64,000 bases of DNA from an uncultured Clostridia bacterium (GTDB taxonomy: Bacteria > Bacillota > Clostridia > Lachnospirales > Lachnospiraceae), in the NCBI GenBank assembly GCA_948467395.1, contig CAOKDX010000007.1, positions 1-64,000 of the forward strand, in the 5' to 3' direction. Shown one piece after another: positions 1 to 64,000 of the stretch. The notes beneath the pieces were generated by a model that saw only the letters and a program-made list of their open reading frames with translations, searched no databases and was not told where the DNA came from. Each line of letters opens with the position of its first letter. Position 1 is the stretch's first letter. Position numbers and translations under genes: made by a program.

Positions 1-673
1 CGTTGAACTGTTGCTTTACATCCACGTTTGGGTAAAGTCTTACGTATTCTGCGAATAATGCTTCTGTTGGTCTCCATTCGGATCCGTCATTGAGGATTAA
101 AGCTGCCACATCTGCCTCCGGTTCGGAGGTCTGCTTGCCAGAGCTCCGAGCAGAAGTATTTATATTATTTTTATCTCTATTCTCTATACTCTTATCTCTA
201 ATCTCTGGTGTACTCTCGTTGTACATTTGTACATCATTTGTTGTAACATTTGTCACGTCATTTGTTACACTCTCAATCGCTGAAACCATTGTCTTTTCTG
301 CATTTATGGTTTTTCGATAATTGCGAATTCTATCCGCTTCCGTAGAACTCTGACCTATAAAATTTTGTATGTCAGTCATATAAATTGCCCCATTATCCAA
401 TATTTCAATGAACCCCATCTGTTCTAAAGTCCGGATGGCTTTTTCTACCGTTCCGACTTGATGATTGGTAATCGTGGCAATCATGTCCGGTGTGTAGGGG
501 ACTATTCCCCTATACATCAGACGTCCTTCTTGACGAAGACTCTGCAGATACAACTTCAAGAGAATATCGCTATAAACATACCCATCTTTCATAGCCTGCA
601 ACAGCTTCATATCCTCAGAATCAAAGAAATTCTCTTTGAGTTTTAGATAATAATATTTCTTGTTATCTGCCAT
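1..673 (-). CDS. Phage replisome organizer, N-terminal part (cut by window edge)
   Basis: The reading frame opens at the ATG at 673 behind an AGGAGG ribosome site and stays open to base 1, so the C-terminus lies outside. The first residues (MADNKKYYYLKLKENFF) and the following winged-helix-like stretch, which ends around GFIEILDNGAIYMTDIQNFIG, match the N-terminal domain of phage replisome organizers (DnaD/Rep-type proteins that load helicase at a phage origin). A polar low-complexity linker rich in Asn, Thr and Val follows at about residues 140-185, then a second globular part begins. It is the last visible gene of a leftward early operon and starts 10 bases after the SbcD-SbcC gene. Family assignment is by recognition; the truncation is only the window limit. 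Confidence 0.8.
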   Translation of the reverse strand, partial: MADNKKYYYLKLKENFFDSEDMKLLQAMKDGYVYSDILLKLYLQSLRQEGRLMYRGIVPYTPDMIATITNHQVGTVEKAIRTLEQMGFIEILDNGAIYMTDIQNFIGQSSTEADRIRNYRKTINAEKTMVSAIESVTNDVTNVTTNDVQMYNESTPEIRDKSIENRDKNNINTSARSSGKQTSEPEADVAALILNDGSEWRPTEALFAEYVRLYPNVDVKQQFN

Positions 674-683
674 GCTGCACCTC

Positions 684-3600
684 CTAATAAATTACCTTGC
701 TGCCATTTTCCGTCTTCACAACATCCAAATTCTGAGGAAATCTGGCTTTCATAGTCGGATCATGGGTAATAGCCATAATCTTAATATTGCTATATCTGCT
801 CTGGATGGTTTCCAATGCGTCACAGTATGCCTGTATTCCATCCCCATCCAAGAACGGTGGCTCGTCGATAAAGAGCATCCCAAGCTGGATGCCAGCAGAT
901 GATGATTTGATTTCTGCCAATGCAAGGATAACTGACAGGGAAGACTTTACTTTTTCCCCGCCGGATTTTGATAAATAAGGCAGTACTGATTTCCCATATT
1001 CCTCTATAAAAATATCCAGTGATACTTTTTCCTTCCCACTCTTCTGCAGCCTTTCCAAACGGAACTCCACTCCCATCTTGCCCCCGGTCATTTGTCCGAG
1101 TATGGTATTGGAAGTTGCCGTCAGCTGCGGAATAATGGAACGGATAATCTGGTGTGGCACCCCGCTCTGGCTGAATGCTGTCTTTAATGTTTCATAGTCA
1201 AATGCCTCATCTGAGTATCCCAGTTGCCGCTCCTGCAATGACGAAATCTCTTTTTTCAGTCTGGTAGCCTGATCCGCTTTCTGCTGTAACGCCCCAATCT
1301 CCATCTGTTTTTCCTTTACCAAAGCATTCAAATCCTCTACTTCAGCATTCATTTTGGCAACAATCCCGGTCAATTCTTCCATTCCGCTCATAGCAAGAAG
1401 TTCTTTATCCGCCTCCGCCTGTTTTTCCGCAATATCCGTATCAATATCCTTTAGTTCCTCTGTCAGTTCCAAGACACGGTTTTTCGCTGTGAGGTTTCTT
1501 TCTTCTGCCACTGGCAGCTGCTTTTCTTTTTCAAGCCATGGTTCGAGAGTCGTAATAGAACTCAGCACTTTTACATGTTCTTCAAATGCTTTCGCATATT
1601 GGTCACGCTCCTTCTCTGCCGCCATGCCCTCTGTTTTGACCTCAGCAAGCCTTTTTTCCGCTTCGAGTATATTTGACTGCAAATGCTTTACATCAGCCTC
1701 TAACAGTGCAATTTTGCCTTCACGTTGCTTAATGGCCTCAAGCTGTGACACATATGGAAGAAGTTCGGCACATTCTTTTTGCAGCGTGGAAAGTGCTTCT
1801 GCATCAAATTCTATTGCATTCATTGCAGACAATTTTTCATCAACTTCCAGTTTGGATTTGGCAAGCTCTGTCTCACGTCTGGACGCAATATCCGCATAGA
1901 CCGCATCAAGCGCTGCCAGTTCCTCTTTTGCAGAGGTAGCATCCTGCAAAAACTTACAATGTGCATGATCAATATCAACACATCCTGATTCATTAAGGAT
2001 TTCCACTTTCTTTTCCAGCACCCTTTTCTGGTCGTCTGCGGACTGCTTCTCCGTATCAAACTTCCTTGTTATTTCATCATGATGAAAAACTGCCGCAGCA
2101 TGCTCTGTCTTTGCTTTCTGGTACACAACCGCTTTTTCCTGTATTTCATCCAGTTCCGTCTTCTTCCAGGTATATAACTCCGCTTTCTTCCTGACCTCGC
2201 CATCATTGGCAGAATCCAATATCATGGCATTCTTTTCATCCTGTTTTGTTTGAAAAGCTTCCTGCAAATCTGCAATAGCTCTCTGTTCGGTCTCAATCTG
2301 TCTGGTAAGATTCTCTGTTTCTTGTTTCTTAGATGAGTAGAGTGCTGATTCCCCTGCCAATTCCAATTCACGTTTCAGCAAGGATTTATGTTCAGCAACC
2401 TTTTCCTCAATCTCTGACTTTCCCTCAAGAATAATTGCACTGCTGTCAATAATCGCCTGCTGGGCGGCTCTGCTTTGTTCTGTCGCCGCCTTTTTGCTCT
2501 GCAGGGCAGCAATAGATGCCAGCAGCTTTTCCCGCCTTTCTGCAGCTTCCTGTTGGTTTGTAAGATACATCTTCTGCCGGTCCCTCACCACAATCTTCGA
2601 CTGCAGGCTGCTCTCATATCCTGCCAACTCCGTCCTGCACACTTCGAGTTCTTCATCAGGCTTTCCCAATTCAGTAATCGTTCTATTATGAATCTCAATC
2701 TCCTTCTTAAATTCCCGGACTTTTATACCGCTCGCTTTTGCATTATCCATGGCGATTTTCTCCATGATTTGGTACACTCCTAATCCCAGGAGTGTGCCAA
2801 GCACTTCCACACGTTCCTCCGGCTTTGCCTGTAGGAACAACCCATACTGATCCTGCATGATAAGGGCGCATGATTTGAATGTGAAACTATCCATACCAAG
2901 AATGTTTAATATCTCTTGCTGGGTATCGTTGTATCGTTCTTTGGAGCAGTCTTTCCATTCTCCATCTGCAAATTCCGCAATATTCAAAGTACCCTTTCCG
3001 GAACGTGCCCTTGTTCTTGTTACCCGGTATTTCCTCTCGCCTATGCGGAATGTGAACATGATTGAGCCGGAACGTGCTTTTTCATCATTCCTGAGCCAAG
3101 GGGATTTCCCTGTATCATCTTTGATAATCCCCTCTCTCGGCTCCTCGAAAAGACAATCAATGATGGCATCCATAAACAGGCTGCTTTTTCCGGCTCCATT
3201 CTGCCCATTGATAGTGCAGAATGTGATATCCTCAAAATTGAATATTTCTTCTTCATAATTGCGGTAATTCTTAACTGCAATCTCTACTGGCTCAAATGCA
3301 CCGGTACCTACAGCTGCTGTCATTCTTGCCTCTGCCGCTGCAATAATGGGCCTCGCTTTCAGAACCAGCTCCTGCACCTTTTCCGGCTCTACCTGTTTTT
3401 CTTCTAAATATTTTATAAGGTTCTCTTCCGGATCCGTTGTTTTGGCAAGTTCTGTCCTGTTGGCAAATTCGTCAATCCTGTCCGGAAGGTTTTCCCAGAG
3501 CATGAACGCCCCATCCTCAAGCAGGGTTCTTTCCACCAGTGCCTCATTCATCTTATAGGCTTTTGCATTTTCCCCAGAACAGCTGTAATGGATGCGGACG

Positions 3601-4541
3601 ATCTTATCCTGCACCGCTCCGTTGTATCTCCAGTAATTGAATGCTACCTCGTCAATATGCCCAAGATTGATTGCTGTAATGTCAGTATCCGTAAAGTTAA
3701 CTGTAATAAACTCCCTGCTCGGCGTCTTATAAAATCTGCTGTCCCATCCATCAAATGGCATATCCGTATGTATCCAGAACCCTCTTTCCTGCCCCTCGTC
3801 ATTAAAATTCATGGCATTTATCGCACCGGAATAATACCAGTCCTGCGACAATATCCTCTGGGGCCTGTGGATATGCCCAAGAGCTACCAGGTCATACCCC
3901 GCCGCCATCAATGCCTCCTGCAGAATAATCGGCTCAAACTGTGTCAGCATCATTGTCTGTCCGCTCTCCGTGTTGCATCCCGGAACGGTATAATGTGCCA
4001 TGAGGATGCTTTTCTTTGCCGGATTACACTGTGCTTTCATGCCGAGGACAATATTGGAAAGTTCTTTTGTAAACACTTCGTTTTCTTCATCACTGGAAAG
4101 TCCCGGAAACTTTGCTCTGTAAGTTCCCCTGTCAAATCCCGGCAGCACTGCAATATCCACATCATCAAAGGAAATTACCTGTGGAGTAATCACAACATGC
4201 ACATTCTGACAATCTGCAAACATTTCAGATAGAACATTAAACTGTCCTGCTCCGTCATGGTTTGGAGTGCCACGCATGACAACTACCTGCTTTGATACTG
4301 CCGCCAGATCTCTGATATAATGGATTGCTGTGATAATTTCCTCACAACACCTGTCAGACCACAAACGACCGACATGGAACACATCACCGGAAATAAGTGA
4401 GTAATCCGGCTGCTCCTCCTTTGCCACCCTTATCAATTCATCAAGGCAACGCTTTGTATCCTCTGTCCGGAGATTTACCCCGTCTTTGACCGGACTTCGG
4501 AATGTCCCAAGATGCCAATCTGCTGTATGTAAAATCTTCAT
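684..4541 (-). CDS. Fused SbcD-SbcC-type nuclease/ATPase
   Basis: 1285 residues join two subunits that are normally separate. Residues 1-300 are an Mre11/SbcD-like metallophosphoesterase: D8-x-H10, SGD at 51-53, a GTPNHD variant of GNHD at 91-96, H183 and GHIH at 222-225. From about 420 the protein is an SbcC/Rad50 ATPase with Walker A GQNGAGKSS (446-454), a Q-loop near 570, a long coiled coil, the ABC signature SGGE (1193) and Walker B LFIDEPP (about 1223). The usual CPxC zinc hook is not seen. A Cys-Asp-His-Cys patch (CVDIDHAHC) sits mid-coil instead. The ATG overlaps the upstream stop (ATGA). The likely role is processing of DNA ends or hairpins during element replication or recombination. 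The domain calls are secure; the role is inferred. Confidence 0.9.
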   Translation of the reverse strand: MKILHTADWHLGTFRSPVKDGVNLRTEDTKRCLDELIRVAKEEQPDYSLISGDVFHVGRLWSDRCCEEIITAIHYIRDLAAVSKQVVVMRGTPNHDGAGQFNVLSEMFADCQNVHVVITPQVISFDDVDIAVLPGFDRGTYRAKFPGLSSDEENEVFTKELSNIVLGMKAQCNPAKKSILMAHYTVPGCNTESGQTMMLTQFEPIILQEALMAAGYDLVALGHIHRPQRILSQDWYYSGAINAMNFNDEGQERGFWIHTDMPFDGWDSRFYKTPSREFITVNFTDTDITAINLGHIDEVAFNYWRYNGAVQDKIVRIHYSCSGENAKAYKMNEALVERTLLEDGAFMLWENLPDRIDEFANRTELAKTTDPEENLIKYLEEKQVEPEKVQELVLKARPIIAAAEARMTAAVGTGAFEPVEIAVKNYRNYEEEIFNFEDITFCTINGQNGAGKSSLFMDAIIDCLFEEPREGIIKDDTGKSPWLRNDEKARSGSIMFTFRIGERKYRVTRTRARSGKGTLNIAEFADGEWKDCSKERYNDTQQEILNILGMDSFTFKSCALIMQDQYGLFLQAKPEERVEVLGTLLGLGVYQIMEKIAMDNAKASGIKVREFKKEIEIHNRTITELGKPDEELEVCRTELAGYESSLQSKIVVRDRQKMYLTNQQEAAERREKLLASIAALQSKKAATEQSRAAQQAIIDSSAIILEGKSEIEEKVAEHKSLLKRELELAGESALYSSKKQETENLTRQIETEQRAIADLQEAFQTKQDEKNAMILDSANDGEVRKKAELYTWKKTELDEIQEKAVVYQKAKTEHAAAVFHHDEITRKFDTEKQSADDQKRVLEKKVEILNESGCVDIDHAHCKFLQDATSAKEELAALDAVYADIASRRETELAKSKLEVDEKLSAMNAIEFDAEALSTLQKECAELLPYVSQLEAIKQREGKIALLEADVKHLQSNILEAEKRLAEVKTEGMAAEKERDQYAKAFEEHVKVLSSITTLEPWLEKEKQLPVAEERNLTAKNRVLELTEELKDIDTDIAEKQAEADKELLAMSGMEELTGIVAKMNAEVEDLNALVKEKQMEIGALQQKADQATRLKKEISSLQERQLGYSDEAFDYETLKTAFSQSGVPHQIIRSIIPQLTATSNTILGQMTGGKMGVEFRLERLQKSGKEKVSLDIFIEEYGKSVLPYLSKSGGEKVKSSLSVILALAEIKSSSAGIQLGMLFIDEPPFLDGDGIQAYCDALETIQSRYSNIKIMAITHDPTMKARFPQNLDVVKTENGSKVIY

Positions 4542-4981
4542 TTATGCAACGCCTCCTTTGTTGTTTTCATAGTGAGAATAAGGTTCTTTAGTTCCAGTTC
4601 CAACAGCTCAAATACACTGTCTTCAATGCCGCAAAAATCTATGCCGCCTCCACTCCATTCTTCCCCCACAAAGAGGATATTCCCCATAATCGGACATCCA
4701 TGCTGTTCCGTTCTGTATAAGTAGCTGCCAATCATATTTGGTACGTTCTCTTTTAATCTGCCTTCTTCATCTATCAGCATACTTACACACTGCCCGGGTA
4801 TTTTAGATGGACGGTCAAACATATGCAATTCTGTATAAAGCCTATCTGGCATTACATGTTCGTATATATCGCAACCATTACCAAGCAACTCCCTCAAAAA
4901 CTGATTTTGTTCTTCATGAGAACCATCAGGGAATTCATGTACAGACAATTCAAGGTCTGCAGAAATCTTAATCAGCTTCAT
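4538..4981 (-). CDS. DUF3846-family protein
   Basis: 147 residues if started at the ATG at 4981, which has an AAAGGAG site and overlaps the upstream stop by ATGA. A longer frame starting ten codons earlier lacks that spacing. The C-terminal half (IDEEGRLKENVPNMIGSYLY, then PIMGNILFVG) has the pattern of DUF3846, a small family common in phages and plasmids of Firmicutes whose function is unknown. The N-terminal 60 residues are not recognised. It is translationally coupled both to the gene before it and to the SbcD-SbcC gene after it, so the three are made together. Confidence 0.65.
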   Translation of the reverse strand: MKLIKISADLELSVHEFPDGSHEEQNQFLRELLGNGCDIYEHVMPDRLYTELHMFDRPSKIPGQCVSMLIDEEGRLKENVPNMIGSYLYRTEQHGCPIMGNILFVGEEWSGGGIDFCGIEDSVFELLELELKNLILTMKTTKEALHK

Positions 4982-6150
4982 CTGCCAGCTCCTTTCTGGC
5001 ATTTGATACACAATGGACTGCCAAATTTTTTTAATGAGTATTCATATACCCGCTCATTGATCGGTGTTCCGCATTTTTCACAGTACAAGTCTCCCGGTAT
5101 ATAACCGTTTTCATTTACCTGCTCCCTTGGCGGCAATTCTTCCTGTTGAGTTGCTGATTCCTGAGTGTAAATATGTTCCATTTCCGCAGATGACATTTCA
5201 TCATCTTCTTGGCTGTCAGATGCAAAAGCTGGATTATTGAGGTTTTCCTCTGGATCAAAACTATCTGCAAACGCCTCTGTCTCAAACGGAAGTGCTGCCG
5301 GTGGTGCAGATGCGGCTCCAAACATATTCCCCATGGAACTCATACCCTGCTGTAACATAGCCTGCCTTACATTGGCATCCGAATAATCCGGAGAGAATGT
5401 TACGGTTGGAACCGCAAACGGTTTTTTTAGTTCCTGCAGCTGATATGTCCCCTTAATTCCCAAAAGCGCTCTAATAACCCGGAGAATTGCCCCGGTCTGT
5501 GCTTTTTCAGATGCCGTTTTCCGGAGAAGCGTCATGTTTACAAGCATAGAGCGCTCAATATATTTTTCCCTGTCACAATCATCAATCACAAACTTTTTGA
5601 CCGGATACTCTCTGCCTTTGTATGTCCTTGTTTCGGCTGTATCTTCCCAATGTCCTTTGAACATTTCCTCTGCAGATTTTGCCGCCCGCCAGTCTGATAT
5701 TCCCTTTATGGACTTATCCATAAATTCAATGCGGTATTTCGCCTCTTCATCATCCAGGCAGATACGTTTCGTTTCTGCGTGTGTCTTAAAGGTGCCATCA
5801 GGCAGCCTTACCGCTCCGTATGCCTTTCCAACATAGGTATTTGAATTTTCTCTTACTACGGTTGTGTATTCAGGATGGAACTGAATCCCTGCCGCTGTTG
5901 CCAATTTCATCAAAAGAGGCTTTGCAAGAGAAAAGACATCTGCATAGACAGCCTTTCCGTTTTCATCTTCTCCCACTTTCGTGTTTCCAACCTTGAAAAT
6001 ATCACCGGAATTATCTGAGGTATCCGGCACGACCTCCATAACCGTACATTTGTAAAAAGGATTAATCTGCACCGATGTAGCTGCTGGTATCAGCAGATTG
6101 CAGTTTTGATATTTTGACTGAATTTCAGCCAAAGTAGTAGAATTGCTCAT
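4978..6150 (-). CDS. Phage protein of unknown function with C-terminal zinc ribbon; possible recombination protein
   Basis: 390 residues; start ATG behind TGGAGG. The N-terminal 260 residues look like one globular domain with a basic, helical stretch (RSMLVNMTLLRKTASEKAQ, then ILRVIRALLGIKG). A Met/Ala/Pro-rich and acidic linker follows (about 275-340), and the tail has a four-cysteine ribbon at C357, C360, C381 and C384. Sitting directly upstream of an SbcD-SbcC fusion, this slot in phage early operons is often filled by a single-strand annealing protein (RecT, Bet or Erf types). The sequence does not clearly match any of them by eye, so that role is only a guess from position. It ends in an ATGA overlap with the DUF3846 gene. 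Confidence 0.6.
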   Translation of the reverse strand: MSNSTTLAEIQSKYQNCNLLIPAATSVQINPFYKCTVMEVVPDTSDNSGDIFKVGNTKVGEDENGKAVYADVFSLAKPLLMKLATAAGIQFHPEYTTVVRENSNTYVGKAYGAVRLPDGTFKTHAETKRICLDDEEAKYRIEFMDKSIKGISDWRAAKSAEEMFKGHWEDTAETRTYKGREYPVKKFVIDDCDREKYIERSMLVNMTLLRKTASEKAQTGAILRVIRALLGIKGTYQLQELKKPFAVPTVTFSPDYSDANVRQAMLQQGMSSMGNMFGAASAPPAALPFETEAFADSFDPEENLNNPAFASDSQEDDEMSSAEMEHIYTQESATQQEELPPREQVNENGYIPGDLYCEKCGTPINERVYEYSLKKFGSPLCIKCQKGAGR

Positions 6151-6183
6151 AAAATTACCTCCATATTGTATTTTTTACTTGAT

Positions 6184-6492
6184 TTATAAAGCAGGAACTG
6201 CTACAATATGGTTATCCGTAGGGGCGCTCTGGTTTTTTACCGAGTGCTCTTTTTCCATATCGCGCAGTGTACTGCACAAATCCATAGTGAATTTTGATAA
6301 AGCAAGGCTTCTGACATATTCCTCTGTCAGCTTCACAAGATACCAGCGCTGCAATACCACCGCCCGGTGATCCCGATTGTATATGTACTCCTGCTTTTTT
6401 CTGGCATATCCCAATGCCTTGTTGAACTGTTCATCTGTTATCATGCATCCGAGAAGTTTCTCCACTTCTCCTTTTTTTACAATTTTGCTCAT
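6184..6492 (-). CDS. Small hypothetical phage protein
   Basis: 102 residues from the ATG at 6492, which lies 9 bases after a GGAGG; an upstream in-frame ATG has no ribosome site. The sequence is basic in the first half (MSKIVKKGEVEKLLG) and helical throughout (QRWYLVKLTEEYVRSLALS). No domain is recognised. Its start lies inside the end of the preceding small membrane protein gene, in a different frame, which is unusual but both frames have their own ribosome sites. Confidence 0.55.
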   Translation of the reverse strand: MSKIVKKGEVEKLLGCMITDEQFNKALGYARKKQEYIYNRDHRAVVLQRWYLVKLTEEYVRSLALSKFTMDLCSTLRDMEKEHSVKNQSAPTDNHIVAVPAL

Positions 6493-6700
6493 ATTCCAAA
6501 TCCTCCAATGTGTCAAATAAATGATTTATTGCTTTCCACGCCATCCAGCAGGCAATAAGTATCAGGCAATATTCCCCACCTGCCGCCTCATATCCCCTTT
6601 CGAGATATGCAGCATAGACAGCCCATCTTCCGACAGCAGATGTTACTGCCATGGTATACGCAGCCGCTGCCAAATTTCTTATAACTCTTCTTCTAATCAC
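6431..6700 (-). CDS. Small predicted membrane protein
   Basis: 89 residues from a GTG at 6700, chosen because GGGAGGAGG lies just before it and because it overlaps the end of the upstream hydrolase gene, a typical coupling. Two hydrophobic stretches (about residues 10-30 and 42-60) suggest two membrane segments, followed by an acidic then basic tail (TLEDLEYEQNCKKRRSG). No family is recognised. It may act with the membrane-anchored hydrolase encoded just before it, but nothing in the sequence proves this. It overlaps the next gene by 62 bases. Confidence 0.45.
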   Translation of the reverse strand: MIRRRVIRNLAAAAYTMAVTSAVGRWAVYAAYLERGYEAAGGEYCLILIACWMAWKAINHLFDTLEDLEYEQNCKKRRSGETSRMHDNR

Positions 6701-7271
6701 TGTCCTCCTCCCTGTCTGTATAAAAATAGTGGTTTCCATGCTGGAAGAGAAACTGCAGGTTATCCTCATGCCATGTGGATGTGCTCTTACTTTCAAAATA
6801 CAGCGCACCCCTGCTTTCATCCCATCCATTCTCCGCAATCATATCAAGGGCCTTCTGGCAGTCCTCATTCGGTTCTACCCTGTCGAACCGCCCATTTTCT
6901 ATAGGGCTGAACTGTCTCTCCTGATAGATCACTTTCTTTATAGAATCCGGAAATCCCCTGCTTTTGACACGGTTCAGCACCACCCTCATAACAAGAGCCT
7001 TTCCCTCCGTGTCCTCATCCTCTGCCTCTGCCATAGCTATTTTCATGAGTAGATAGGCATTTTTATCACTAAACATATATGGCTTCTTTGTCGGTTTTGG
7101 TGTCGCTGGAATCCTTGTCGGCAGCACTCCCATTTCTGTCGGCTGTGGCAATGGTGTAACCTCTGCCACTGGTTCCTTTCTCGGCACAGCGTCCATTGGA
7201 TACAAAAACGCTACCAGTGAAATCAGAAGCAGTCCTGCTACACTGCCTGCACTAATAAGCAGTTTTTTCAT
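6693..7271 (-). CDS. Membrane-anchored SleB-like cell wall hydrolase
   Basis: 192 residues from the ATG at 7271 (GGGAGG nine bases upstream). One N-terminal membrane anchor (about residues 2-26) is followed by a Pro/Thr-rich spacer (residues 35-65), placing the domain outside the cell. From residue 70 the sequence matches the Hydrolase_2/SleB-CwlJ family: AMAEAEDEDTEGKALVMRVV contains the conserved Glu, followed by LNRVKSRGFP and QFSPIENGRF. Family members are lytic transglycosylase-like enzymes acting on peptidoglycan, best known from spore germination. Finding one in the early region of a phage-like element, rather than with a holin in a lysis module, is odd. Confidence 0.75.
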   Translation of the reverse strand: MKKLLISAGSVAGLLLISLVAFLYPMDAVPRKEPVAEVTPLPQPTEMGVLPTRIPATPKPTKKPYMFSDKNAYLLMKIAMAEAEDEDTEGKALVMRVVLNRVKSRGFPDSIKKVIYQERQFSPIENGRFDRVEPNEDCQKALDMIAENGWDESRGALYFESKSTSTWHEDNLQFLFQHGNHYFYTDREEDSD

Positions 7272-7443
7272 AATCCACAACCTCCCTGCTGTTCAGCGAA
7301 AACGATAACTGCCTAGTCTTTGGTGCTATGCTTGTAACACTCTCATAAAACCTTTCCCGCTCTTCACTTTCCTTCAAACAATCACATGGTTCGCCCGGAT
7401 CCAGATTTGCACCACAATTCGGGCAGGTATTGTAATATGCCAT
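7252..7443 (-). CDS. Small zinc-ribbon protein
   Basis: 63 residues from the ATG at 7443 behind AGGAGG. The N-terminus carries a compact cysteine motif (CPNCGANLDPGEPCDC) expected to bind zinc; the rest is charged and without recognisable fold. It overlaps the start of the SleB-like gene by 20 bases. Short proteins of this type are common in early operons of Firmicutes phages. Function unknown. Confidence 0.55.
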   Translation of the reverse strand: MAYYNTCPNCGANLDPGEPCDCLKESEERERFYESVTSIAPKTRQLSFSLNSREVVDYEKTAY

Positions 7444-7453
7444 GTCGCACCTC

Positions 7454-7702
7454 CTATTCTCCATTGATAACCTTATCCACCTCATCCACCGGGATGTTGA
7501 AAATATCTGAAAACAGATACTTATTTGCTTTGCCGGACGGAAACGGATGGTTTCCCTTTTTCCTGGCCTGCCTGTTCACTTCACGGACAATGTCATATGC
7601 TTTGCTTTTTCCGCATCCAAGAAGTGTGGCCACATCTTCATGGGTAACAAATATCCGTGTGCTTTTCTGCACAACCCCCGGTGCTTCTGTCAGTGCACTC
7701 AT
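7454..7702 (-). CDS. Helix-turn-helix DNA-binding protein, excisionase-like
   Basis: 82 residues. The stretch THEDVATLLGCGKSKAYDIV is a typical MerR/excisionase-type helix-turn-helix, followed by a basic segment (RQARKKGNHPF) and a tyrosine/phenylalanine strand (NKYLFSDIF) like the wing in Xis-like proteins. Start ATG overlaps the preceding stop (ATGA). In an element with a tyrosine integrase it could be the recombination directionality factor or an early regulator; its place far from int, inside the early operon, leaves both open. Confidence 0.6.
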   Translation of the reverse strand: MSALTEAPGVVQKSTRIFVTHEDVATLLGCGKSKAYDIVREVNRQARKKGNHPFPSGKANKYLFSDIFNIPVDEVDKVINGE

Positions 7703-7884
7703 GCTCTACACCCCCTGTTCAACTTATCTACCAAAGCCTGCACACTGGTCCGGTCAGTACTGTATTCCCCTTTGATTTCCACATTCCCGCCATGCTGCGG
7801 CTGTGAAATATCACGTATCCGCAATGCTATGTACACCTTTTCGCCATTAATGTACTGGCTACTCACTTTCCATTTTGATTTCAT
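7699..7884 (-). CDS. Small hypothetical phage protein
   Basis: 61 residues, ATG behind AGGAGG and coupled by ATGA overlaps to both neighbours. It resembles the short phage-encoded proteins that begin MKSKWKVSS and pair two beta strands with a C-terminal helix (QALVDKLNRG). No function is known for them. The consistent overlaps show it is a real translated gene of the operon. Confidence 0.55.
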   Translation of the reverse strand: MKSKWKVSSQYINGEKVYIALRIRDISQPQHGGNVEIKGEYSTDRTSVQALVDKLNRGCRA

Positions 7885-8294
7885 GGATTCTTTCCTCCTT
7901 TTCCTCCAAAATCTTCATCTGTCAGTTTCCTGCCACATTCCGGACAGAAATAAACCCTGTCCTCGTCACTGATATTTCTTATCGTTCCGCCCCTGAGACC
8001 AAGTGCCCATTCGCCCCCACACTTATTGATAATCAATGTGCTGAAATCAAAATGTGTCTCGCACAAGCGACATCGTTTTGGCCAGCGTTCAAAATGCCCT
8101 CTGGTAGAGTAATCCCATTCAACAGTTCCGTCTTCATATTGGGTTATTCCATGCGCCTTAAAGGTCCATCTGCTGGCAGTGTTCTGCATTACTGCGCTAC
8201 CATCAAAACTCTCGATACAAAGGAACTCTCCACCGCCTTTGTTCTGGTATACTTTCCCCTGTTCGGGTGTAATTCTTTTTCCCTGCATATACAT
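7881..8294 (-). CDS. Hypothetical phage protein with C-terminal Cys motifs
   Basis: 137 residues from the ATG at 8294, five bases after AAGGAG and overlapping the upstream stop by one base (TGATG). It has cysteine pairs CRLC (mid-protein) and FCPECGRKL near the end, which could form one split zinc site. The N-terminal part is a beta-rich stretch (KVYQNKGGGEFLCIESFDGS). No named family is recognised. It sits between the Xre regulator and a 61-residue protein, coupled to both. Confidence 0.5.
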   Translation of the reverse strand: MYMQGKRITPEQGKVYQNKGGGEFLCIESFDGSAVMQNTASRWTFKAHGITQYEDGTVEWDYSTRGHFERWPKRCRLCETHFDFSTLIINKCGGEWALGLRGGTIRNISDEDRVYFCPECGRKLTDEDFGGKGGKNP

Positions 8295-8719
8295 CACATC
8301 TCCTTTGATAAATCCTGCTTTACCATCTCATCCAGTGTCACACCGAAGAAATCAGCCAGCTCTTCTAAATTCTCAATAGATATTCCACTTTTCCCTGCTT
8401 CGATAAGAGATAGGCTACTTTTGTTCTTTAACCCCAACAACTCTCCCATCTTCTCCTGTGTTATTCCATGGCTTAAACGGAGATACCGTATATTACCTGC
8501 ATATTTTGGAATGGGCGGTTTCAAATCCCTCAATACCAAATCATCAAGGGTTACACCGAAATACTCCGCCAATCGAATAATCATTTCTATGTCTGGTTTT
8601 CTTTCTCCTGTTTCCCAATTACCAACCGTTGCACGACTTAAACCTAAATCTGCCGAAAATTCCCTTTGGCTTAATCCTTTTCGTTCACGCAGATATTTCA
8701 AATTCTGTGCTAAATACAA
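8294..8719 (-). CDS. Xre-family regulator with two helix-turn-helix domains
   Basis: 141 residues. The start chosen is TTG at 8719, seven bases after a strong AGGAGG; a longer frame from an ATG at 8794 would add 25 residues with no ribosome site. Domain 1 (about 1-60) carries LSQREFSADLGLSRATVGNW; domain 2 (about 75-135) carries ITQEKMGELLGLKNKSSLS. Each ends with the FGVTLDD/FGVTLDE helix usual in this family. Tandem Xre domains in one chain are uncommon. It leads the block of coupled small genes and probably regulates the early operon. Confidence 0.8.
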   Translation of the reverse strand: MYLAQNLKYLRERKGLSQREFSADLGLSRATVGNWETGERKPDIEMIIRLAEYFGVTLDDLVLRDLKPPIPKYAGNIRYLRLSHGITQEKMGELLGLKNKSSLSLIEAGKSGISIENLEELADFFGVTLDEMVKQDLSKEM

Positions 8720-8791
8720 ATTGACACCTCCTATCTGCTCAAAACATATATCCAAATTGGATTCCGATTGGATTACGGACACTCTTGTTGT

Positions 8792-8819
8792 CACTTGCTG
8801 TCAAATGTCAGCAAGTGAT
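8792..8819. repeat. Perfect 10-bp dyad, possible operator
   Basis: TCACTTGCTG and its exact reverse complement CAGCAAGTGA flank an 8-base spacer. The dyad lies in the gap between two Xre regulator genes, about 75 bases upstream of the TTG start of the tandem-HTH gene. There is no T-run on either side, so a terminator is unlikely; an operator for one of the regulators fits better. Confidence 0.45.
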
Positions 8820-8906
8820 ATGTAAAATCCCAATCTCTCATATGCCAGTGATGCCACCGGGCTGTCCTCACTTTTCGCTCGGTCCAGTGATACCGTCAGC
8901 CTTTTA

Positions 8907-9380
8907 TCACAAATTTTTCTTTATCCATAATTTCATGTTCTGTGCAATCTGTTCTAGTTCTTCTAAATTTTGGAGAACCTTTTCCATATCTTCCTTTTCA
9001 GATTCATCAATCACTCCATCTTCCGTAATATCGAGTAGTAGTTCCCTTGTATCTCCCAGTTTGCGGATTGCCGATAATGTCTTGACTGTAATCCGGTCAA
9101 GGTCTGCTATCTCAGCTTTAGGAATATCCTCGCCAAGAGGACATATGGTCTTGCAGAAGTAATTCCTCAGTTCTGGGGCGTTATATAAATCTGCCATAAG
9201 ATGTATTTCCTCTGGATACGGATTGGCTATTCCACTCTCAATTCTGTAAAGCCGGCCTCTGTCGATTGACATTATGTCCGCTGCTCCTTCCCGGCTACTC
9301 AGTTGCTCATTATGCTTTGCTGCCTCGCAACGTGCTTTGTAAAATACGTTGGATCTGGTGTTTGCTGTCAAATTTGACAT
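8907..9380 (-). CDS. Xre-family regulator with C-terminal helical domain
   Basis: 157 residues from the ATG at 9380 (GAGGTG nine bases before; a GTG four codons earlier is too close to the ribosome site). The N-terminus is a helix-turn-helix in which a scaffold helix precedes SSREGAADIMSIDRGRLYRIESG, followed by a Leu-rich segment. Residues 60-75 hold a possible Cys pair (CKTICPLGED). The C-terminal 70 residues are acidic and helical. Proteins of this shape occur in Clostridia phage early regions; target unknown. Confidence 0.65.
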   Translation of the reverse strand: MSNLTANTRSNVFYKARCEAAKHNEQLSSREGAADIMSIDRGRLYRIESGIANPYPEEIHLMADLYNAPELRNYFCKTICPLGEDIPKAEIADLDRITVKTLSAIRKLGDTRELLLDITEDGVIDESEKEDMEKVLQNLEELEQIAQNMKLWIKKNL

Positions 9381-9412
9381 TTTAGTTTTCACCTCGTTTT
9401 CTTATAATGAAA

Positions 9413-9625
9413 CTATGAAGTTTCTCTTTTGGAAATTTCACTGTTTCCAAATATAGCTTCAATAGGTTGGTTGAAATGATTGGAAATCAAAAACGCTTCA
9501 TCAAGGGAAAATTTTACTTTTCCATTTTCTTTTTTACTGTAGTTGACCTTCGACACATGAATAATAGCTGCGAATTCTTCTTGTGTCTGCCCCAATGATT
9601 CTCTAAACTTTTTTATTGCAGACAT
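9413..9625 (-). CDS. Cro-like Xre regulator
   Basis: 70 residues, essentially one helix-turn-helix domain (LGQTQEEFAAIIHVSKVNYS) with the usual trailing helices (FSLDEAFLISNHFNQPIEAIF). It is the first gene of the leftward operon and faces the larger repressor gene across the operator region, the arrangement of a cro/cI switch. Its promoter overlaps one of four operator copies. Small size and position support a Cro-like role; this is inferred from context. Confidence 0.75.
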   Translation of the reverse strand: MSAIKKFRESLGQTQEEFAAIIHVSKVNYSKKENGKVKFSLDEAFLISNHFNQPIEAIFGNSEISKRETS

Positions 9626-9643
9626 TCCCTTTTCTCCTTTCGT

Positions 9644-9753
9644 TTCAATTTTTGAACCTTACATTTATATATTAGGTTCATTTTTTGAATTTGTCAATAG
9701 TTTTTTTCATTTTTTGAAACATTATTGAATTTCATTTTTTGAAACTGTATAAT
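9644..9753. promoter_or_regulatory. Divergent lysogeny switch: four TTCA-N5-TGAA operators and two promoters
   Basis: Four 13-bp copies of TTCA-N5-TGAA (the spacer is almost all T) lie at 9644-9656, 9677-9689, 9706-9718 and 9731-9743. The rightward promoter is TTGAAT (9725-9730), 17 bp, TATAAT (9748-9753); operator 4 fills its spacer. The leftward promoter is TTGACA (complement of 9692-9697), 17 bp, TAATAT (complement of 9669-9674); operator 2 lies in its spacer. The layout predicts that the flanking Xre proteins repress both promoters, including autoregulation of the rightward gene. Confidence 0.8.
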
Positions 9754-9770
9754 AAAATTGGAGGTGTACC

Positions 9771-10406
9771 ATGGATTTTGGAATAAAACTTAAAGAACTA
9801 CGTACTCAAAAAAATTTGACGCAATTACAGATGGCAAAGATATTGGATACATCAAAATCAAACATATCTAAATATGAAACTGGCAGTGTTGAGCCAAATA
9901 TGGAAACGCTTGTAAAAATCAGTAGATATTTTGATGTTTCAATTGATTATCTTTTAAACCCAAATAATAGTATTTCGCATAAGTTTATGGAAAAAAACTT
10001 CTTTTTCTTCTTTTTTGACGAAGAAAGTCTGCTACGAAGCACCTTCGCCAATAGAATAAAATCAGCAATTGCGGATATGGGGTTAAGCGAAGATGATTTC
10101 ATAAATCTAGTCCCCATCGAAGCCGAAAGGGCAGCTTCATTCCTTGAATGTAAAGGAGAACCAACCGCAAATGATTTAATTGAATTGTCCCAATTTTTAG
10201 ACACTTCAATAGACTATCTATTAGGACAAATTCCAAAACTAAATAAAGAAGAAAAGAAACTTTTAAATTCATTTGTAAAACTAGATACCGATCGAAAAGA
10301 CATAATCATAGGTAAAACAAAAGAATTGCTCCTTCAACAAGAAGCTTCATTTGTTGCAGCAGATGAGCCTTTAAAGAAAACCGGAACAACAAATTCAACA
10401 AAATAA
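9771..10406 (+). CDS. CI-like Xre repressor
   Basis: 211 residues; ATG behind TTGGAGGTG. Residues 1-65 are an Xre helix-turn-helix domain (LTQLQMAKILDTSKSNISKY) ending with the FDVSIDYLL helix. A run of six Phe near residue 75, encoded by a T-rich tract, links to a second region. The second part again contains an SIDYLLGQIP helix (about 148-157), so the chain holds a second, degenerate Xre-like repeat. No peptidase S24 domain and no Ser-Lys autocleavage pair are seen, so induction would not use LexA-type self-cleavage. It is transcribed away from the Cro-like gene, is preceded by its own operator, and is followed by ybjQ-like and int genes in the same direction. Confidence 0.8.
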   Translation: MDFGIKLKELRTQKNLTQLQMAKILDTSKSNISKYETGSVEPNMETLVKISRYFDVSIDYLLNPNNSISHKFMEKNFFFFFFDEESLLRSTFANRIKSAIADMGLSEDDFINLVPIEAERAASFLECKGEPTANDLIELSQFLDTSIDYLLGQIPKLNKEEKKLLNSFVKLDTDRKDIIIGKTKELLLQQEASFVAADEPLKKTGTTNSTK

Positions 10407-10447
10407 TCAGCCTCGAGTGGTACCGGGGCAAGAAAGGAAAATAAACT

Positions 10448-10990
10448 ATGAATTGTTCAAATTGCGGCAATGAATTAACCCCAGAAATGTTCAGTAGTGG
10501 CATGTGCTTTTCTTGCGGGTGTTCAACTTCTGATTCTGAAAAAGCTTATAACGAACAGCAAGACAAAATCAAAGAAGAACATAAAAAGGAACTAGAACAG
10601 CAAAAGGAACGAAACCAAAAGCAATACGCAGAAGCAACTAGAAATCATATGCTTACCACGGGATACAATTTCGAAGGTTATACCATATCTAAATACCACG
10701 GTTTGGTTTCCGGAGAATGTGTTCTTGGTTCAGGATTGATTTCTTATTTTGAGGCCAGCATTGCTAATACTTTGGGAACAGAAACAAGCGGATATTCTGA
10801 AAAAATGAAAAACGCTAAACAACTGGCTATTGAAGATATGATCCGGCAATCTGTCGCACTTGGCGGAAATTCTATTATAGGGATATCATACTCAATTTCA
10901 AATCTCCTAAGTAATATGGTAGGAATTTCTGTAGATGGTACATCTGTAACAATTGAAAAGAACCAGATTTCAACTAACCTGGAGGACTAA
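10448..10990 (+). CDS. Zinc-ribbon plus YbjQ-like (DUF74) protein
   Basis: 180 residues. The N-terminus is a four-cysteine ribbon (C3, C6, C20, C23). A charged coiled-coil stretch follows (EEHKKELEQQKERNQKQ), then a YbjQ/DUF74 domain from about residue 68 (TGYNFEGYTISKYHGLVSGE), with the family pattern of a helix containing AKQLAIEDMIRQSVALGGNS before GISYS. YbjQ domains form pentamers and are called heavy-metal-binding-like, but their function is not known. The gene sits between repressor and integrase, a slot often used for lysogenic-conversion or superinfection genes. It ends two bases before int. Confidence 0.75.
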   Translation: MNCSNCGNELTPEMFSSGMCFSCGCSTSDSEKAYNEQQDKIKEEHKKELEQQKERNQKQYAEATRNHMLTTGYNFEGYTISKYHGLVSGECVLGSGLISYFEASIANTLGTETSGYSEKMKNAKQLAIEDMIRQSVALGGNSIIGISYSISNLLSNMVGISVDGTSVTIEKNQISTNLED

Positions 10991-10992
10991 TA

Positions 10993-12090
10993 ATGCCAGC
11001 ATACAAATACACCCTCAAAAACGGAAAAACCATGTGGTATGTTGCCTTTAACTATACAGACTGGACTGGGCAGAACAGGCATACCTGTAAAAGAGGATTC
11101 AAAACACAGCGAGAGGCAAAGGAGTATGAACGGTCGTTTCTGGATCAGGAAAAGAATACCAGCGACATACTCTTTTCCTCCCTTGTAGAAAATTATCTGG
11201 AAGACATGGAACACCGTCTGAAACCTACCACAATGGAGAATAAGCGGTTTATCATCGAAGGCAAGCTGCTCCCATACTTCGGCAGGCTGAAGATATGCGA
11301 TATTGATACCATTAAAATCCGGAAATGGCAGAATGAATTGATTTCATACCGGGACAAGAATGGAAAACCATTCTCCCAGACATATCTAAAAACGGTCAAC
11401 AACCAGCTTTCAGCACTGATGAATTATGCTGTGTCCCATTACCACCTTGCATTCAATCCCTGCAAGGCCGCCGGCAGCATGGGGAAAAGCAAAGCAGACG
11501 AAATGCACATCTGGACGCAGGAACAATATGAGCAGTTTTCCAGCGCCATCCAGAAATCATCCGTAAAACTGGCTTTTGATATGCTGTTTTATACCGGGAT
11601 GCGATCCGGAGAACTGCTGGCACTCACTCCTGCAGATATTCTTCCCACGAAACGGGTGGATATCAATAAGAATTATGCAAAGGTAAAGGGAGAGGAGCTG
11701 TTTCTGGAACCGAAGACGCCCAAAGCAAAACGGTGTATTTCCATTCCGGATTTTCTGTATGATGATATTCACGAATATATATCAAAGCTCTATGGGATTG
11801 GAAAGGGAGACCGAATCTTCTATTTTACAAAATCCGCTCTGGAAAAGGAGATAAAGCGGGCATCCGAAAAGGTAGGGCTGACGCCGATCCGAGTACACGA
11901 CCTGCGGCACAGCCACGCAAGTATGCTTATAGAACTTGGCTTTGCCCCATTGGAGATAGCTGACCGCCTGGGGCATGAATCAGTAAAGACAACCCTTGAC
12001 ACCTATTCCCACCTATACCCGGACAAAGACCAAAAGCTGGCCGACAGGCTGAACCAGTTCCGCCGGACACCGCCAGAAGAAAGCACTTGA
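10993..12090 (+). CDS. int: Tyrosine site-specific integrase
   Basis: 365 residues with three parts: an N-terminal arm-binding domain (1-50, beta strands around MWYVAFNYTDW), a helical core-binding domain (60-165), and a catalytic domain with the full set R204 (TGMRSGELL), K243 region, H302 and R305 (VHDLRHSHAS), H328 (LGHES) and nucleophile Y338 (DTYSHLYP). This is the Tn916/phage family that inserts by recombination at a short att site. It lies at the right end of the element, transcribed outward, so attR should be just to the right. The start ATG follows GGAGG in the end of the previous gene. No obvious att repeat can be seen because the left end is outside the window. Confidence 0.95.
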   Translation: MPAYKYTLKNGKTMWYVAFNYTDWTGQNRHTCKRGFKTQREAKEYERSFLDQEKNTSDILFSSLVENYLEDMEHRLKPTTMENKRFIIEGKLLPYFGRLKICDIDTIKIRKWQNELISYRDKNGKPFSQTYLKTVNNQLSALMNYAVSHYHLAFNPCKAAGSMGKSKADEMHIWTQEQYEQFSSAIQKSSVKLAFDMLFYTGMRSGELLALTPADILPTKRVDINKNYAKVKGEELFLEPKTPKAKRCISIPDFLYDDIHEYISKLYGIGKGDRIFYFTKSALEKEIKRASEKVGLTPIRVHDLRHSHASMLIELGFAPLEIADRLGHESVKTTLDTYSHLYPDKDQKLADRLNQFRRTPPEEST

Positions 12091-12115
12091 AACTCTACAC
12101 AGATTGTGGTATATT
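12087..12115 (+). promoter_or_regulatory. Promoter of antisense (antitoxin) RNA
   Basis: TTGAAA (12087-12092) and TATATT (12110-12115) are separated by exactly 17 bp and straddle the integrase stop codon. Transcription would start near 12122 and run right, into the 3' end of the opposing toxin gene. Confidence 0.65.
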
Positions 12116-12121
12116 GAACAT

Positions 12122-12254
12122 AAAGAAGGGCACCTGCTGGTAACAGATGCCCCACAGGAGCCCCACTCCAAAGGTGGAGTATCCCAAGCAAAGGCAGTTA
12201 CCTCTCAGCGAGAGGCGCCCATCCTGGTCTCAACAGGGTGGGCATTATTTTTTT
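12122..12254 (+). ncRNA. Predicted type I antitoxin antisense RNA
   Basis: About 133 nt starting after the 12087-12115 promoter. It contains compact hairpins (ACTCCA/TGGAGT at 12165-12180; CCTCTC/GAGAGG at 12201-12215) and ends in an intrinsic terminator with arms 12217-12226 and 12234-12243 (10 bp, one G-U pair) and a T-run at 12248-12254. It overlaps the stop codon of the toxin encoded on the other strand, and the toxin mRNA would run on into it, giving more than 100 bases of complementarity. This matches the RatA/TxpA layout known from Bacillus and related bacteria. It carries no reading frame of note. Confidence 0.65.
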
Positions 12255-12370
12255 CGCTTGTGATCCTTGTCTCTGTCGAGAAAGGCAAGCAACGCTATAA
12301 CAAAGCTACCAAAGGCAATCAGCAAGCCGATTATCCCTATAAATATCAAAATGATATCCGCAGCAGTCAT
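12245..12370 (-). CDS. Holin-like type I toxin (small membrane peptide)
   Basis: 41 residues. It opens with MTAADIILIFIG, continues as one hydrophobic helix to about residue 30, and ends in a charged tail (LDRDKDHKRKK). This is the pattern of the putative holin-like toxins (TxpA/BsrG group): a single membrane segment followed by a hydrophilic basic end. The ATG at 12370 follows GGAGG by seven bases. A promoter on the same strand lies at 12456-12484, leaving a leader of roughly 80 nt that could fold. An antisense RNA from the integrase end covers the 3' part. Such peptides depolarise the membrane when expressed without antitoxin; here the role would be to stabilise the element. Confidence 0.75.
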   Translation of the reverse strand: MTAADIILIFIGIIGLLIAFGSFVIALLAFLDRDKDHKRKK

Positions 12371-12455
12371 TGGCGCCACCTCCCTTCCTATGTATTCCGG
12401 CAAGCCGGTCATTGGCTTGGGAGGCTACCACCCCTGTCATGGGTTCCATATTGGA

Positions 12456-12484
12456 ATACTATCACAGTTCGACAGGAATTTCAA
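12456..12484 (-). promoter_or_regulatory. Promoter of the holin-like toxin
   Basis: Reading the minus strand, TTGAAA (complement of 12479-12484) and TAGTAT (complement of 12456-12461) are 17 bp apart. The start would fall near 12449, about 80 nt before the toxin ATG. The leader contains a CCGGCTTGCCGG palindrome. Confidence 0.6.
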
Positions 12485-12567
12485 TCAGATTCTCTTTTCA
12501 TGGAATATGTGGAAAGTGTTTCAATATCAATCTCAATACAATCTCACGGAGCAAAAAGAAAGACTGA

Positions 12568-12590
12568 AAAGTGCCGATTTTACGCACTTT
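12568..12590 (-). terminator. Hairpin terminator of the LRR lipoprotein gene
   Basis: Arms AAAGTGC (12568-12574) and GCACTTT (12584-12590) with a 9-base loop lie 30 bases past the stop codon of the gene at 12620. On the minus strand they are followed by a T-rich stretch. Confidence 0.5.
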
Positions 12591-12619
12591 CCAGCCCAAA
12601 TGTCCGCCATTGAGCTAGT

Positions 12620-13840
12620 TCACTCTGTCTCTTTATAATCCATGGGAGCCATCGTTATCTCTTTTTCCAGTTTGGGTGAACTGAAATTATATTCTACCGG
12701 CTCCTCTTCCCTGAGAAAAGAACGAAACACCTCTTTCTGTAGTTTCCCTGACATACTCTTCATTTTCATGGAATTTTTTGCATACTGTATCACCTTTGAA
12801 TCCTTTGGCCCGACGATCCTGCCAGTGGTAACAAAATATTTGCCCGTATATTCCCTGACATAAGAACAGGCATCCAATTCTGTATCCTTTCCCAGGAAAC
12901 GAAGTGTGCTGGCTCCTCCCTGGGTGAAATTATCTGCATAGGGCTGACTGGTATAACGCACTTTTCCAGTTGAGGCCGGAAATACCAGTTCTTTCAAAGA
13001 TTCACAGCCAAGAAAGGAATATTCCGGAATGTAGATCAGTGGCTGGTTTTCCGGAAAACGGATTTCTTTAAGATTTTTACAATATGAAAAAGCCGCCCGG
13101 CCCACCGTTTCTTTTTTGCATGGAGCAGGCCATGTAAAGCTCTGCAATCCGCTGTTCTGAAAACTTAACGATTCCACCTTACCTCCGAAATTTTCCGGCA
13201 GTTCCAGTTTTTTTATTTGGGAATATGCAAATGCCATCCGGCTTATTTTCATCTCTGGATTTTTTACGATTACCCTGTCCAGCCGTGAATGCATAAAACT
13301 AAATTTACCAATCTCATACATACTGGACGGAAGCTGAACTTCATCGGCCCTGACTCCCTGGAAAGCGAAATCTATAATGCGCTTCACACCCTCCGGGATC
13401 ACAATCCGCCGGTAAGGTTCTGCCTTGCTTTCCTGCCATGCCAGTGCCATCTCTCCCAATTTATCAGAATTCAAATTAGCAGGGATCTCATCTTCTGGTT
13501 CATATCCGCCGATCAGATACACCGGATGAGAGTCAATCTCGGAAGGAAAAACCAATTCATCCTCTTTCGATCGAAGACAAATGATGCGAACCTTCCCCAA
13601 CTCATATGCATATCGAATATAGGAATAGGTCTTTCCCTGTATTGTGACATTTTCTTTCTCAATATAAGAGGTATCAGGCTGCCCAGATGAAGGGGCAGGT
13701 TCTGGTTTCACCGTACCCGATGATCCCTGTATTGCTGCTCCACTGTTCTTTTCATTTGAATCGACAGAACTCTCCTGTATACTGCATGCGGAGCAAAAAA
13801 GACAAATACAGAAAGCTATCCAAATTTTTACACCATTCAT
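12620..13840 (-). CDS. BspA-type leucine-rich-repeat lipoprotein
   Basis: 406 residues. A short signal peptide ends in a lipobox (FCSAC, lipidated Cys19), so the protein is expected on the outer face of the membrane. A Ser/Pro-rich spacer follows (30-58). From about 140 to 310 there are repeats of the LRR_5/BspA kind (VIPEGVKRIIDFAFQG, QLPSSMYEIGKFSFMHSR, RFPENQPLIYIPEYSFLGC), each with the conserved I-x-x-x-A/S-F core. BspA-like repeats serve adhesion or ligand binding in host-associated bacteria. It stands alone next to the element boundary, with its own terminator, and shows no sign of damage. Confidence 0.85.
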   Translation of the reverse strand: MNGVKIWIAFCICLFCSACSIQESSVDSNEKNSGAAIQGSSGTVKPEPAPSSGQPDTSYIEKENVTIQGKTYSYIRYAYELGKVRIICLRSKEDELVFPSEIDSHPVYLIGGYEPEDEIPANLNSDKLGEMALAWQESKAEPYRRIVIPEGVKRIIDFAFQGVRADEVQLPSSMYEIGKFSFMHSRLDRVIVKNPEMKISRMAFAYSQIKKLELPENFGGKVESLSFQNSGLQSFTWPAPCKKETVGRAAFSYCKNLKEIRFPENQPLIYIPEYSFLGCESLKELVFPASTGKVRYTSQPYADNFTQGGASTLRFLGKDTELDACSYVREYTGKYFVTTGRIVGPKDSKVIQYAKNSMKMKSMSGKLQKEVFRSFLREEEPVEYNFSSPKLEKEITMAPMDYKETE

Positions 13841-13852
13841 TCTGCTATCCCC

Positions 13853-14452
13853 CTATTTAGTTGAACAATGAACATTTCTAAAGGGAGTAGCAGCCGATGA
13901 TCCTGCCACATCATAAATGAAATTTACTATCCCACCCATTTTATATTGTGTTGCTGTTGATAATGGTAAAAAATCTGTATATGTTCCATTTGGATGACTT
14001 GAATCCTTATATTTTTCCATAGCACTCCTCACAGCCAGAAATGCATGCTGATACCGTTCTTCTTTATATGTTATTGTATCTGCAAATGGATACTTCCCAT
14101 CATGGGATATTGGATAATTTTTTCCATTTACAGTAATATATGTATTATGTGCAAAACAATCTGCCAAACTATGTAATGCCATTCTTGTCTTTTTCCCAAA
14201 TTAAGGAAGCTAAACCTGCTACCTGAGGTGCTGCAAGACTCGTTCCAGAAGCGACTAATTGATCTCCAAGAACACCCGTGCTTCTCACAAGTTCACCAGG
14301 AGCAACAATTTCTGTTTCTTTTCCTATAGCACTATCATGTGCATGCTCACCATTTTTATCCACAGAGCCAACAGCCATAACTTCATTAAACGCTGCTGGA
14401 AATTGTACTCCTTTATCCGCTGTATTTCCAGCAGCAGCTATAATTTATATAA
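13853..14452 (-). pseudogene. Remnant of a subtilisin-like serine protease
   Basis: The upstream end starts in the oxyanion motif (IIAAAGNTADKG) right after an in-frame stop and only about 14 bases from the degV stop codon, so the region with catalytic Asp and His is missing. The frame then carries VMAVGSVDKNG and the catalytic Ser motif SGTSLAAPQVAGLASL, and stops at 14169. The downstream 109 codons, ending at 13853, continue in another frame, so there is a frameshift as well. What is left cannot be an active peptidase. Remnant of S8 family; the downstream half is not recognised. Confidence 0.8.
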
Positions 14453-14465
14453 AATTTTTTTGTTC

Positions 14466-15344
14466 TCACTTTAACTCTTCTACCCTCTTGGCAATAGCCA
14501 GCGCCAGCGCACCGGGTCCGATATGGCAGGATACGCTCAGTGACAGAGGGTCTACCCATACCACATGACCAGGAAACTCTTCTTCTACCTCTTTTTTAAA
14601 GATCTGTGCCTCTGTATCATCTGCCGTATATGCGATCTGCATATAGAAGTTCTCTCCCTCAGGATCATGAAAACGATCTTCGAAATCCCTGTGGACGGCT
14701 TTCAGCATCGTTGTCTTTGCCTGCTTGAGAGTCTTCACCTTGGCAAACGCATCTAATTTCTCACCCTGGATCTGCAGAACCGGCTTAATACGGAGCACTG
14801 TTCCAATAGCCGCCGCGGCAGGTGTTACCCGGCCGCCCCTCTTTAGATAGGTCAGGGTATCCACCATAATATATATGCTGGATTCAAATTTCTCACGGAG
14901 CAGGATCTCCTGGATCTTCGCCCCGTCATAGCCTTTATCCGCCAGTTTCAGGGCATCCAGAACGGACTGACGCTGGGTAACCGAGATGCGCTGGTTGTCC
15001 ACAACAAAAACTTTATTCTCAAACTCCTCTTCATAAGAGAGCATCATAGCTGTCCCACAGGAACTGCTGAGACCGCTGGACATGGGAATATAGACAATCT
15101 CATCGTATTCCTGCAGAGTCTGATTCCACAGACTCATCAGCGTATCCGGCGAGGGCTGGGAGGTAGTCACCTCGGCCCCTCCGGCAAGATATTCATAGAA
15201 CTCCTTCTGCGTCATGCTGATATCTTCATAATAGGTTTCCCCATTGACAAAAAACGGCATGGGTACAACCTGAATCCCCAGTTCCTTTGCCTGTGACTGG
15301 GTAATGCCGCTGTTGCTATCCGTAATGACCGCTACTCTGCTCAT
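14466..15344 (-). CDS. DegV-family fatty-acid-binding protein
   Basis: 292 residues from the ATG at 15344 (AAGAGGA just before; 18 codons of upstream open frame lack a ribosome site). The DegV fold is clear from VAVITDSNSGITQSQAKELG, the TSQPSP motif that binds the carboxylate of a fatty acid, and DTLTYLKRGGRV. In Firmicutes these proteins (FakB) present fatty acids to FakA kinase for phospholipid synthesis; others are of unknown role. It follows the ECF transporter genes by about 80 bases and may share their transcript. No FakA is nearby. Confidence 0.9.
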   Translation of the reverse strand: MSRVAVITDSNSGITQSQAKELGIQVVPMPFFVNGETYYEDISMTQKEFYEYLAGGAEVTTSQPSPDTLMSLWNQTLQEYDEIVYIPMSSGLSSSCGTAMMLSYEEEFENKVFVVDNQRISVTQRQSVLDALKLADKGYDGAKIQEILLREKFESSIYIMVDTLTYLKRGGRVTPAAAAIGTVLRIKPVLQIQGEKLDAFAKVKTLKQAKTTMLKAVHRDFEDRFHDPEGENFYMQIAYTADDTEAQIFKKEVEEEFPGHVVWVDPLSLSVSCHIGPGALALAIAKRVEELK

Positions 15345-15425
15345 AAATTCCTCTTTTCTGTGCTGGCAATTGCCGCAATACCGCCGCATACGCTGCACGT
15401 TTTAATAAAATCTGTGTTAATGATA

Positions 15426-16124
15426 CTATTTTTCCGCATCTTTGTCAATCAGACAGTACTTTCTGCTGATCCGCTCCAACCGCCGCACTACCGGCCTGTA
15501 CAGGAGGAAAAGGAAGGCGGCTGTCGATATTCCAAATGCAATATTAAAGGGCATGGCGGACAGATACACCCCTGCGGCAGCGCCGGTATCCAGACCGCCC
15601 GACATCATAAAAACCGTATTGAGATCCACAATACCGCCATAGAGCACTACCACCGAGAAAAAACCATATACTGACACCGCGATGCGGTTCTGTCTCTCTC
15701 TAAAGAGTATACCCGCAAAGAACCCAATCAATCCAAGAGCAAACATCTGAAAGGGCGTCCAGCTCCCCTGTCCAAAATAAAAATTGGAAACAAATGCGCT
15801 GACAGCTCCCGTCACAAACCCCGCCTCACCACCATAAACGATGCCGCATATAATAACCACGGCAGCGACGGGTTTCACCTGGGGAAGAAAGAAAAAGGCG
15901 ATCCGGGACGCCGTAGCAAGACCGCATAGTGCGGCTATGACGGCCATCAGCTGCACGCTGGGATGGCTTTTTTCAAAAGAGAGGAGAAACCGCAAAATAC
16001 CGGTCAGAATGATAAAAAGGCTCACCGCATAAAAGTGATCCCCCCTCATGATAACAATCTCATATGCCAGCAGTCCCGCCAGGATCAGGAAAAGACAGGC
16101 ATCCACTATCCTTTTTTTCCACAT
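15426..16124 (-). CDS. ECF transporter S (substrate-binding) component
   Basis: About 232 residues, starting at the ATG at 16124 or four codons earlier at 16136; the GGAGG fits the first better. Six hydrophobic segments are visible, and the pattern of a short first loop followed by IAALCGLATASRIAFFFLPQVKP is that of ECF S components. The region VAAVVIICGIVYGGEAGFVTGA and the downstream W/F-rich segment are also typical. The sequence alone does not fix the vitamin. Genes for T and A components lie just upstream, and DUF4430 proteins in the locus hint at a corrinoid or similar large ligand. It overlaps the ATPase gene by 65 bases. Confidence 0.8.
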   Translation of the reverse strand: MWKKRIVDACLFLILAGLLAYEIVIMRGDHFYAVSLFIILTGILRFLLSFEKSHPSVQLMAVIAALCGLATASRIAFFFLPQVKPVAAVVIICGIVYGGEAGFVTGAVSAFVSNFYFGQGSWTPFQMFALGLIGFFAGILFRERQNRIAVSVYGFFSVVVLYGGIVDLNTVFMMSGGLDTGAAAGVYLSAMPFNIAFGISTAAFLFLLYRPVVRRLERISRKYCLIDKDAEK

Positions 16125-17661
16125 ATCGTTCCACATCCTCCTGTGTGATAATATAGGGGCAGATCTCCCGGGCGATCCGGTTCAGGCTCGTCGTATAAAA
16201 CTGGTTCTCCACAAAGAAATCCCTCGTATCTGCCACCAGTTGTACCGCCCCCTGAAACATCAGAGCCATAGAATCCGCAAATTCTGCCGCAAATTCCATA
16301 TCATGGGAAACAATCAGAATAGTTTTTCCCTGGGACGACATATTCCGCAGCAGCCTGCCGAGCAGATTCTTATTATAAGGGTCCAGTCCTTTCGTGGGCT
16401 CGTCCAGAAGATAGAGCTCCGTCTCCTGTCCCAATACCTGACACAGACCAAGTCTCTGCAATTCCCCTCCGCTCAGATCTCCGGGATGACGCTCCCGTAA
16501 TCCCTCCAGTCCAAAATAAGATAACAGCTCTTTCATCCGCTCCCTCCCGGAGCAGCACCCTTCTACCGTGTCTTTCAGGAAAAGATACCCCGGCTGCTGC
16601 GGCAGAAAGCCGGGATGATCTGGTACATTTTTCAGCTTTCCGTGATATGCGCGATATCGTCCATACAGAATTTCCAGAAGAGTAGTCTTTCCACTGCCAT
16701 TCCCTCCTGCCAGGCAGGTCACCCTTCCCCTGGCGAAGGCGAAGGAGCAATCCCGAAGGACATCCGGCAGGGACTTCTCATAGCGGAAGAAGAGATTTTT
16801 TCCAATAACCGGATTCCCTGTAATAAGCTTCGGTGGATCCGTGTACTCCCCCGCTCCGGCTGCATCCGGCATTTTAGTCCGGAAACTGGAACAAAACCAT
16901 GTTCTCGCCTCCTTTTTGGTAAGTGGAACATCCAAAGATTCTCCCACCCTGTGGAACAACTGCATATAGGTGGGAAAAAAGGAAGACAGCCTGCCGGACA
17001 GCTGCCAAAATACCTCCTCCGGCCTGCCGGAAGCAGCGATCCTGCCATCCTCCATCAGAATCATCTGATCCGCCAATGGCACTACATCCTCCAGCCTCTG
17101 TTCTGTTATAATGACAGTGATGCCCAGCTCTTCATTGATCTGGTGAAGAAATTCATAAAAATGACGTGATGCCACCGGATCCAGCTGGCTTGTTGGCTCG
17201 TCCAGCAATAACAGATCCGGGTTCTGCGCCACGGCGGCAGCGGCATTCAGCGTCTGCATCTCTCCCCCGCTGAGCGACATCGTATCCCTTCCTGTCAGCT
17301 CCTCCAGGCCAAAGAAGGTCACCACCTCCGCCAGCCTGCGCTGCATCTGCTCCTTTGGCATCCCCATATTCTCAAGGCCAAATACAATCTCATATTCTGC
17401 CCGGTCCGTCACGATCTGTGCCGCAGGATCCTGCCACACATAAGCCGGCAGCACGGCCTTGTTGATAAGACTTCCCCGCTCCTTCCCCTGCAGTACCGTG
17501 CTGCCGGAGAGCTGTCTCAGCAGGGTAGTCTTCCCACTGCCAGAAGAGCCTGCCACAAGACAGAATGTCCCTTTGCCAATCTCTAACCCGCTTATGTGCA
17601 GCGCCGGCTTTTCTTCACCGGGATAGAGGAACCGATAATCCTCCGCCTGGATAAATGCCAT
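16060..17661 (-). CDS. ECF transporter fused ATPase (A and A' in one chain)
   Basis: 533 residues from the ATG at 17661 behind AAAGGAGGG. Two complete ABC ATPase halves are present. Half 1 has Walker A AGSSGSGKTTLL, signature LSGGEMQTL and Walker B LLLLDEPTSQLDP. Half 2 has AGGNGSGKTTLL, LSGGELQRLG and LYLLDEPTKGLDP. Most ECF systems use separate EcfA and EcfA' proteins; fused forms occur in dedicated (group I) transporters. The gene start lies 70 bases inside the T gene and its end 65 bases inside the S gene, all in different frames, which should fix subunit ratios by coupled translation. Confidence 0.9.
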   Translation of the reverse strand: MAFIQAEDYRFLYPGEEKPALHISGLEIGKGTFCLVAGSSGSGKTTLLRQLSGSTVLQGKERGSLINKAVLPAYVWQDPAAQIVTDRAEYEIVFGLENMGMPKEQMQRRLAEVVTFFGLEELTGRDTMSLSGGEMQTLNAAAAVAQNPDLLLLDEPTSQLDPVASRHFYEFLHQINEELGITVIITEQRLEDVVPLADQMILMEDGRIAASGRPEEVFWQLSGRLSSFFPTYMQLFHRVGESLDVPLTKKEARTWFCSSFRTKMPDAAGAGEYTDPPKLITGNPVIGKNLFFRYEKSLPDVLRDCSFAFARGRVTCLAGGNGSGKTTLLEILYGRYRAYHGKLKNVPDHPGFLPQQPGYLFLKDTVEGCCSGRERMKELLSYFGLEGLRERHPGDLSGGELQRLGLCQVLGQETELYLLDEPTKGLDPYNKNLLGRLLRNMSSQGKTILIVSHDMEFAAEFADSMALMFQGAVQLVADTRDFFVENQFYTTSLNRIAREICPYIITQEDVERYVEKKDSGCLSFPDPGGTAGI

Positions 17662-18461
17662 GATAATCCCTCCTTTCCCCGCCAGAGCAGCGGCAGGCTG
17701 TAAAAAACAATAAATATGATCCACATCCAGACAGGCAGGCTGTCAATACGGACGCTGGGAAAAAAACGGACCCGCAGCCCGCCAAGCCTCTGGCCTGCCA
17801 CGGGCGCCGCCACCGCCGCTGCAAACAAAAGACATAGACAGATCTCGATGCCCTTCATCCTTTTGTAGTAATAAGAGCTGCGAAGACCCATTCCATAGTG
17901 ACGGCTTTTCATAGAAAGACTCCGCGCCACGGAGTCCTCCAGAACCATACCCATCAGAGCCGACCACATGGAGGGATGACTACCATGAAGGGACGACATC
18001 ATCCGGAAATCCCTGCCGGCCCTGGGTACAGATCGCAATATCATGGAAAAAAGGAGGGCAAAAGACGGCATCCTTTTTCCCATTAAGGTCATAATCTTCT
18101 CAGCTGTCATAAGATAACTGAAACAGGCGAAAAGAAGCAGCGCGGCCAGAAGGAGCACCGCCATATGCATCCCGTACTGTACTGCCTCCCATGTAATGCG
18201 CTGCCCCCCCAGCATACAGAACAGTGTCTCTCCCCGGTGATTTAACAGTGGGTTCAATATAAGGCAGAGAACCCCTGTCCCCAGACTGTACCATACCATG
18301 CGGAGTCCCTTTCGCATTCCGGCAAGGGAGAAATAATAAAACAGCGACATAACCCAGATCATCCCGTTGAGAAGGGGATGCGAAACAGCCGTCATAAGCA
18401 CCGCCGCCGACACGTAATACAATAAGATCACCATTGGATGTGACCGCCCCAAAGGATTCAT
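17592..18461 (-). CDS. ECF transporter T (transmembrane) component
   Basis: 289 residues from the ATG at 18461 behind GGGAGG. N-terminal hydrophobic helices are followed by a cytoplasmic stretch with the coupling-helix motifs of EcfT/CbiQ proteins (ILRSVPRAGRDFRMM and SLSMKSRHYGMGLRSSYY, variants of the Ala-Arg-Gly motifs that contact the ATPases). The C-terminus has two more membrane segments. It lies between the membrane-anchored DUF4430 gene and the ATPase gene. Confidence 0.85.
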   Translation of the reverse strand: MNPLGRSHPMVILLYYVSAAVLMTAVSHPLLNGMIWVMSLFYYFSLAGMRKGLRMVWYSLGTGVLCLILNPLLNHRGETLFCMLGGQRITWEAVQYGMHMAVLLLAALLLFACFSYLMTAEKIMTLMGKRMPSFALLFSMILRSVPRAGRDFRMMSSLHGSHPSMWSALMGMVLEDSVARSLSMKSRHYGMGLRSSYYYKRMKGIEICLCLLFAAAVAAPVAGQRLGGLRVRFFPSVRIDSLPVWMWIIFIVFYSLPLLWRGKEGLSWHLSRRRIIGSSIPVKKSRRCT

Positions 18462-18491
18462 CTGCACTCCTCCCTGCCTGTATTCCAGGCA

Positions 18492-19334
18492 TTACAGCCT
18501 GCGATCGTAAAAGAAGACAATCTTATCTCCTTCCTGGGGAAAGTAAGAACTGCTCCCCTCTCCCGGCGTAATCCCATTTACCGAGTACTTCCAGCCGCTC
18601 TCAGCTCCGCAGTCAAATTCATAAAGATTGCCGATTCCCCGGATATAATATGTCCCAAAGACAGGCGTGTACTGGCTGTCCAGCGGAATATCATTCTCAC
18701 TGCACACCCTGCTGACAATGTGATAAACCGAATCTCCCCGGGAAAATCCACAGTCCCCATCATAGAAAATCCCGTCCGGCGGAATCACCTCCTCCAGCCC
18801 ATCCTTCCACAGCTCCCTGTATCCCATAATACTGGTACACTGGATTGTAAGCCTGACCTTTTCCCCGTCCCCCACTGTCTGTGCCGGAGACGGAGAAGGC
18901 GAAGGGATTGCCGTGGCTGTGACAGCTGGCGCCGGACTGGAAGAAGGGCGGGATGATACGGAATCCCTCCCCTCCTTCTTCCGCCCCTTTTTATCTGCTG
19001 TGAGGTTCTTTTTCTGTTCCATTTTCCCAGATCGTTTGTTTCCGGCACCTGGCCCCTGCCCTGTTGTGGGAGACGGAGTCCGGTGCCGCATTGTCTTTTC
19101 CAGCTCTGCCTCATCTGCCTCCGTCTCTGCCGTTACTGCTTCGTCGGTGGCGGACAGTTCCTGTTCCTGCTGATTCCTGGCTGCCTGCACCGCCGGCTGC
19201 GTAACCAGTATATCTCCCGCCGCATTCTTTGTCTCCAATGCAGGGAACTGCCGTTTCCCCTGCCAGATCAGTACGCCTGTCAGTAGTAAAAGTGCCGCAA
19301 GGCACAATATCACTGCTTTTCTTTTCTGCTCCAT
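18492..19334 (-). CDS. Membrane-anchored DUF4430 (transcobalamin-like) protein
   Basis: 280 residues. One N-terminal membrane anchor (about 7-24) is followed by a long charged and Pro/Ser/Thr-rich stalk (30-160). The C-terminal 120 residues form a DUF4430 domain, marked by GDSVYHIVSRVCSENDIPL and by ESGWKYSVNGITPGEGSSSY ending in GDKIVFFYDRRL. DUF4430 resembles the C-terminal domain of intrinsic factor and transcobalamin. It is the first gene of the T-A-S operon, 30 bases ahead of the T gene, so it is likely a surface receptor that hands a ligand to the ECF transporter. Ligand unknown; cobamide is a guess. Confidence 0.8.
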   Translation of the reverse strand: MEQKRKAVILCLAALLLLTGVLIWQGKRQFPALETKNAAGDILVTQPAVQAARNQQEQELSATDEAVTAETEADEAELEKTMRHRTPSPTTGQGPGAGNKRSGKMEQKKNLTADKKGRKKEGRDSVSSRPSSSPAPAVTATAIPSPSPSPAQTVGDGEKVRLTIQCTSIMGYRELWKDGLEEVIPPDGIFYDGDCGFSRGDSVYHIVSRVCSENDIPLDSQYTPVFGTYYIRGIGNLYEFDCGAESGWKYSVNGITPGEGSSSYFPQEGDKIVFFYDRRL

Positions 19335-19399
19335 AGCCTGCCCCCATCTTTCTTTTTACCACTTTACCAAATATACCGGAAATATACAAGGATTTTTAG

Positions 19400-19428
19400 T
19401 AGACAAAAATATCCCCCATTGTTATAAT
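19400..19428 (+). promoter_or_regulatory. Promoter of the secreted DUF4430/propeller operon
   Basis: TAGACA (19400-19405), 17 bp, TATAAT (19423-19428). The leader to the ATG at 19486 is about 50 nt and contains two AGAAAGAAGGAT repeats, the second acting as ribosome site. No cobalamin riboswitch can be seen in this leader or on the other strand. Confidence 0.65.
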
Positions 19429-19485
19429 GTAACACGGTCCATCAGAAAGAAGGATCACATTTAATTAAGAAAGAAGGATTACAAA

Positions 19486-20742
19486 ATGACTTACAAATGC
19501 AGGCTTATCTCTTTTATTCTTGTTCTTGCCATGACTTTGTCCCTGACAAACGGTCTCACCGCCAGGGCAGAGTCCTCTGTTACCATCACGCTCCGCATAG
19601 AACAGGACGAAGTTATGACGGCGGCGCCGGTACAGATCACCCTGACCGATGCTGATACACAGACTGACTTTGGACTGGGGCTTGCCACCGGACCTGTCGC
19701 CAGCACAGCCACTCCACTTCATGCGCTGGCAAAATATATGCGGCAGAAGGGGGCGGATAACACCACTATGAAACAGTACATCGCCGCAGATTTTACATAT
19801 GGCTCCGCCTATATCACCGGAATATCCATACAGGGAAAGTGCGGCGAGGCGCCCTATGGCAGCGCTGCCTCGGGCAGCCAGGACAACGTGTACTGGGGCT
19901 TCACGGTCAACGACGCAGCGCCCATTGATCCGGTGACTCACATGGGCTGTGCGGCAGACCAGTATGTGTTAAAAAGCAATGATTCCGTAGTGTTCTATGG
20001 TCTCTGGAACGCCTGGCCGGCAGAGGATGAGACACTATACAGCTATTTTGACAAACCCGCCTATACAGCACAGACAGACGAGAGCTTAATCGTCACACTG
20101 AAGGGCAGCGGTATGACATACGATGAGCAGTTCAATTCCATTGTGTATACGAAAGTGGTCACAGGAGCAGCGGTCACAGCCGCAGAATATACCGGCTCGG
20201 ACAGTATGGCCGCAGAACAAAATGCCGTTATAACCGCCCTGACCGGTGCGGAGGGCAAAGCCGTCCTGACCTTTAAAAAAGCTGGAAAATATGTCCTTTC
20301 AGCCAGCCGCCGGGCCGCAGATGGAAAACATATTGACATCTCCCGTCCCTATGCCGTTGTCACGGTGAACAGCCGCCGGGAGGAACCCATTGCGGCGGAT
20401 AACGCGGACAAAAATATTACCCCTGGCCAGGTGAAAGCCGGGACAAAAAAACCGGCTAAGGTAAAGAAGGTCAAGGCAGTTGTTAAAAAATCCGGGAAAT
20501 CTAAAAAAAGTGTTATCATCACCTGGAAAAAGGGAAGCGGCGCCGCTGGCTGCAAGGTATATGTATCCAAAAAAAAGAAAAAGGGATACAAAATGAAGAA
20601 AAACACAAAAAAGTCCAAAGCGGTAATCCGGTTGAAAAGAGGAACCTATTATATCAAAGTACGAGCTTACCGCAAATCAGGAAATAAAATATTATACGGA
20701 GCCTATAGCAATCCCATAAAAATAAAGGTGAAAAAGATATGA
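19486..20742 (+). CDS. Secreted DUF4430 protein with lysine-rich C-terminal domain
   Basis: 418 residues. A signal peptide is followed by cleavage near TARAES (residue 29). Residues 40-175 hold a DUF4430 domain (ATPLHALAKYMRQKG, later NVYWGFTVNDAAPIDPVTHM and KSNDSVVFYG). Residues 190-300 are a beta-rich Ig-like segment. From about 318 to the end there is a very basic fibronectin-III-like domain (KSVIITWKKGSGAAGCKVYV, later GTYYIKVRAYRKSG). That basic tail recurs in the next protein and could hold both on anionic wall polymers. The stop overlaps the next start (ATGA). Confidence 0.75.
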   Translation: MTYKCRLISFILVLAMTLSLTNGLTARAESSVTITLRIEQDEVMTAAPVQITLTDADTQTDFGLGLATGPVASTATPLHALAKYMRQKGADNTTMKQYIAADFTYGSAYITGISIQGKCGEAPYGSAASGSQDNVYWGFTVNDAAPIDPVTHMGCAADQYVLKSNDSVVFYGLWNAWPAEDETLYSYFDKPAYTAQTDESLIVTLKGSGMTYDEQFNSIVYTKVVTGAAVTAAEYTGSDSMAAEQNAVITALTGAEGKAVLTFKKAGKYVLSASRRAADGKHIDISRPYAVVTVNSRREEPIAADNADKNITPGQVKAGTKKPAKVKKVKAVVKKSGKSKKSVIITWKKGSGAAGCKVYVSKKKKKGYKMKKNTKKSKAVIRLKRGTYYIKVRAYRKSGNKILYGAYSNPIKIKVKKI

Positions 20743-22424
20743 AAAAATTTCTCCCATTGATTCTCGCATCTGCGCTGTTTCTATGTTCCTTTACTACATT
20801 CCGGCAGGAAACAGGGGAAGGCTATGCCGGTGTAACTTCTGCCCGGACTCCCACTGATACGGAGAGGGGGGGGACGATCTGGACCCGCACTTTCCCCTCT
20901 GCACAGGGTAAATATTCATACAATTCCGATCCCATTCTCTGTGATGCCATGATATATATTGCAAATGACACGACATTGTATGAGCTGGACAAGAGAGACG
21001 GAACGATACGGCGCACCCTGCCTTTGACAGCCCGGACGGATTCTGTCTGTCATATGCTGTTAGAGGGAGACCGGCTTATGATCCCCCTCTCCGGCGGCAG
21101 GATTCAGTGCGTGGATATCCGCACCATGACATCCCTTTGGCAGAGCAAAGCCCTGGGCGGACAGTCACTGTCTACACTCTTTTATCAGGACGGTTACCTG
21201 TACGCCGGCACCGTCAATATGCTATCAGGAACAGACAGTACCGGGGTCTTTTACTGTATCGACACCCGGAATGGCAGTACACAGTGGACCTATGAGGACC
21301 CGGAGCACCCCGGCGGCTATTACTGGAGCGGGGCCGTATCCCACAAGGATATCCTGTATTTTGCCGGAGACAACGGAATTCTTGTCTCCCACAGCCTGAC
21401 AACGGATCAGGTATACGACACGGCGGTCCTGACAGACAGGGCGAGGATTCGGTCCGGCCTTACTTTCCATCAGGATACGGACTCACTCTACACGGCAGAC
21501 ACGGACGGCGTAATCTACCGCATTCCCCTTTCCGGCTCCGAATATTCTTTTCCCGGAAAAATTCAAAAAGACGAAATCCTTTCCGGCTCCGCCGTACCTG
21601 GCGCAGCTTTCCTGAACTGCACCAGCACCCCTTCTGTCTGGAATGGCAGGCTGTATGTGGGGAGTATCGCGGAGGGCTTCGGACACCTGTCCGTACTGGA
21701 TGCCGAAACGCTTTCCCTGATCTACACCGTACAGGGAGAGCGCTCCGCCGAGATTAAGTCCTCCCCCCTTATATCCACCGGGTATTCCTCTGACGAGAAT
21801 CATAACCGTGTCCACGTCTATGTGTCGGCAAACAACATACCGGGGGGAATCTATTATCTGACGGACGACAGCACCTGTACAGAAGGACGGCTGCAGACGT
21901 TGTATACTCCTGCTGCTGCCAGGCAGTTCTGCATGTCCAGCATCGCCGCTGACATCGATGGAACATTGTACTATTCCAATGACAGCAATACACTGTTCGC
22001 CGTGTCAGAAGTAGAAAAAAGTTCGGACAGGACGGACCCTCCCATTCCACAAAGCCCTGTTCCCACCACGGCGCCTGACAGGAGTCCCTCGCCGGCTTCG
22101 CCACCCACTCCAGCGCCCAAAGCAAAGAAACCGGCAGCAAAGACTAAGAAGCCCCAAAAACCTTTGCGGCTGCGTGCTGCCAGAAAGAAAAAGAAGGTCA
22201 GGATTTCCTGGAAAAAACAGAAAATCACCCAGACCATTCTATATATAAAATACAGCAAACGGGGAAAATGGAAGAAACGGATCATCCGATCCAAAACAAG
22301 CTGCACATTATCTGTGAAAAAAAAGAAGGTCTTGTATTTCCGGCTCCGAAGCCGGATCCGGTCCGGTTCCAAATGGATCTGTTCCGGTTATACCAACACA
22401 TATAAAATCAAATGCAGCTCCTGA
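20739..22424 (+). CDS. Secreted PQQ-type beta-propeller protein with basic C-terminal domain
   Basis: 561 residues with an N-terminal signal peptide (KKFLPLILASALFLCSF). Repeats of the PQQ/WD-like kind run from about 45 to 420: ANDTTLYELDKRDGTIRRTL, YCIDTRNGSTQWTYED, GRLYVGSIAEGFGHLSVLDA. A Pro/Ala-rich spacer (about 432-470) leads to a Lys/Arg-rich fibronectin-III-like domain (KVRISWKKQKITQTILYIKY, YFRLRSRIRSGSKW) like that of the upstream DUF4430 protein. Translation is coupled to that gene by an ATGA overlap. There is no quinoprotein dehydrogenase active site to be seen, so a binding or scaffold role is more likely than catalysis. Confidence 0.75.
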   Translation: MKKFLPLILASALFLCSFTTFRQETGEGYAGVTSARTPTDTERGGTIWTRTFPSAQGKYSYNSDPILCDAMIYIANDTTLYELDKRDGTIRRTLPLTARTDSVCHMLLEGDRLMIPLSGGRIQCVDIRTMTSLWQSKALGGQSLSTLFYQDGYLYAGTVNMLSGTDSTGVFYCIDTRNGSTQWTYEDPEHPGGYYWSGAVSHKDILYFAGDNGILVSHSLTTDQVYDTAVLTDRARIRSGLTFHQDTDSLYTADTDGVIYRIPLSGSEYSFPGKIQKDEILSGSAVPGAAFLNCTSTPSVWNGRLYVGSIAEGFGHLSVLDAETLSLIYTVQGERSAEIKSSPLISTGYSSDENHNRVHVYVSANNIPGGIYYLTDDSTCTEGRLQTLYTPAAARQFCMSSIAADIDGTLYYSNDSNTLFAVSEVEKSSDRTDPPIPQSPVPTTAPDRSPSPASPPTPAPKAKKPAAKTKKPQKPLRLRAARKKKKVRISWKKQKITQTILYIKYSKRGKWKKRIIRSKTSCTLSVKKKKVLYFRLRSRIRSGSKWICSGYTNTYKIKCSS

Positions 22425-22446
22425 CACGGAGCTGCATTCCCTTTTT
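22411..22446 (+). terminator. Intrinsic terminator after the propeller gene
   Basis: Perfect 11-bp stem (arms 22411-22421 and 22428-22438) with a 6-base loop that includes the stop codon, followed by a T-run at 22442-22446. Confidence 0.9.
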
Positions 22447-22530
22447 ATCTTATAGGAAAGACCGTCTTGTACGGAGCAAGAATCAGCCTTGCTCATTCTT
22501 GGAGCGTCGCAATTTTCAGTCAACGCTTTT

Positions 22531-24033
22531 TTATTCCACCATTTCATATGTCTCTGTAAACACATTTTTCTTGATCACATAGATATCGTGTTCATCATCA
22601 TAGGCAAAACAAATATAGTCCTCCGGTTTTCCACTCATATATTTCTCATAATCCCATTTAGTGAAAACCTTGGCCGCCTTCTGCAGGGGCCTGGCATAGA
22701 TCTTAGCCTCATCCCGGGAGACACATTCCCTGGCATATTCCATTATCTCGCACTTAGTGTCGTCCTTCATACCGCGGACAGACGGCGCATAGTCAAATTT
22801 CTTATAAAATTTTTCTTCCTTCGCCCTGTATTTCTTGTTGAAAATGTCCCTCTCAATGGGATACACCTCTCCCATATAACCAATGATCAGATAGATATCT
22901 TCCTCCGCCGTGACCCGCACATCCCCCTCCAATGTCCGAATCCGGCACTCCGTCCCCGCATCGAAGAGATCTGTGCTCTTTACATAACCATATGTATAAG
23001 GTTTCTTGCGATAAAGTAAAAAGCCATCCTTTGATTCAAAACCGTCTCTGGCATAAACTACGTCAAAACTGTCATAATAATCCTCCACCCGGCTGAAAAT
23101 ATAGGACTCGATCACCATATCGTCGTATTGCTCCACATAATTTTTTTCATTGATGAAGCCGCCGGCCTTGTCGATATGGCCGCCGCCGTTGCCGACTGAT
23201 TCCGTCAGATATTCCGCCAGATCATTTGCCGCCACTTCCACATCGCAGCTCCTGACCGACAGCTTGTAGCCGCCAGCACACTTGTTAAAGATAATGCATA
23301 CATCGATGCTGTCCACCTGAAGCACCATATCTCCCACCAGTCCCAGTATATTTGGATCACACGGCTTGGATTTCACAATAGACAATCTCTTATTCTCATC
23401 GTAGCTGAAACGGATCATGGCGAGAGCAGCCGTCTCCAGCTCATCCAGTGTGAAATTGGCATGGGTGAGCTTGCGGATCAGGCCCTGATCCACATTTAGG
23501 AATTCAATCATATCCCGCTCCAGCGGGTGACGAATCTCTGACAGCTCATTGCTGTCCATGAAAAGCCCATAGTACAGAGCAGTGGAAACACTCAGATCCT
23601 GATTCACATCATATCCATCCTCGGTAAGCATATCAAAACAAACGGTAGAACAGCTTACGATATGGCTTCGAATCTCCACCATATCATCGGATGACCGGGC
23701 CGTATCGTGGTGATCGATCATGGCGACATTTTCCGCCTCGAAGGGAGTGACATTTCCCTCCCCATACTGGCAGTCCACCGTCAACAGAAGCTCCGGTCTG
23801 CCAGGATCGCCGGAATCGCCGATATATTCCGCCGGAATCGCCAGCTCCTTAATGAGCAGAAGCATATTGCTCTTCTTAATCCTTTCCCTTCCCCCGTAGA
23901 TCAGGCGGACGCTCTTTCCCTTCGATTCAAAATATCTGTACAGCGCATATCCGGAGCCAACCGCATCCGCATCCGGATTATCATGCATCTGAATGACAAT
24001 TTCATTAAAACAGTTCAAATTAGCAAGCTTCAT
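22531..24033 (-). CDS. DHH/DHHA1-family phosphoesterase-like protein
   Basis: 500 residues from the ATG at 24033 (GGAGG five bases before). Motif I is NPDADAVGS (residues 19-27), the DHH motif is IDHHD (106-110), and the DHHA1 glycine motif is VGNGGGHIDKAGG near 290. These are the metal and substrate sites of the NrnA/RecJ superfamily, which cleave nano-RNA, pAp or cyclic dinucleotides. The C-terminal 170 residues form an extra domain (KPYTYGYVKSTDLFDAGTEC, YLIIGYMGEVYPIERDIF) resembling the PGDYG domain; its role is not known. It is convergent with the propeller gene and lies 27 bases downstream of the TIR gene. Confidence 0.8.
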   Translation of the reverse strand: MKLANLNCFNEIVIQMHDNPDADAVGSGYALYRYFESKGKSVRLIYGGRERIKKSNMLLLIKELAIPAEYIGDSGDPGRPELLLTVDCQYGEGNVTPFEAENVAMIDHHDTARSSDDMVEIRSHIVSCSTVCFDMLTEDGYDVNQDLSVSTALYYGLFMDSNELSEIRHPLERDMIEFLNVDQGLIRKLTHANFTLDELETAALAMIRFSYDENKRLSIVKSKPCDPNILGLVGDMVLQVDSIDVCIIFNKCAGGYKLSVRSCDVEVAANDLAEYLTESVGNGGGHIDKAGGFINEKNYVEQYDDMVIESYIFSRVEDYYDSFDVVYARDGFESKDGFLLYRKKPYTYGYVKSTDLFDAGTECRIRTLEGDVRVTAEEDIYLIIGYMGEVYPIERDIFNKKYRAKEEKFYKKFDYAPSVRGMKDDTKCEIMEYARECVSRDEAKIYARPLQKAAKVFTKWDYEKYMSGKPEDYICFAYDDEHDIYVIKKNVFTETYEMVE

Positions 24034-24060
24034 AAACTCCTCCATTCCGGTACGATCCGG

Positions 24061-25368
24061 TTATTTTAATTTCATCGTCAGAGCAGGCCGAATGCCAAAT
24101 CCCTCCATGCCGGCATTTTCCGATGTAAGTTTGTCCTCTCCGTAGCCATTGCTGACCAAATAACACTGGCTGGATGCCGTCTCCACCGGATCCCGGAGCC
24201 ACCAGTAATAGGTGTCCACTCCCAGATCCAGGGAATAGGTCTGATACCATTTCGTATCATCCTGTTCCGCCGCTGTCCCGGCAGGCTCTGACAAAACACT
24301 CATCCCCGCCCGGTCAAACCAGACAAGCTCATCCCTGGCCAGCAGGAATACTCTGTCCGTTGTCCGATTCTCTTCGGCATCTGACAGCCCGTTGGTCCTG
24401 GTGGTAATCTCTGTTTCCTGTATCCTCTCCTTCTCCTCCTCTGTAAATCCGTGCAGAAATCCTGGTTCATTATGGTATCCATTCTGCCTGTTGGACATGG
24501 CCGCAGAAACCGGGGCCTGCCCCTGATATTTCACTACCTCCTCATCGGAGTTCAGCCATGTCCGGATCGTAGAGCTGTCCCACCGGCTGCTTCCGCGCAC
24601 TCTCTCCTGAATCTCCAGATCTTTGTCCGCCGCGGAATCCTTCGTCCAGTAATTTATATTCCCGTCATAATTGTATTTCCCACTCTCCGGTGCATCGTAT
24701 GCCTTCATTGTCAGGATATCCTTCGATATCAGCACCGCCTCACTCCCATCCTCCGATATTTTAAGAACACGCCAGACAATCGGAACGTTATTATAGCGGC
24801 CAAAAGTTATCTCCTCCCCCAGTTCCGGCGTGCCATCCGATAAAAACCGGGGAATGACTACAGCCATACTGACCAGCGCTGTCAGAAGAAGGAATACCGC
24901 CAGTATCCTGCCGCGCTGACGCCGAATTCTTTTTGATTTCCCGGAATACCCGGCGTCCTCCGGTCCGGCAGGTGCCGAGGGCGTTCCCTCTCTTTTTTTC
25001 ACACAATCTGCCAGCTCGGTATATTCCCCGCCGGACTGGGCATTCAGCCATTGATGGGTCATAAGAAAGTACTCCATGGATTTTGTCAGGCCGACTTCCT
25101 CAAGCTTATACACAATGATCGGAACGGACCGGCTCACCGCCCTCTCCACCTCCCGCAGCACATGCGGGGACTGGTTGGAAGCCTGTGACAGCATCAGTAT
25201 CATTAGATCCGCCCGGTCTATGCCATTGATAATCTCTTCCGCATACTCATACCCGGAACGAATATCCCGCGGCGCCAGAAAACACCGGTTTCCATCCCCT
25301 TCCAGTACGGCACACAATTTTGCTGCCTCCCCGGCATCCTTTGAGGAGTGGGATATAAATAAATCCAT
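24061..25368 (-). CDS. TIR domain - membrane segment - DUF6273 protein
   Basis: 435 residues; ATG behind AAAGGAG. Residues 1-125 are a TIR_2 domain (MDLFISHSSKDAGEAAKL; FLAPRDIRSGYEYAEEI; LMILMLSQASNQSPHVLREV). The Glu of the LREVE motif (E73 or E75) sits where NAD-cleaving TIR enzymes have their catalytic Glu. A basic stretch and one membrane helix follow (about 148-174). The outer part from 185 is DUF6273: ITFGRYNNVPIVWRVLKISE, RWDSSTIRTWLNSD, ending YWWLRDP and GFGIRPALTMKLK. So a cytoplasmic TIR is tied to an external domain, like a one-piece signal receptor. The partner and output are unknown. Confidence 0.85.
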   Translation of the reverse strand: MDLFISHSSKDAGEAAKLCAVLEGDGNRCFLAPRDIRSGYEYAEEIINGIDRADLMILMLSQASNQSPHVLREVERAVSRSVPIIVYKLEEVGLTKSMEYFLMTHQWLNAQSGGEYTELADCVKKREGTPSAPAGPEDAGYSGKSKRIRRQRGRILAVFLLLTALVSMAVVIPRFLSDGTPELGEEITFGRYNNVPIVWRVLKISEDGSEAVLISKDILTMKAYDAPESGKYNYDGNINYWTKDSAADKDLEIQERVRGSSRWDSSTIRTWLNSDEEVVKYQGQAPVSAAMSNRQNGYHNEPGFLHGFTEEEKERIQETEITTRTNGLSDAEENRTTDRVFLLARDELVWFDRAGMSVLSEPAGTAAEQDDTKWYQTYSLDLGVDTYYWWLRDPVETASSQCYLVSNGYGEDKLTSENAGMEGFGIRPALTMKLK

Positions 25369-25433
25369 ATCACCCTTCTCCTTTCATTTCTTTCTTCTAT
25401 AGTTAATCTCCATTCCGAGAACGCTTTTTGTTG

Positions 25434-25484
25434 GAGGAACCGCAAGGGAAAAAACTGTAACACAGCTTGCGCATGCAGTTCCTC
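25434..25484. repeat. Bulged inverted repeat upstream of the TIR gene
   Basis: Two contiguous stems: GAGGAAC (25434-25440) with GTTCCTC (25478-25484), and CGCAAG (25441-25446) with CTTGCG (25466-25471). Together they make 13 bp with a 6-base one-sided bulge (CATGCA) and a 19-base loop. It lies 66 bases before the TIR gene ATG and would be in its 5' leader if transcribed leftward. No T-run follows on either strand. Confidence 0.5.
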
Positions 25485-25521
25485 TTGATTATAACGTATC
25501 CCTCTCCAAATATCAATAAAC

Positions 25522-25550
25522 TGGACAGAACTTCTCTTATGATCTATAAT
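25522..25550 (+). promoter_or_regulatory. Promoter of the sirtuin gene
   Basis: TGGACA (25522-25527), 17 bp, TATAAT (25545-25550); start near 25557, which leaves a short leader with the ribosome site AAGGAGA. Confidence 0.7.
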
Positions 25551-25572
25551 AAAATGAAAAAGGAGACAGCCT

Positions 25573-26292
25573 ATGGAACCAAAAGAAAAATTATCGAAAT
25601 GGATAGAAAACAGCAGCAATATTGTATTTTTCGGTGGTGCGGGGGTATCCACAGAGAGCGAAATACCAGATTTCCGGAGCGTGGATGGACTCTATCATCA
25701 GGAGTATGATTATCCCCCTGAGACCATTCTATCCCACACCTTCTTTATGAAGGAGCCGGAGGAGTTTTTCCGCTTCTACCGCAGCAAAATGCTTTTCCCT
25801 GACGCCAGACCTAACAACGCACACAAAGCCCTTGCCAATCTGGAAAAACTGGGTAAATTAAAAGCCGTTATCACCCAGAATATCGACGGCCTCCACCAAA
25901 AGGCAGGAAGCCGGGAGGTATTGGAGCTTCACGGATCGGTGCTCCGGAATTACTGCATGCATTGTAACCGCTCCTATTCTCTTGAAGATGTTTTGGCACA
26001 GAGAGGTATCCCGAAATGTGAGTGCGGGGGAATGATTAAACCAGATGTGGTTCTCTACGAGGAAGGACTGGATACCTATACGCTGGAAAAAGCGGTTTCC
26101 TACATCCGGAATGCTGAAATGCTGATTATCGGCGGAACCTCCCTTGCCGTCTACCCCGCCGCCGGACTCATCGACTACTACCGCGGCGACAAGCTGGTGC
26201 TGATAAATAAAGACAAGACCGGCCGGGACAGCCAGGCCGATCTTGTCCTGCACGACCCCATCGGAGAGGTTCTCTCTCCCTGGAGCAGATGA
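25573..26292 (+). CDS. cobB: NAD-dependent protein deacylase (sirtuin)
   Basis: 239 residues, normal for bacterial sirtuins. NAD site GGAGVSTESEIPDFRS (21-36), TQNIDGLH (101-108), catalytic His in ELHGS (H120), and a zinc ribbon C128, C131, C149, C151. GGTSLAVYPAAGL near 188-200 completes the Rossmann fold. It removes acyl groups from lysines using NAD. Because Gram-positive genomes usually have only one or two such genes, it is probably the house enzyme. It stands divergent from the TIR gene, another possible NAD user. Confidence 0.93.
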   Translation: MEPKEKLSKWIENSSNIVFFGGAGVSTESEIPDFRSVDGLYHQEYDYPPETILSHTFFMKEPEEFFRFYRSKMLFPDARPNNAHKALANLEKLGKLKAVITQNIDGLHQKAGSREVLELHGSVLRNYCMHCNRSYSLEDVLAQRGIPKCECGGMIKPDVVLYEEGLDTYTLEKAVSYIRNAEMLIIGGTSLAVYPAAGLIDYYRGDKLVLINKDKTGRDSQADLVLHDPIGEVLSPWSR

Positions 26293-26294
26293 AA

Positions 26295-26380
26295 CGGAGA
26301 CGGTGGGATTCGAACCCACGTGCCCGTTAAGGCAAAACGATTTCGAGTCGTTCTCGTTATGACCACTTCGATACGTCTCC
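26295..26380 (-). tRNA. tRNA-Ser (anticodon CGA)
   Basis: On the minus strand the molecule begins GGAGACG and ends CGTCTCC plus discriminator G. The anticodon stem-loop is AACGA-CTCGAAA-TCGTT, giving anticodon CGA. A long variable arm (TGCC...GGGCA) and the T-loop GGTTCGAATCC confirm a serine tRNA. CCA is not encoded. Length 86 nt. Confidence 0.95.
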
Positions 26381-26385
26381 CCGTC

Positions 26386-26416
26386 AGACTGTTGCGGATA
26401 TTATCCGCAACAGTCT
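26386..26416. terminator. 15-bp palindrome between holA and tRNA-Ser, terminator-like
   Basis: Arms 26386-26400 and 26402-26416 are exact reverse complements. Reading rightward, a T-rich stretch (TATTTAATCATTTTTT) follows, so it can end the sirtuin transcript. Reading leftward no T-run follows, so transcription from holA may continue into the tRNA. Confidence 0.65.
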
Positions 26417-26419
26417 TAT

Positions 26420-27412
26420 TTAATCATTTTTTTCACCATTTGTCAATGCCTGAATCAAAAACATTTCCACGGCAAGCTGATCCGACAGCCTTCCTCTTTT
26501 AAAATCCTCTTCTAACTGTATGCGCTGTTCCAGCATCCCCCGAAGCCGGGATGTGGTGAAAAGCCCGGCCTGCTTACTATATTTCGGAACGGTAAACGGC
26601 GGTATCCCTATTTTTTTAGCGATCTCACTCCGGCTCAGCCCCATAGGGGAAAGCTCCCGGAGCTGCAGCAGGATATTGATATGCCGGGAAAAGAGATACA
26701 GGATCGACATGGGCTGCTCCCGGTTTGCCAGAAGATCATCATACAGCCGGAGAGCCCGGTTCCTCTCCCCCAGCGCTACGGCGTCAATCATCTCGAAAAT
26801 CCGGGACACCGTGAGTCCGGCACAGACCGCATCGATATCCTCATCTCCCACCGCATCCCTTTCCCCCACATAAGAAATCAGCTTGTCCAGCTCGTTGTTC
26901 AAAGTCTCCATATCCGTTCCCACCCGTTCCATTAGGTGTTCCGCCGCTGCATTCGACATTGCTTTGCCCTGCCGTTTGAGATATCCGGCAATCCATTGTT
27001 TCAGCATCGGCTCCGTCTGTGCCTGGCATTCCGTAACACAGCCGTTCTTACTGATCCATTTATAGAGCCGGCTGCGTTTATCCACCTCCCGCTCCGCAAA
27101 GACTACATATGTAGTATCAGGAAAATCCGCAAGATAATCTGCCATATCGTTTGCTTTCTTGAAAAATCCGCTGTCCTGCACAATAATAAGCCGCCGCTCC
27201 GCCATAAAGGGAAGGATCTGTCCCACATCGGCAATGACAGAGGGTTCTGCCTGTTCTCCCTGAAACAATGTACAGTTCATCTCATCCTCCGGTGCCGAAA
27301 GACGCTCTCTCAGGGCATTTTTATAATACCGCACCATATACCGCTCCTCTCCACAGATCAGATGATACCGGGACAGGGAACCCTTCTTTAATTCCTCCTG
27401 CAGCTTCAGCAT
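26420..27412 (-). CDS. holA: DNA polymerase III delta subunit
   Basis: 330 residues from the ATG at 27412 (AGAGGAG before it). HolA loads the beta clamp in the clamp-loader complex. Recognisable features are the N-terminal YHLICGEERYMVRYYKNAL, the inter-domain TYVVFAEREVDKRSRLYKWI with the common Lys-Arg, and the C-terminal collar helices (ILLQLRELSPMGLSRSEIAK, then IGIPPFTVPKYSKQA). Length and layout are normal. It directly follows comEC (about 65 bases), an order often kept in Firmicutes. Confidence 0.93.
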   Translation of the reverse strand: MLKLQEELKKGSLSRYHLICGEERYMVRYYKNALRERLSAPEDEMNCTLFQGEQAEPSVIADVGQILPFMAERRLIIVQDSGFFKKANDMADYLADFPDTTYVVFAEREVDKRSRLYKWISKNGCVTECQAQTEPMLKQWIAGYLKRQGKAMSNAAAEHLMERVGTDMETLNNELDKLISYVGERDAVGDEDIDAVCAGLTVSRIFEMIDAVALGERNRALRLYDDLLANREQPMSILYLFSRHINILLQLRELSPMGLSRSEIAKKIGIPPFTVPKYSKQAGLFTTSRLRGMLEQRIQLEEDFKRGRLSDQLAVEMFLIQALTNGEKND

Positions 27413-27476
27413 AGTTTCTCCTCTTTTCAATCAGACTTTTACCTATATTTTAATCGCATCCGGCGGGAATGGCAAG

Positions 27477-29651
27477 CTATTTGTAGGTGCTCACCCGGAT
27501 CCTGGATCCGTCTGTGTCTACCGTGACGGCTCCGCTGTCAATTGTACTGTAAATATCGGCCCCCGCCTGGCGAAGCCGTTCCAGCGCCGCCGGCGCCGGA
27601 TGGCCATACCGGTTGCCTTCTCCAGCGGAGATCACAGCAATCTCCGGACTCAGGGCAGCCAGAAACTCTTCCCCAGAAGAACCCGCCGAGCCGTGGTGTC
27701 CTGCCTTCAGATAATCCACATCTGTAATATCCCTGAGAATTTCCTCTTCCCCGGCATGCTCCAGATCCCCGACAAAGAGTCCGCGAAAGCCGCCATATCC
27801 CACACTGAGAACAAGAGAATAGTCATTTTCTGTCCTCCAGTCATAATCCCTCCTGGGGTGGATACAACGGATATCCATCCCACCGACCCGGACCCGGTCC
27901 CCCTTCTTCATCTTTTTCACCAATATGCCGCAGCCTTGGCAGAGCCGTTCGAGCTCCTTATAACTTTCATCCCTCTTTTCCACATCCGGGAACACCAATG
28001 TCCCAATATCAAAGCCCATTCTATTGTGATCCTGTATGATCTCCGCGATGCCGCCGGTGTGATCGCTGTCAGAATGGGTGATAAAGATATAATCCAGCCT
28101 GCGTATGCCATGATATTTCAGATATTTACTGATCCGGTATTTTCCCACCTCCGCCACATCCGAACTGCCGCCATCGATCAGTATTGTTTTCCCGGAAAGA
28201 CGAATGCAGGTGCAGTCCCCCTGCCCCACATCCAGATTGGTAATCTTTAGATGTTTTTCTTCCGGCATCTGAAACAGCAGAACTATTACCGCCGCCGGCA
28301 GAAGTCCGGCGCGGACCAGTTTACGGCCTGCCCAAGCGTTATTTCTTTTTTCTCCCGTTTGGACAGTAAGCGCAGTCCAGAGGATGAGCAGCAGATAATA
28401 TAGAAGAATCTGCCACCCCTCCGGACGTCCCGTAATATAACATGCCATAGGAAACTCCCGTACCACGCCGCCCAGTCTGTGATAGAAAAGTAAGATATAG
28501 TGCACGATGCCAAACAGGAACCGTCCTGCCCCCTGGAAGAAGCCGGTTATCAGGCAGCCCGCCGCCGACATAACAAGCAGAATGCTTACCAGAGGCAGCA
28601 CCAGGAGATTCACAAATACACTATAGGGATTTATTTCATAATAGTAATACAAAAGAATCGGCGCCGTCACTATCTGGATTCCCAGACCACCCAGAAAGAT
28701 GCGGAAGATTTCCGGATATTTTCCGTCCGTCCGCTGAAACTGCCGCACAAACAATGCAATCCCCAGCACCGTTCCATAGGACAGGAGAAATCCTGCCTGA
28801 AAGAGCACCGTCGGATGAATCAGCAGCTGGATCAGGGCGCTCAGAGCCAGGGCACAATAGATATCATACCGCCTGCCAAATAGCTTCGCCGCCAGGAAAC
28901 ACAGCATCATCCACACAGCTCTCTGGGCCGATATGGAAAATCCGGTAAGCTGACCATACAGAACTAAAAGAGTGCCCGTTACAAGAGCCGCCGGTTTCAT
29001 GGGCATCACTGTACTCCGCAAAAGAAAGAAGATGCCTGCACCAATAAATGATATGTGAAGCCCGGATATGGCAAGAATATGAGAGATTCCATTTTCCTGA
29101 TACAGGGACCGTATCTCACGGGAGAGAGCGGCTCTCTCCCCCAGCAGCATAGCCGCCGCAACGCCCGCCTCCTCCGGGGGAAGGCAGGACATAATGTTTT
29201 CATAGAGAGCAGCCCTCACATCACAGAGCCATTGTTCCAGCTTTTTACAGGCCCCGTCCTGCACCGTTACCGTCTCTGCGAAAAACCGGTAGGAAATCCC
29301 CTGATCCCGGTAGTACCGGTACTCGTCAAACTGGCCGGGATTGCCGGGACGAGGGAAGGAATGGATCTCCCCTGTCACGGATAAAATATTCCCTATCTTC
29401 AGCCCGGTAAAATTTCCTCCGCCTGCGGTCCCAAGGAGCCTCATCCGCCGGCACAGCATCGTGTCCCCCTCCATAACATCGCGCACCGTCAAAACGGGAT
29501 CCTCCTGCCCGCTTATTTCCTCTATCTGGCACTGTACGGTTTTTTTCTCCCCCCGATATACCTCCGGCCTCTCCTGTTCCAGAAAGCCGCGGAACAGGAT
29601 GATAAGAAAAACAACCGCCCCCAGTGCAGTACATAAAGGACGTTTATTCAA
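27477..29651 (-). CDS. comEC: ComEC/Rec2 DNA-uptake channel
   Basis: 724 residues: an N-terminal membrane helix and OB-like external domain (to about 150), the ComEC membrane domain (GERAALSREIRSLYQENGIS, HILAISGLHISFIG, then several helices to about 465), and a C-terminal metallo-beta-lactamase domain with HSDSDHTGGI, GDLEHAGEEEIL and KAGHHGSAGSSGEE. ComEC carries single-stranded DNA across the membrane; the C-terminal domain is thought to degrade the other strand. comEA lies 3 kb upstream, separated by a two-component system and a lipoprotein gene. The protein is intact. Confidence 0.95.
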   Translation of the reverse strand: MNKRPLCTALGAVVFLIILFRGFLEQERPEVYRGEKKTVQCQIEEISGQEDPVLTVRDVMEGDTMLCRRMRLLGTAGGGNFTGLKIGNILSVTGEIHSFPRPGNPGQFDEYRYYRDQGISYRFFAETVTVQDGACKKLEQWLCDVRAALYENIMSCLPPEEAGVAAAMLLGERAALSREIRSLYQENGISHILAISGLHISFIGAGIFFLLRSTVMPMKPAALVTGTLLVLYGQLTGFSISAQRAVWMMLCFLAAKLFGRRYDIYCALALSALIQLLIHPTVLFQAGFLLSYGTVLGIALFVRQFQRTDGKYPEIFRIFLGGLGIQIVTAPILLYYYYEINPYSVFVNLLVLPLVSILLVMSAAGCLITGFFQGAGRFLFGIVHYILLFYHRLGGVVREFPMACYITGRPEGWQILLYYLLLILWTALTVQTGEKRNNAWAGRKLVRAGLLPAAVIVLLFQMPEEKHLKITNLDVGQGDCTCIRLSGKTILIDGGSSDVAEVGKYRISKYLKYHGIRRLDYIFITHSDSDHTGGIAEIIQDHNRMGFDIGTLVFPDVEKRDESYKELERLCQGCGILVKKMKKGDRVRVGGMDIRCIHPRRDYDWRTENDYSLVLSVGYGGFRGLFVGDLEHAGEEEILRDITDVDYLKAGHHGSAGSSGEEFLAALSPEIAVISAGEGNRYGHPAPAALERLRQAGADIYSTIDSGAVTVDTDGSRIRVSTYK

Positions 29652-29671
29652 TTATTCCTCCCACTGGTTTT

Positions 29672-30661
29672 CTATGGATTTACCCATATGGATGTCCCCC
29701 CTGTCACAAGATCCAGGTTTCTCGCATATGGGGTGTTAAAGTTTTCTGTCTCTCCGTATCTGGTCCACTGTTCCCCGTCCACCGTGAACTGGACCCGGCT
29801 CACAGTAGAGAGTTCACAAAGGGTATTCACAATGGAATAGATTGTTACATCGCTCTTCACTTCCGGTATCTGATTCATAAATTCACTGCTAAGATCTACA
29901 TAACAGATATTGTCACGAATGGTCACGCTGTTTACAACAGTCCCGGAGGGAACTGTGCGGGACAGGCCGTAATAATCCATATCCTTCAGATGATCGATCT
30001 GCTCCGGCCCCTCGATGAGCTTCTCCAGCAGGAGCTGCGCAAGGGGCTGCGCAGCACTATAGGTGACTTCAAGAGAGACCTGCATCAGTCTCTCACCTCT
30101 GTTCTCTGCGAAATACAGGGTAACCAGCTTTTTCTGCTCCTTAAATTCCGGACTCAGCTCATCCACAAAGGTATTGACGTCCATGAGTCCCACCGTGTTT
30201 CCCGCCAGCGTCAGCGGCTGGTCCTCCACATAGAACTCCACCGAGTCGACCGCCGGCACCTGGCACAATGTCTTCACCACCGCCGCCCTCGCCAGAATTT
30301 CTTGGATGCCGTTTTTGTTGTTGTAGGCTGCGGTGAAATACATGGAGAGCTGGGTCTCCTTAATCATAAAATCACTAATCTCTACGTCCGGCTGGATGGG
30401 GTTCTGATACCTCCCCTCTGACCCGTTTGTCTGCAGCTTAGACAGAAGGAGCTGAATGATGTCAACCGTATTTTGTTCCTCTGTCTCAATCTCGTACTCC
30501 TCTGACACAAGACCGCAGCCCTCTTTGTCGATATAATACACATGAAAAATATTATCCTCATCATCCGATGTTCCCTGGCAGGCAGTCAGAAAGACCAATA
30601 CAAGTGCCGCCAGAAGGGCACCACCCGCTCCATATATATTCCTCAGCCAGTCTCTCTCCAT
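29672..30661 (-). CDS. Lipoprotein with two GerMN domains
   Basis: 329 residues from the ATG at 30661 (AAGGAGG before it; the longer open frame upstream has no ribosome site and would hide the signal peptide). Signal peptide with lipobox LTAC. Two GerMN-type repeats follow: one with TVDIIQLLLSKLQTNG, the other with LAQLLLEKLIEGPEQ and IRDNICYVDLSSEFM. GerMN domains occur in spore germination protein GerM and in LpqB, the lipoprotein that works with the MtrAB two-component system. Here too the gene is directly downstream of a response regulator and histidine kinase (13 bases from the kinase), so it is probably an accessory of that signalling pair. Confidence 0.85.
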   Translation of the reverse strand: MERDWLRNIYGAGGALLAALVLVFLTACQGTSDDEDNIFHVYYIDKEGCGLVSEEYEIETEEQNTVDIIQLLLSKLQTNGSEGRYQNPIQPDVEISDFMIKETQLSMYFTAAYNNKNGIQEILARAAVVKTLCQVPAVDSVEFYVEDQPLTLAGNTVGLMDVNTFVDELSPEFKEQKKLVTLYFAENRGERLMQVSLEVTYSAAQPLAQLLLEKLIEGPEQIDHLKDMDYYGLSRTVPSGTVVNSVTIRDNICYVDLSSEFMNQIPEVKSDVTIYSIVNTLCELSTVSRVQFTVDGEQWTRYGETENFNTPYARNLDLVTGGTSIWVNP

Positions 30662-30674
30662 AGCGGCCGCCTCC

Positions 30675-32147
30675 TTACTCAAGATATATAAGCGGAATAC
30701 GAACATTAAAAGTCGTCCCCTGCTGTTCCTCGCTGTGGACGCGGATGGAACCGCGGTGAAGAAGGATGGCGCTGCGGGTAATGGCAAGTCCCAGGCCATT
30801 GCCGCCGGTTTCCCTTGATCTCGCCTTATCCACACGGTAAAAACGCTCAAATATATTTTCCTGCAGCTCCTCCGGAATACCCACGCCGGAATCCGACACC
30901 TTCAGGTAGAAAAATTTGTGATCCGCATTGAGCGAGACCCTCACCCATCCATCGTCATAATTGTACTTTATGGCGTTCTCAATCAGATTGCGCACCGCCA
31001 TTCCCATCTTTACCTCGTCCATCTGCGCCTTCACAGGACGCACACTCTCAAATATGATATCAATATTCCTCTGATCGGCAATGGGCCTCAGCTGTTTCAA
31101 TATACTCTCTACAAACTCATTGACATTTACCTCGGAAATGGATACCTCGGCAGCATTTTTGTCCATCCGCACAAGCGACAGAAGATCATTGATAATCTGA
31201 TTCATGCGTTCCAGCTCCTGATTGATGTCCACCATAAATTCCTGATAGAGCTCCACCGGAAGCTGCTCCTGCCCCACCAGTGACTCCGCCAGCACCTTCA
31301 CGGATGTGATGGGCGTCTTCAGCTCATGAGATACATTGGATACAAATTCCTGTCTGGCATCCTCCAGATTCTGCAGGTCACTGAGCATGAGATTAAAGCT
31401 CTCCGTCAGCTGCTCCTCCTCCACATATCCATGCAGATCCATGGTCTCATTAAAATCCCCCTGGGTGATCTGGGTGATAGAACCTGTCACCTCTTTAATG
31501 GGTTTCACGATCTGTCCTGAGTACAGCACGGAGCTGACAATAACAATTACCCCCAGCAGGAGCATCATAGTCAGGGAGATCGTCTGAATGCTCTTAAACA
31601 TCCGGTTCACACTATTTAGGGAAAAATCCATCACGACAGCGCCGTTGACAGACTGCTTGTCGGAACTGAAGATAGGAAGTATGATCTGGACATCATCGTG
31701 ATACTTAGTGATGATCCGGCTCGTCTTCCCCTGCATGCACTGGACAATATCCCGGACAAGGATGGTACGCCCCTGTTCCAGATCATAGGTGTCCCTGAGA
31801 ACCATCAGATTGGAATCCACAATGAGGATCCTGCCGTCGTAGATATCCGAGACCTGGGTGAGCTCGGAATCCAGTTCCGAGGAGCTGTTATTAGAAAAAA
31901 ATGCAGAAGACACAACAAGATTAGACAAGATCGTACCTCTTGCCTGCAGTTCCGTTATTCTCTGTGATACAGCACGGGAGCGGTATGTGTTCATAAAGAT
32001 CAGCGTAAAGACGATAAGGGGAAGGATTCCCGTCAGGATCAGTACGCATAAGCTCTGGACACGAAGGCTCTTTACCTGTTTGATCTTATTCCTTATTTGC
32101 AAAGTAATAACCAACACCCCATTTTGTATGTATATATTTGGGTTCAC
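30675..32147 (-). CDS. Membrane sensor histidine kinase
   Basis: Up to 490 residues. Two membrane helices (about 38-58 and 188-210) enclose an extracellular sensor domain of about 130 residues. Then come HAMP (to about 265), HisKA with FVSNVSHELKTPITSVKVLA (phosphorylated His), and an ATPase domain with N-box NLIENAIKYN, G1 DSGVGIP and G2 GGNGLGLAI. It is WalK/PhoR-like. The start is unclear: the frame opens with a GTG at 32147, inside the regulator gene, without a good ribosome site; a later GTG or TTG is possible. With the upstream regulator it forms a two-component pair. Confidence 0.88.
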   Translation of the reverse strand: MNPNIYIQNGVLVITLQIRNKIKQVKSLRVQSLCVLILTGILPLIVFTLIFMNTYRSRAVSQRITELQARGTILSNLVVSSAFFSNNSSSELDSELTQVSDIYDGRILIVDSNLMVLRDTYDLEQGRTILVRDIVQCMQGKTSRIITKYHDDVQIILPIFSSDKQSVNGAVVMDFSLNSVNRMFKSIQTISLTMMLLLGVIVIVSSVLYSGQIVKPIKEVTGSITQITQGDFNETMDLHGYVEEEQLTESFNLMLSDLQNLEDARQEFVSNVSHELKTPITSVKVLAESLVGQEQLPVELYQEFMVDINQELERMNQIINDLLSLVRMDKNAAEVSISEVNVNEFVESILKQLRPIADQRNIDIIFESVRPVKAQMDEVKMGMAVRNLIENAIKYNYDDGWVRVSLNADHKFFYLKVSDSGVGIPEELQENIFERFYRVDKARSRETGGNGLGLAITRSAILLHRGSIRVHSEEQQGTTFNVRIPLIYLE

Positions 32148-32787
32148 TTGGATTGGATTCTATTTTTTCACGAAGCCTCCTGACATGCACATCCACAGTC
32201 CGCACATCTCCCGGATAATCCGCCCCCCATACCTGATGAAGCAGATCCACCCTGCCATAAACCTTATTGGGATGATTGGTCAGAAACTCCAGAAGATCAA
32301 ATTCCTTCGTTGTAAGATTGATCTCCCGGTCATTTAGAAATACCCGCCTGCCCTCTCTGTCAACCCGCATCTGTCCATAGAAAACCGCACCTTGATCCAA
32401 CACTTCTTCTCTGCGGGACTGCTTTGAGCTGCGGCGGATGATCGCCCGGATCCTGGCCTTGACTTCCAGTATATTAAAGGGTTTGGTGATATAATCATCG
32501 GCGCCGTATTCCAGCCCCAGGATCTTATCCATGTCGTCCCCCTTCGCCGTCAGCATAATAACGGGGACATCGGAAAATTCCCTGATCTGCTGGCACACTT
32601 CAAATCCTGACATCTTCGGCAGCATGACATCCAGAAGAATGACATCATACTGATTGTTGTGCGCCGCCTCCAGTGCCTGCTCTCCGTCATACGCCACATC
32701 GACATCCATCCCGTCCTGCTCCAGACTGAAACGGATCCCCTTTACAATCAATTTTTCATCATCCACTACTAATACTTTCTTTGCCAT
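32086..32787 (-). CDS. OmpR/PhoB-type response regulator
   Basis: 233 residues. Receiver domain with acidic pocket DDE (9-11), phospho-acceptor in ILLDVMLPKMSG (Asp about 53), Thr in MLTAKGDD and Lys in ITKPF. The winged-helix DNA-binding domain ends with VRTVDVHVRRLREKIESNP and the typical WGVGYYF. It precedes and overlaps the kinase gene. The targets are not visible; wall or envelope genes are likely, given the GerMN lipoprotein in the operon. Confidence 0.93.
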   Translation of the reverse strand: MAKKVLVVDDEKLIVKGIRFSLEQDGMDVDVAYDGEQALEAAHNNQYDVILLDVMLPKMSGFEVCQQIREFSDVPVIMLTAKGDDMDKILGLEYGADDYITKPFNILEVKARIRAIIRRSSKQSRREEVLDQGAVFYGQMRVDREGRRVFLNDREINLTTKEFDLLEFLTNHPNKVYGRVDLLHQVWGADYPGDVRTVDVHVRRLREKIESNPSEPKYIHTKWGVGYYFANKE

Positions 32788-32802
32788 AATCTGCCTCCGC
32801 CT

Positions 32803-33417
32803 TCATGAAACTATGATATGATCTTTAATTTTGCTGAATACCCCTTCTTTGATCCCTGGGATATTCATAATATCATCAATCTTTTTGAATAATCCATTCG
32901 TCTCCCGATAAGAAATAATCTGAGAGGCCTTGGATTCCCCTATTCCGTTCAGTGTCATAAGCTCTTCCCGGGATGCGGTATTGATATTGACCCTTCCCTC
33001 CTCTGAAGTCACGCCATGACCTTTCTCTTTCGTCTTCTTTGTCCTGGACAGAATCGTAATCTGACTTCCGTCCGGCACACTTTCCGCCAGATTTACCGCT
33101 GAACGGTCCGCCTTTTTCGTAAATCCGCCTGCATGCTCAACAACCTCCACAAGACGCGGCGGCACGGAAAAGGTATATACGCCTGGTTTCTTTACTTCTC
33201 CACATATATGGATATACACTTTATCACCGGCAGGCTCCTTCCCTGTCGGAGCCGCATCCTCCCGGGAGCCCTCCTTCCCTGGATCGGCGGCATCGGCAAA
33301 TTGCTCGGTAACAATACCGCCGGAATCCCGCCCGTAGTTGGCAGTGATATAGATAATTCCACATACTAGTACGGCCATCACACCGATTACCACTTTTACA
33401 TTCTTCCATTTGTCCAT
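32803..33417 (-). CDS. comEA: ComEA-like DNA-binding protein
   Basis: 204 residues from the ATG at 33417 (AAGGAG before it). One N-terminal membrane anchor, a charged spacer, an SLBB domain (VYIHICGEVKKPGVYTF, LVEVVEHAGGFTKKAD), and a C-terminal helix-hairpin-helix domain (VNINTASREELMTLNGIG; GLFKKIDDIMNIPGI). ComEA binds incoming double-stranded DNA at the cell surface and passes it to ComEC. It stands just upstream of the response regulator gene (15 bases), so competence and signalling genes share a transcript. Confidence 0.93.
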   Translation of the reverse strand: MDKWKNVKVVIGVMAVLVCGIIYITANYGRDSGGIVTEQFADAADPGKEGSREDAAPTGKEPAGDKVYIHICGEVKKPGVYTFSVPPRLVEVVEHAGGFTKKADRSAVNLAESVPDGSQITILSRTKKTKEKGHGVTSEEGRVNINTASREELMTLNGIGESKASQIISYRETNGLFKKIDDIMNIPGIKEGVFSKIKDHIIVS

Positions 33418-33518
33418 CCCGTAATCTCCTTTTTTTGGTCGGAAAAGGAAATGCGATGCACAAAAACATTTTACCAACAAAAAGAAAATATTACAATATG
33501 AAATTCAAAGAAGTTTTA

Positions 33519-33953
33519 CTATTTCCACTTGAAGGTTACAATTCCCGCTATTATGATAACGATGCCGATACACTTGCGCCATTCAAAGGGCTGTCTCTCC
33601 ACGCCGAACATCCCAAAGAGCTCCAGTATATAGGAAACAAGAAGCTGCGTGGCAACAATAAACATGGCAGATCTGGCCGGTCCCACTGCATCCACGCTGA
33701 AGATCACCGTATAGGTGATAAAGGCTCCGATGGCTCCGCCCAGAAGCATGTATTTGGGAGAGACCTGAAAAAGGCTTCCCACCGTTCCGTCCTTCCCTGT
33801 AACAAACCATGCTGCGACACAGACTACCAGGGCCGTCAGCTGAACAAAGGATGCGGACAGCCATATACTGGTCTGCTTGGTCACCTCGGTATTAAATACG
33901 CCCTGCACACTCATGAGTGCGCCGGATATGGCCGCTACCAGAATTCCCCACAT
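33519..33953 (-). CDS. DMT-superfamily transporter (DUF606/YdcZ)
   Basis: 144 residues, starting at ATG 33953 (GAGGTG before it). Four or five hydrophobic segments; the pattern ISGALMSVQGVFNTEV near the start and RSAMFIVATQLLVSYILELF near the end are typical of DUF606 proteins, half-size members of the drug/metabolite transporter superfamily. Substrate unknown. It lies between comEA and argD on the same strand. Confidence 0.8.
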   Translation of the reverse strand: MWGILVAAISGALMSVQGVFNTEVTKQTSIWLSASFVQLTALVVCVAAWFVTGKDGTVGSLFQVSPKYMLLGGAIGAFITYTVIFSVDAVGPARSAMFIVATQLLVSYILELFGMFGVERQPFEWRKCIGIVIIIAGIVTFKWK

Positions 33954-34066
33954 AAAAAACACCTCTTTCTGAATCTATATGGACTGAAAAACTATGCACA
34001 TTGTAATAAAATCAGTCCCATTACCAGTATCATCCAGAAATCAGTGTTTTATACAGGTTATTTCAT

Positions 34067-35242
34067 CTACAGGATCTCTTCCAGCACTGCCATCATCTCA
34101 TCCACATGCTCTTTCGTGATGACAAGAGGCGGCACAAAACGGATCACATTCGCCCCGGCACTCATAAAGATCACGCCCCGTTCCAGCGCCTTCAGCACAA
34201 AGGGTCCTGCCTCTTCTGTCAGCTCCAGGCCGCGCATCAGGCCAATTCCCCTTGTTTCCTTTGCCCTGTCCTTCCTCACCGTGAGTTCCTGCAGGCGCCG
34301 GCCAAGGTATTCCCCCACCTCTTCTACATGCCTGAGTATATCCCGCTCCCTGAAAATACCCAGTGTCGCAGCTACTGCCGCCGAAGCCAGCGGATTGCCG
34401 CCGAAGGTCGTGCCATGATCTCCCGGCACAAGAGTTTCCGCGATCCCTGCCGTCGTGGCAAAAGCTCCTACTGCCATGCCATTGCCAATCCCCTTCGCCA
34501 TCGTGACAATATCCGGCTGTATGCCATAGTGCTGATAGGCAAACATCTTTCCGGTGCGCCCCATGCCGCACTGGATCTCATCGCAGATCATCATGATATC
34601 GTGTCTGTCGCACAGTTCACGAATCCCCTGGAGAAATTCCGGATCCGCCGGATAGATGCCGCCCTCTCCCTGCACCGCCTCCACAATGACCGCATAGGTT
34701 TTGTCCGTTATGTTGTCTCTCACACTGTCCAGATCATTGTACCGGGCAAAGCTGACGCCTCCGATAAGCGGTTCAAAGGGCTCGCGGTATTTCTTCGTCC
34801 CCGTCACGGAAAGGGCTCCCATACTCCGCCCATGAAACGCCTTGTCCATGGATACGATCTCATGACGGTCCCCGTAACCATTGGCCACCGCATATTTGCG
34901 TGCCATCTTAAGCGCTCCCTCATTGGCCTCTCCGCCGCTGTTGGCCATAAATACCTTGTCCATGCCGGAGGCCTCTGCCAGTCCCTTCGCCGCCTCCACA
35001 AGAGGCTCTGAATAAAAATAGTTGGAGAAATGGATTCCCTTATCAATCTGTCTCTTCAATGCCTCTTTGTATTTCCCGTCACTGTACCCCAGCGCACAGA
35101 CAGCGATGCCGCCTCCGAAATCCAGATATTTTTTGCCCTCTATATCATATAGATATACGCCCTCACCGTGATCCAGCATAACCGGATACCGGTTATAGGA
35201 ATGGATCAAGTACTTTTCTGCCTCCTGTATTTTCTTCTGCAT
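34067..35242 (-). CDS. argD: Acetylornithine aminotransferase
   Basis: 391 residues. Class III PLP-dependent fold: SGGEANEGALKMARKYA (phosphate-binding motif), AFHGRSMGALSVTG, ICDEIQCGMGRTG with the Asp that holds the pyridine ring, and the Schiff-base Lys in TMAKGIGNG. It converts N-acetylglutamate semialdehyde to N-acetylornithine with glutamate as donor. The ATG at 35242 comes five bases after the argB stop; a GTG three codons earlier is too close to the ribosome site. Last gene of argC-J-B-D. Confidence 0.95.
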   Translation of the reverse strand: MQKKIQEAEKYLIHSYNRYPVMLDHGEGVYLYDIEGKKYLDFGGGIAVCALGYSDGKYKEALKRQIDKGIHFSNYFYSEPLVEAAKGLAEASGMDKVFMANSGGEANEGALKMARKYAVANGYGDRHEIVSMDKAFHGRSMGALSVTGTKKYREPFEPLIGGVSFARYNDLDSVRDNITDKTYAVIVEAVQGEGGIYPADPEFLQGIRELCDRHDIMMICDEIQCGMGRTGKMFAYQHYGIQPDIVTMAKGIGNGMAVGAFATTAGIAETLVPGDHGTTFGGNPLASAAVAATLGIFRERDILRHVEEVGEYLGRRLQELTVRKDRAKETRGIGLMRGLELTEEAGPFVLKALERGVIFMSAGANVIRFVPPLVITKEHVDEMMAVLEEIL

Positions 35243-35247
35243 GACAA

Positions 35248-36156
35248 TCACTTCTCCTTTTCATGCGGGTACAGATCCACCTGATCTCCGATGATCGCTG
35301 TTCCAATACCCTTCTTTGTATAAAACTCCAGAAGCAGGCAGTGCTGCTGCCGTCCGTCCAGGATATGCACCCGGCCCACGCCCTGTTCCACTGCCTCAAT
35401 GCAGTTGCGGATCTTCGGGATCATCCCCCCTCCTATCGTGCCATCCTTGATGAGATGTTTCGCCTCATGGACCGGCAGGACAGAGATCAGCGTATCCGGA
35501 TCCTCCGGATCCATGCACACCCCGTCTATATCTGTCATAAACGCCAGCTTCTCCGCATGGATGGACTTTGCTATGGCGCTTGCCGCATCATCCGCATTGA
35601 TATTGTAGGACTGAAAGTTATCATCCATTCCGATGGGGGCGATGATCGGGACGAAATCATTGTCGATCAGTGTGTCGATCAGTCCCGGATCCACGGATTC
35701 CACCTCTCCCACAAATCCGATATCCCTTCCCTTTACCGTCTTTTTGCGGCAGATCATGGTACCGCCGTCCTTACCGCTGATTCCGGCCGCCTTTACTCCC
35801 AGCTTCTCCATCATCTGTACCAGGTGCTTATTCACCCTGCTGAGCACCATCTCGGCAACCTCCATGGTATCGGCATCCGTCACCCGGAGTCCCTCCACAA
35901 ACTGGCTCTCCTTTCCCATATAGCCAAGCCATTTGCTGATCTCCCGGCCGCCGCCATGAACGATAATGGGCTGCATGCCCACCAGCTTCAGAAGCGCCAC
36001 ATCCTTTATCACCGATTCCTGCAGTGTCTCGTCCAGCATGGCGCTTCCACCATACTTCACCACAACCTTTTTTCCGTTAAAGTCCCTTATGTACGGCAGC
36101 GCTTCTATAAGCGTCTCCGCCTTTAACATAACATCATCCAATTGCTGCTGTTCCAT
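35248..36156 (-). CDS. argB: N-acetylglutamate kinase
   Basis: 302 residues. ATP site [10 protein letters not shown] near 30, HGGGREIS motif near 65-72, and [15 protein letters not shown] near 185. It phosphorylates N-acetylglutamate, the committed step. An N-terminal helix of about 25 residues precedes the kinase fold ([16 protein letters not shown]), a trait linked to hexameric arginine-inhibited enzymes, so feedback control by arginine is likely. It sits between argJ and argD. Confidence 0.95.
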
Positions 36157-36181
36157 TTCTTCCTCCTGCTCCTTCTATAAA

Positions 36182-37408
36182 TTAACTTCTATAATCTCCA
36201 TTGATCTTCACATAGTCATAGGTGAGATCGCAGCCCCAGGCCGCAGCCCGGCACTCCCCCTCCTTCATATCACAGATCACCGTTACCTTCTCTTCACGGA
36301 GAAGCTCCGTCGCCTTCTCCTCACTATAGCTGGCAGCCACACCATCCCGCACCAGTGTCAGCGTCTCTCCCCTTGCCTCCAGTGTCAGGTCCACCACCCC
36401 AGGATCAAATTCTACGCCGGCATAGCCAAGGGCACACAGAATCCGCCCCCAGTTGGCATCACTGCCATACACAGCGGTTTTTACAAGATTGGAAGTGATC
36501 ACGGATTTACTCAGTATCTTTGCCTTCTCCACGGATGCGCAGTGAACCACCTGCACCTCTAATAATTTCGTAGCTCCCTCGCCGTCGGCAGCCATTTGTC
36601 TGGCCAGCTCTGTGGAGATATACACCAGTGCCTCCCGGAACCGTTCATATGCCTCTGTCCCCTTCTGTATGGTGACGCCGGACTTACCGTTGGCCAGCAC
36701 CAGATAGGTATCGTTGGTTGAGGTATCCCGGTCAACCGAAATCATATTAAAGCTGTCGTCGACGGCAGCGCTCACCAATTCCTGGAGATCTTCTCTGGCA
36801 ATACCGGCATCCGTTGTTGTCACACTGAGCATGGTGGCCATATTGGGATGGATCATACCGGAACCCTTGCTCATGCCGCCCACCGTCACCGTCACGCCAT
36901 CCACTTCGAAGCTCACCGCCGCCTCTTTCGGCACTGTATCTGTAGTCATAATGGCTCTTGCCGCCTCCAAAGCCGCCTCCCTGCTGTCCGAAAGCTTCTC
37001 CCTGAGAAGGACTGCCCCCCTCTCTAATGGCTCCGTGGGAAGCGGCATGCCAATGACTCCTGTAGATGCCGTCAGTACCTCTTCCCTTTTTATCCGGAGC
37101 TGGTCAGCCACCGCTTCTGCCATCCGCACATTCTGCCGCCTACCCTCTTCTCCAGTGCAGGCATTGGCAATCCCACTGTTGAGCACAACGGCATGTACCG
37201 GATTCCCCTTTGACACAATTTCTCTATCCCACAGGACAGGAGCTGCTTTTACTACATTGGTAGTAAACGTGCCTGCACAGACTGCCGGATCCTTCGAATA
37301 CACCAGCGCCATATCTGTGCGCCCCTGGTATTTGATCCCCGCTGCCGCCGCCGCTGCCTGAAATCCCTTTGCTGCGGTAACACCGCCCTCTATCTTTTCC
37401 AATTCCAC
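36182..37408 (-). CDS. argJ: Glutamate N-acetyltransferase/amino-acid acetyltransferase
   Basis: 408 residues. The self-cleavage site is in HPNMATMLSV, between A191 and T192, where Thr becomes the nucleophile. Oxyanion motif STGVIGMPLP (115-124). ArgJ moves the acetyl group from N-acetylornithine to glutamate, so the cyclic pathway needs no separate deacetylase. Whether it also uses acetyl-CoA (bifunctional form) cannot be told by eye. No argA gene is in the window, which fits bifunctionality. Confidence 0.95.
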   Translation of the reverse strand: MELEKIEGGVTAAKGFQAAAAAAGIKYQGRTDMALVYSKDPAVCAGTFTTNVVKAAPVLWDREIVSKGNPVHAVVLNSGIANACTGEEGRRQNVRMAEAVADQLRIKREEVLTASTGVIGMPLPTEPLERGAVLLREKLSDSREAALEAARAIMTTDTVPKEAAVSFEVDGVTVTVGGMSKGSGMIHPNMATMLSVTTTDAGIAREDLQELVSAAVDDSFNMISVDRDTSTNDTYLVLANGKSGVTIQKGTEAYERFREALVYISTELARQMAADGEGATKLLEVQVVHCASVEKAKILSKSVITSNLVKTAVYGSDANWGRILCALGYAGVEFDPGVVDLTLEARGETLTLVRDGVAASYSEEKATELLREEKVTVICDMKEGECRAAAWGCDLTYDYVKINGDYRS

Positions 37409-37420
37409 CTCTCCTTTCCT

Positions 37421-38461
37421 TTATGGAACGATTGGGACGAAGCGGAGCCCCTCTGCCTCATCCAACCCAAATATAATATTCATATTCTGTACTGCCTGTC
37501 CAGCGGCCCCTTTTGTAATGTTATCCATGGCTCCCATCATAATGACACGTCCGGTCCGTTCATCCATTTTCACATTGACATCCACAAAGTTACTGCCCTC
37601 AACCCATTTGGTCTCCGGGCAGACTCCCTCCTCCAGCACCCGCACAAAATATTCATCCCTGTATGCATCCTCATATGCCTTCCTGATCTGGTCAGGGGTT
37701 ATCCCCTCTCTGTATTTTGCATATGCCGTAATAAGAATTCCCCGGTTCATGGGGATGAGATGGGGCGTAAAGTTCAATACTACCTTCTGACCGCCCGCAT
37801 AGGATAACTGCTCTTCGATCTCCGGTGTATGGCGGTGGGTCGATACGCCATATGCCTTGATATTTTCATTCACCTCGCAGTACAGGTTCGGGACCTTTGC
37901 TCCCCGCCCGGCGCCGGATGTCCCTGACTTCGCATCGATTATCAGTGTATCCAGATCGATCAGTCCCGCCTTCGCCAGCGGATATATGGATAGGGTGGAA
38001 CAGGTGGGGTAACAGCCCGGATTTGCAATAAGTCTCGCTTTCTTTATCTGCTCCCTGTTGATCTCACAGAGGCCATATACCGCCTCATCAATAAACTGCG
38101 GACTCTGATGCTGTATTCCATACCACTTTTCATATACTGCCGGATCCTTGATTCGGAAGTCAGCACTGAGATCGATCACCCTGGCATTCTCCAATATCTC
38201 CTCATTTAACACGCCGGCAAGATATCCCTGGGGGGTCGCCGTGAAGATCACATCCGCCTCTTTTGACAGCGCCAGCAGATCATCCCCCTTACATACGTCT
38301 TCCACGATCTGAAATACATTGCCAAATACAGAACTGAACTTCTGATCCACATAGCTCCGGGAACCATACCATACGATTTCTGTCTCACTGTGCTGCAGCA
38401 GAATGCGGACCAGCTCCTGTCCGGCATACCCTGTCGCGCCAATAATACCCGCCTTTATCAT
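37421..38461 (-). CDS. argC: N-acetyl-gamma-glutamyl-phosphate reductase
   Basis: 346 residues from the ATG at 38461 (AAGGAAGGG before it; the upstream frame is operator DNA). NADP motif GATGYAGQE (8-16), active-site Cys150 in ANPGCYPT, and the His motif HRHTPEIEEQL. It reduces the acyl phosphate made by ArgB. First gene of the leftward operon; its promoter and ArgR-like boxes are at 38479-38555. Confidence 0.96.
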   Translation of the reverse strand: MIKAGIIGATGYAGQELVRILLQHSETEIVWYGSRSYVDQKFSSVFGNVFQIVEDVCKGDDLLALSKEADVIFTATPQGYLAGVLNEEILENARVIDLSADFRIKDPAVYEKWYGIQHQSPQFIDEAVYGLCEINREQIKKARLIANPGCYPTCSTLSIYPLAKAGLIDLDTLIIDAKSGTSGAGRGAKVPNLYCEVNENIKAYGVSTHRHTPEIEEQLSYAGGQKVVLNFTPHLIPMNRGILITAYAKYREGITPDQIRKAYEDAYRDEYFVRVLEEGVCPETKWVEGSNFVDVNVKMDERTGRVIMMGAMDNITKGAAGQAVQNMNIIFGLDEAEGLRFVPIVP

Positions 38462-38478
38462 AAAACCCTTCCTTTCGA

Positions 38479-38518
38479 TATTCATAAAAATTGAATATTT
38501 ATGCATAATATTCATAAA
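38479..38518. promoter_or_regulatory. Two ArgR-type operator boxes at the argC start site
   Basis: Box 1 is a perfect dyad, TATTCA-N7-TGAATA (38479-38497). Box 2 (about 38500-38516) has half sites TATGCA and TTCATA, an imperfect dyad. Both match the AT-rich ARG box pattern of Gram-positive ArgR/AhrC proteins. They lie just after the predicted argC transcription start, where bound repressor would block elongation or initiation. Confidence 0.75.
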
Positions 38519-38526
38519 CTTTGTTT

Positions 38527-38555
38527 ATTATACTCCTTTTCCTTTAATTATGCAA
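38527..38555 (-). promoter_or_regulatory. Promoter of argC-J-B-D
   Basis: On the minus strand TTGCAT (complement of 38550-38555), 17 bp, TATAAT (complement of 38527-38532). The start falls near 38520, next to the operator boxes. Confidence 0.75.
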
Positions 38556-38605
38556 CACTATAACATAAATTTTAAAAATATTTAGATTTCAGAAACAATT
38601 ACCTC

Positions 38606-38634
38606 TTGCATATTATGCATTTCTGTTGTATATT
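38606..38634 (+). promoter_or_regulatory. Promoter of argG with overlapping ArgR-like dyad
   Basis: TTGCAT (38606-38611), 17 bp, TATATT (38629-38634). The perfect palindrome TGCATA-T-TATGCA (38607-38619) covers the -35 element and shares the half-site sequence of argC box 2, so one regulator could control both directions. Confidence 0.7.
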
Positions 38635-38688
38635 AAACAGTGTTAGAAGGTTAGAAACCAGTTAAAAACTATTTGGAGGTCTTTTATT

Positions 38689-39906
38689 ATGAAAGAAAAA
38701 GTTATCTTAGCCTATTCCGGCGGTCTGGACACTACGGCGATCATCCCATGGCTGAAGGAAAATTTTGATTATGAGGTAATCTGTGTCTGCATCGACTGCG
38801 GACAGGGAGAAGAACTGGACGGTCTGGAAGAGCGCGCCAAATTCTGCGGTGCTTCCAAACTGTACATAGAAGACGTTGTGGACGAATTCTGTGACGAATA
38901 TGTTCTCCCCTGTGTACAGGCACATGCCGTATATGAAAATAAATACCTGTTAGGCACTTCCATGGCACGTCCGGTCATCGCCAAGCGCCTCGTTGAAATC
39001 GCACGGAAAGAAGGGGCAACGGCGATCTGCCACGGCGCTACAGGAAAGGGAAATGACCAGATCCGTTTTGAGCTCGGCATCAAGGCACTGGCTCCTGATC
39101 TAAAAATCATCGCTGCATGGAGAAATGACAAATGGACACTGGATTCCCGTGAATCTGAGATTGAATACTGTAAGGAACACGGCATCGATCTCCCCTTCTC
39201 TGCTGACAGCAGCTACAGCCGAGACCGCAATCTGTGGCATATCAGCCACGAGGGACTGGAGCTGGAGGAGCCGGCCAACGAACCGAACTTCGATCATCTT
39301 CTCGTCCTTGGCACCACTCCGGAAAAAGCACCGGAGGAAGGCGAATATGTCACCATGACTTTTGAGGCAGGCGTGCCGAAAACAGTCAATGGTAAGGAGA
39401 TGAAGCTGTCTGACATCATCCGCACCCTGAATGAACTGGGCGGCAGGCATGGTATCGGTATTGTGGATATCGTGGAAAACCGCGTTGTCGGAATGAAATC
39501 CCGCGGCGTCTATGAAACCCCCGGCGGAACCATTCTGTACGAGGCCCACAAGCAGCTGGAGGAACTGATCCTTGACCGGGATACTACTACGGTAAAGCTG
39601 GATATGGGAAATAAACTCGCCCAGATCTGTTATGAGGGAAAATGGTTCTCCCCACTCTGTGAAGCGGTGCAGGCATTTATTGAATCAACACAGAAATATG
39701 TAACAGGGGAAGTAAAGTTCAAGCTCTATAAAGGAAATATCATTAAGGCCGGCACAACCTCACCATACAGCCTGTATAATGAAAGCATTGCCTCCTTTAC
39801 CACCGGCGATCTCTATGACCACCATGACGCAGAGGGATTCATCAACCTCTTTGGCCTGTCTACCAAGGTACGCGCCATGAAAATGGCGGAAGTGGAAAAG
39901 GACTGA
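38689..39906 (+). CDS. argG: Argininosuccinate synthase
   Basis: 405 residues, family length. ATP-binding LAYSGGLDTTAIIPWL at the N-terminus, CHGATGKGNDQIRFELG, and SYSRDRNLWHISHEG. It joins citrulline and aspartate using ATP. Ribosome site TTGGAGG. argH, which normally follows argG in many Firmicutes, is not here; the sequence after the stop is decayed mobile DNA, so argH is elsewhere or has been separated by insertions. Confidence 0.97.
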   Translation: MKEKVILAYSGGLDTTAIIPWLKENFDYEVICVCIDCGQGEELDGLEERAKFCGASKLYIEDVVDEFCDEYVLPCVQAHAVYENKYLLGTSMARPVIAKRLVEIARKEGATAICHGATGKGNDQIRFELGIKALAPDLKIIAAWRNDKWTLDSRESEIEYCKEHGIDLPFSADSSYSRDRNLWHISHEGLELEEPANEPNFDHLLVLGTTPEKAPEEGEYVTMTFEAGVPKTVNGKEMKLSDIIRTLNELGGRHGIGIVDIVENRVVGMKSRGVYETPGGTILYEAHKQLEELILDRDTTTVKLDMGNKLAQICYEGKWFSPLCEAVQAFIESTQKYVTGEVKFKLYKGNIIKAGTTSPYSLYNESIASFTTGDLYDHHDAEGFINLFGLSTKVRAMKMAEVEKD

Positions 39907-39937
39907 CGGCAGTTGTCCTATAATTTATCAATTTTAA

Positions 39938-40190
39938 ATCGAGTAGGAGGCTAACCATTAATTGGTTAGCCGGCCTCTCACACCACCGTGCGTATGGTTC
40001 CGTATACAGCGGTTCCTCAGTTTTCACATATACAATCAGATGATAGTCAAGCTTGGATGTATATCCTGGCTTTTCTTTTATTTAAAAGAATTAGTTTATG
40101 CCTTTGCCATACACCAATAACCTTTTCTGCTACACTCAAGTTCTTTCGCTTTCCAGTGTTCAAGTCCTAACGCCTCTAGCATTCGGTACT
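39938..40190 (-). mobile_element. 3' remnant of a group II intron (end of RT gene, domains V and VI)
   Basis: On the minus strand the stretch from about 40020 to 39938 has the domain V signature (AACCGCTGTATACGG, then GCACGGTGGTGTGAGAGG) followed by a domain VI hairpin (GGCTAACC-loop-GGTTAGCC) and the usual terminal CTCCTACTCGAT. Just before it, codons reading KAKELECSRKGYWCMAK resemble the C-terminus of intron-encoded reverse transcriptases (RKGYWRIA), but stops interrupt the frame. The 5' part is gone. It cannot splice or move. It lies directly behind argG. Confidence 0.75.
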
Positions 40191-40214
40191 TTGTCTTGAT
40201 TTACATCCACTGTT

Positions 40215-40660
40215 TCCAATAGAACAAAGGCAGACATGGAAAATGCTGTCATGTTTCGTGAGGCTACAAGAAGTTCTATCAGTTCACATATGCCTGCTAA
40301 GTTTTTGGAACTGAAACACACCATCAAACTCATTTAGGAATTAACGATTGAGATCGCTGAAATCGAAACAGCCGTCAAATGAATTATGAATGAAGAAATC
40401 CACTCACCCATTATCACCATTCCTAGCACCAGCTACCACATTAGAGTCATAATCATTGCAAAAATCAGCGATTTCAGCCGTTTTAATTCACCTGATAAGA
40501 TTCTTGCCTATGCCGAACGAAATGTCACCGTCTACATACCAATTGAGGCAATTTGGTAACTGTTAATCCTGCATGGAAAGTGTGATTCCCGTTTCCTGCG
40601 GTATACTCTCTACAATGCCATCAAGTATGTCAGTTTGACACTTTGATATCTTCTTTTAGA
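40215..40660 (+). mobile_element. Decayed IS110-family transposase fragment
   Basis: Reading rightward, broken frames give SPIITIPSTSYHIRVIIIAK, ISDFSRFNSPDKILAYAE and SRFLRYTLYNAIKYV. These correspond to IS110/IS1111 motifs (SPI-TIPGIS-Y-A--I-AEIGD, F-SP-KL-AYAG, S-YLR-AL-NA-KYV). Several stop codons lie within it. Only the C-terminal half is represented, so it is inactive. Confidence 0.7.
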
Positions 40661-40921
40661 GCGCCAGTAACGACACTCTGATTGTCATGCGGTTTTCATG
40701 GTTCTAAGAATCATTTTTGTATTCTTTTCTATCTGAAATGCCTTTCAGTAACTCATTCAAAAATTTTGATTCAAGGACCTGATTTTTAATAGTTAGTTTC
40801 TCTCATCATTATTAAATAAAGATAGCTCAAATATTTATCCTTATTTCTATATTTATTAATTATAGCATAAAAATACTACTATTCTTTATGTAAAATGACT
40901 GAATATGAGCAATAATGCCCT
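40661..40921. other. Gap without recognisable gene
   Basis: AT-rich stretch between the IS110 remnant and an unknown membrane protein gene. No coding frame with a ribosome site, RNA or clear repeat is visible. It may hold the 3' UTR of the leftward gene. Confidence 0.5.
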
Positions 40922-41590
40922 TTAAATATTCTCTAACTTATTTATTTGTTTTGAATCTTCTACCATGCAACAGAAAATACCATAATATAATATTGACAAT
41001 ATACAATTCACTATTAGTAACAAAATAACAACTAATATCTTATAAATAAAATCAATTTTGTAAAAAATAAACGAAATATAATAATTAATATATGACAATC
41101 CCCAGAACAATACATATAATAAAATTAAACTCTTAAAAAATGATATTTTACATCCGTCTGATTTTTCTACTAAAATTATGATTATAAATATTATAGCAGA
41201 TAATGAAACCATTACCATTCCAGCATTTAATGAATAGATAAATTTCCAAGAAGAAGGCATATTTCTTGAATAGGGCAACAAAAAATAATGCACATCATAG
41301 AAGTTCAACAATATTTTTTTAAAAATATTAGCTATTTCTTTTAAATTTTCAGGAAGAAATCCAAAAAACAAAACAAAAAGAAACCCAAAAACAAAAGAAA
41401 TAATATTTTTTGAGAAATTTACTAAACTTTCAGAAATCCTTACTTTCCTTCGTGTTAATTTTGTTGTTTGATATTCAACATATCTTTCGCCATTTACTTC
41501 CCCTTTATTTTTAACTGTTTGTTTTATTGTATTGCTTGTTATTAATTGATTACTATTAGAATTAAAGTAATTACCAAGGTCATTGTCCAT
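40922..41590 (-). CDS. Unknown AT-rich membrane protein
   Basis: 222 residues. An N-terminal soluble part of about 60 residues, rich in Asn and Lys (NKGEVNGERYVEYQTTKLTR), is followed by four or five long hydrophobic segments (about 65-83, 120-140, 150-170, 188-210). No family is recognised. Its start lies two bases after the stop of a 64-residue gene, so the two form one unit. Base composition is far more AT-rich than the metabolic genes around it, which indicates transfer. It sits inside a scar of dead mobile elements, yet the frame is intact. Confidence 0.6.
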   Translation of the reverse strand: MDNDLGNYFNSNSNQLITSNTIKQTVKNKGEVNGERYVEYQTTKLTRRKVRISESLVNFSKNIISFVFGFLFVLFFGFLPENLKEIANIFKKILLNFYDVHYFLLPYSRNMPSSWKFIYSLNAGMVMVSLSAIIFIIIILVEKSDGCKISFFKSLILLYVLFWGLSYINYYISFIFYKIDFIYKILVVILLLIVNCILSILYYGIFCCMVEDSKQINKLENI

Positions 41591-41592
41591 AA

Positions 41593-41787
41593 TTACTTAT
41601 CCCCCCCATTATAAATTTCTTGTGTGGTTCCCATGTAGTCAATTCTGATTCCATTTTCAAAATTAATATTAGCAGACCAAACTTTTGTTTTTGTAGTTAC
41701 CTTTTGTACATTTTTTAAATCAATGTTAATATTAGTATTGGTATTTGCTAGATTATTATGAGCATTTAAACATAATTCATTTTTCAT
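41593..41787 (-). CDS. Unknown 64-residue protein, partner of the membrane protein
   Basis: Start at the ATG at 41787, six bases after a GGAG; the longer frame upstream (to 41973) has no ribosome site and a different composition. The peptide is Asn/Thr-rich in its middle (NNLANTNTNINIDLKNVQ) and ends VDYMG-like, IDYMGTTQEIYNGGDK. It is predicted soluble and beta-rich. It resembles no family I know. It probably acts with the membrane protein encoded two bases later; toxin, immunity or defence pairs can have this form, but the sequence does not say which. Confidence 0.5.
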   Translation of the reverse strand: MKNELCLNAHNNLANTNTNINIDLKNVQKVTTKTKVWSANINFENGIRIDYMGTTQEIYNGGDK

Positions 41788-42531
41788 ATTAATCTCCATT
41801 CCGTCGCCTTCGGCTGGCGGCACAAATAGTAATGAAAGTGTTCCTGCGCTCCACGTTGTGCTGTAAAGTAGTTTATAAGAAGCTACACTACAAAGCACGG
41901 GAGGAGGAGTTGTAATAACTTTCTTGGTTTTAGACAGCATATTAATCAGTGTAGGTTCTGCCTTTTCAAGCACAAATAAGTGGCAACATGAATCCGTACA
42001 CTAAGAATTGTTTAAGCGCCTTAGTTTAATTGTGTGGCAGTTCAGTCAATGGCTTCTATCAAGCAAGCTAAGAAACTGTTGCAAAGGGAAGGGATTCTTC
42101 CACCCGAAGAACCATTAGTTTCTTGATCTAATTTCCTAACTCCATAACACTTCAAAAAGTTGCCTGCCTTAGACAGCTTATTCAAGTGCCCCAATTTATG
42201 GTTTTCCTCTAATTTCTTTCACACTAATATCTCCTTAAAAATTATTTCTTACATTATATTTAATGTAAGAAATAATTTCAAGAGCAAAAGTAGAGGAAAA
42301 TGTACTTGTTATTTGTCTATTTTTAACATTAAGAATAGTGTTAATAATCCGATATATTAAAATGGTGTTATATAAATCCTTATCTTTTTAAATTCAAGCT
42401 AAATATGCAATACTGTTAAAGACAATCATATTCTTAAAATTACTACAAAACATTTACTCTTTGAAATTTGGAAATTTTCACTTTGTCATTATTCGCCCTT
42501 AAGAAAGTCAGTTCCATATGCAGCCTCTATA
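41788..42531. other. Gene-poor, AT-rich stretch
   Basis: No frame with convincing coding character. Between 41970 and 42130 a short rightward stretch (MASIKQAKKLLQREGILPPE) is bounded by stops and may be a gene fragment. A 17-bp inverted repeat lies at 42239-42278. The 41788-41973 part carries a GC-rich hairpin near 41802-41822 and may hold the promoter of the two-gene cassette. Confidence 0.5.
42239..42278. repeat. Perfect 17-bp inverted repeat
   Basis: Arms 42239-42255 (AAATTATTTCTTACATT) and 42262-42278 are exact reverse complements around a 6-base loop. No T-run of terminator length follows on either side. It could be a bidirectional terminator, or the core of a small mobile element. Confidence 0.7.
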
Positions 42532-43190
42532 TTAAATTAAATCAATCCTTTTGAGTTGGTATAGATTTTTATTTCCATAAACCAAATCATCCCTTACAGT
42601 ATTTCTAGCCTCTTTCCAGAAAACATTGCTTAATATATTTTCCCAAAGACGACCTTTTGCTTCTAAAACTGTCAATGGTGCAATCAAACAACTTTTTCTT
42701 GATTCCCTGTATGCTGTATTGTTTCTTAACTGTAGAATCATGTATTGATGAATAACCGTCATGATCACTCATAGTGACATCTAAAAGTATTCTGTTGTTT
42801 TCGTAATTAAGCATGTATCATGATTTCGCAATAAATATTGAGCCGTTCGTTCCTAGACAACCAGAAACGGCTGAGAACCGCCGATTGTTTCACATACACG
42901 GTCAATCTGTTCTTCATAAAAGGTCTTGTTATAGAGGTGATAAAGTTCAAAAATAGCTAGCGGGTTAATTTTCATGTGCTGTTTCAGATAGCTGGGCTTT
43001 GATAATTCCATTCCCGGGTGTGAAGATTCCAAACTTAAAGTGATTCCCTTTAGGTTAATCATGGTAAACAGAACATCCGTTAATAGCATCTTCCTGTTTA
43101 AGGGAAAAAATAATGGATCTCTAATACTATAATAATCATGGAATCCATCTTGACGGATTAAACTGTTATCACAACATGTACGTTTTTTGA
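42532..43190 (-). pseudogene. Decayed gene fragments, possibly IS4-type transposase
   Basis: From about 43190 leftward the codons read DGFHDYYSIRDPLFFPLNRK, then MLLTDVLFTMINLKG and SKPSYLKQHMKINPLAIFEL, and stop at 42853. This resembles the N-terminus of IS4-family transposases (a basic F-x-R-x-R-K-L, a K-G motif, then a Q-x-R-K-I motif). Further left, 42814-42532 carries two overlapping short frames that look like one gene split by a frameshift. No DDE catalytic residues can be placed. The family call is tentative; the region is clearly not an intact gene. Confidence 0.4.
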
Positions 43191-43263
43191 GAGTTTTTCA
43201 TGAAATCATCCGCCCCATAAGAAAGAACATTAGTTATTTATTTTTATTATTCATCAAAAACAG

Positions 43264-43308
43264 AGAAAAAAGGAACCTTTTACAATTCAAGATGCAAAAG
43301 ATTCCTTA
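43264..43308 (-). terminator. Terminator of metA
   Basis: On the minus strand an imperfect stem (AAGGAATCTTTT with AAAAGGTTCCTT, around 43270-43308) is followed by a T-run (complement of 43264-43271). It lies about 20 bases past the metA stop. Confidence 0.75.
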
Positions 43309-43329
43309 CGTTAATAACATTGTGTAAAT

Positions 43330-44256
43330 TCACGATTTCTCCGATATTTTCCCCACATCATATGGCGTGCTTTGGTATACGTAGTAATTCAGCCAGTTGC
43401 TGTAGAACAGCTGGCCGGTGGATCTCCACCTCACCACCGGCTCCTTTGTCGGATCATCATCCGGGAAATAGTTTACCGGCACATGGGGATTCATTCCCTT
43501 TTCCCGATCGCGGAAATACTCCTTTGCCAATGTGTCGGAATCGTATTCCGGGTGACAGGTGATGAAGAACTGGCGGCTGTCCCTGGTCTTCAGCATAGTA
43601 ACCCCGGCAATATCGGATACGGCCAGCAGTTCCAGTTCCGGCACCCCCTCCACCGCTTCCCGTTCTACCGTCATGGCACGGGATTGCGGCGCATAGAAAA
43701 TATCGTCAAACCCGCGGAACAGGGGCGAACTCTTTTTCAGCATATAATGCTCAAATACACCGGACAGCTTCTCCGGAAGGTCCACTTTATTGATTCCATA
43801 ATGATAATACAGACCGGCATACACACCCCAGCACATATGAAGCGTACAGTGGACATGCGTTCTGCTCCATTTCATGATCTCACACAATTCCGGCCAGTAA
43901 TCCACATCCTCAAAGGCGGTATAATCCAGGGGCGCCCCGGTAATGATCATGCCATCAAATGTTCTGTCCCTGATATCATCAAACACCTGATAAAACGTAT
44001 CCAGATGGCTCGGTTCCACATGTCTGGGCTGATAGCTGGCTGTCTGCAGAAACTCTACATCCACCTGCAGCGGTGTATTGGACAGCTTCCTGAGAAGCTG
44101 GGTCTCCGTCTCAATCTTGGTGGGCATCAGATTCAGAACCAGTACATGCAGCGGCCGGATATCCTGATGCATCGCCCGGTACTCTGTCATAACGAAAATA
44201 TTTTCACTCTCAAGGGTTTTCTGTGCAGGAAGAGAATCCTTTATTTTAATTGGCAT
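43330..44256 (-). CDS. metA: Homoserine O-acyltransferase (MetA)
   Basis: 308 residues. Catalytic triad Cys142 (HMCWG), His235 and Glu237 (TCHPEYD) all present. It acylates homoserine for methionine synthesis. The residue that tells the acyl donor lies in ITGAPLD: position 111 is Asp here, where succinyl-specific enzymes have Gly and acetyl-specific ones have Glu. An acidic side chain favours acetyl-CoA, but Asp is not the textbook case. No SAM riboswitch is seen; the gene starts 57 bases after the histidine kinase gene stop with ribosome site AAGGAG. Confidence 0.95.
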   Translation of the reverse strand: MPIKIKDSLPAQKTLESENIFVMTEYRAMHQDIRPLHVLVLNLMPTKIETETQLLRKLSNTPLQVDVEFLQTASYQPRHVEPSHLDTFYQVFDDIRDRTFDGMIITGAPLDYTAFEDVDYWPELCEIMKWSRTHVHCTLHMCWGVYAGLYYHYGINKVDLPEKLSGVFEHYMLKKSSPLFRGFDDIFYAPQSRAMTVEREAVEGVPELELLAVSDIAGVTMLKTRDSRQFFITCHPEYDSDTLAKEYFRDREKGMNPHVPVNYFPDDDPTKEPVVRWRSTGQLFYSNWLNYYVYQSTPYDVGKISEKS

Positions 44257-44313
44257 GCTACCACTCCTTACTTAATTTAATGGGTTAATTGGCGCTGCTC
44301 CGCCTGTCTTGCA

Positions 44314-46566
44314 CTAAACCAGCCCGTGATTATGTACTGCCGCAGCCATCGTATCCAGCAGCAGCGGTATGTCGATCGGCTTGGTCAGATGAGCATCCAT
44401 ACCACACCGTATGGATTTCTTTTCATCACTCTCAAAAGCATCTGCCGACAGGGCAATAATGGGAATCCCGGACAGTTCCGTATTTTCCAGCCGGCGTATC
44501 TCCCTTGTAGCCTGCCAGCCGTCCATGACAGGCATCTGTATATCCATCAGAATCAGAACAAATTCCCCCGGTTCAGACCGGCGGACCGCATCTACCGCCA
44601 TTTTACCGTCCATAACAGATTTTATGTGAAATCCCAGTCCCTGAAGGATCTCCGTCTCTATCTCCACGTTGATCTCATTGTCTTCTACAAGCAATATGGT
44701 GCGGTTCATAATATAATCCAGGACAGCATCCATGTCAGCCGCCGAAGCCAAAGGCTTATTCTGTATTCTGAGACGCAGCGTAACAGTAAATTCCGTCCCC
44801 TCATCTACAACACTTGAAACCACTATACTGCCATCCATAAGATCGACAATATGCTTCACGATGGTGAGACCCACGCCGGTGCCATGAACTCCGCTGTAGG
44901 TCGTATTTTTTTCCCTGGCAAAAGGCTCGAATATATGATCAATAAATTCTTTGCTGATGCCGATACCGGTGTCCTTTACCTGAATCTGATAGACAGCGAA
45001 ATGATTGATCTGTTTTTCCAGCTCCTTTACCGTAATATCAACACTTCCGCCAGGTCTTGTATATGTTATGGCATTGCCGGTAAGATGAAGAAGTATCTGC
45101 CGGAGCTTCTCCCTGTCGGCCAGTATATTGCTGTCGTCCAGAGAGGCAGTATCCAAAGTGATCTGGATCTCTTTCTTCGACGCCTGGGAACCCAGATGTC
45201 GGATTACATCCGACAAAATATCATTCAGATTGCACTCGGTCTCTGTGATCCGGGTATCATTTGCCTCTGTCCAGGAAATCTCCAGCACCTTATCAATCAG
45301 TTCCAGAAACTGCCGGCTGGATTCTTCAATCTTATCCAGATAGCCGCTGACGGCATCGCTGTCGCTAATGCTTTTTCTGGCAAGTGTAGTATACCCAAAT
45401 ATAGCGTTCAATGGTGTCCTCATATCATGAGACATATTGGATAAAAACGTATTTTTTGCCACAATGGCCAGATTTGCACTGTTTAACGCCTCTTCCAACA
45501 TCTGTTTCTGCTCGATCTCCCGCTGAACCTCTTCATCCACTCTCCGGTATCCCATTACAATCTGCGAAATCTGGTCCGGACTGCCTACATTGACAATCCG
45601 AAGCTGCAGGTACTGTACCTCATCCCGATCCTGAATCCTGTAGTTAAAATAATAGGTTTTATTCTCGCCCAGCTTCTTCCGGATATATTCCGGAAGTGTC
45701 CTTCGCAAAACTATCTCCTGCTCCTCCGGATGCACCCATGTCCTTACATAATTTTCCACATACCACATATACGAACGTTTCCGGTATTTTTCGCCAAACT
45801 GGACTTTCGTTCTTGAGCTCAGACGATATGGAAGGATCTGATCCGTTTCCAAATCTGCATATAAAATGGATTCGTAGTTGACACTGAGTCCCTTGATTAC
45901 CTCAAGCCTTCTCAGCTGCTCCTGATTGATGAGTTTTCTCTCCTGATCATACTCCTCAATCTCATCCATCAGCTTCTGCATCTTCTGTTCCTTTTTTTTC
46001 TTTTCCTTCATCCAGTTTGCCTTCTCCAGCAGCGCACGCTTTCTTTTCTCCGTAGCGTCTCCGATAAAGACATAAAAGATATCTCCCACCGCATCGCTGT
46101 GAATATAATGACCGTAATCATCCACCCAGCGTATGGATCCATCCCTCCTGATGATACGGTACTCTACATAATCAAGATCGTACTGGCTATCTGCAATCTG
46201 TTCCCGGATACTCTGTTCAATGGCATCCAGATCCTCGTGATGCACAAAGCCCTGGAAAGAATTGCCGGTAAGCTCCCGGAATTCCTTCATCGTATCACAC
46301 TGAAAGATCCGTAGCAGCGCTTTATTGGCATAAATGATCTCTTCCGTATCATCTGCATGATAGATAAGAAACCCTCCCGGCATCTCATCCATAAACCGTA
46401 TGACCTCATATGCCATCCTGAATTCCTGTAAATCACCCAGAAGTTCTTCCCCTGTCTCCTCTCCATATTCCATCAGATGATCCAGATCCGTATGCTTCTG
46501 ATCCAGCGTCTGCAGTAATGTCAGCATGTATTCTATCAGACCGTACTCTGTTGTATATTTTTTCAT
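44314..46566 (-). CDS. Soluble hybrid sensor histidine kinase with receiver
   Basis: 750 residues from the ATG at 46566 (GGGAGG before it). No membrane helix. PAS domain 1 (about 60-180: GGFLIYHADDTEEIIYANKA, RRDGSIRWVDDYGHYI), coiled coil (about 180-220), a second PAS-like domain (230-350), HisKA with FLSNMSHDMRTPLNAIFGY, ATPase with DTGIGIS and HGTGVGLTI, and a C-terminal receiver whose phospho-Asp is in LILMDIQMPVMDGW. This is a cytoplasmic phosphorelay kinase of the kind frequent in Lachnospiraceae. No HPt or output regulator is next to it. Confidence 0.9.
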   Translation of the reverse strand: MKKYTTEYGLIEYMLTLLQTLDQKHTDLDHLMEYGEETGEELLGDLQEFRMAYEVIRFMDEMPGGFLIYHADDTEEIIYANKALLRIFQCDTMKEFRELTGNSFQGFVHHEDLDAIEQSIREQIADSQYDLDYVEYRIIRRDGSIRWVDDYGHYIHSDAVGDIFYVFIGDATEKRKRALLEKANWMKEKKKKEQKMQKLMDEIEEYDQERKLINQEQLRRLEVIKGLSVNYESILYADLETDQILPYRLSSRTKVQFGEKYRKRSYMWYVENYVRTWVHPEEQEIVLRRTLPEYIRKKLGENKTYYFNYRIQDRDEVQYLQLRIVNVGSPDQISQIVMGYRRVDEEVQREIEQKQMLEEALNSANLAIVAKNTFLSNMSHDMRTPLNAIFGYTTLARKSISDSDAVSGYLDKIEESSRQFLELIDKVLEISWTEANDTRITETECNLNDILSDVIRHLGSQASKKEIQITLDTASLDDSNILADREKLRQILLHLTGNAITYTRPGGSVDITVKELEKQINHFAVYQIQVKDTGIGISKEFIDHIFEPFAREKNTTYSGVHGTGVGLTIVKHIVDLMDGSIVVSSVVDEGTEFTVTLRLRIQNKPLASAADMDAVLDYIMNRTILLVEDNEINVEIETEILQGLGFHIKSVMDGKMAVDAVRRSEPGEFVLILMDIQMPVMDGWQATREIRRLENTELSGIPIIALSADAFESDEKKSIRCGMDAHLTKPIDIPLLLDTMAAAVHNHGLV

Positions 46567-46643
46567 TCCTAACTCCTCCCAGAAAGTCTGATAAAATAGT
46601 ACCATAAAATACGCAATCTGTCACCCGCTAAGTGAAATATTTT

Positions 46644-47198
46644 TCATCTCATGGATCCGGACATCATGCATACTCCGCACGCTCCCTGATCCATAACGGA
46701 CCCTTCATTTTCCCGGGAGATCCCCCCAATGCCGTAAACGGGAATTGATACCCTGCTGCATAGATTGTTAATAAAATCCAGTCCCCTGGGCGGCAGATCC
46801 GGTTTACAGCCAGTGGGGAAAATATGTCCGGCTGTGAGATAGGCTGCCCCCAGGTACACCGCCTCTTCCGCCTCCTCCAGGGAATGCACGGAAGTCCCGA
46901 TTTCTCTAAAGAAAGCTTTCTCTTCTTTCCCCATTGTCCGAAACAGGGGCAGCGGCAGATGGATCAGAGGATGCCCGCAATCCTTCGCTGCCCGGCAGAA
47001 GGTGTGCAGAACACATTTTTTGCCTGTTTCCTGACAGACCGCCAGCACCTTTCTGGCAAGTTTTCTGTATTCCTCCTCCGTCATATCCTTCTCCCGGAGA
47101 AGAATGGCATCATAGAAAGGGTCCTCCGCCAGTTTCCGAATCCGCACAAGAAAATCATCCTGACAGAGATGGCGGTTTGTCACTGCTATCCTATACAT
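46644..47198 (-). CDS. thiE: Thiamine phosphate synthase-like protein (ThiE/TenI)
   Basis: 184 residues, shorter than the usual 205-220. TIM-barrel pattern: YDAILLREKDMTEEEYRKLA, HLPLPLF, GTSVHSLEEAEEAVYLGA, TAGHIFPTGCKPDLPPRG and VYGIGGISREN. The H-I-F-P-T-x-x-K loop and GIGG phosphate motif fit. ThiE couples the pyrimidine and thiazole halves; TenI paralogues only aromatise the thiazole. The short length and lack of a clear pyrimidine-site motif leave TenI open. The start overlaps thiH by eight bases. Confidence 0.8.
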   Translation of the reverse strand: MYRIAVTNRHLCQDDFLVRIRKLAEDPFYDAILLREKDMTEEEYRKLARKVLAVCQETGKKCVLHTFCRAAKDCGHPLIHLPLPLFRTMGKEEKAFFREIGTSVHSLEEAEEAVYLGAAYLTAGHIFPTGCKPDLPPRGLDFINNLCSRVSIPVYGIGGISRENEGSVMDQGACGVCMMSGSMR

Positions 47199-48396
47199 AA
47201 ATAGAATCGCTCATGACAGGCTGCATTCCATAAGACAGAATATCATCGTATACTTCCTGCACATCCCTGGTATCATCAATCTCAAACTGCTCATCCCCCA
47301 TCTCTTCCCCGCTGTGTCCTCCAATGCCCACATCTACCCCGGCTGAAATCTTCGTGGCCGCAATCTGGATCAGATTATCCCGCACGCGCTTGCACTCGCG
47401 GGTAGATATTGTAATAGAGGCAAAGGGCAGGAGCAGACGGTAGGCGCACACCACCTGAAGAAGCTGCGCCTCATGTACATCCATTGGATGGATCCGGTCA
47501 TTATTGATGATCGGGCGCAGTCTCGGACAGGAAAAAGCAATCTCCGCCTGAGGATATTTTTTCTGCAGCAGCCAGGCATGTGTCCCTGTGGCAAAGGCGT
47601 CTCGGCGAAAATCATCCAGCCCCAGAAGAGCGGCGAAGCCCACTCCCCTCATCCCGCCTTTCAGGGCGCGCTCCTGGGCATTGATGCGGTAGGGAAAAAT
47701 CCGTTTCCGCCCTGCCAGATGAAGCGTCTCATATTTATCCGGGTTATAGGTCTCCTGAAATACAGTGACATAATCGGCACCACATTCATGCCAGTAACGG
47801 TAATCCTCCGAATCTGCCGGATATACCTCCAGGCCCACCACCTTAAAATATTTTCTTGCCGTCCTGCACGCCTCTCCAATGTATCTCACATCGGACATCC
47901 TGGGGCTCTCCCCTGTCAGAATCAGGATCTCCTGAAGACCGGATCTGCTGATCTCCTTCATCTCCCTCTCAATCCCGTCCATATCCAGTCTGGCACGGCG
48001 GATCTTATTGTGGCATTGAAACCCACAGTAGATACAATAGTTCTCACAATAGTTGGCTATATACAGCGGAGTAAACATCATAACAGAGTTGCCGAAATGC
48101 CTTCTGGTCTCCTTCTGCGCCATCTGTGCCATCTCTTCCAGAAAAGGCAGCGCCGCAGGAGAAAGAAGTGCTCCGAAATCCTCCAGCGTCCGGTTCCCGC
48201 TCCCAATGGCACGGATAACATCCTCCCCTGTATAACCGTTATAATCATAAGCATTCACTGCCTCCATCACCTGTGCGGCAATGTCCGAGTCCAGCACCTC
48301 CATATCATCCAGATAGGTCATATGATCGATGCGGTTCTCTTTCAGATCCTCCCGGACCGATTCACTTAGAATGCTCTCATTGATCTTATTCTTCAT
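47191..48396 (-). CDS. thiH: 2-iminoacetate synthase (radical SAM)
   Basis: 401 residues from the ATG at 48396 (AAGGAG before it). Radical SAM cluster motif CENYCIYCGF, GE motif in ILILTGESPRMSDV, and C-terminal FEIDDTRDVQEVYDDIL typical of ThiH. It splits tyrosine to dehydroglycine for thiazole formation, an oxygen-free alternative to ThiO, which fits an anaerobe. Between thiG and thiE. Confidence 0.95.
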   Translation of the reverse strand: MKNKINESILSESVREDLKENRIDHMTYLDDMEVLDSDIAAQVMEAVNAYDYNGYTGEDVIRAIGSGNRTLEDFGALLSPAALPFLEEMAQMAQKETRRHFGNSVMMFTPLYIANYCENYCIYCGFQCHNKIRRARLDMDGIEREMKEISRSGLQEILILTGESPRMSDVRYIGEACRTARKYFKVVGLEVYPADSEDYRYWHECGADYVTVFQETYNPDKYETLHLAGRKRIFPYRINAQERALKGGMRGVGFAALLGLDDFRRDAFATGTHAWLLQKKYPQAEIAFSCPRLRPIINNDRIHPMDVHEAQLLQVVCAYRLLLPFASITISTRECKRVRDNLIQIAATKISAGVDVGIGGHSGEEMGDEQFEIDDTRDVQEVYDDILSYGMQPVMSDSIYV

Positions 48397-48400
48397 ACAT

Positions 48401-49198
48401 TCACTTCTCCTTCCCACTTCCATCCTGAATGTATCCGGTCAGGGGGGACGAAGCGCTGCCGCCCCGTTCCAGCACACGCCCCGTTCCGGCAAGATATGCT
48501 CTCCTTCCCGCCTCCACTGCCAATTTAAACGCCTCAGCCATAGCCGGTATATCCCCTGCCGTGGCAATGGCAGTATTGGCCATAATGGCCGCCGCCCCCA
48601 TCTCCATGGCGGCACACGCCTCTGACGGTTTGCCGATTCCCGCGTCTACAATAATGGGAAGATCTATTTCCTCAATGAGAATCCGGATAAATTCTTTCGT
48701 GCAAAGACCTTTATTCGAGCCGATGGGAGCGGCCAGCGGCATAATGGATGCCGCCCCCGCCTCCCTTAGATCCCTGGCCGTATTGAGATCCGGATACATA
48801 TACGGCATAACGATAAATCCCTCTTTGGCAAGTATCTCCGTCGCTTTCACGGTCTCAGAATTATCTGGCAGCAGATATTTTGTATCCCGCATAATCTCAA
48901 TCTTTACAAAATCACCGCATCCAACTTCTCTTGAGAGCCGGGCAATCCTCACTGCCTCATGGGCGTTCCTTGCCCCGGATGTATTGGGAAGCAGGGTAAC
49001 CCCCTCCGGAATATAATCCAGTATGTTTGCCCGTCCATCCTGATTGGCACGGCGCAGCGCCAGTGTAATTATCTCCGCTCCGGCCTGCTCCACGGAGGCC
49101 CGGATCAGATCCAGCGAATATTTCCCGGATCCTAAAATAAACCGGGAGGTAAATTCATGACCTCCCAAAACCAATTTGTCATTTCTATTTTGCGTCAT
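48401..49198 (-). CDS. thiG: Thiazole synthase
   Basis: 265 residues. [19 protein letters not shown] at the start, Schiff-base Lys in [24 protein letters not shown], and [15 protein letters not shown] with the phosphate loop [13 protein letters not shown]. ThiG condenses deoxyxylulose phosphate, dehydroglycine and ThiS thiocarboxylate. Follows thiS. Confidence 0.96.
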
Positions 49199-49249
49199 TC
49201 TTTCTCTTCCTCTCTATTTCTGCCATTCCACTTCCCTGACTTCCTCGTC

Positions 49250-49447
49250 TCAGCCTCCGCCCACGAAACTGACTACCTCGATTCTGTCACCGTCATGCAG
49301 ATATGTTTCATTATATTGCTTCTTACGGATGATCACACCATTGATCTCAATGGCAATCCGGTTCCGGTCAAACCCTTCCCTGTCAAGCATCTCCGTAATG
49401 GTGATCTCATTGTAATCTGCCCTGTTTTCTCCATTTATCGTAACCAT
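49250..49447 (-). CDS. thiS: Sulfur carrier protein ThiS
   Basis: 65 residues from the ATG at 49447, six bases after AGGAGG. Beta-grasp protein ending VVSFVGGG; the terminal glycines receive sulfur. A third glycine at the end, rather than two, is seen in many Clostridia. No thiF adenylyltransferase is in the operon, so another E1-like enzyme must activate it. Its leader carries a terminator immediately before the ribosome site. Confidence 0.93.
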   Translation of the reverse strand: MVTINGENRADYNEITITEMLDREGFDRNRIAIEINGVIIRKKQYNETYLHDGDRIEVVSFVGGG

Positions 49448-49469
49448 CGGCATCCTCCTTTCCTACAAG

Positions 49470-49538
49470 AAAAAAAGACACCTCAAGAAGTTTCACACCC
49501 GTGGTGGTGTGCCCCTTCTTGAGGTGTCCCTCAATCTG
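49470..49538 (-). promoter_or_regulatory. thiS leader RNA with mutually exclusive terminator and antiterminator
   Basis: The RNA starts near 49538 on the minus strand. A perfect 14-bp stem (arms 49515-49528 and 49477-49490) with an inner CACACC/GGTGTG helix (49506-49511 with 49494-49499) is followed by seven U (complement of 49470-49476): a complete intrinsic terminator. An upstream TTGAGG (complement of 49529-49534) can pair with CCTCAA (complement of 49519-49524), a 6-bp hairpin that would break the terminator. Only 22 bases separate the U-run from the thiS ATG, too few for another promoter, so thiS expression needs readthrough. No TPP aptamer is visible. It may be a thiS-motif RNA. Confidence 0.75.
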
Positions 49539-49544
49539 CTGGTT

Positions 49545-49573
49545 ATCATATCATATTCTAATGACGATGTCAA
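49545..49573 (-). promoter_or_regulatory. Promoter of the thiS-G-H-E operon
   Basis: On the minus strand TTGACA (complement of 49568-49573), 17 bp, TATGAT (complement of 49545-49550). Start predicted near 49538, giving a leader of about 90 nt. Confidence 0.8.
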
Positions 49574-49586
49574 GATGAGGTTCCGT

Positions 49587-49760
49587 CTATGAACTCCTGG
49601 CACAAATATTCTCAAAAAAATCAAGCAGTTTCCGGCAGTCCTGATACTGATGATAAATTCCGCCCTCCATGTAATCCTTCATCATCCTGGCTATAATGGA
49701 ACACCAATCGAATTTTCTATTGAAAAAAACATCGCCCCCGGCCAGATTGCCGCAGTACAA
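49587..49760 (-). CDS. Possible 57-codon frame or gene remnant
   Basis: An open frame starts at a TTG at 49760 right after an in-frame stop and ends at 49587. It encodes a peptide with KFDWCSIIARMMKDYMEGGI and YQDCRKLLDFFENIC, which looks like real protein sequence rather than noise. There is no ribosome site. It may be the 3' remnant of a lost gene, or a small gene downstream of rtcB. Not recognised. Confidence 0.3.
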   Translation of the reverse strand: MYCGNLAGGDVFFNRKFDWCSIIARMMKDYMEGGIYHQYQDCRKLLDFFENICARSS

Positions 49761-49808
49761 TATTTATGGTATACCGGACAGCACACCGCTGGCACCGCCT
49801 GGCAGAAG

Positions 49809-51041
49809 TCAGCCTTTCACAACGCCGACAGTCTTTAACTTGCGCACCGGCGTCACCATATCCAGCTGCTGCGCCATAACCTCATCGATATCTTTGTAGG
49901 CAAAACGGCACTCTTCTGCCACATCATTTTTCTTCCGTTTGCCAAGGACAACCCCCTGTTCCTTCAGATCCACCATAACCTTCTCAATCGAAAACGCCTT
50001 CATTGCGCCGGAACGGGAATAATTTCTTCCCGCACCGTGGGAGGAGGAACAGAAGGATTCCCTGTTCCCCTTCCCCTCTACCACATAGCTGTAGGACCCC
50101 ATAGCCCCCGGTATCACAGCCATTTCCCCCTCCCTCACCCTGGTGGCTCCCTTGCGGTGTACCCACACATTGGCGTCATAGTGGTTTTCCAGGGCGGCAT
50201 AGTTGTGATGGCAGTTGATCTCCTCTCCAAATTCCACGATCTGTCCCATATGCTTTTCAATCAGCTCCTTTACAATCGAACATGTCTTATCCAGCATGCG
50301 GGCGCGATTCTCAAAGGCATAATCCATAGACAGATTCATCCAGTGGATATACTGCTGTCCCTCATCGGAGTGAACGGGAAGAAAGGAAAGCCGGTACTCA
50401 TTCTTTACCTCGCTGTACCACATCCGGTTCAGCTCTCCTGCCCTCGTATGAAAATAATCGCAGACTGCCTTCCCCAGGTGACGGCTCCCGGAGTGGATCA
50501 TGATGCACAGATATCCATCCTGATCCTCCTGCAGCTCTATAAAGTGATTGCCTCCTCCCAGGCTCCCCACCTGGAAATATCCGTCCTGGATCAGTGGCAG
50601 CAGCTCGGTATCCTTGTCGTATTTATCTATTTCCTGTTTCGCCCGGTCAAGCACCTCTGATCTCTGGGGCTCCCGATACCTCTCGGCATTTAAAGGAACC
50701 GCCCTCATCACACTGCCGACGATAGCCTGGATCAGAGAGCCGTTTCCCGTCTGGATCTTCCGTATATCCTCCAGACGGATATTGGTAGGGATAAAATCCA
50801 TGCCGCATCCGATATCAACCCCTACGGCGTTCGGTATGATCACATCCCTGGCGGCGATCACACCTCCTATGGGCATCCCCTTCCCGGCATGGGTGTCCGG
50901 CATAAGACAGACCCATTTATGTAAAAAGGGAAGCCGGGACAGATTACAGGCCTGTTCCAGACAATTTGCCTCCAGCTTTGTCTCATCCTCCAGCCATATT
51001 TTTACGGGAAATTTAGTATTCTCATTATTTAGCACAAACAT
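49809..51041 (-). CDS. rtcB: RtcB-family RNA ligase
   Basis: 410 residues. Metal-binding motifs PDTHAGKGMPIG (48-59) and GVDIGCGM with Cys79; GNHFIEL and HSGSRHLG; and the guanylylation site in SSSHGAGRNYSR, where a His accepts GMP. RtcB joins RNA 3'-phosphate or cyclic phosphate to 5'-OH ends and works in RNA repair. The protein is shorter than E. coli RtcB, typical of the Firmicutes form. A divergent WYL regulator gene starts 170 bases away, an arrangement recalling the RtcR control of rtc genes, though of another regulator type. Confidence 0.95.
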   Translation of the reverse strand: MFVLNNENTKFPVKIWLEDETKLEANCLEQACNLSRLPFLHKWVCLMPDTHAGKGMPIGGVIAARDVIIPNAVGVDIGCGMDFIPTNIRLEDIRKIQTGNGSLIQAIVGSVMRAVPLNAERYREPQRSEVLDRAKQEIDKYDKDTELLPLIQDGYFQVGSLGGGNHFIELQEDQDGYLCIMIHSGSRHLGKAVCDYFHTRAGELNRMWYSEVKNEYRLSFLPVHSDEGQQYIHWMNLSMDYAFENRARMLDKTCSIVKELIEKHMGQIVEFGEEINCHHNYAALENHYDANVWVHRKGATRVREGEMAVIPGAMGSYSYVVEGKGNRESFCSSSHGAGRNYSRSGAMKAFSIEKVMVDLKEQGVVLGKRKKNDVAEECRFAYKDIDEVMAQQLDMVTPVRKLKTVGVVKG

Positions 51042-51158
51042 AGTGTCCGCCTCCTCTTTCTATTTCTGTAACCCATTGTATCCAATATTTACCGGAATAT
51101 CATTTCAAAAAAGTTGCGAGCTGGGCTCCCTGACACTGCAGTTCTGCCAGGACACCTA

Positions 51159-51187
51159 TTCACACCCCCGTCAGGATATGGTATACT
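51159..51187 (+). promoter_or_regulatory. Promoter of the WYL gene pair
   Basis: TTCACA (51159-51164), 17 bp, TATACT (51182-51187); start near 51194, with ribosome site AGGAGG before the ATG at 51212. Confidence 0.65.
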
Positions 51188-51211
51188 GATGGAACAGGAG
51201 GGTACAAAACG

Positions 51212-52441
51212 ATGTCGGATTTTCATGAATTAATCAAAAGCTTTTCCAAAACCCGGGAATATGTCAGGGATTTTTTTGTCTACAGCTTTAAAACAAGAAA
51301 TGAATTTAAGGAAAAAAGCCCCCGCACCTACGATAATGAACGGCGGCGGCTGGAAAGCTGGCTTGGTCCCTATGTGAGAAAGGACCACACCCCAGACGGC
51401 TCCAATATCTCCCTTGCCATAGACAGTAATCTCCTGGATACCAACCCCCTGTTTCAGGTCTGGAAGACCAGATCCTTTACCGATAATGACATCATCCTGC
51501 ATTTCCTCATCCTGGATCTGCTGCAGTCACACAGGGCTATGACAGCCGATGCCATCACCGATTCCCTCCTCTCCGAATACAGCGTGCTGTTCGATATCCA
51601 GACTGTGCGCCGGAAATGCAACGCCTATGCAAAGGAGGGACTGCTGGATAAGGGCAGGGAGGGGAAGCGGATCACCTTCTCCCTGGACAATTCCCTGGCT
51701 CTCTGGATCCGGTCCAATGAAACGGTCCTGGATGCCCTCTCTTTCTATCAGATGGCAGGAAATTTCGGCATAATCGCAAATTTAATAACCGATCAGTTCG
51801 ACCATCGCAATCAGACCTTCCGGGTAAAGCACAGCTTTTTCGTTCACTCACTGGAGGATGAGATTCTCCATGATCTTCTGGAAGCCATGAACCAGAGAAA
51901 GTCTGTAGGGCTTGAGATCAAGGGGGCCCGGCAGAAAACGGCTGGCACAGCAGTTTGTGTCCCCCTCCAGATCTTTGTCAGCACCCGGAGCGGCCGCCGT
52001 TTTCTGTGCGGATATGTACACAGAAACAGCCGCTTTACCTGCTATCGGCTGGATGCAATAAGACGCGTTACCCCGATGGATGAATCCGGCCAGTACGATG
52101 AGCTGTGCGAAAAACTCCGTCGAAACCGCCGCTATCTGTGGGGAGTCTCCTTTCAGGGAGAGGCAGGACACCATCTCGACAGGCTCACCATGACCATACA
52201 GGTTATGGAACCCGCTGAGAATTACATACTGAACCGGCTGAGGAAAGAAGGAAGAGGCGGTTTGGTGACAAAGATTGGAGAGAACACTTACCGTTATGAG
52301 ATCCAGGTCTTTGACTGCAATGAAATGCTGCCCTGGATCCGCACCTTTACCGGCCGGATCCTGTCTCTGGAATGTACCTCCCCCTCCGTTGTCAAGCGCT
52401 TTTACCGGGATCTGCAGACGATGTATCATTTATACCTATAA
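51212..52441 (+). CDS. WYL-domain protein, first of a pair
   Basis: 409 residues. An N-terminal part (1-95) rich in charged helices precedes a winged-helix region (ITDSLLSEYSVLFDIQTVRR, KCNAYAKEGLLDKGREGKR) and a WYL domain (about 210-330: VPLQIFVSTRSGRRFLCGYV, SRFTCYRLDAIRRV). The C-terminal WCX-like part follows (YEIQVFDCNEMLPWIRTFTG). WYL regulators sense nucleic acids or nucleotides and often control defence or repair genes. It is followed 29 bases later by a second WYL protein. Confidence 0.8.
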   Translation: MSDFHELIKSFSKTREYVRDFFVYSFKTRNEFKEKSPRTYDNERRRLESWLGPYVRKDHTPDGSNISLAIDSNLLDTNPLFQVWKTRSFTDNDIILHFLILDLLQSHRAMTADAITDSLLSEYSVLFDIQTVRRKCNAYAKEGLLDKGREGKRITFSLDNSLALWIRSNETVLDALSFYQMAGNFGIIANLITDQFDHRNQTFRVKHSFFVHSLEDEILHDLLEAMNQRKSVGLEIKGARQKTAGTAVCVPLQIFVSTRSGRRFLCGYVHRNSRFTCYRLDAIRRVTPMDESGQYDELCEKLRRNRRYLWGVSFQGEAGHHLDRLTMTIQVMEPAENYILNRLRKEGRGGLVTKIGENTYRYEIQVFDCNEMLPWIRTFTGRILSLECTSPSVVKRFYRDLQTMYHLYL

Positions 52442-52470
52442 CTATCATCTATGTTATTTGGAGGCAAACT

Positions 52471-53439
52471 ATGGAAATATTTTCTGAAATATACAGCTGC
52501 TACTATCAGGTGCTGCGCCATCTGCTGAGCCGGCGGGAATCCGCCGTCCTGCCGGATATCCGGGCCCAGATCCAGGGGGAGGGCTTCGAGGAGAGCCTGC
52601 TTGCCATTATACCAAAGCTGGAGAACAGCACCTGGGATCTCTTTGAGAAAAAGGGAGAGCTTTATCTGTCCCGGCTGAAATCCCCCTTTGTCGCTCCCCT
52701 TTCCGGTCTGGAAAAATCCTACCTAAAAGCACTTCTCTCCGATCCCCGGATCCGCCTGTTCCTTGACAGGGAACAGCTGGACACAATGGATCATATGCTG
52801 AAATCCGTGTCTCCGCTATTCCGGCAGGAGCAGTTTTTCTATTACGACCAGTTTTCCGACGGGGATCCCTACCAGGATAAGGATTACCGCCAAATCTTCC
52901 GCACTCTCCTACTGGCACAGAAAGAGAGACGATATGTGGATCTTGACTACAACTCCCCCACCGGATCCCGGGTACATCATTATTACGTGCCTGCCCGGCT
53001 GGAATACTCGGTAAAAAATGATAAATTCCGTCTTCTGGCACTGAAGAATATCCGGCGGGATAAAAGCAGGCTTGAAATCCTGAATCTCTCCCGGATCCAG
53101 AGTGTCCGGCTGACGGATAAGTTTCTCACAGAAGAAACGGACCTTAACAGGGTGATCCAAAATACATACTATAAGGAACCGGTCCGGCTTCATATCATCG
53201 ACAAAAGAAATGCCCTGGAAAGGGCAATGCTGCATTTTGCCAATTACGAAAAAAATACAAGAAAAATAGACCAGGACACCTATGAGTGCCTGATCTATTA
53301 TAATCAGATGATGGAAACCGAACTGCTGATCGAAGTCATGTCCTTCGGCCCTATGCTGCGGGTATTGGGTAATGACCGGTTCCTGAAAAGCCTGAGAGCA
53401 CGGCTCCGAAAGCAGTTGTCACTGGATCCCGTCTATTAA
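52471..53439 (+). CDS. WYL-domain protein, second of a pair
   Basis: 322 residues from the ATG at 52471 behind TTGGAGG. The N-terminus lacks a clear winged helix. The WYL-like domain covers about 150-225 (RRYVDLDYNSPTGSRVHHYY, VPARLEYSVKNDKFRLLAL) with a C-terminal arm (IEVMSFGPMLRVLGNDRFL). Likely forms a complex with the first WYL protein. Its stop overlaps by four bases the stop of the convergent hydrogenase gene. Confidence 0.8.
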   Translation: MEIFSEIYSCYYQVLRHLLSRRESAVLPDIRAQIQGEGFEESLLAIIPKLENSTWDLFEKKGELYLSRLKSPFVAPLSGLEKSYLKALLSDPRIRLFLDREQLDTMDHMLKSVSPLFRQEQFFYYDQFSDGDPYQDKDYRQIFRTLLLAQKERRYVDLDYNSPTGSRVHHYYVPARLEYSVKNDKFRLLALKNIRRDKSRLEILNLSRIQSVRLTDKFLTEETDLNRVIQNTYYKEPVRLHIIDKRNALERAMLHFANYEKNTRKIDQDTYECLIYYNQMMETELLIEVMSFGPMLRVLGNDRFLKSLRARLRKQLSLDPVY

Positions 53440-55181
53440 AGGGTCTCCTTTTGTTTCTGGTAATCCACATGGAGCAGCTCATGGCTTCTTCCCTTGAGAA
53501 CACCCGTCTCATAGAGCTGGCTCACTACCGGATTCTCTCCCGGACGTTTGATGATGGCTGATTTATCCGCCCGGTACATTCCCCCGGCCCGCTCGCTCTT
53601 CACGGCCTGGTAGCCAAAGGGCTGCCCGGCTCCTCCAATGCAGCCGTATGGGCAGGCCATCACCTCTACAAAATCAAAATGCTCTTCCCCAGAACGGATC
53701 TTCGCAATGAGTTCGTCGGCGTTTCCCAGTCCATTGACCACGGCGATCCGCAGAATGGAGCCTCCCACTTCCACCTCAGCCGCCTTTACTCCCTCCAGAC
53801 CCCGGATCCCGGAATATTCCAGATCCTTCAGCGCCTGGTTATCCTTTGCCGCCACATGGCGCAGGGCGGCTTCCGTCACACCGCCGGTAACGCCGAAAAT
53901 AACTCCGGCACCGGACGATATGCTGAAGGGCATATCCGGAGAACTTGGCTCGATTTCGGCAAACTGGATCCCCAGCTCCTTGATCATGCGGATCAGTTCC
54001 TTCGTAGTGATGACATAATCCACATCGGGTACATTGTTCCTCTTAAATTCTTCCCGGGAGGCCTCATATTTTTTGGCCACACAGGGCATAACCGCCACAG
54101 ACACCGTCTCGAGTCCCGATTCCCTGTCCGCGGGTTTATAATACTCCTTGATCACGGCGCCAAACATCTCCATGGGTGATTTGCAGGTAGAAACATAAGG
54201 CAGCAGATCTGGATGCTTCGTCTCTACAAAGCGGACCCAGCCCGGACAGCACGAGGTAAAGAGCGGATAGGCATTTCCCTTGGGATATTTCTCTTTGTCC
54301 TTGTCTCCATTCTCCAATTTGCGGAGCAGTTCTTCCGCCTCTTCCACAATGGTCAGATCGGCACTTACACTGGTGTCAAAAACTGTATCGAACCCCAGCA
54401 TACGCAGGGCGGTAAATATTTTTCCGATAGAATTCTTCCCCGGTTTTAAACCAAATTCCTCGCCGATAGCCACTCTCACAGCAGGGGCCACCTGGACCAC
54501 AACTCTCTTTTCCGGTTCATAAAGGGCCTTCCAGACCTCCTTCAGATCCTTTTTGATCGTAATGGCAGCAGTCGGGCACACCGCGGCACACTGCCCGCAG
54601 TTTACACAATCCGTCTCCGCGATCTTTTTATTAAAGGCAGGAGTCACGATCATATCCGCACCCCGGTGGGCGAAATCAATGGCTCCCACATGCTGAACCT
54701 CATTGCACATGCGCACACAGTCGCCACAGAGGATACATTTGCTCGGATCGCGCACAATGGCGCAGGAAGAATCATCCACCATCCGTTCCGGGTGTGTATT
54801 GGGAAATCTCACTTCCGTCAGCCGGAAACGGGACGCCAGCATCTGAAGGCGGCAGTTGCCATTCTTCTCACATGTCGTACAATCCCTGCAGTGGGAGGCG
54901 AGAAGCAGCTCCAGTATCATTTTCCGGTAATCATGCAGACGCCCGGTGTTGGTCCGGATCACCATCTTGTCCCTGGGAGGAGTGGAGCAGGAGGCAATAA
55001 TACTTCCTCTCTCGTCCTCCACTACACACATACGGCATGCCCCATAGATGGACATATCCGAATAATAGCAGAAGGTAGGTACATGGATCCCCACTTTTTG
55101 AATGACCTGAAGGATATTTTTTTCATCTGTGTACTCGGCACGAATGCCGTCGATTATCATATATTTACTATTCTTAGACAT
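53436..55181 (-). CDS. hydA: [FeFe] hydrogenase catalytic subunit, NAD(H)-linked type
   Basis: 581 residues. N-terminal [2Fe-2S] Cys38, 49, 52 and 65; His-Cys3 [4Fe-4S] site H97, C101, C104, C110; two further [4Fe-4S] clusters (C149, 152, 155, 159 and C192, 195, 198, 202). H-cluster motifs: L1 TSCCPGW (309-315), L2 MPCVAKKYE (365-373) and L3 MACPYGCIGGAGQP. This is the group A3 subunit of trimeric enzymes that use NADH, often together with ferredoxin (electron bifurcation), to make or take up H2. Transcribed after hydC and hydB. Confidence 0.93.
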   Translation of the reverse strand: MSKNSKYMIIDGIRAEYTDEKNILQVIQKVGIHVPTFCYYSDMSIYGACRMCVVEDERGSIIASCSTPPRDKMVIRTNTGRLHDYRKMILELLLASHCRDCTTCEKNGNCRLQMLASRFRLTEVRFPNTHPERMVDDSSCAIVRDPSKCILCGDCVRMCNEVQHVGAIDFAHRGADMIVTPAFNKKIAETDCVNCGQCAAVCPTAAITIKKDLKEVWKALYEPEKRVVVQVAPAVRVAIGEEFGLKPGKNSIGKIFTALRMLGFDTVFDTSVSADLTIVEEAEELLRKLENGDKDKEKYPKGNAYPLFTSCCPGWVRFVETKHPDLLPYVSTCKSPMEMFGAVIKEYYKPADRESGLETVSVAVMPCVAKKYEASREEFKRNNVPDVDYVITTKELIRMIKELGIQFAEIEPSSPDMPFSISSGAGVIFGVTGGVTEAALRHVAAKDNQALKDLEYSGIRGLEGVKAAEVEVGGSILRIAVVNGLGNADELIAKIRSGEEHFDFVEVMACPYGCIGGAGQPFGYQAVKSERAGGMYRADKSAIIKRPGENPVVSQLYETGVLKGRSHELLHVDYQKQKETL

Positions 55182-55195
55182 CTTTTCCGTCCTTT

Positions 55196-57091
55196 CTACT
55201 CATCTGCCTGCTTCACGGCGCCAAAGCTGCAGCCCTCCATACAGGCGCCGCATTTAATACATTTTGCCGTATCAATAACATGAGGTTCTTTCACATTCCC
55301 GGTAATTGCTCCCACCGGGCACATCCTTGCACATTTGGTACAGCCGCGGCAGAGCTCCGGATCGATCCGGAGGCTGACCAGCGCCTTGCACTGTCCCGCC
55401 GGACATTTCTTATCCACCACATGGGCGATATATTCGTCACGGAAATATTTCAGTGTGGAAACCACCGGGGAGGCCGCCGTCTTTCCCAGCCCGCACAACG
55501 CCGTGGCAGACACCGTCTCGGACAGGGTCTCCAGCAGTTCAATATGCTCCATCGTGCCCCTTCCCTCTGTAATATCTGTCAGGAGCTCCAGCATCCGTTT
55601 CGTTCCCTCACGGCAGGGCACGCATTTTCCACAGGATTCATTCTGCGTAAAGTTCATGAAAAATCTTGCCACCTCAACCATGCAGCTCTTGTCATTCATC
55701 ACAACCAGCCCGCCGGAGCCAATCATGGCACCCACCTTCTTTAGGGAGTCAAAATCCAGCTTCATATCCAGGTGGTCCTGGGTGGCACTGATACAGAGGC
55801 ATCCGCCAGAGGGGCCCCCGATCTGCACCGCCTTGAAATCGCCGTCCTTTACCCCGCCGCCGATATCAAAAATCACTTCCCTCAGGGTCGTTCCCATAGG
55901 GACCTCGATCAGTCCGGTATTCTGCACATTTCCTGTCAGGGCAAAGGCCTTTGTCCCATGATTGTTCTTCGGACCGTATCCCTGATACCATCTGGCGCCA
56001 TTGAGGATAATGGGCGGTACATTACAGAATGTCTCCACATTATTTAATACGGTAGGCTTGTCAAACAATCCGTGTTCTACCGTTCTGGGCGGCTTAACCC
56101 TCGGCATGCCGCGGTTTCCCTCGATGGAAGTCGTCAGGGCGCTTCCCTCGCCACAGACAAACGCCCCCGCCCCCTGGCTGATCCGCAGTTCGAAATCAAA
56201 GCCGGAGCCAAGAATATCCTTCCCTAACAAGCCTCTGTCATTTGCCTTGTCAATGGCTCTCTGCAGCCGTTCCACTGCCAGCGGATATTCGGCCCGGACA
56301 TAGATATAGCCATAATGGGCTCCGGTGGCAATGGCCGCGATAAGCATTCCCTCAATGACACGGTGCGGCTCTCCTTCCATCATGGACCGGTCCATAAAGG
56401 CTCCCGGATCCCCCTCGTCACCATTGCACACAATATATTTTGTCTCTTCCTTCTGATCCAGCACCTGCTGCCATTTGCGCCCGGCGGGAAATCCACCGCC
56501 GCCGCGGCCTCTCAGGCAGGATTCTGTGATCTCATCTACAATGTCCTGGGGCTTCATATCAAAGAGAGCCTTCGCCACGGCAGAGTAGCCCCCCAGCGCA
56601 AGATATTCGGCAATGCTCTCCGCATTGATATGGCCGCAGTATTCCAGTGCGATACGAGTCTGCTGTTTATAAAAGGGGATTTCCTCCTGTTTCACATAGG
56701 GATTGCCGTCTTTGTCTTTATAGACGAGGTGCTCGATCACCTCATCCCCGATAATGGATTTCTCAATAATCTCCTCACAGTCATTGATACCGACCTTTAT
56801 GTACAGCCATCCCATCGGCTCGATCCGCAGCAGCGGCCCCATCTCACAGAAGCCATGGCATCCGCTCTTCTTCAGCCCAATGCTGTCCCCATGAGGTTCC
56901 TTCTCCAGGACCAGGGCACATTTTAGTCCCTTTTCCTCAATGATCTCTTTCATTCTGTCGTATATCTCCAGCGAACCGCCTGCCACACAGCCGGTTCCGG
57001 CACAGATCAGAATCTGTTTCCTCTGGCTGTTAAGCGAGGCACGGTATTTTTCCTGCTTGGCAGTAAGCTGTTCCCGGTCTTTAATTTTCAT
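55196..57091 (-). CDS. hydB: Hydrogenase NADH-binding subunit, NuoF-like
   Basis: 631 residues. N-terminal thioredoxin-like [2Fe-2S] domain (CAGTGC near 31-36; GCHGFCEMGP near 78), NuoF core with FMN/NADH motif GRGGGGFPAGRKW and GDEGDPGAFMDR, a [4Fe-4S] site ESCGKCVPCREG, and a C-terminal two-cluster ferredoxin (CRGCTKCARMCP and CIKCGACMEGC). The chain passes electrons between NADH and HydA. It overlaps hydC by 11 bases and stops 14 bases before hydA. Confidence 0.93.
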   Translation of the reverse strand: MKIKDREQLTAKQEKYRASLNSQRKQILICAGTGCVAGGSLEIYDRMKEIIEEKGLKCALVLEKEPHGDSIGLKKSGCHGFCEMGPLLRIEPMGWLYIKVGINDCEEIIEKSIIGDEVIEHLVYKDKDGNPYVKQEEIPFYKQQTRIALEYCGHINAESIAEYLALGGYSAVAKALFDMKPQDIVDEITESCLRGRGGGGFPAGRKWQQVLDQKEETKYIVCNGDEGDPGAFMDRSMMEGEPHRVIEGMLIAAIATGAHYGYIYVRAEYPLAVERLQRAIDKANDRGLLGKDILGSGFDFELRISQGAGAFVCGEGSALTTSIEGNRGMPRVKPPRTVEHGLFDKPTVLNNVETFCNVPPIILNGARWYQGYGPKNNHGTKAFALTGNVQNTGLIEVPMGTTLREVIFDIGGGVKDGDFKAVQIGGPSGGCLCISATQDHLDMKLDFDSLKKVGAMIGSGGLVVMNDKSCMVEVARFFMNFTQNESCGKCVPCREGTKRMLELLTDITEGRGTMEHIELLETLSETVSATALCGLGKTAASPVVSTLKYFRDEYIAHVVDKKCPAGQCKALVSLRIDPELCRGCTKCARMCPVGAITGNVKEPHVIDTAKCIKCGACMEGCSFGAVKQADE

Positions 57092-57566
57092 TGGCTGCCT
57101 CCTCTTTCAATTCCTTGATCAAATCTCTTGCCTTCTCCGGCGTCATGGATGGATGAACATGGTCGTTTACGGTACATACCGGCGCCAGGCCGCATGCGCC
57201 AAGACAGGACACCGTCTCTACGGTAAACAGCATATCCTCCGTTGTAGGTTTTTCCTCGGAAACCCCCAGTACCTTTCTAAATTCCTCCAGGATCGGCACC
57301 GATTTCCTCACATGGCACGCGGTGCCGTCACAAATTTTCAGTACATATTTTCCCTTGGGCTCCAGTGAGAAATTCTCATAGAACGTGGCGACTCCATAAA
57401 TCTTCGCCTCGCTCATCCCAAGCTCCCCTGCAATATAGCACAGCATCTCCTGGGGAAGATAGTGATACTCCTTCTGCACCTCCTGCATAATGGCAATCAC
57501 CAGCGTCTTATCATACTCATGTCTCTGTAAGATCTCATCCAGCTTTGCCTTTTCTGTCTCTTTCAT
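57081..57566 (-). CDS. hydC: Hydrogenase [2Fe-2S] subunit, NuoE-like
   Basis: 161 residues, thioredoxin-like ferredoxin with CDGTACHVR and CLGACGLAP holding the [2Fe-2S] cluster. First gene of hydC-B-A. It lies 21 bases after the polyphosphate:AMP phosphotransferase gene. Confidence 0.93.
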   Translation of the reverse strand: MKETEKAKLDEILQRHEYDKTLVIAIMQEVQKEYHYLPQEMLCYIAGELGMSEAKIYGVATFYENFSLEPKGKYVLKICDGTACHVRKSVPILEEFRKVLGVSEEKPTTEDMLFTVETVSCLGACGLAPVCTVNDHVHPSMTPEKARDLIKELKEEAANEN

Positions 57567-57587
57567 ACACTGCTCCTTTCCGCTGCC

Positions 57588-59045
57588 TTATTTTATCTTT
57601 TTTAAGGCTTTCTCCAATGCGTCCACCACAATCTCCATAACCCGGATCCTGGCATGCAGCTTGGAGTTTGCCTCAATAATATGCCACGGGGCCTCTTTCG
57701 TCGAGGTACGGACAATCATCTCATCCACCGCTTTTTCATATTCCTCCCATTTTTCCCGGTTTCTCCAGTCCTCATCCGTGATCTTCCACTGCTTCTCCGG
57801 TGTCTCCTGGCGCTGACGGAACCGTTCAGCCTGCTCCTCCTTATCAATGTGCATCCAGAACTTCAATACCACGGCACCGGAGTTCACAAGATGGGCTTCC
57901 ATATTATTGATCTCGGCATAAGCGCGCCGCCACTCCTGTTCTGTGGCAAAGCCTTCAATCCGCTCCACCAGTACCCTTCCATACCAGGTGCGGTCAAAGA
58001 TCGCCATATGCCCGTCCTTGGGAAATCTTTCCCAGAAACGCCACAGATAATGATGGGCTTTCTCTATATCATTGGGTGAGGCAACCGGAACTACCTCATA
58101 TCCCCGGGGATCAATGCTCTGTGTGATCCTCTTAATGGCTCCGCCCTTTCCCCCGGCATCCCAGCCCTCAAAGGCAAGGATTACCGGTACCCGTTTCAGA
58201 TACATTTCGTTGTGCAGGATCCCCAGCTTTTTCTGCAAAACCTTTTTCCGTTCCTTATATTCCTCCGGTTCCAAGTCCAGAGACAGATCCACTCCCTGCA
58301 GCACACCGCTCAGCAGATCGTCTGTCAGCGGCGGCTCTGCATATTCCGTCCGGACGGCCCCCTTTTCCTTTCTGCCGATGGCGTCCACAAGGCATCCCGC
58401 CACTGTAGTCATAATCTTGCAGATGGCATATTTTTTATCCATGGCCTCAATAATCGTCCAGGGAGCATTGGGTGTGTCCGTCTGGACGATCATTTTGTCA
58501 AACCGCTCCATCCACATGTCATAATCCTTATTTTTCTCCCAATCCTTCCTGGTGACGCGCCAGCTGGTACTTTTATCCTTATCCAGCGCTTCCAGCCGTT
58601 TCTTCTGTTCCTTTTTCGTGATTCCCAGGAAAAACTTGATCAGAACCATGCCGTCATCCGTAAACTGTTTCTCGTACAGACGCACCTCCTCTGGTGTGAG
58701 CCTGCCGTCGCCCAGTCCCTGATACCAGCTGTGGTCAAAAATATGAATCCGCCCTCTGGCCGGCATCTTTATATGATACCGCCAGAGATAGGGATGGCGC
58801 ATATCTTCCTCATATTCCTTCTCCATCGTATAGACCTGGAATCCCCTGGGATCTAACGGCTGGATCATCTTGTTGATCATCGTCCCCTTTCCCGCCGCCT
58901 CAAATCCCTCGAAAACGATCGTCACCGGAATACCCAGTTCCTTGCACTTTCTCTGCAGCTCCCCCATCTGGATGCGAAGATGGGCCATTCTGTCATCGTA
59001 GTCCTGCCACTCCGCTTTCTTCTTCAAATTGATCTGTTTCAGCAT
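57588..59045 (-). CDS. pap: Polyphosphate:AMP phosphotransferase (double PPK2 domain)
   Basis: 485 residues from the ATG at 59045 (AAAGGAGGG before it). Two PPK2 domains in tandem: the first with Walker A FEGFEAAGKGTMI and LDPRGFQ, the second with FEGWDAGGKGGAI and IDPRGYE. Lid motifs DHSWYQGLGDGRL and DRTWYGRVLVERI. Two-domain PPK2 enzymes use polyphosphate to turn AMP into ADP. Next to the hydrogenase genes on the same strand, it may salvage adenylate energy during fermentative growth. Confidence 0.92.
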   Translation of the reverse strand: MLKQINLKKKAEWQDYDDRMAHLRIQMGELQRKCKELGIPVTIVFEGFEAAGKGTMINKMIQPLDPRGFQVYTMEKEYEEDMRHPYLWRYHIKMPARGRIHIFDHSWYQGLGDGRLTPEEVRLYEKQFTDDGMVLIKFFLGITKKEQKKRLEALDKDKSTSWRVTRKDWEKNKDYDMWMERFDKMIVQTDTPNAPWTIIEAMDKKYAICKIMTTVAGCLVDAIGRKEKGAVRTEYAEPPLTDDLLSGVLQGVDLSLDLEPEEYKERKKVLQKKLGILHNEMYLKRVPVILAFEGWDAGGKGGAIKRITQSIDPRGYEVVPVASPNDIEKAHHYLWRFWERFPKDGHMAIFDRTWYGRVLVERIEGFATEQEWRRAYAEINNMEAHLVNSGAVVLKFWMHIDKEEQAERFRQRQETPEKQWKITDEDWRNREKWEEYEKAVDEMIVRTSTKEAPWHIIEANSKLHARIRVMEIVVDALEKALKKIK

Positions 59046-59075
59046 AAGCAAACCCTCCTTTATTTTCATGGGAAA

Positions 59076-60557
59076 TCACCAGTAGGCATTAAAAATCTCC
59101 TTGGCGATGGGTACGGCATAGGTACTTCCTGTTCCCGCCGCCTCCACAACAATACTTACCACCAGCTTTTTCCCGTCCTTTTCCGCATACCCCACAAACC
59201 ACGCATGAGAATCCTTCGTACCATTCTGAAACTCCGCCGATCCGGTCTTTCCTCCCGCTTTATACGGCGTACCGCTGTACAGTGAATGCGCTGTCCCCTC
59301 TGTCACGGTGGCACGCATCAGCTTCTTCAGTTCTTTCGCCTCCTCCTCCGTAACCGGCTTTGAATCCACAACCGGCTCAAAGTCCTCCAGAACATTTCCG
59401 TCATGATCCTCCGTGTGATCCACCAGATAGGGCCGCATCAGCGTTCCCTTATTGACGGCAGCACAGACTAAGAGCGCGTTCTGCAGCGGCGTCACAAGGG
59501 TGTCCCCCTGCCCGATGGATACCTGCATAATATCTCCTGCCGCCGTACTGTCCGTAATGGCAAACCGGGAAGAATTCTGTTCCAGCTTCTGCAGCGGCGT
59601 CTTTTTATTGTAGTACAATGACTCACAGAGCTTTCTCCATTCCGTCGGATCCAGACCGGAGCCAATCTGGCAGAAAGCAGCGTTACAGGATTCGGCAAAC
59701 GCCTCCGTTAGATCGACGCCGCCATGTACCTCGCCTCCGTAACACCGGATCCTGTCCTTCCCCGTTCCCATGCTGCCGGTACAGGTATACCGGAATTTAT
59801 TATATTTTTCCTGTTCCCTCATATATTCCAGGGCAGTATACAATTTAAAGGTGGAGCCCGGCGGATACAGTCCCTGGGCCGCACGGTTGTAAAGTGCGGA
59901 ATCCTCCCCGCTGTCAGCCGTCAGCTGGTTCCACCGATAGTCGTCCAGATCGTTCGGATCATAGGACGGCTTACTGACCATGGCAAGAATTTTCCCCGTC
60001 TCGGGATCCATCGCCACCACGGCACCCTTTCTGGAACCCAGTGCATTGCCCGCTGCCTGGGACAGCTTCAGATTCAGCGTCGTCACCACATTGTTTCCCG
60101 GATTCTTTTTGCCCCGGAATTCATTGTATATGCTTATCAGCGGATTGACGCCGGAGGTCAGCATCGTATAGCTCTCTGTCGATTCCAGTCCTGTTTTTCC
60201 GTGTGACAGCCTTCCCACTGCATGGGCGAAAAGCCCGTCGTAGGGATAAACCCGGGTCTCATTTCCCTTCTTATCTGTCTTTGTCTGCGCCAGCACCTTG
60301 CCGTCAGCCGACAGGATACTTCCCCTGGTGACACGCTTCGCCAACAGCTCCTGGCGTTTATTGGCAGGATTATTCAGCACCTGGTCCGTATCGTGCATGA
60401 CGAACCAGACCATATATCCTGCCATAACAAGAAAGAGAGCCATAAACAGATATGTGACCAGTGCCATCTCGCGGTTGAGATGCTTACCTCCGGCTGCCGC
60501 GCTTTTTGTCTGCTTTTCTTCCGGTACTCCGTCCAGAGCCTTTTTCTTCCTGTTCAA
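59076..60557 (-). CDS. Class B penicillin-binding protein (transpeptidase)
   Basis: 493 residues. One N-terminal membrane helix (about 32-54); a short dimerisation region; transpeptidase motifs S235-x-x-K238 (PPGSTFK), S290-C-N292 and KTG near the end (GGKTGSAEF). Short for class B, like the PbpA of Actinobacteria and the divisome or elongasome partners of Clostridia. The start is TTG at 60557: it follows an exact AGGAGGTGATC ribosome site, and 74 bases of the gene lie inside the end of the SEDS gene. It cross-links the glycan strands made by that SEDS protein. Confidence 0.92.
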   Translation of the reverse strand: MNRKKKALDGVPEEKQTKSAAAGGKHLNREMALVTYLFMALFLVMAGYMVWFVMHDTDQVLNNPANKRQELLAKRVTRGSILSADGKVLAQTKTDKKGNETRVYPYDGLFAHAVGRLSHGKTGLESTESYTMLTSGVNPLISIYNEFRGKKNPGNNVVTTLNLKLSQAAGNALGSRKGAVVAMDPETGKILAMVSKPSYDPNDLDDYRWNQLTADSGEDSALYNRAAQGLYPPGSTFKLYTALEYMREQEKYNKFRYTCTGSMGTGKDRIRCYGGEVHGGVDLTEAFAESCNAAFCQIGSGLDPTEWRKLCESLYYNKKTPLQKLEQNSSRFAITDSTAAGDIMQVSIGQGDTLVTPLQNALLVCAAVNKGTLMRPYLVDHTEDHDGNVLEDFEPVVDSKPVTEEEAKELKKLMRATVTEGTAHSLYSGTPYKAGGKTGSAEFQNGTKDSHAWFVGYAEKDGKKLVVSIVVEAAGTGSTYAVPIAKEIFNAYW

Positions 60558-61896
60558 CCCGGATCACCTCCTCCCTGCCATTCATCACGTACATGCCCTG
60601 TATAATGCTGAAGATCACAATGGTCGTTATGATGGAGCTGCCCCCATAACTCACCAGCGGCAACGTCACCCCGGTGGAAGGAATAAATTTCGTCACGCCG
60701 CCGATACAGAGAAATACCTGAAAGATAAAAACTACACTGAGGCCAAAGGCCGTCAGCTTGTAAAACCGTTTCTTCATTTTCATGGCAATATTTACAAACA
60801 TAATATAACTGCTAATATAGACAAGAATCAGGCACACAGAAAAAACTGCCCCCAGCTCCTCGGATATGGCGGCAAAAATAAAATCGCTCTCCGCCACAGG
60901 GACTGTAGAAGGCATACCCTGTCCCAGCCCCATACCAAAGAGACCGCCGGTTCCGATGGCAAAAAGGCTCTGACACACCTGATAGCCCTCCCTGTCACTG
61001 TGCCCCCAGGGATCCTGCCACGCCACCACCCTGGTGCGGACATGGCTGAACAGGCGGTAAGCAACCAGGGCTGCACCGACGCCGGCGCCAAGACCTGCCG
61101 CCAGATACAGAGGCTGCATGGTCGCCACATAAAGCACGACAAGATATGTGATAAAGTAGATCAGAGCGGCTCCCAGATCCTTCTCCACAACGAGAATAAC
61201 CACGTGGACAGCGGCAAACGCGGTAATGACCACTATATTTTTGAACCTCTCCTTTCGCTCCGCATCTGGCATCCCTGTCGTTTTCGACAGCATCGCCGCC
61301 ATAAAAAACACATAGATGATCTTGACAAATTCCGATGGCTGGAGTTCAATTCCCCCAATGGAAATCCAGTTCGTGGCCCCCTTGTGCTCCACGCCTATGA
61401 CAAATACCAGAAGCAGCAGCAGGATTCCCACAAGGGCATACTGCCAGCCCAGCTTCTCCCATATGGTAAACCGCTCGATAAAGAGCGGGACGAAAAGACA
61501 GATCCCCATGGCCGCTGTGGCCATGACAAGCTGCCGGATGGCATATTCATACTGCAGACGCCCAAGCATGATAAACCCAATGCTCATGCACATCATCATG
61601 TTATTTAGAACCAGCTGGGAAAGTCCTTTGTAAAAAATCCGGTAAACTATGGCAAAGCCGATACAAAACGCCAGCTCCAGCAGTAATAAGAAAACATATC
61701 TGAGTTCTTTCGTCTCTATGATCAGAACCCCGCCGCACAGCATCAGTATCAATAGATTCAGTGTCCGCTGTATACGGAATACCCGGTCTTTTCCCTCCTG
61801 GGTCTTTCGTGCAAAAGCACGGAAACAGTAAAATGTATACACCGCAAATAATATAATGATGACATAGCGCGAGACTTCCGCTATCAAAAGTTCCAT
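60484..61896 (-). CDS. FtsW/RodA/SpoVE-family (SEDS) glycosyltransferase
   Basis: 470 residues with about ten to twelve membrane helices. SEDS motifs: HKGATNWISIGGIELQPSEF, VEKDLGAALIYFI with the catalytic Asp, and the C-terminal STGVTLPLVSYGGSSI. Polymerises lipid II together with its class B PBP, encoded by the overlapping next gene. Which process it serves (division, elongation or sporulation) cannot be read from the sequence. Basic C-terminal tail (RSTGRKADKKRG). Its start overlaps the U32 gene end by 13 bases. Confidence 0.93.
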   Translation of the reverse strand: MELLIAEVSRYVIIILFAVYTFYCFRAFARKTQEGKDRVFRIQRTLNLLILMLCGGVLIIETKELRYVFLLLLELAFCIGFAIVYRIFYKGLSQLVLNNMMMCMSIGFIMLGRLQYEYAIRQLVMATAAMGICLFVPLFIERFTIWEKLGWQYALVGILLLLLVFVIGVEHKGATNWISIGGIELQPSEFVKIIYVFFMAAMLSKTTGMPDAERKERFKNIVVITAFAAVHVVILVVEKDLGAALIYFITYLVVLYVATMQPLYLAAGLGAGVGAALVAYRLFSHVRTRVVAWQDPWGHSDREGYQVCQSLFAIGTGGLFGMGLGQGMPSTVPVAESDFIFAAISEELGAVFSVCLILVYISSYIMFVNIAMKMKKRFYKLTAFGLSVVFIFQVFLCIGGVTKFIPSTGVTLPLVSYGGSSIITTIVIFSIIQGMYVMNGREEVIRVEQEEKGSGRSTGRKADKKRGSRR

Positions 61897-64000
61897 TCGC
61901 TAATACCCTTTCTCACCTCAGCTTCCCGCTCCCATGTGAAATCCATTCGCCGGCAGGGCACATCTTCCGCACAGACAGCAGGCTTTTCTGTATATATAGT
62001 ATTGTAACAGTATTTGCAATGATTTACCACAACAAATTTGTCCCCCCTGGGGGTAGTAAACGGAATCCGGGACTCACCCCGGCCGCACAGAGACAGTGTC
62101 TTTGCGAGGCAGCCTTCTGTCACCATCACCGGAACCCTTCCGTAAACCTTCACCAAGGGCGGCCGTATCCCCCAGTCTGCATAAGCCTCCGCCGCCCACC
62201 GGTTTTCCTGATACAGATTTGTATCTGCTGTCAGGACGGCATCCGGGAAAAATTTTCCTGCATAGAGAAACATGGCATGGCTGTTTACCACGATCATCTC
62301 CGTCCGCCCACCCATAAAGACACCGCCATATTCCTCCCATTCCTGCTCAAACACCCGTTTCCCCTTTCCCCGCAAAATCCTGGGAAAGGACAGCGCCATC
62401 CGGCGGCCGGTCAGAAGCCCGGCGGCCTCTTCCCATTGGATACAGGGAATATCCTCCAGCTTGAGATGAAAAATCGTGTCCTGTCCCGCATGACGAACCG
62501 CCGTCCGAAGCTGGGAAAGCTCTGCCACACTGATCATGTCCACCGGATCCCGGGCCGCCAGAGTACTCTTTTTCCCGGCAGCGGGACTATCCGCCGCCCT
62601 TCTCCGGGAAACCGCCCTCATCTCCCACTCCGCCACCGCCCTGCGCCGGAGCTCCTTTAGACGCCCCATAGGCAGAAAGCTTCCCGGTTCCACCTGTGCC
62701 TCCAGTTCTTCCCAGCGATAGGATGTGCCGCCCAGTGTGTCCAGCCGGTCCACTGCCTCATCCTCTGTAACAGGTCTTCTGGATGCCGCCTGAACCACAT
62801 CCCCCCGCAGAGTCACCACCACGCCATTTCCCGATACGATAAGCTCCGCCGGTTCCCCCTTTCTGGCAAGAAACCGGCCCCTGATTCCATAGGAATCCTC
62901 TATTTTGTCATGCTCCTCCCGGATCTTATCCAGCAGTGCCTGATTCCGGGTCCGGTACACGGCCTGCCCCGGATAGATATGGCTGCCCCTCCTCACATTT
63001 GTTGAAACAAGAGTGCCTGCCGCCGCATCCTCCCCCAGGGTATATTCATATGCCTGTGTGCCGTCCGCATTCCGGAATTCCAGTATATCCTGGTAATGCA
63101 GCTGTTCCAGGGCAGTGAATTCTGCCTTCCCCCTGCCGGCTCTCACTACCTCTCCTGCCCTCACACCGAAATGTCCGTTTTTATCCGGATAGATCATAGC
63201 GTCCTTTTTCTTTTCAAAGAGATAGCTGTCAGAAAAACCACCCCGGTTGTACAGATCCATGCACCGCCTGTAATCCCTCCACAACCGGCTTTCCTTATCC
63301 TCCCGCAGCCCGTCGAAATATTCCCGTCCTTTCCGAAGATAGATATCCGTGTATTTGCGGTAAAGATAGGCAAGAAACATACCGTATTCCTTCCTCTTCA
63401 TCCTTCCCTCAATCTTGAAGGAGTCAATACCGGCATCTGCCAGTTCCGGAATATACATCAGAGTGCAGGTATCCTTTGTGCTGAGAAAATATCCCTCACC
63501 ATAAGGAGTCTGAAGTTTCAGACGGCAGGGCTGGGCACACATGCCCCGGTTTCCGCTTCGTCCGCCTATCACCTGGCTCATCAGGCACTGGCCGGAATAA
63601 CAGTAACAAAGAGCCCCGTGGACAAAAACCTCGATCTCAAGATCTGTCTGCCGGCGCGCCTCCCGTATCTCTTCTATAGTCAGCTCCCTGGCCGGCACAT
63701 ACCGGGTCACTCCATATGGCCTGAGAAGCTCCGCCTCTTCCCCGGAAAACAGTGTCATCTGTGTACTGGCATGCAGGTCCATCCCGGGAAAATATTCATG
63801 CAGAAATTTCAATACGCCCATATCCTGCACAATACAGGCGTCCAGTCCCGCCTCGTACAGCGGCAGCAGCATAGGATAAAGCTCCTCCTCCAGTTCCCTG
63901 TCCGTGAGCAGGGTATTGACCGTCAGATAAATTTTCTTTTTTCTCAGATGGGCATAGGTCAGCGCCTCGGTGAGTTCTTCCACAGACGGGTTGTCCGCGA
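61884..64000 (-). CDS. U32-family protein (RlhA/YdcP-like), N-terminus cut by window edge
   Basis: The frame runs open through the right edge (ADNPSVEELTEALTYAHL near 64000), so about 40-50 N-terminal residues are missing. The U32 signature is present: VFVHGALCYCYSGQCLMSQ, GNRGMCAQPCRL, and IDSFKIEGRMKRKEYG. The C-terminal half has the DUF3656-type region (VVVTLRGDVVQAASRRPVTEDEA) and late cysteines (NHCKYCYN). Members with this second part include RlhA, needed for hydroxylation of C2501 in 23S rRNA; they carry an iron-sulfur cluster. Old annotations as collagenase are misleading. It ends inside the SEDS gene start. Confidence 0.85.
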   Translation of the reverse strand, partial: ADNPSVEELTEALTYAHLRKKKIYLTVNTLLTDRELEEELYPMLLPLYEAGLDACIVQDMGVLKFLHEYFPGMDLHASTQMTLFSGEEAELLRPYGVTRYVPARELTIEEIREARRQTDLEIEVFVHGALCYCYSGQCLMSQVIGGRSGNRGMCAQPCRLKLQTPYGEGYFLSTKDTCTLMYIPELADAGIDSFKIEGRMKRKEYGMFLAYLYRKYTDIYLRKGREYFDGLREDKESRLWRDYRRCMDLYNRGGFSDSYLFEKKKDAMIYPDKNGHFGVRAGEVVRAGRGKAEFTALEQLHYQDILEFRNADGTQAYEYTLGEDAAAGTLVSTNVRRGSHIYPGQAVYRTRNQALLDKIREEHDKIEDSYGIRGRFLARKGEPAELIVSGNGVVVTLRGDVVQAASRRPVTEDEAVDRLDTLGGTSYRWEELEAQVEPGSFLPMGRLKELRRRAVAEWEMRAVSRRRAADSPAAGKKSTLAARDPVDMISVAELSQLRTAVRHAGQDTIFHLKLEDIPCIQWEEAAGLLTGRRMALSFPRILRGKGKRVFEQEWEEYGGVFMGGRTEMIVVNSHAMFLYAGKFFPDAVLTADTNLYQENRWAAEAYADWGIRPPLVKVYGRVPVMVTEGCLAKTLSLCGRGESRIPFTTPRGDKFVVVNHCKYCYNTIYTEKPAVCAEDVPCRRMDFTWEREAEVRKGISEWNF

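What the first reader, a model, noticed from the sequence alone, without database searches (positions are those of the whole stretch)
49447..49573. Very short thiS leader that can switch between terminator and antiterminator, without a TPP aptamer
Promoter (TTGACA-17-TATGAT), a start near 49538, a 14-bp terminator with U7, and the thiS ribosome site follow one another within 130 bases. The terminator sits so close to the ATG that thiS-G-H-E can only be expressed by readthrough. The 5' arm of the terminator can instead pair with TTGAGG near the 5' end of the RNA. The sensing part would then be at most about 60 nt. The known TPP riboswitch is not there. A conserved thiS RNA motif of unknown ligand has been described in Firmicutes; this could be an example, or something new.
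Basis: partly seen in the sequence, partly recalled or inferred. Interest (0 to 1): 0.8.

Follow-up and report, generated by a model that had tools for sequence, protein, structure and literature searches.

The report
HMP-PP riboswitch before thiS
This short stretch before vitamin B1 genes matches a known kind of RNA switch, described in 2019, that lets the thiazole genes be made only when the other half of the vitamin (HMP-PP) is available; it looks like an ordinary member of that class.

Summary
In detail: on the minus strand a sigma-70-type promoter, a predicted start near 49538, a 14-bp terminator stem with U7 and, 22 nt later, the thiS ATG; no TPP aptamer; the terminator's 5' arm can pair instead with UUGAGG at the RNA's 5' end. 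The unknown-ligand reading is outdated: this fits the thiS motif, shown in 2019 (Atilho et al., eLife 8:e45210) to be the HMP-PP riboswitch, whose aptamer lies inside the terminator. The core GGGG..ACCACC..GGU is the same in 75 of 75 loci read; terminator and alternative P1 helix both covary; 74 of 75 loci precede thiS or thiG, the last thiamine_BP-thiW. Counted from 49538, the published residues that I could check fall in place. No Rfam 15 family matches it, so Rfam-only annotation misses it. Two modest extras: nt 46-48 are AAA, the letters of the published M3 mutant that was needed to see binding in vitro; and the only TPP riboswitch found in the genome precedes thiC, so TPP may reach thiS-G-H only through HMP-PP (inferred). 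New member of a known kind.

The parts
49568..49573 (-). -35 box TTGACA
   Evidence: like position in many relatives
49545..49550 (-). -10 box TATGAT, 17-nt spacer; start predicted at about 49538
   Evidence: the start is predicted, not mapped
49529..49534 (-). P1 5' strand UUGAGG (nt 5-10), aptamer/ON form
   Evidence: P1 covaries
49519..49524 (-). P1 3' strand CCUCAA (nt 15-20), shared with the terminator 5' arm
49515..49528 (-). terminator 5' arm (nt 11-24)
49512..49515 (-). GGGG (nt 24-27), published pseudoknot partner
   Evidence: 75 of 75 loci; published M1 site is G26
49494..49511 (-). P2 hairpin CACACC-ACCACG-GGUGUG, with C35 at 49504
   Evidence: published M2 site is C35
49491..49493 (-). 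AAA at nt 46-48, the letters of the published M3 mutant (U46A, U47A, U48A)
49477..49490 (-). terminator 3' arm (nt 49-62)
49470..49476 (-). U7 tract, predicted termination (nt 63-69)
   Evidence: published RNA stops near nt 66
49454..49460 (-). Shine-Dalgarno AAGGAGG of thiS
49250..49447 (-). thiS
   Evidence: TIGR01683 68.7 bits, cut-off 37.45
48401..49198 (-). thiG
   Evidence: PF05690 336.5 bits, cut-off 23
47191..48423 (-). thiH
   Evidence: TIGR02351 500.2 bits, cut-off 380
46644..47198 (-). thiE/tenI-like gene, nearer TenI
   Evidence: PF02581 117.2 bits; TenI 97.6 and ThiE 75.1 bits, both under their cut-offs

Best explanation
This is an HMP-PP riboswitch (thiS motif), an ON switch. RNA polymerase starts at about 49538. 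The first 20 nt form P1 (UUGAGG/CCUCAA), then P2 (CACACC/GGUGUG) forms; the GGGG before P2 and the C's of its loop are the proposed ligand-binding pseudoknot of the class. While the polymerase is at the U-tract, HMP-PP can hold this form, the terminator cannot close, and thiS-G-H and the tenI/thiE-like gene are transcribed. Without HMP-PP the terminator's 5' arm leaves P1 and pairs with the 3' arm, and transcription stops in U7. Shown here: the parts, the core, covariation of both helices, gene context, no TPP aptamer. Inferred from the published class: ligand, ON direction, timing. In this genome the only TPP riboswitch found lies before thiC, so TPP probably shuts HMP-P synthesis and the fall of HMP-PP then shuts the thiazole genes (inferred).
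For: Core nt 24-27 (GGGG), 31-36 (ACCACC) and 40-42 (GGU) are the same in 75 of 75 loci (the loci were chosen with core and model, which favours this). The terminator covaries: 74 distinct rows, 97.3% of cells paired, 15 of 20 pairs with changes on both sides, score 0.520 against 0.199 +/- 0.009 shuffled and at most 0.127 slid. P1 pairs better with its own arm than with swapped arms: 11.3 against 8.7 +/- 0.22 over 75 loci, and 10.6 against 8.56 +/- 0.45, 0 of 1000 swaps as high, over 20 loci with unlike arms; at least 4 bp in 67 of 75. Residues of the published C. sp. Maddingley RNA (G24-27, C35, loop 35-39, stop near nt 66) fit the window counted from 49538; C. beijerinckii HUN142 (L110) fits too, with UUUU at 46-49. 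72 of 75 loci precede thiS and 2 thiG; of the 53 found by the RNA model alone, 50 and 2; the last precedes thiamine_BP and thiW. Of 78 motif genomes of the family 21 have a TPP element within 700 nt upstream, near the 20-30% in print. Own genome: TPP, then thiC.
Against: No binding or expression data for this RNA. The published sequence itself was not held and figures cannot be read, so identity rests on numbered residues, a relative and context; the start of L110 was set to fit the numbering. No Rfam model confirms it. The window has AAAC, not UUUU, at nt 46-49. P1 is under 4 unbroken bp in 8 of 75 loci, and 22 of 75 have no good promoter at the expected place, some of them behind a TPP element. 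Computed switching lies at 57 exposed nt, against 52-54 measured for the published RNA.
Confidence: 0.96

Rival explanations
1. A variant of the class that binds another thiamin-pathway compound (for example HMP-P, HET-P or TPP) through the same fold.
For: The ligand was not tested for this RNA; nt 46-49 differ from the published RNA.
Against: The core positions are kept (75 of 75), and the M3 change at 46-48 kept the HMP response in cells and HMP-PP binding in the published RNA.
Confidence: 0.03
2. A plain intrinsic terminator or attenuator without a ligand, or one worked by a protein.
For: The stem is strong on its own.
Against: The loop and GGGG, which a plain terminator does not need, are constant over 75 loci while the arms vary; a second helix covaries with the same arm; 74 of 75 copies sit before thiS or thiG.
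Confidence: 0.01
3. An undescribed riboswitch class.
For: No Rfam 15 family matches it (74 related loci at gathering score).
Against: It fits the published thiS-motif anatomy, numbering, gene context and tandem frequency.
Confidence: 0.005

Closest known systems
HMP-PP riboswitch (thiS motif): Stav et al. 2019 BMC Microbiol 19:66 (PMC6429828, passages seen) and Atilho et al. 2019 eLife 8:e45210 (PMC6478431, abstract and parts 1-6 of 9 of the main section read)
   Same: Size, numbered residues that could be checked, P1/P2 against terminator, GGGG and loop C's, U-tract, place before thiS, own promoter
   Different: AAA at nt 46-48 in place of UUU, so nt 25-27 cannot form G-U pairs with 46-48; no tandem TPP riboswitch (as in most published copies, by their 20-30% tandem)
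TPP riboswitch (RF00059)
   Same: Controls thiamin genes; 10 of 74 related loci carry it upstream of this motif at gathering score
   Different: No match here; other fold, size and ligand

Membership tests
HMP-PP riboswitch (thiS motif) | Extended terminator hairpin followed by a U-run of six or more | tested here: met
   14-bp stem plus 6-bp cap, U7; covaries. The paper's stem is uninterrupted; here a 3x3 internal loop lies at nt 25-27/46-48
HMP-PP riboswitch (thiS motif) | Alternative P1 stem at the 5' end, exclusive with the lower terminator stem | tested here: met
   UUGAGG/CCUCAA; own against swapped arms; computed crossover at 57 exposed nt against 56 for C. beijerinckii
HMP-PP riboswitch (thiS motif) | G24-27 and loop with C35 (M1 = G26, M2 = C35), termination near nt 66 | tested here: met
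   Counted from the predicted start 49538: GGGG 24-27, C35, U-tract nt 63-69
HMP-PP riboswitch (thiS motif) | Upstream of genes for making or using HET-P | tested here: met
   thiS-G-H; 74 of 75 loci before thiS or thiG
HMP-PP riboswitch (thiS motif) | Pseudoknot between G's 24-27 and loop pyrimidines | tested here: inconclusive
   G24-27 and C35-C36 do not vary in 75 loci, so covariation cannot be seen
HMP-PP riboswitch (thiS motif) | Binds HMP-PP and turns expression on | not testable with these tools
   Needs transcription, reporter or in-line probing assays
HMP-PP riboswitch (thiS motif) | Match to a curated model | tested here: inconclusive
   No Rfam 15 family matches the window RNA or the motif in 74 related loci at gathering score; the class seems not to be in this copy of Rfam
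TPP riboswitch (RF00059) | Match to the TPP covariance model | tested here: not met
   None in the window at gathering score, none at E up to 10 in 49300-49800

The most novel reading that the evidence does not exclude
Split logic gate. In genomes like this one the thiazole genes carry the HMP-PP riboswitch alone and TPP control sits on thiC, so HMP-PP itself carries the TPP message to the thiazole genes: two separate RNAs linked by a metabolite compute what a tandem TPP/HMP-PP leader computes in one RNA. In addition this RNA is a natural M3-type switch, not trapped by G-U pairs, that should bind HMP-PP without engineering, at the price of some leakiness.
Probability: 0.45. Interest if true: 0.4.

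Novelty: new member of a known kind. Interest (0 to 1): 0.2.

Why it matters
It settles the finding as a known switch and shows that annotation by Rfam alone misses it. It also offers a natural sequence with the letters of the mutant that was needed for binding studies, which could make structural work simpler, and a genome in which the two branches of thiamin synthesis may be linked by a metabolite rather than by a tandem leader.

Tried and rejected
Rejected: TPP riboswitch; the PutA thermometer, bglG, microRNA and snoRNA matches at E 1.8-9.2, all far below gathering scores; a new class; a chance hairpin.

Led nowhere or corrected: searched for 'thiS motif', which the search cannot tell from the words 'this motif'; the ten papers listed are unrelated and the zero means nothing. 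The OFF energies were faulty and were replaced; the conservation counts stand. Alignment A2 holds 12 antisense echoes of the near-palindromic stem; I remade it without them (A4).

Rows dropped: of the 30 thiS loci (L002-L031), 8 gave no motif (L010, L016, L021, L022, L025, L026, L030, L031). L016 seems cut inside the motif by the contig end; L026 and L030 show what I read by eye, from a recalled pattern, as a TPP element. L002, L032, L033, L034 and L043 repeat other loci and were left out of the 75. Matches that were not fetched (weaker ones) were not read. Of the 22 pattern hits (the pattern asked for UUUU at nt 46-49), 20 match the model and 19 have a thiS, thiG or thiH match within 1800 bases; L106 and L113 look like chance, and the L102 locus ends about 0.86 kb after the motif.

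Full report
What is there. On the minus strand, TTGACA (49573-49568), 17 nt, TATGAT (49550-49545) and a predicted start near 49538 are followed by an RNA of 69 nt up to the end of U7 (49470), then AAGGAGG and the thiS ATG at 49447. It folds into a 14-bp stem, a 3x3 internal loop and a 6-bp cap hairpin; z -6.4 for 49440-49545. UUGAGG at nt 5-10 can instead pair with CCUCAA at nt 15-20, part of the terminator's 5' arm. The promoter scan saw one site in 49400-49850, this one; the terminator scan, which does not allow an internal loop, saw none. The operon is thiS, thiG, thiH and a ThiE/TenI-family gene.

Relatives. The window's ThiS found a match in 41 of 99 genomes, its own included. Of the 30 thiS loci fetched, 22, the window among them, carry the motif: 19 of the same genus and 3 of the same family. 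A covariance model from these 22 (R1) matches 78 of 397 genomes of the family and 50 of 391 of the class at E up to 0.001; the two sets overlap and include the own genome and some training genomes. I read only loci that were fetched, the best-scoring ones: 75 distinct sense copies with the window, 53 of them found by R1 alone. In the own genome the only other match is the antisense echo of the same hairpin.

Tests. Positions 24-27 (GGGG), 31-36 (ACCACC) and 40-42 (GGU) are the same in 75 of 75; choosing loci by core and model favours this. The terminator stem covaries: 74 distinct rows, 15 of 20 pairs with changes on both sides, 97.3% of cells paired, 58.6% at most in slid registers. That alignment was fitted to the structure and so leans that way; a swap test on the single sequences does not use it and gives 26.5 against 13.6 +/- 0.5. 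P1, tested in the same way, gives 11.3 against 8.7 +/- 0.22 over 75 loci and, over 20 loci whose arms differ at three or more of ten positions, 10.6 against 8.56 +/- 0.45, none of 1000 swaps as high. P1 has at least 4 unbroken bp in 67 of 75. So in many copies the RNA is predicted to begin just before the P1 strand. In 22 of 75 no good promoter was found there; in 10 of 74 related loci a TPP riboswitch stands upstream.

Identity. I recalled the HMP-PP riboswitch and then read the paper (PMC6478431, abstract and parts 1-6 of 9 of the main section). It describes a terminator-embedded aptamer with G24-27, M1 = G26C, M2 = C35G, loop 35-39, G-U pairs of 24-27 with 46-49, M3 = U46A, U47A, U48A, and a stop near nt 66. 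Counted from 49538 the window has GGGG at 24-27, C at 35, AAA at 46-48 and its U-tract at 63-69. The published Maddingley record is not held. Clostridium beijerinckii HUN142 (L110), of the genus of Maddingley, has GGGG at 24-27, C35, UUUU at 46-49 and U61-66 and lies before thiS; I set its first base, 5 nt behind its -10 box, to fit the numbering, but the distances between these residues do not depend on that. Gene context agrees: 72 of 75 before thiS and 2 before thiG, 50 and 2 of the 53 found by R1 alone; the last, behind a TPP riboswitch, before a thiamine-binding protein and thiW. TPP elements within 700 nt upstream occur in 21 of 78 motif genomes of the family (TPP matches at E up to 0.001, some under the gathering score); the papers give about 20% and about 30%. 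Reviews (passages seen: PMC7266159; PMC9481103; PMC9971707) treat the class as established. No Rfam 15 family matches this RNA or the motif in 74 related loci at gathering score.

What differs. Positions 46-48 are AAA here and in L003; in 8 of 75 copies none of G25-27 can pair with 46-48 in the fixed register. In the published RNA the M3 change gave detectable expression without added HMP and was needed to see binding by in-line probing. So the window RNA may be leakier and may bind without engineering; this is inference. Energies of growing transcripts cross from the P1 form to the terminator form at 57 exposed nt here and at 56 in C. beijerinckii; for the Maddingley RNA the paper saw the change at 52-54, so the computed numbers are off and only the likeness counts.

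Wiring. In the own genome the one TPP match lies about 94 nt before the thiC match, a ThiD-like kinase (PF08543) is on another contig and a thiE over the cut-off on a third. Of 57 family genomes with the motif and no TPP element within 700 nt, thiC was found in 50 and has a TPP element within 6 kb upstream on its strand in 46 (32 within 600 nt); 4 have none found and 7 have no thiC found. Against a special link: in the 21 tandem genomes thiC was found in 15 and has a TPP element in 15 of 15, so TPP control of thiC is general. Genomes are in pieces, so absences are weak. The pattern is compatible with TPP acting on the pyrimidine branch and HMP-PP relaying the signal to the thiazole branch where no tandem element exists. 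The held main text of Atilho et al. has no word beginning with thiC; I made no wider literature search on this point.

Noticed in passing
L089:9089-9207 (own genome, C3), L037:1244-1416, L041:553-717: Clostridiales-1 RNA (RF01699) lies near thiamin elements: about 0.7 kb upstream of the TPP riboswitch of thiC in the own genome, between the TPP riboswitch and the HMP-PP motif in L037, and upstream of the motif in L041.
   Followed up: no
L007, L009, L015, L019: In these same-genus relatives similar palindromic repeat units sit between the HMP-PP terminator and thiS, which then begins about 155-280 nt behind the model's end.
   Followed up: no
L116:5774-6662 (same genome as L074): Tandem TPP and HMP-PP elements precede a thiamine-binding protein gene (PF01910) and thiW (PF09512).
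   Followed up: partly
46644-47198: The gene called thiE scores higher as TenI (97.6 bits) than as ThiE (75.1 bits), both under the curated cut-offs; a ThiE over the cut-off is at G000:C15:21221-21802.
   Followed up: partly
L026, L030: By eye, a TPP riboswitch stands before thiS in place of the HMP-PP motif in these two relatives, L026 of the same genus and L030 of the same order.
   Followed up: no
49809-51041: The upstream neighbour on the same strand is an RtcB-family RNA ligase-like gene (NF052663 271.9 bits, PRK09588 160.5 bits, both under their cut-offs).
   Followed up: no
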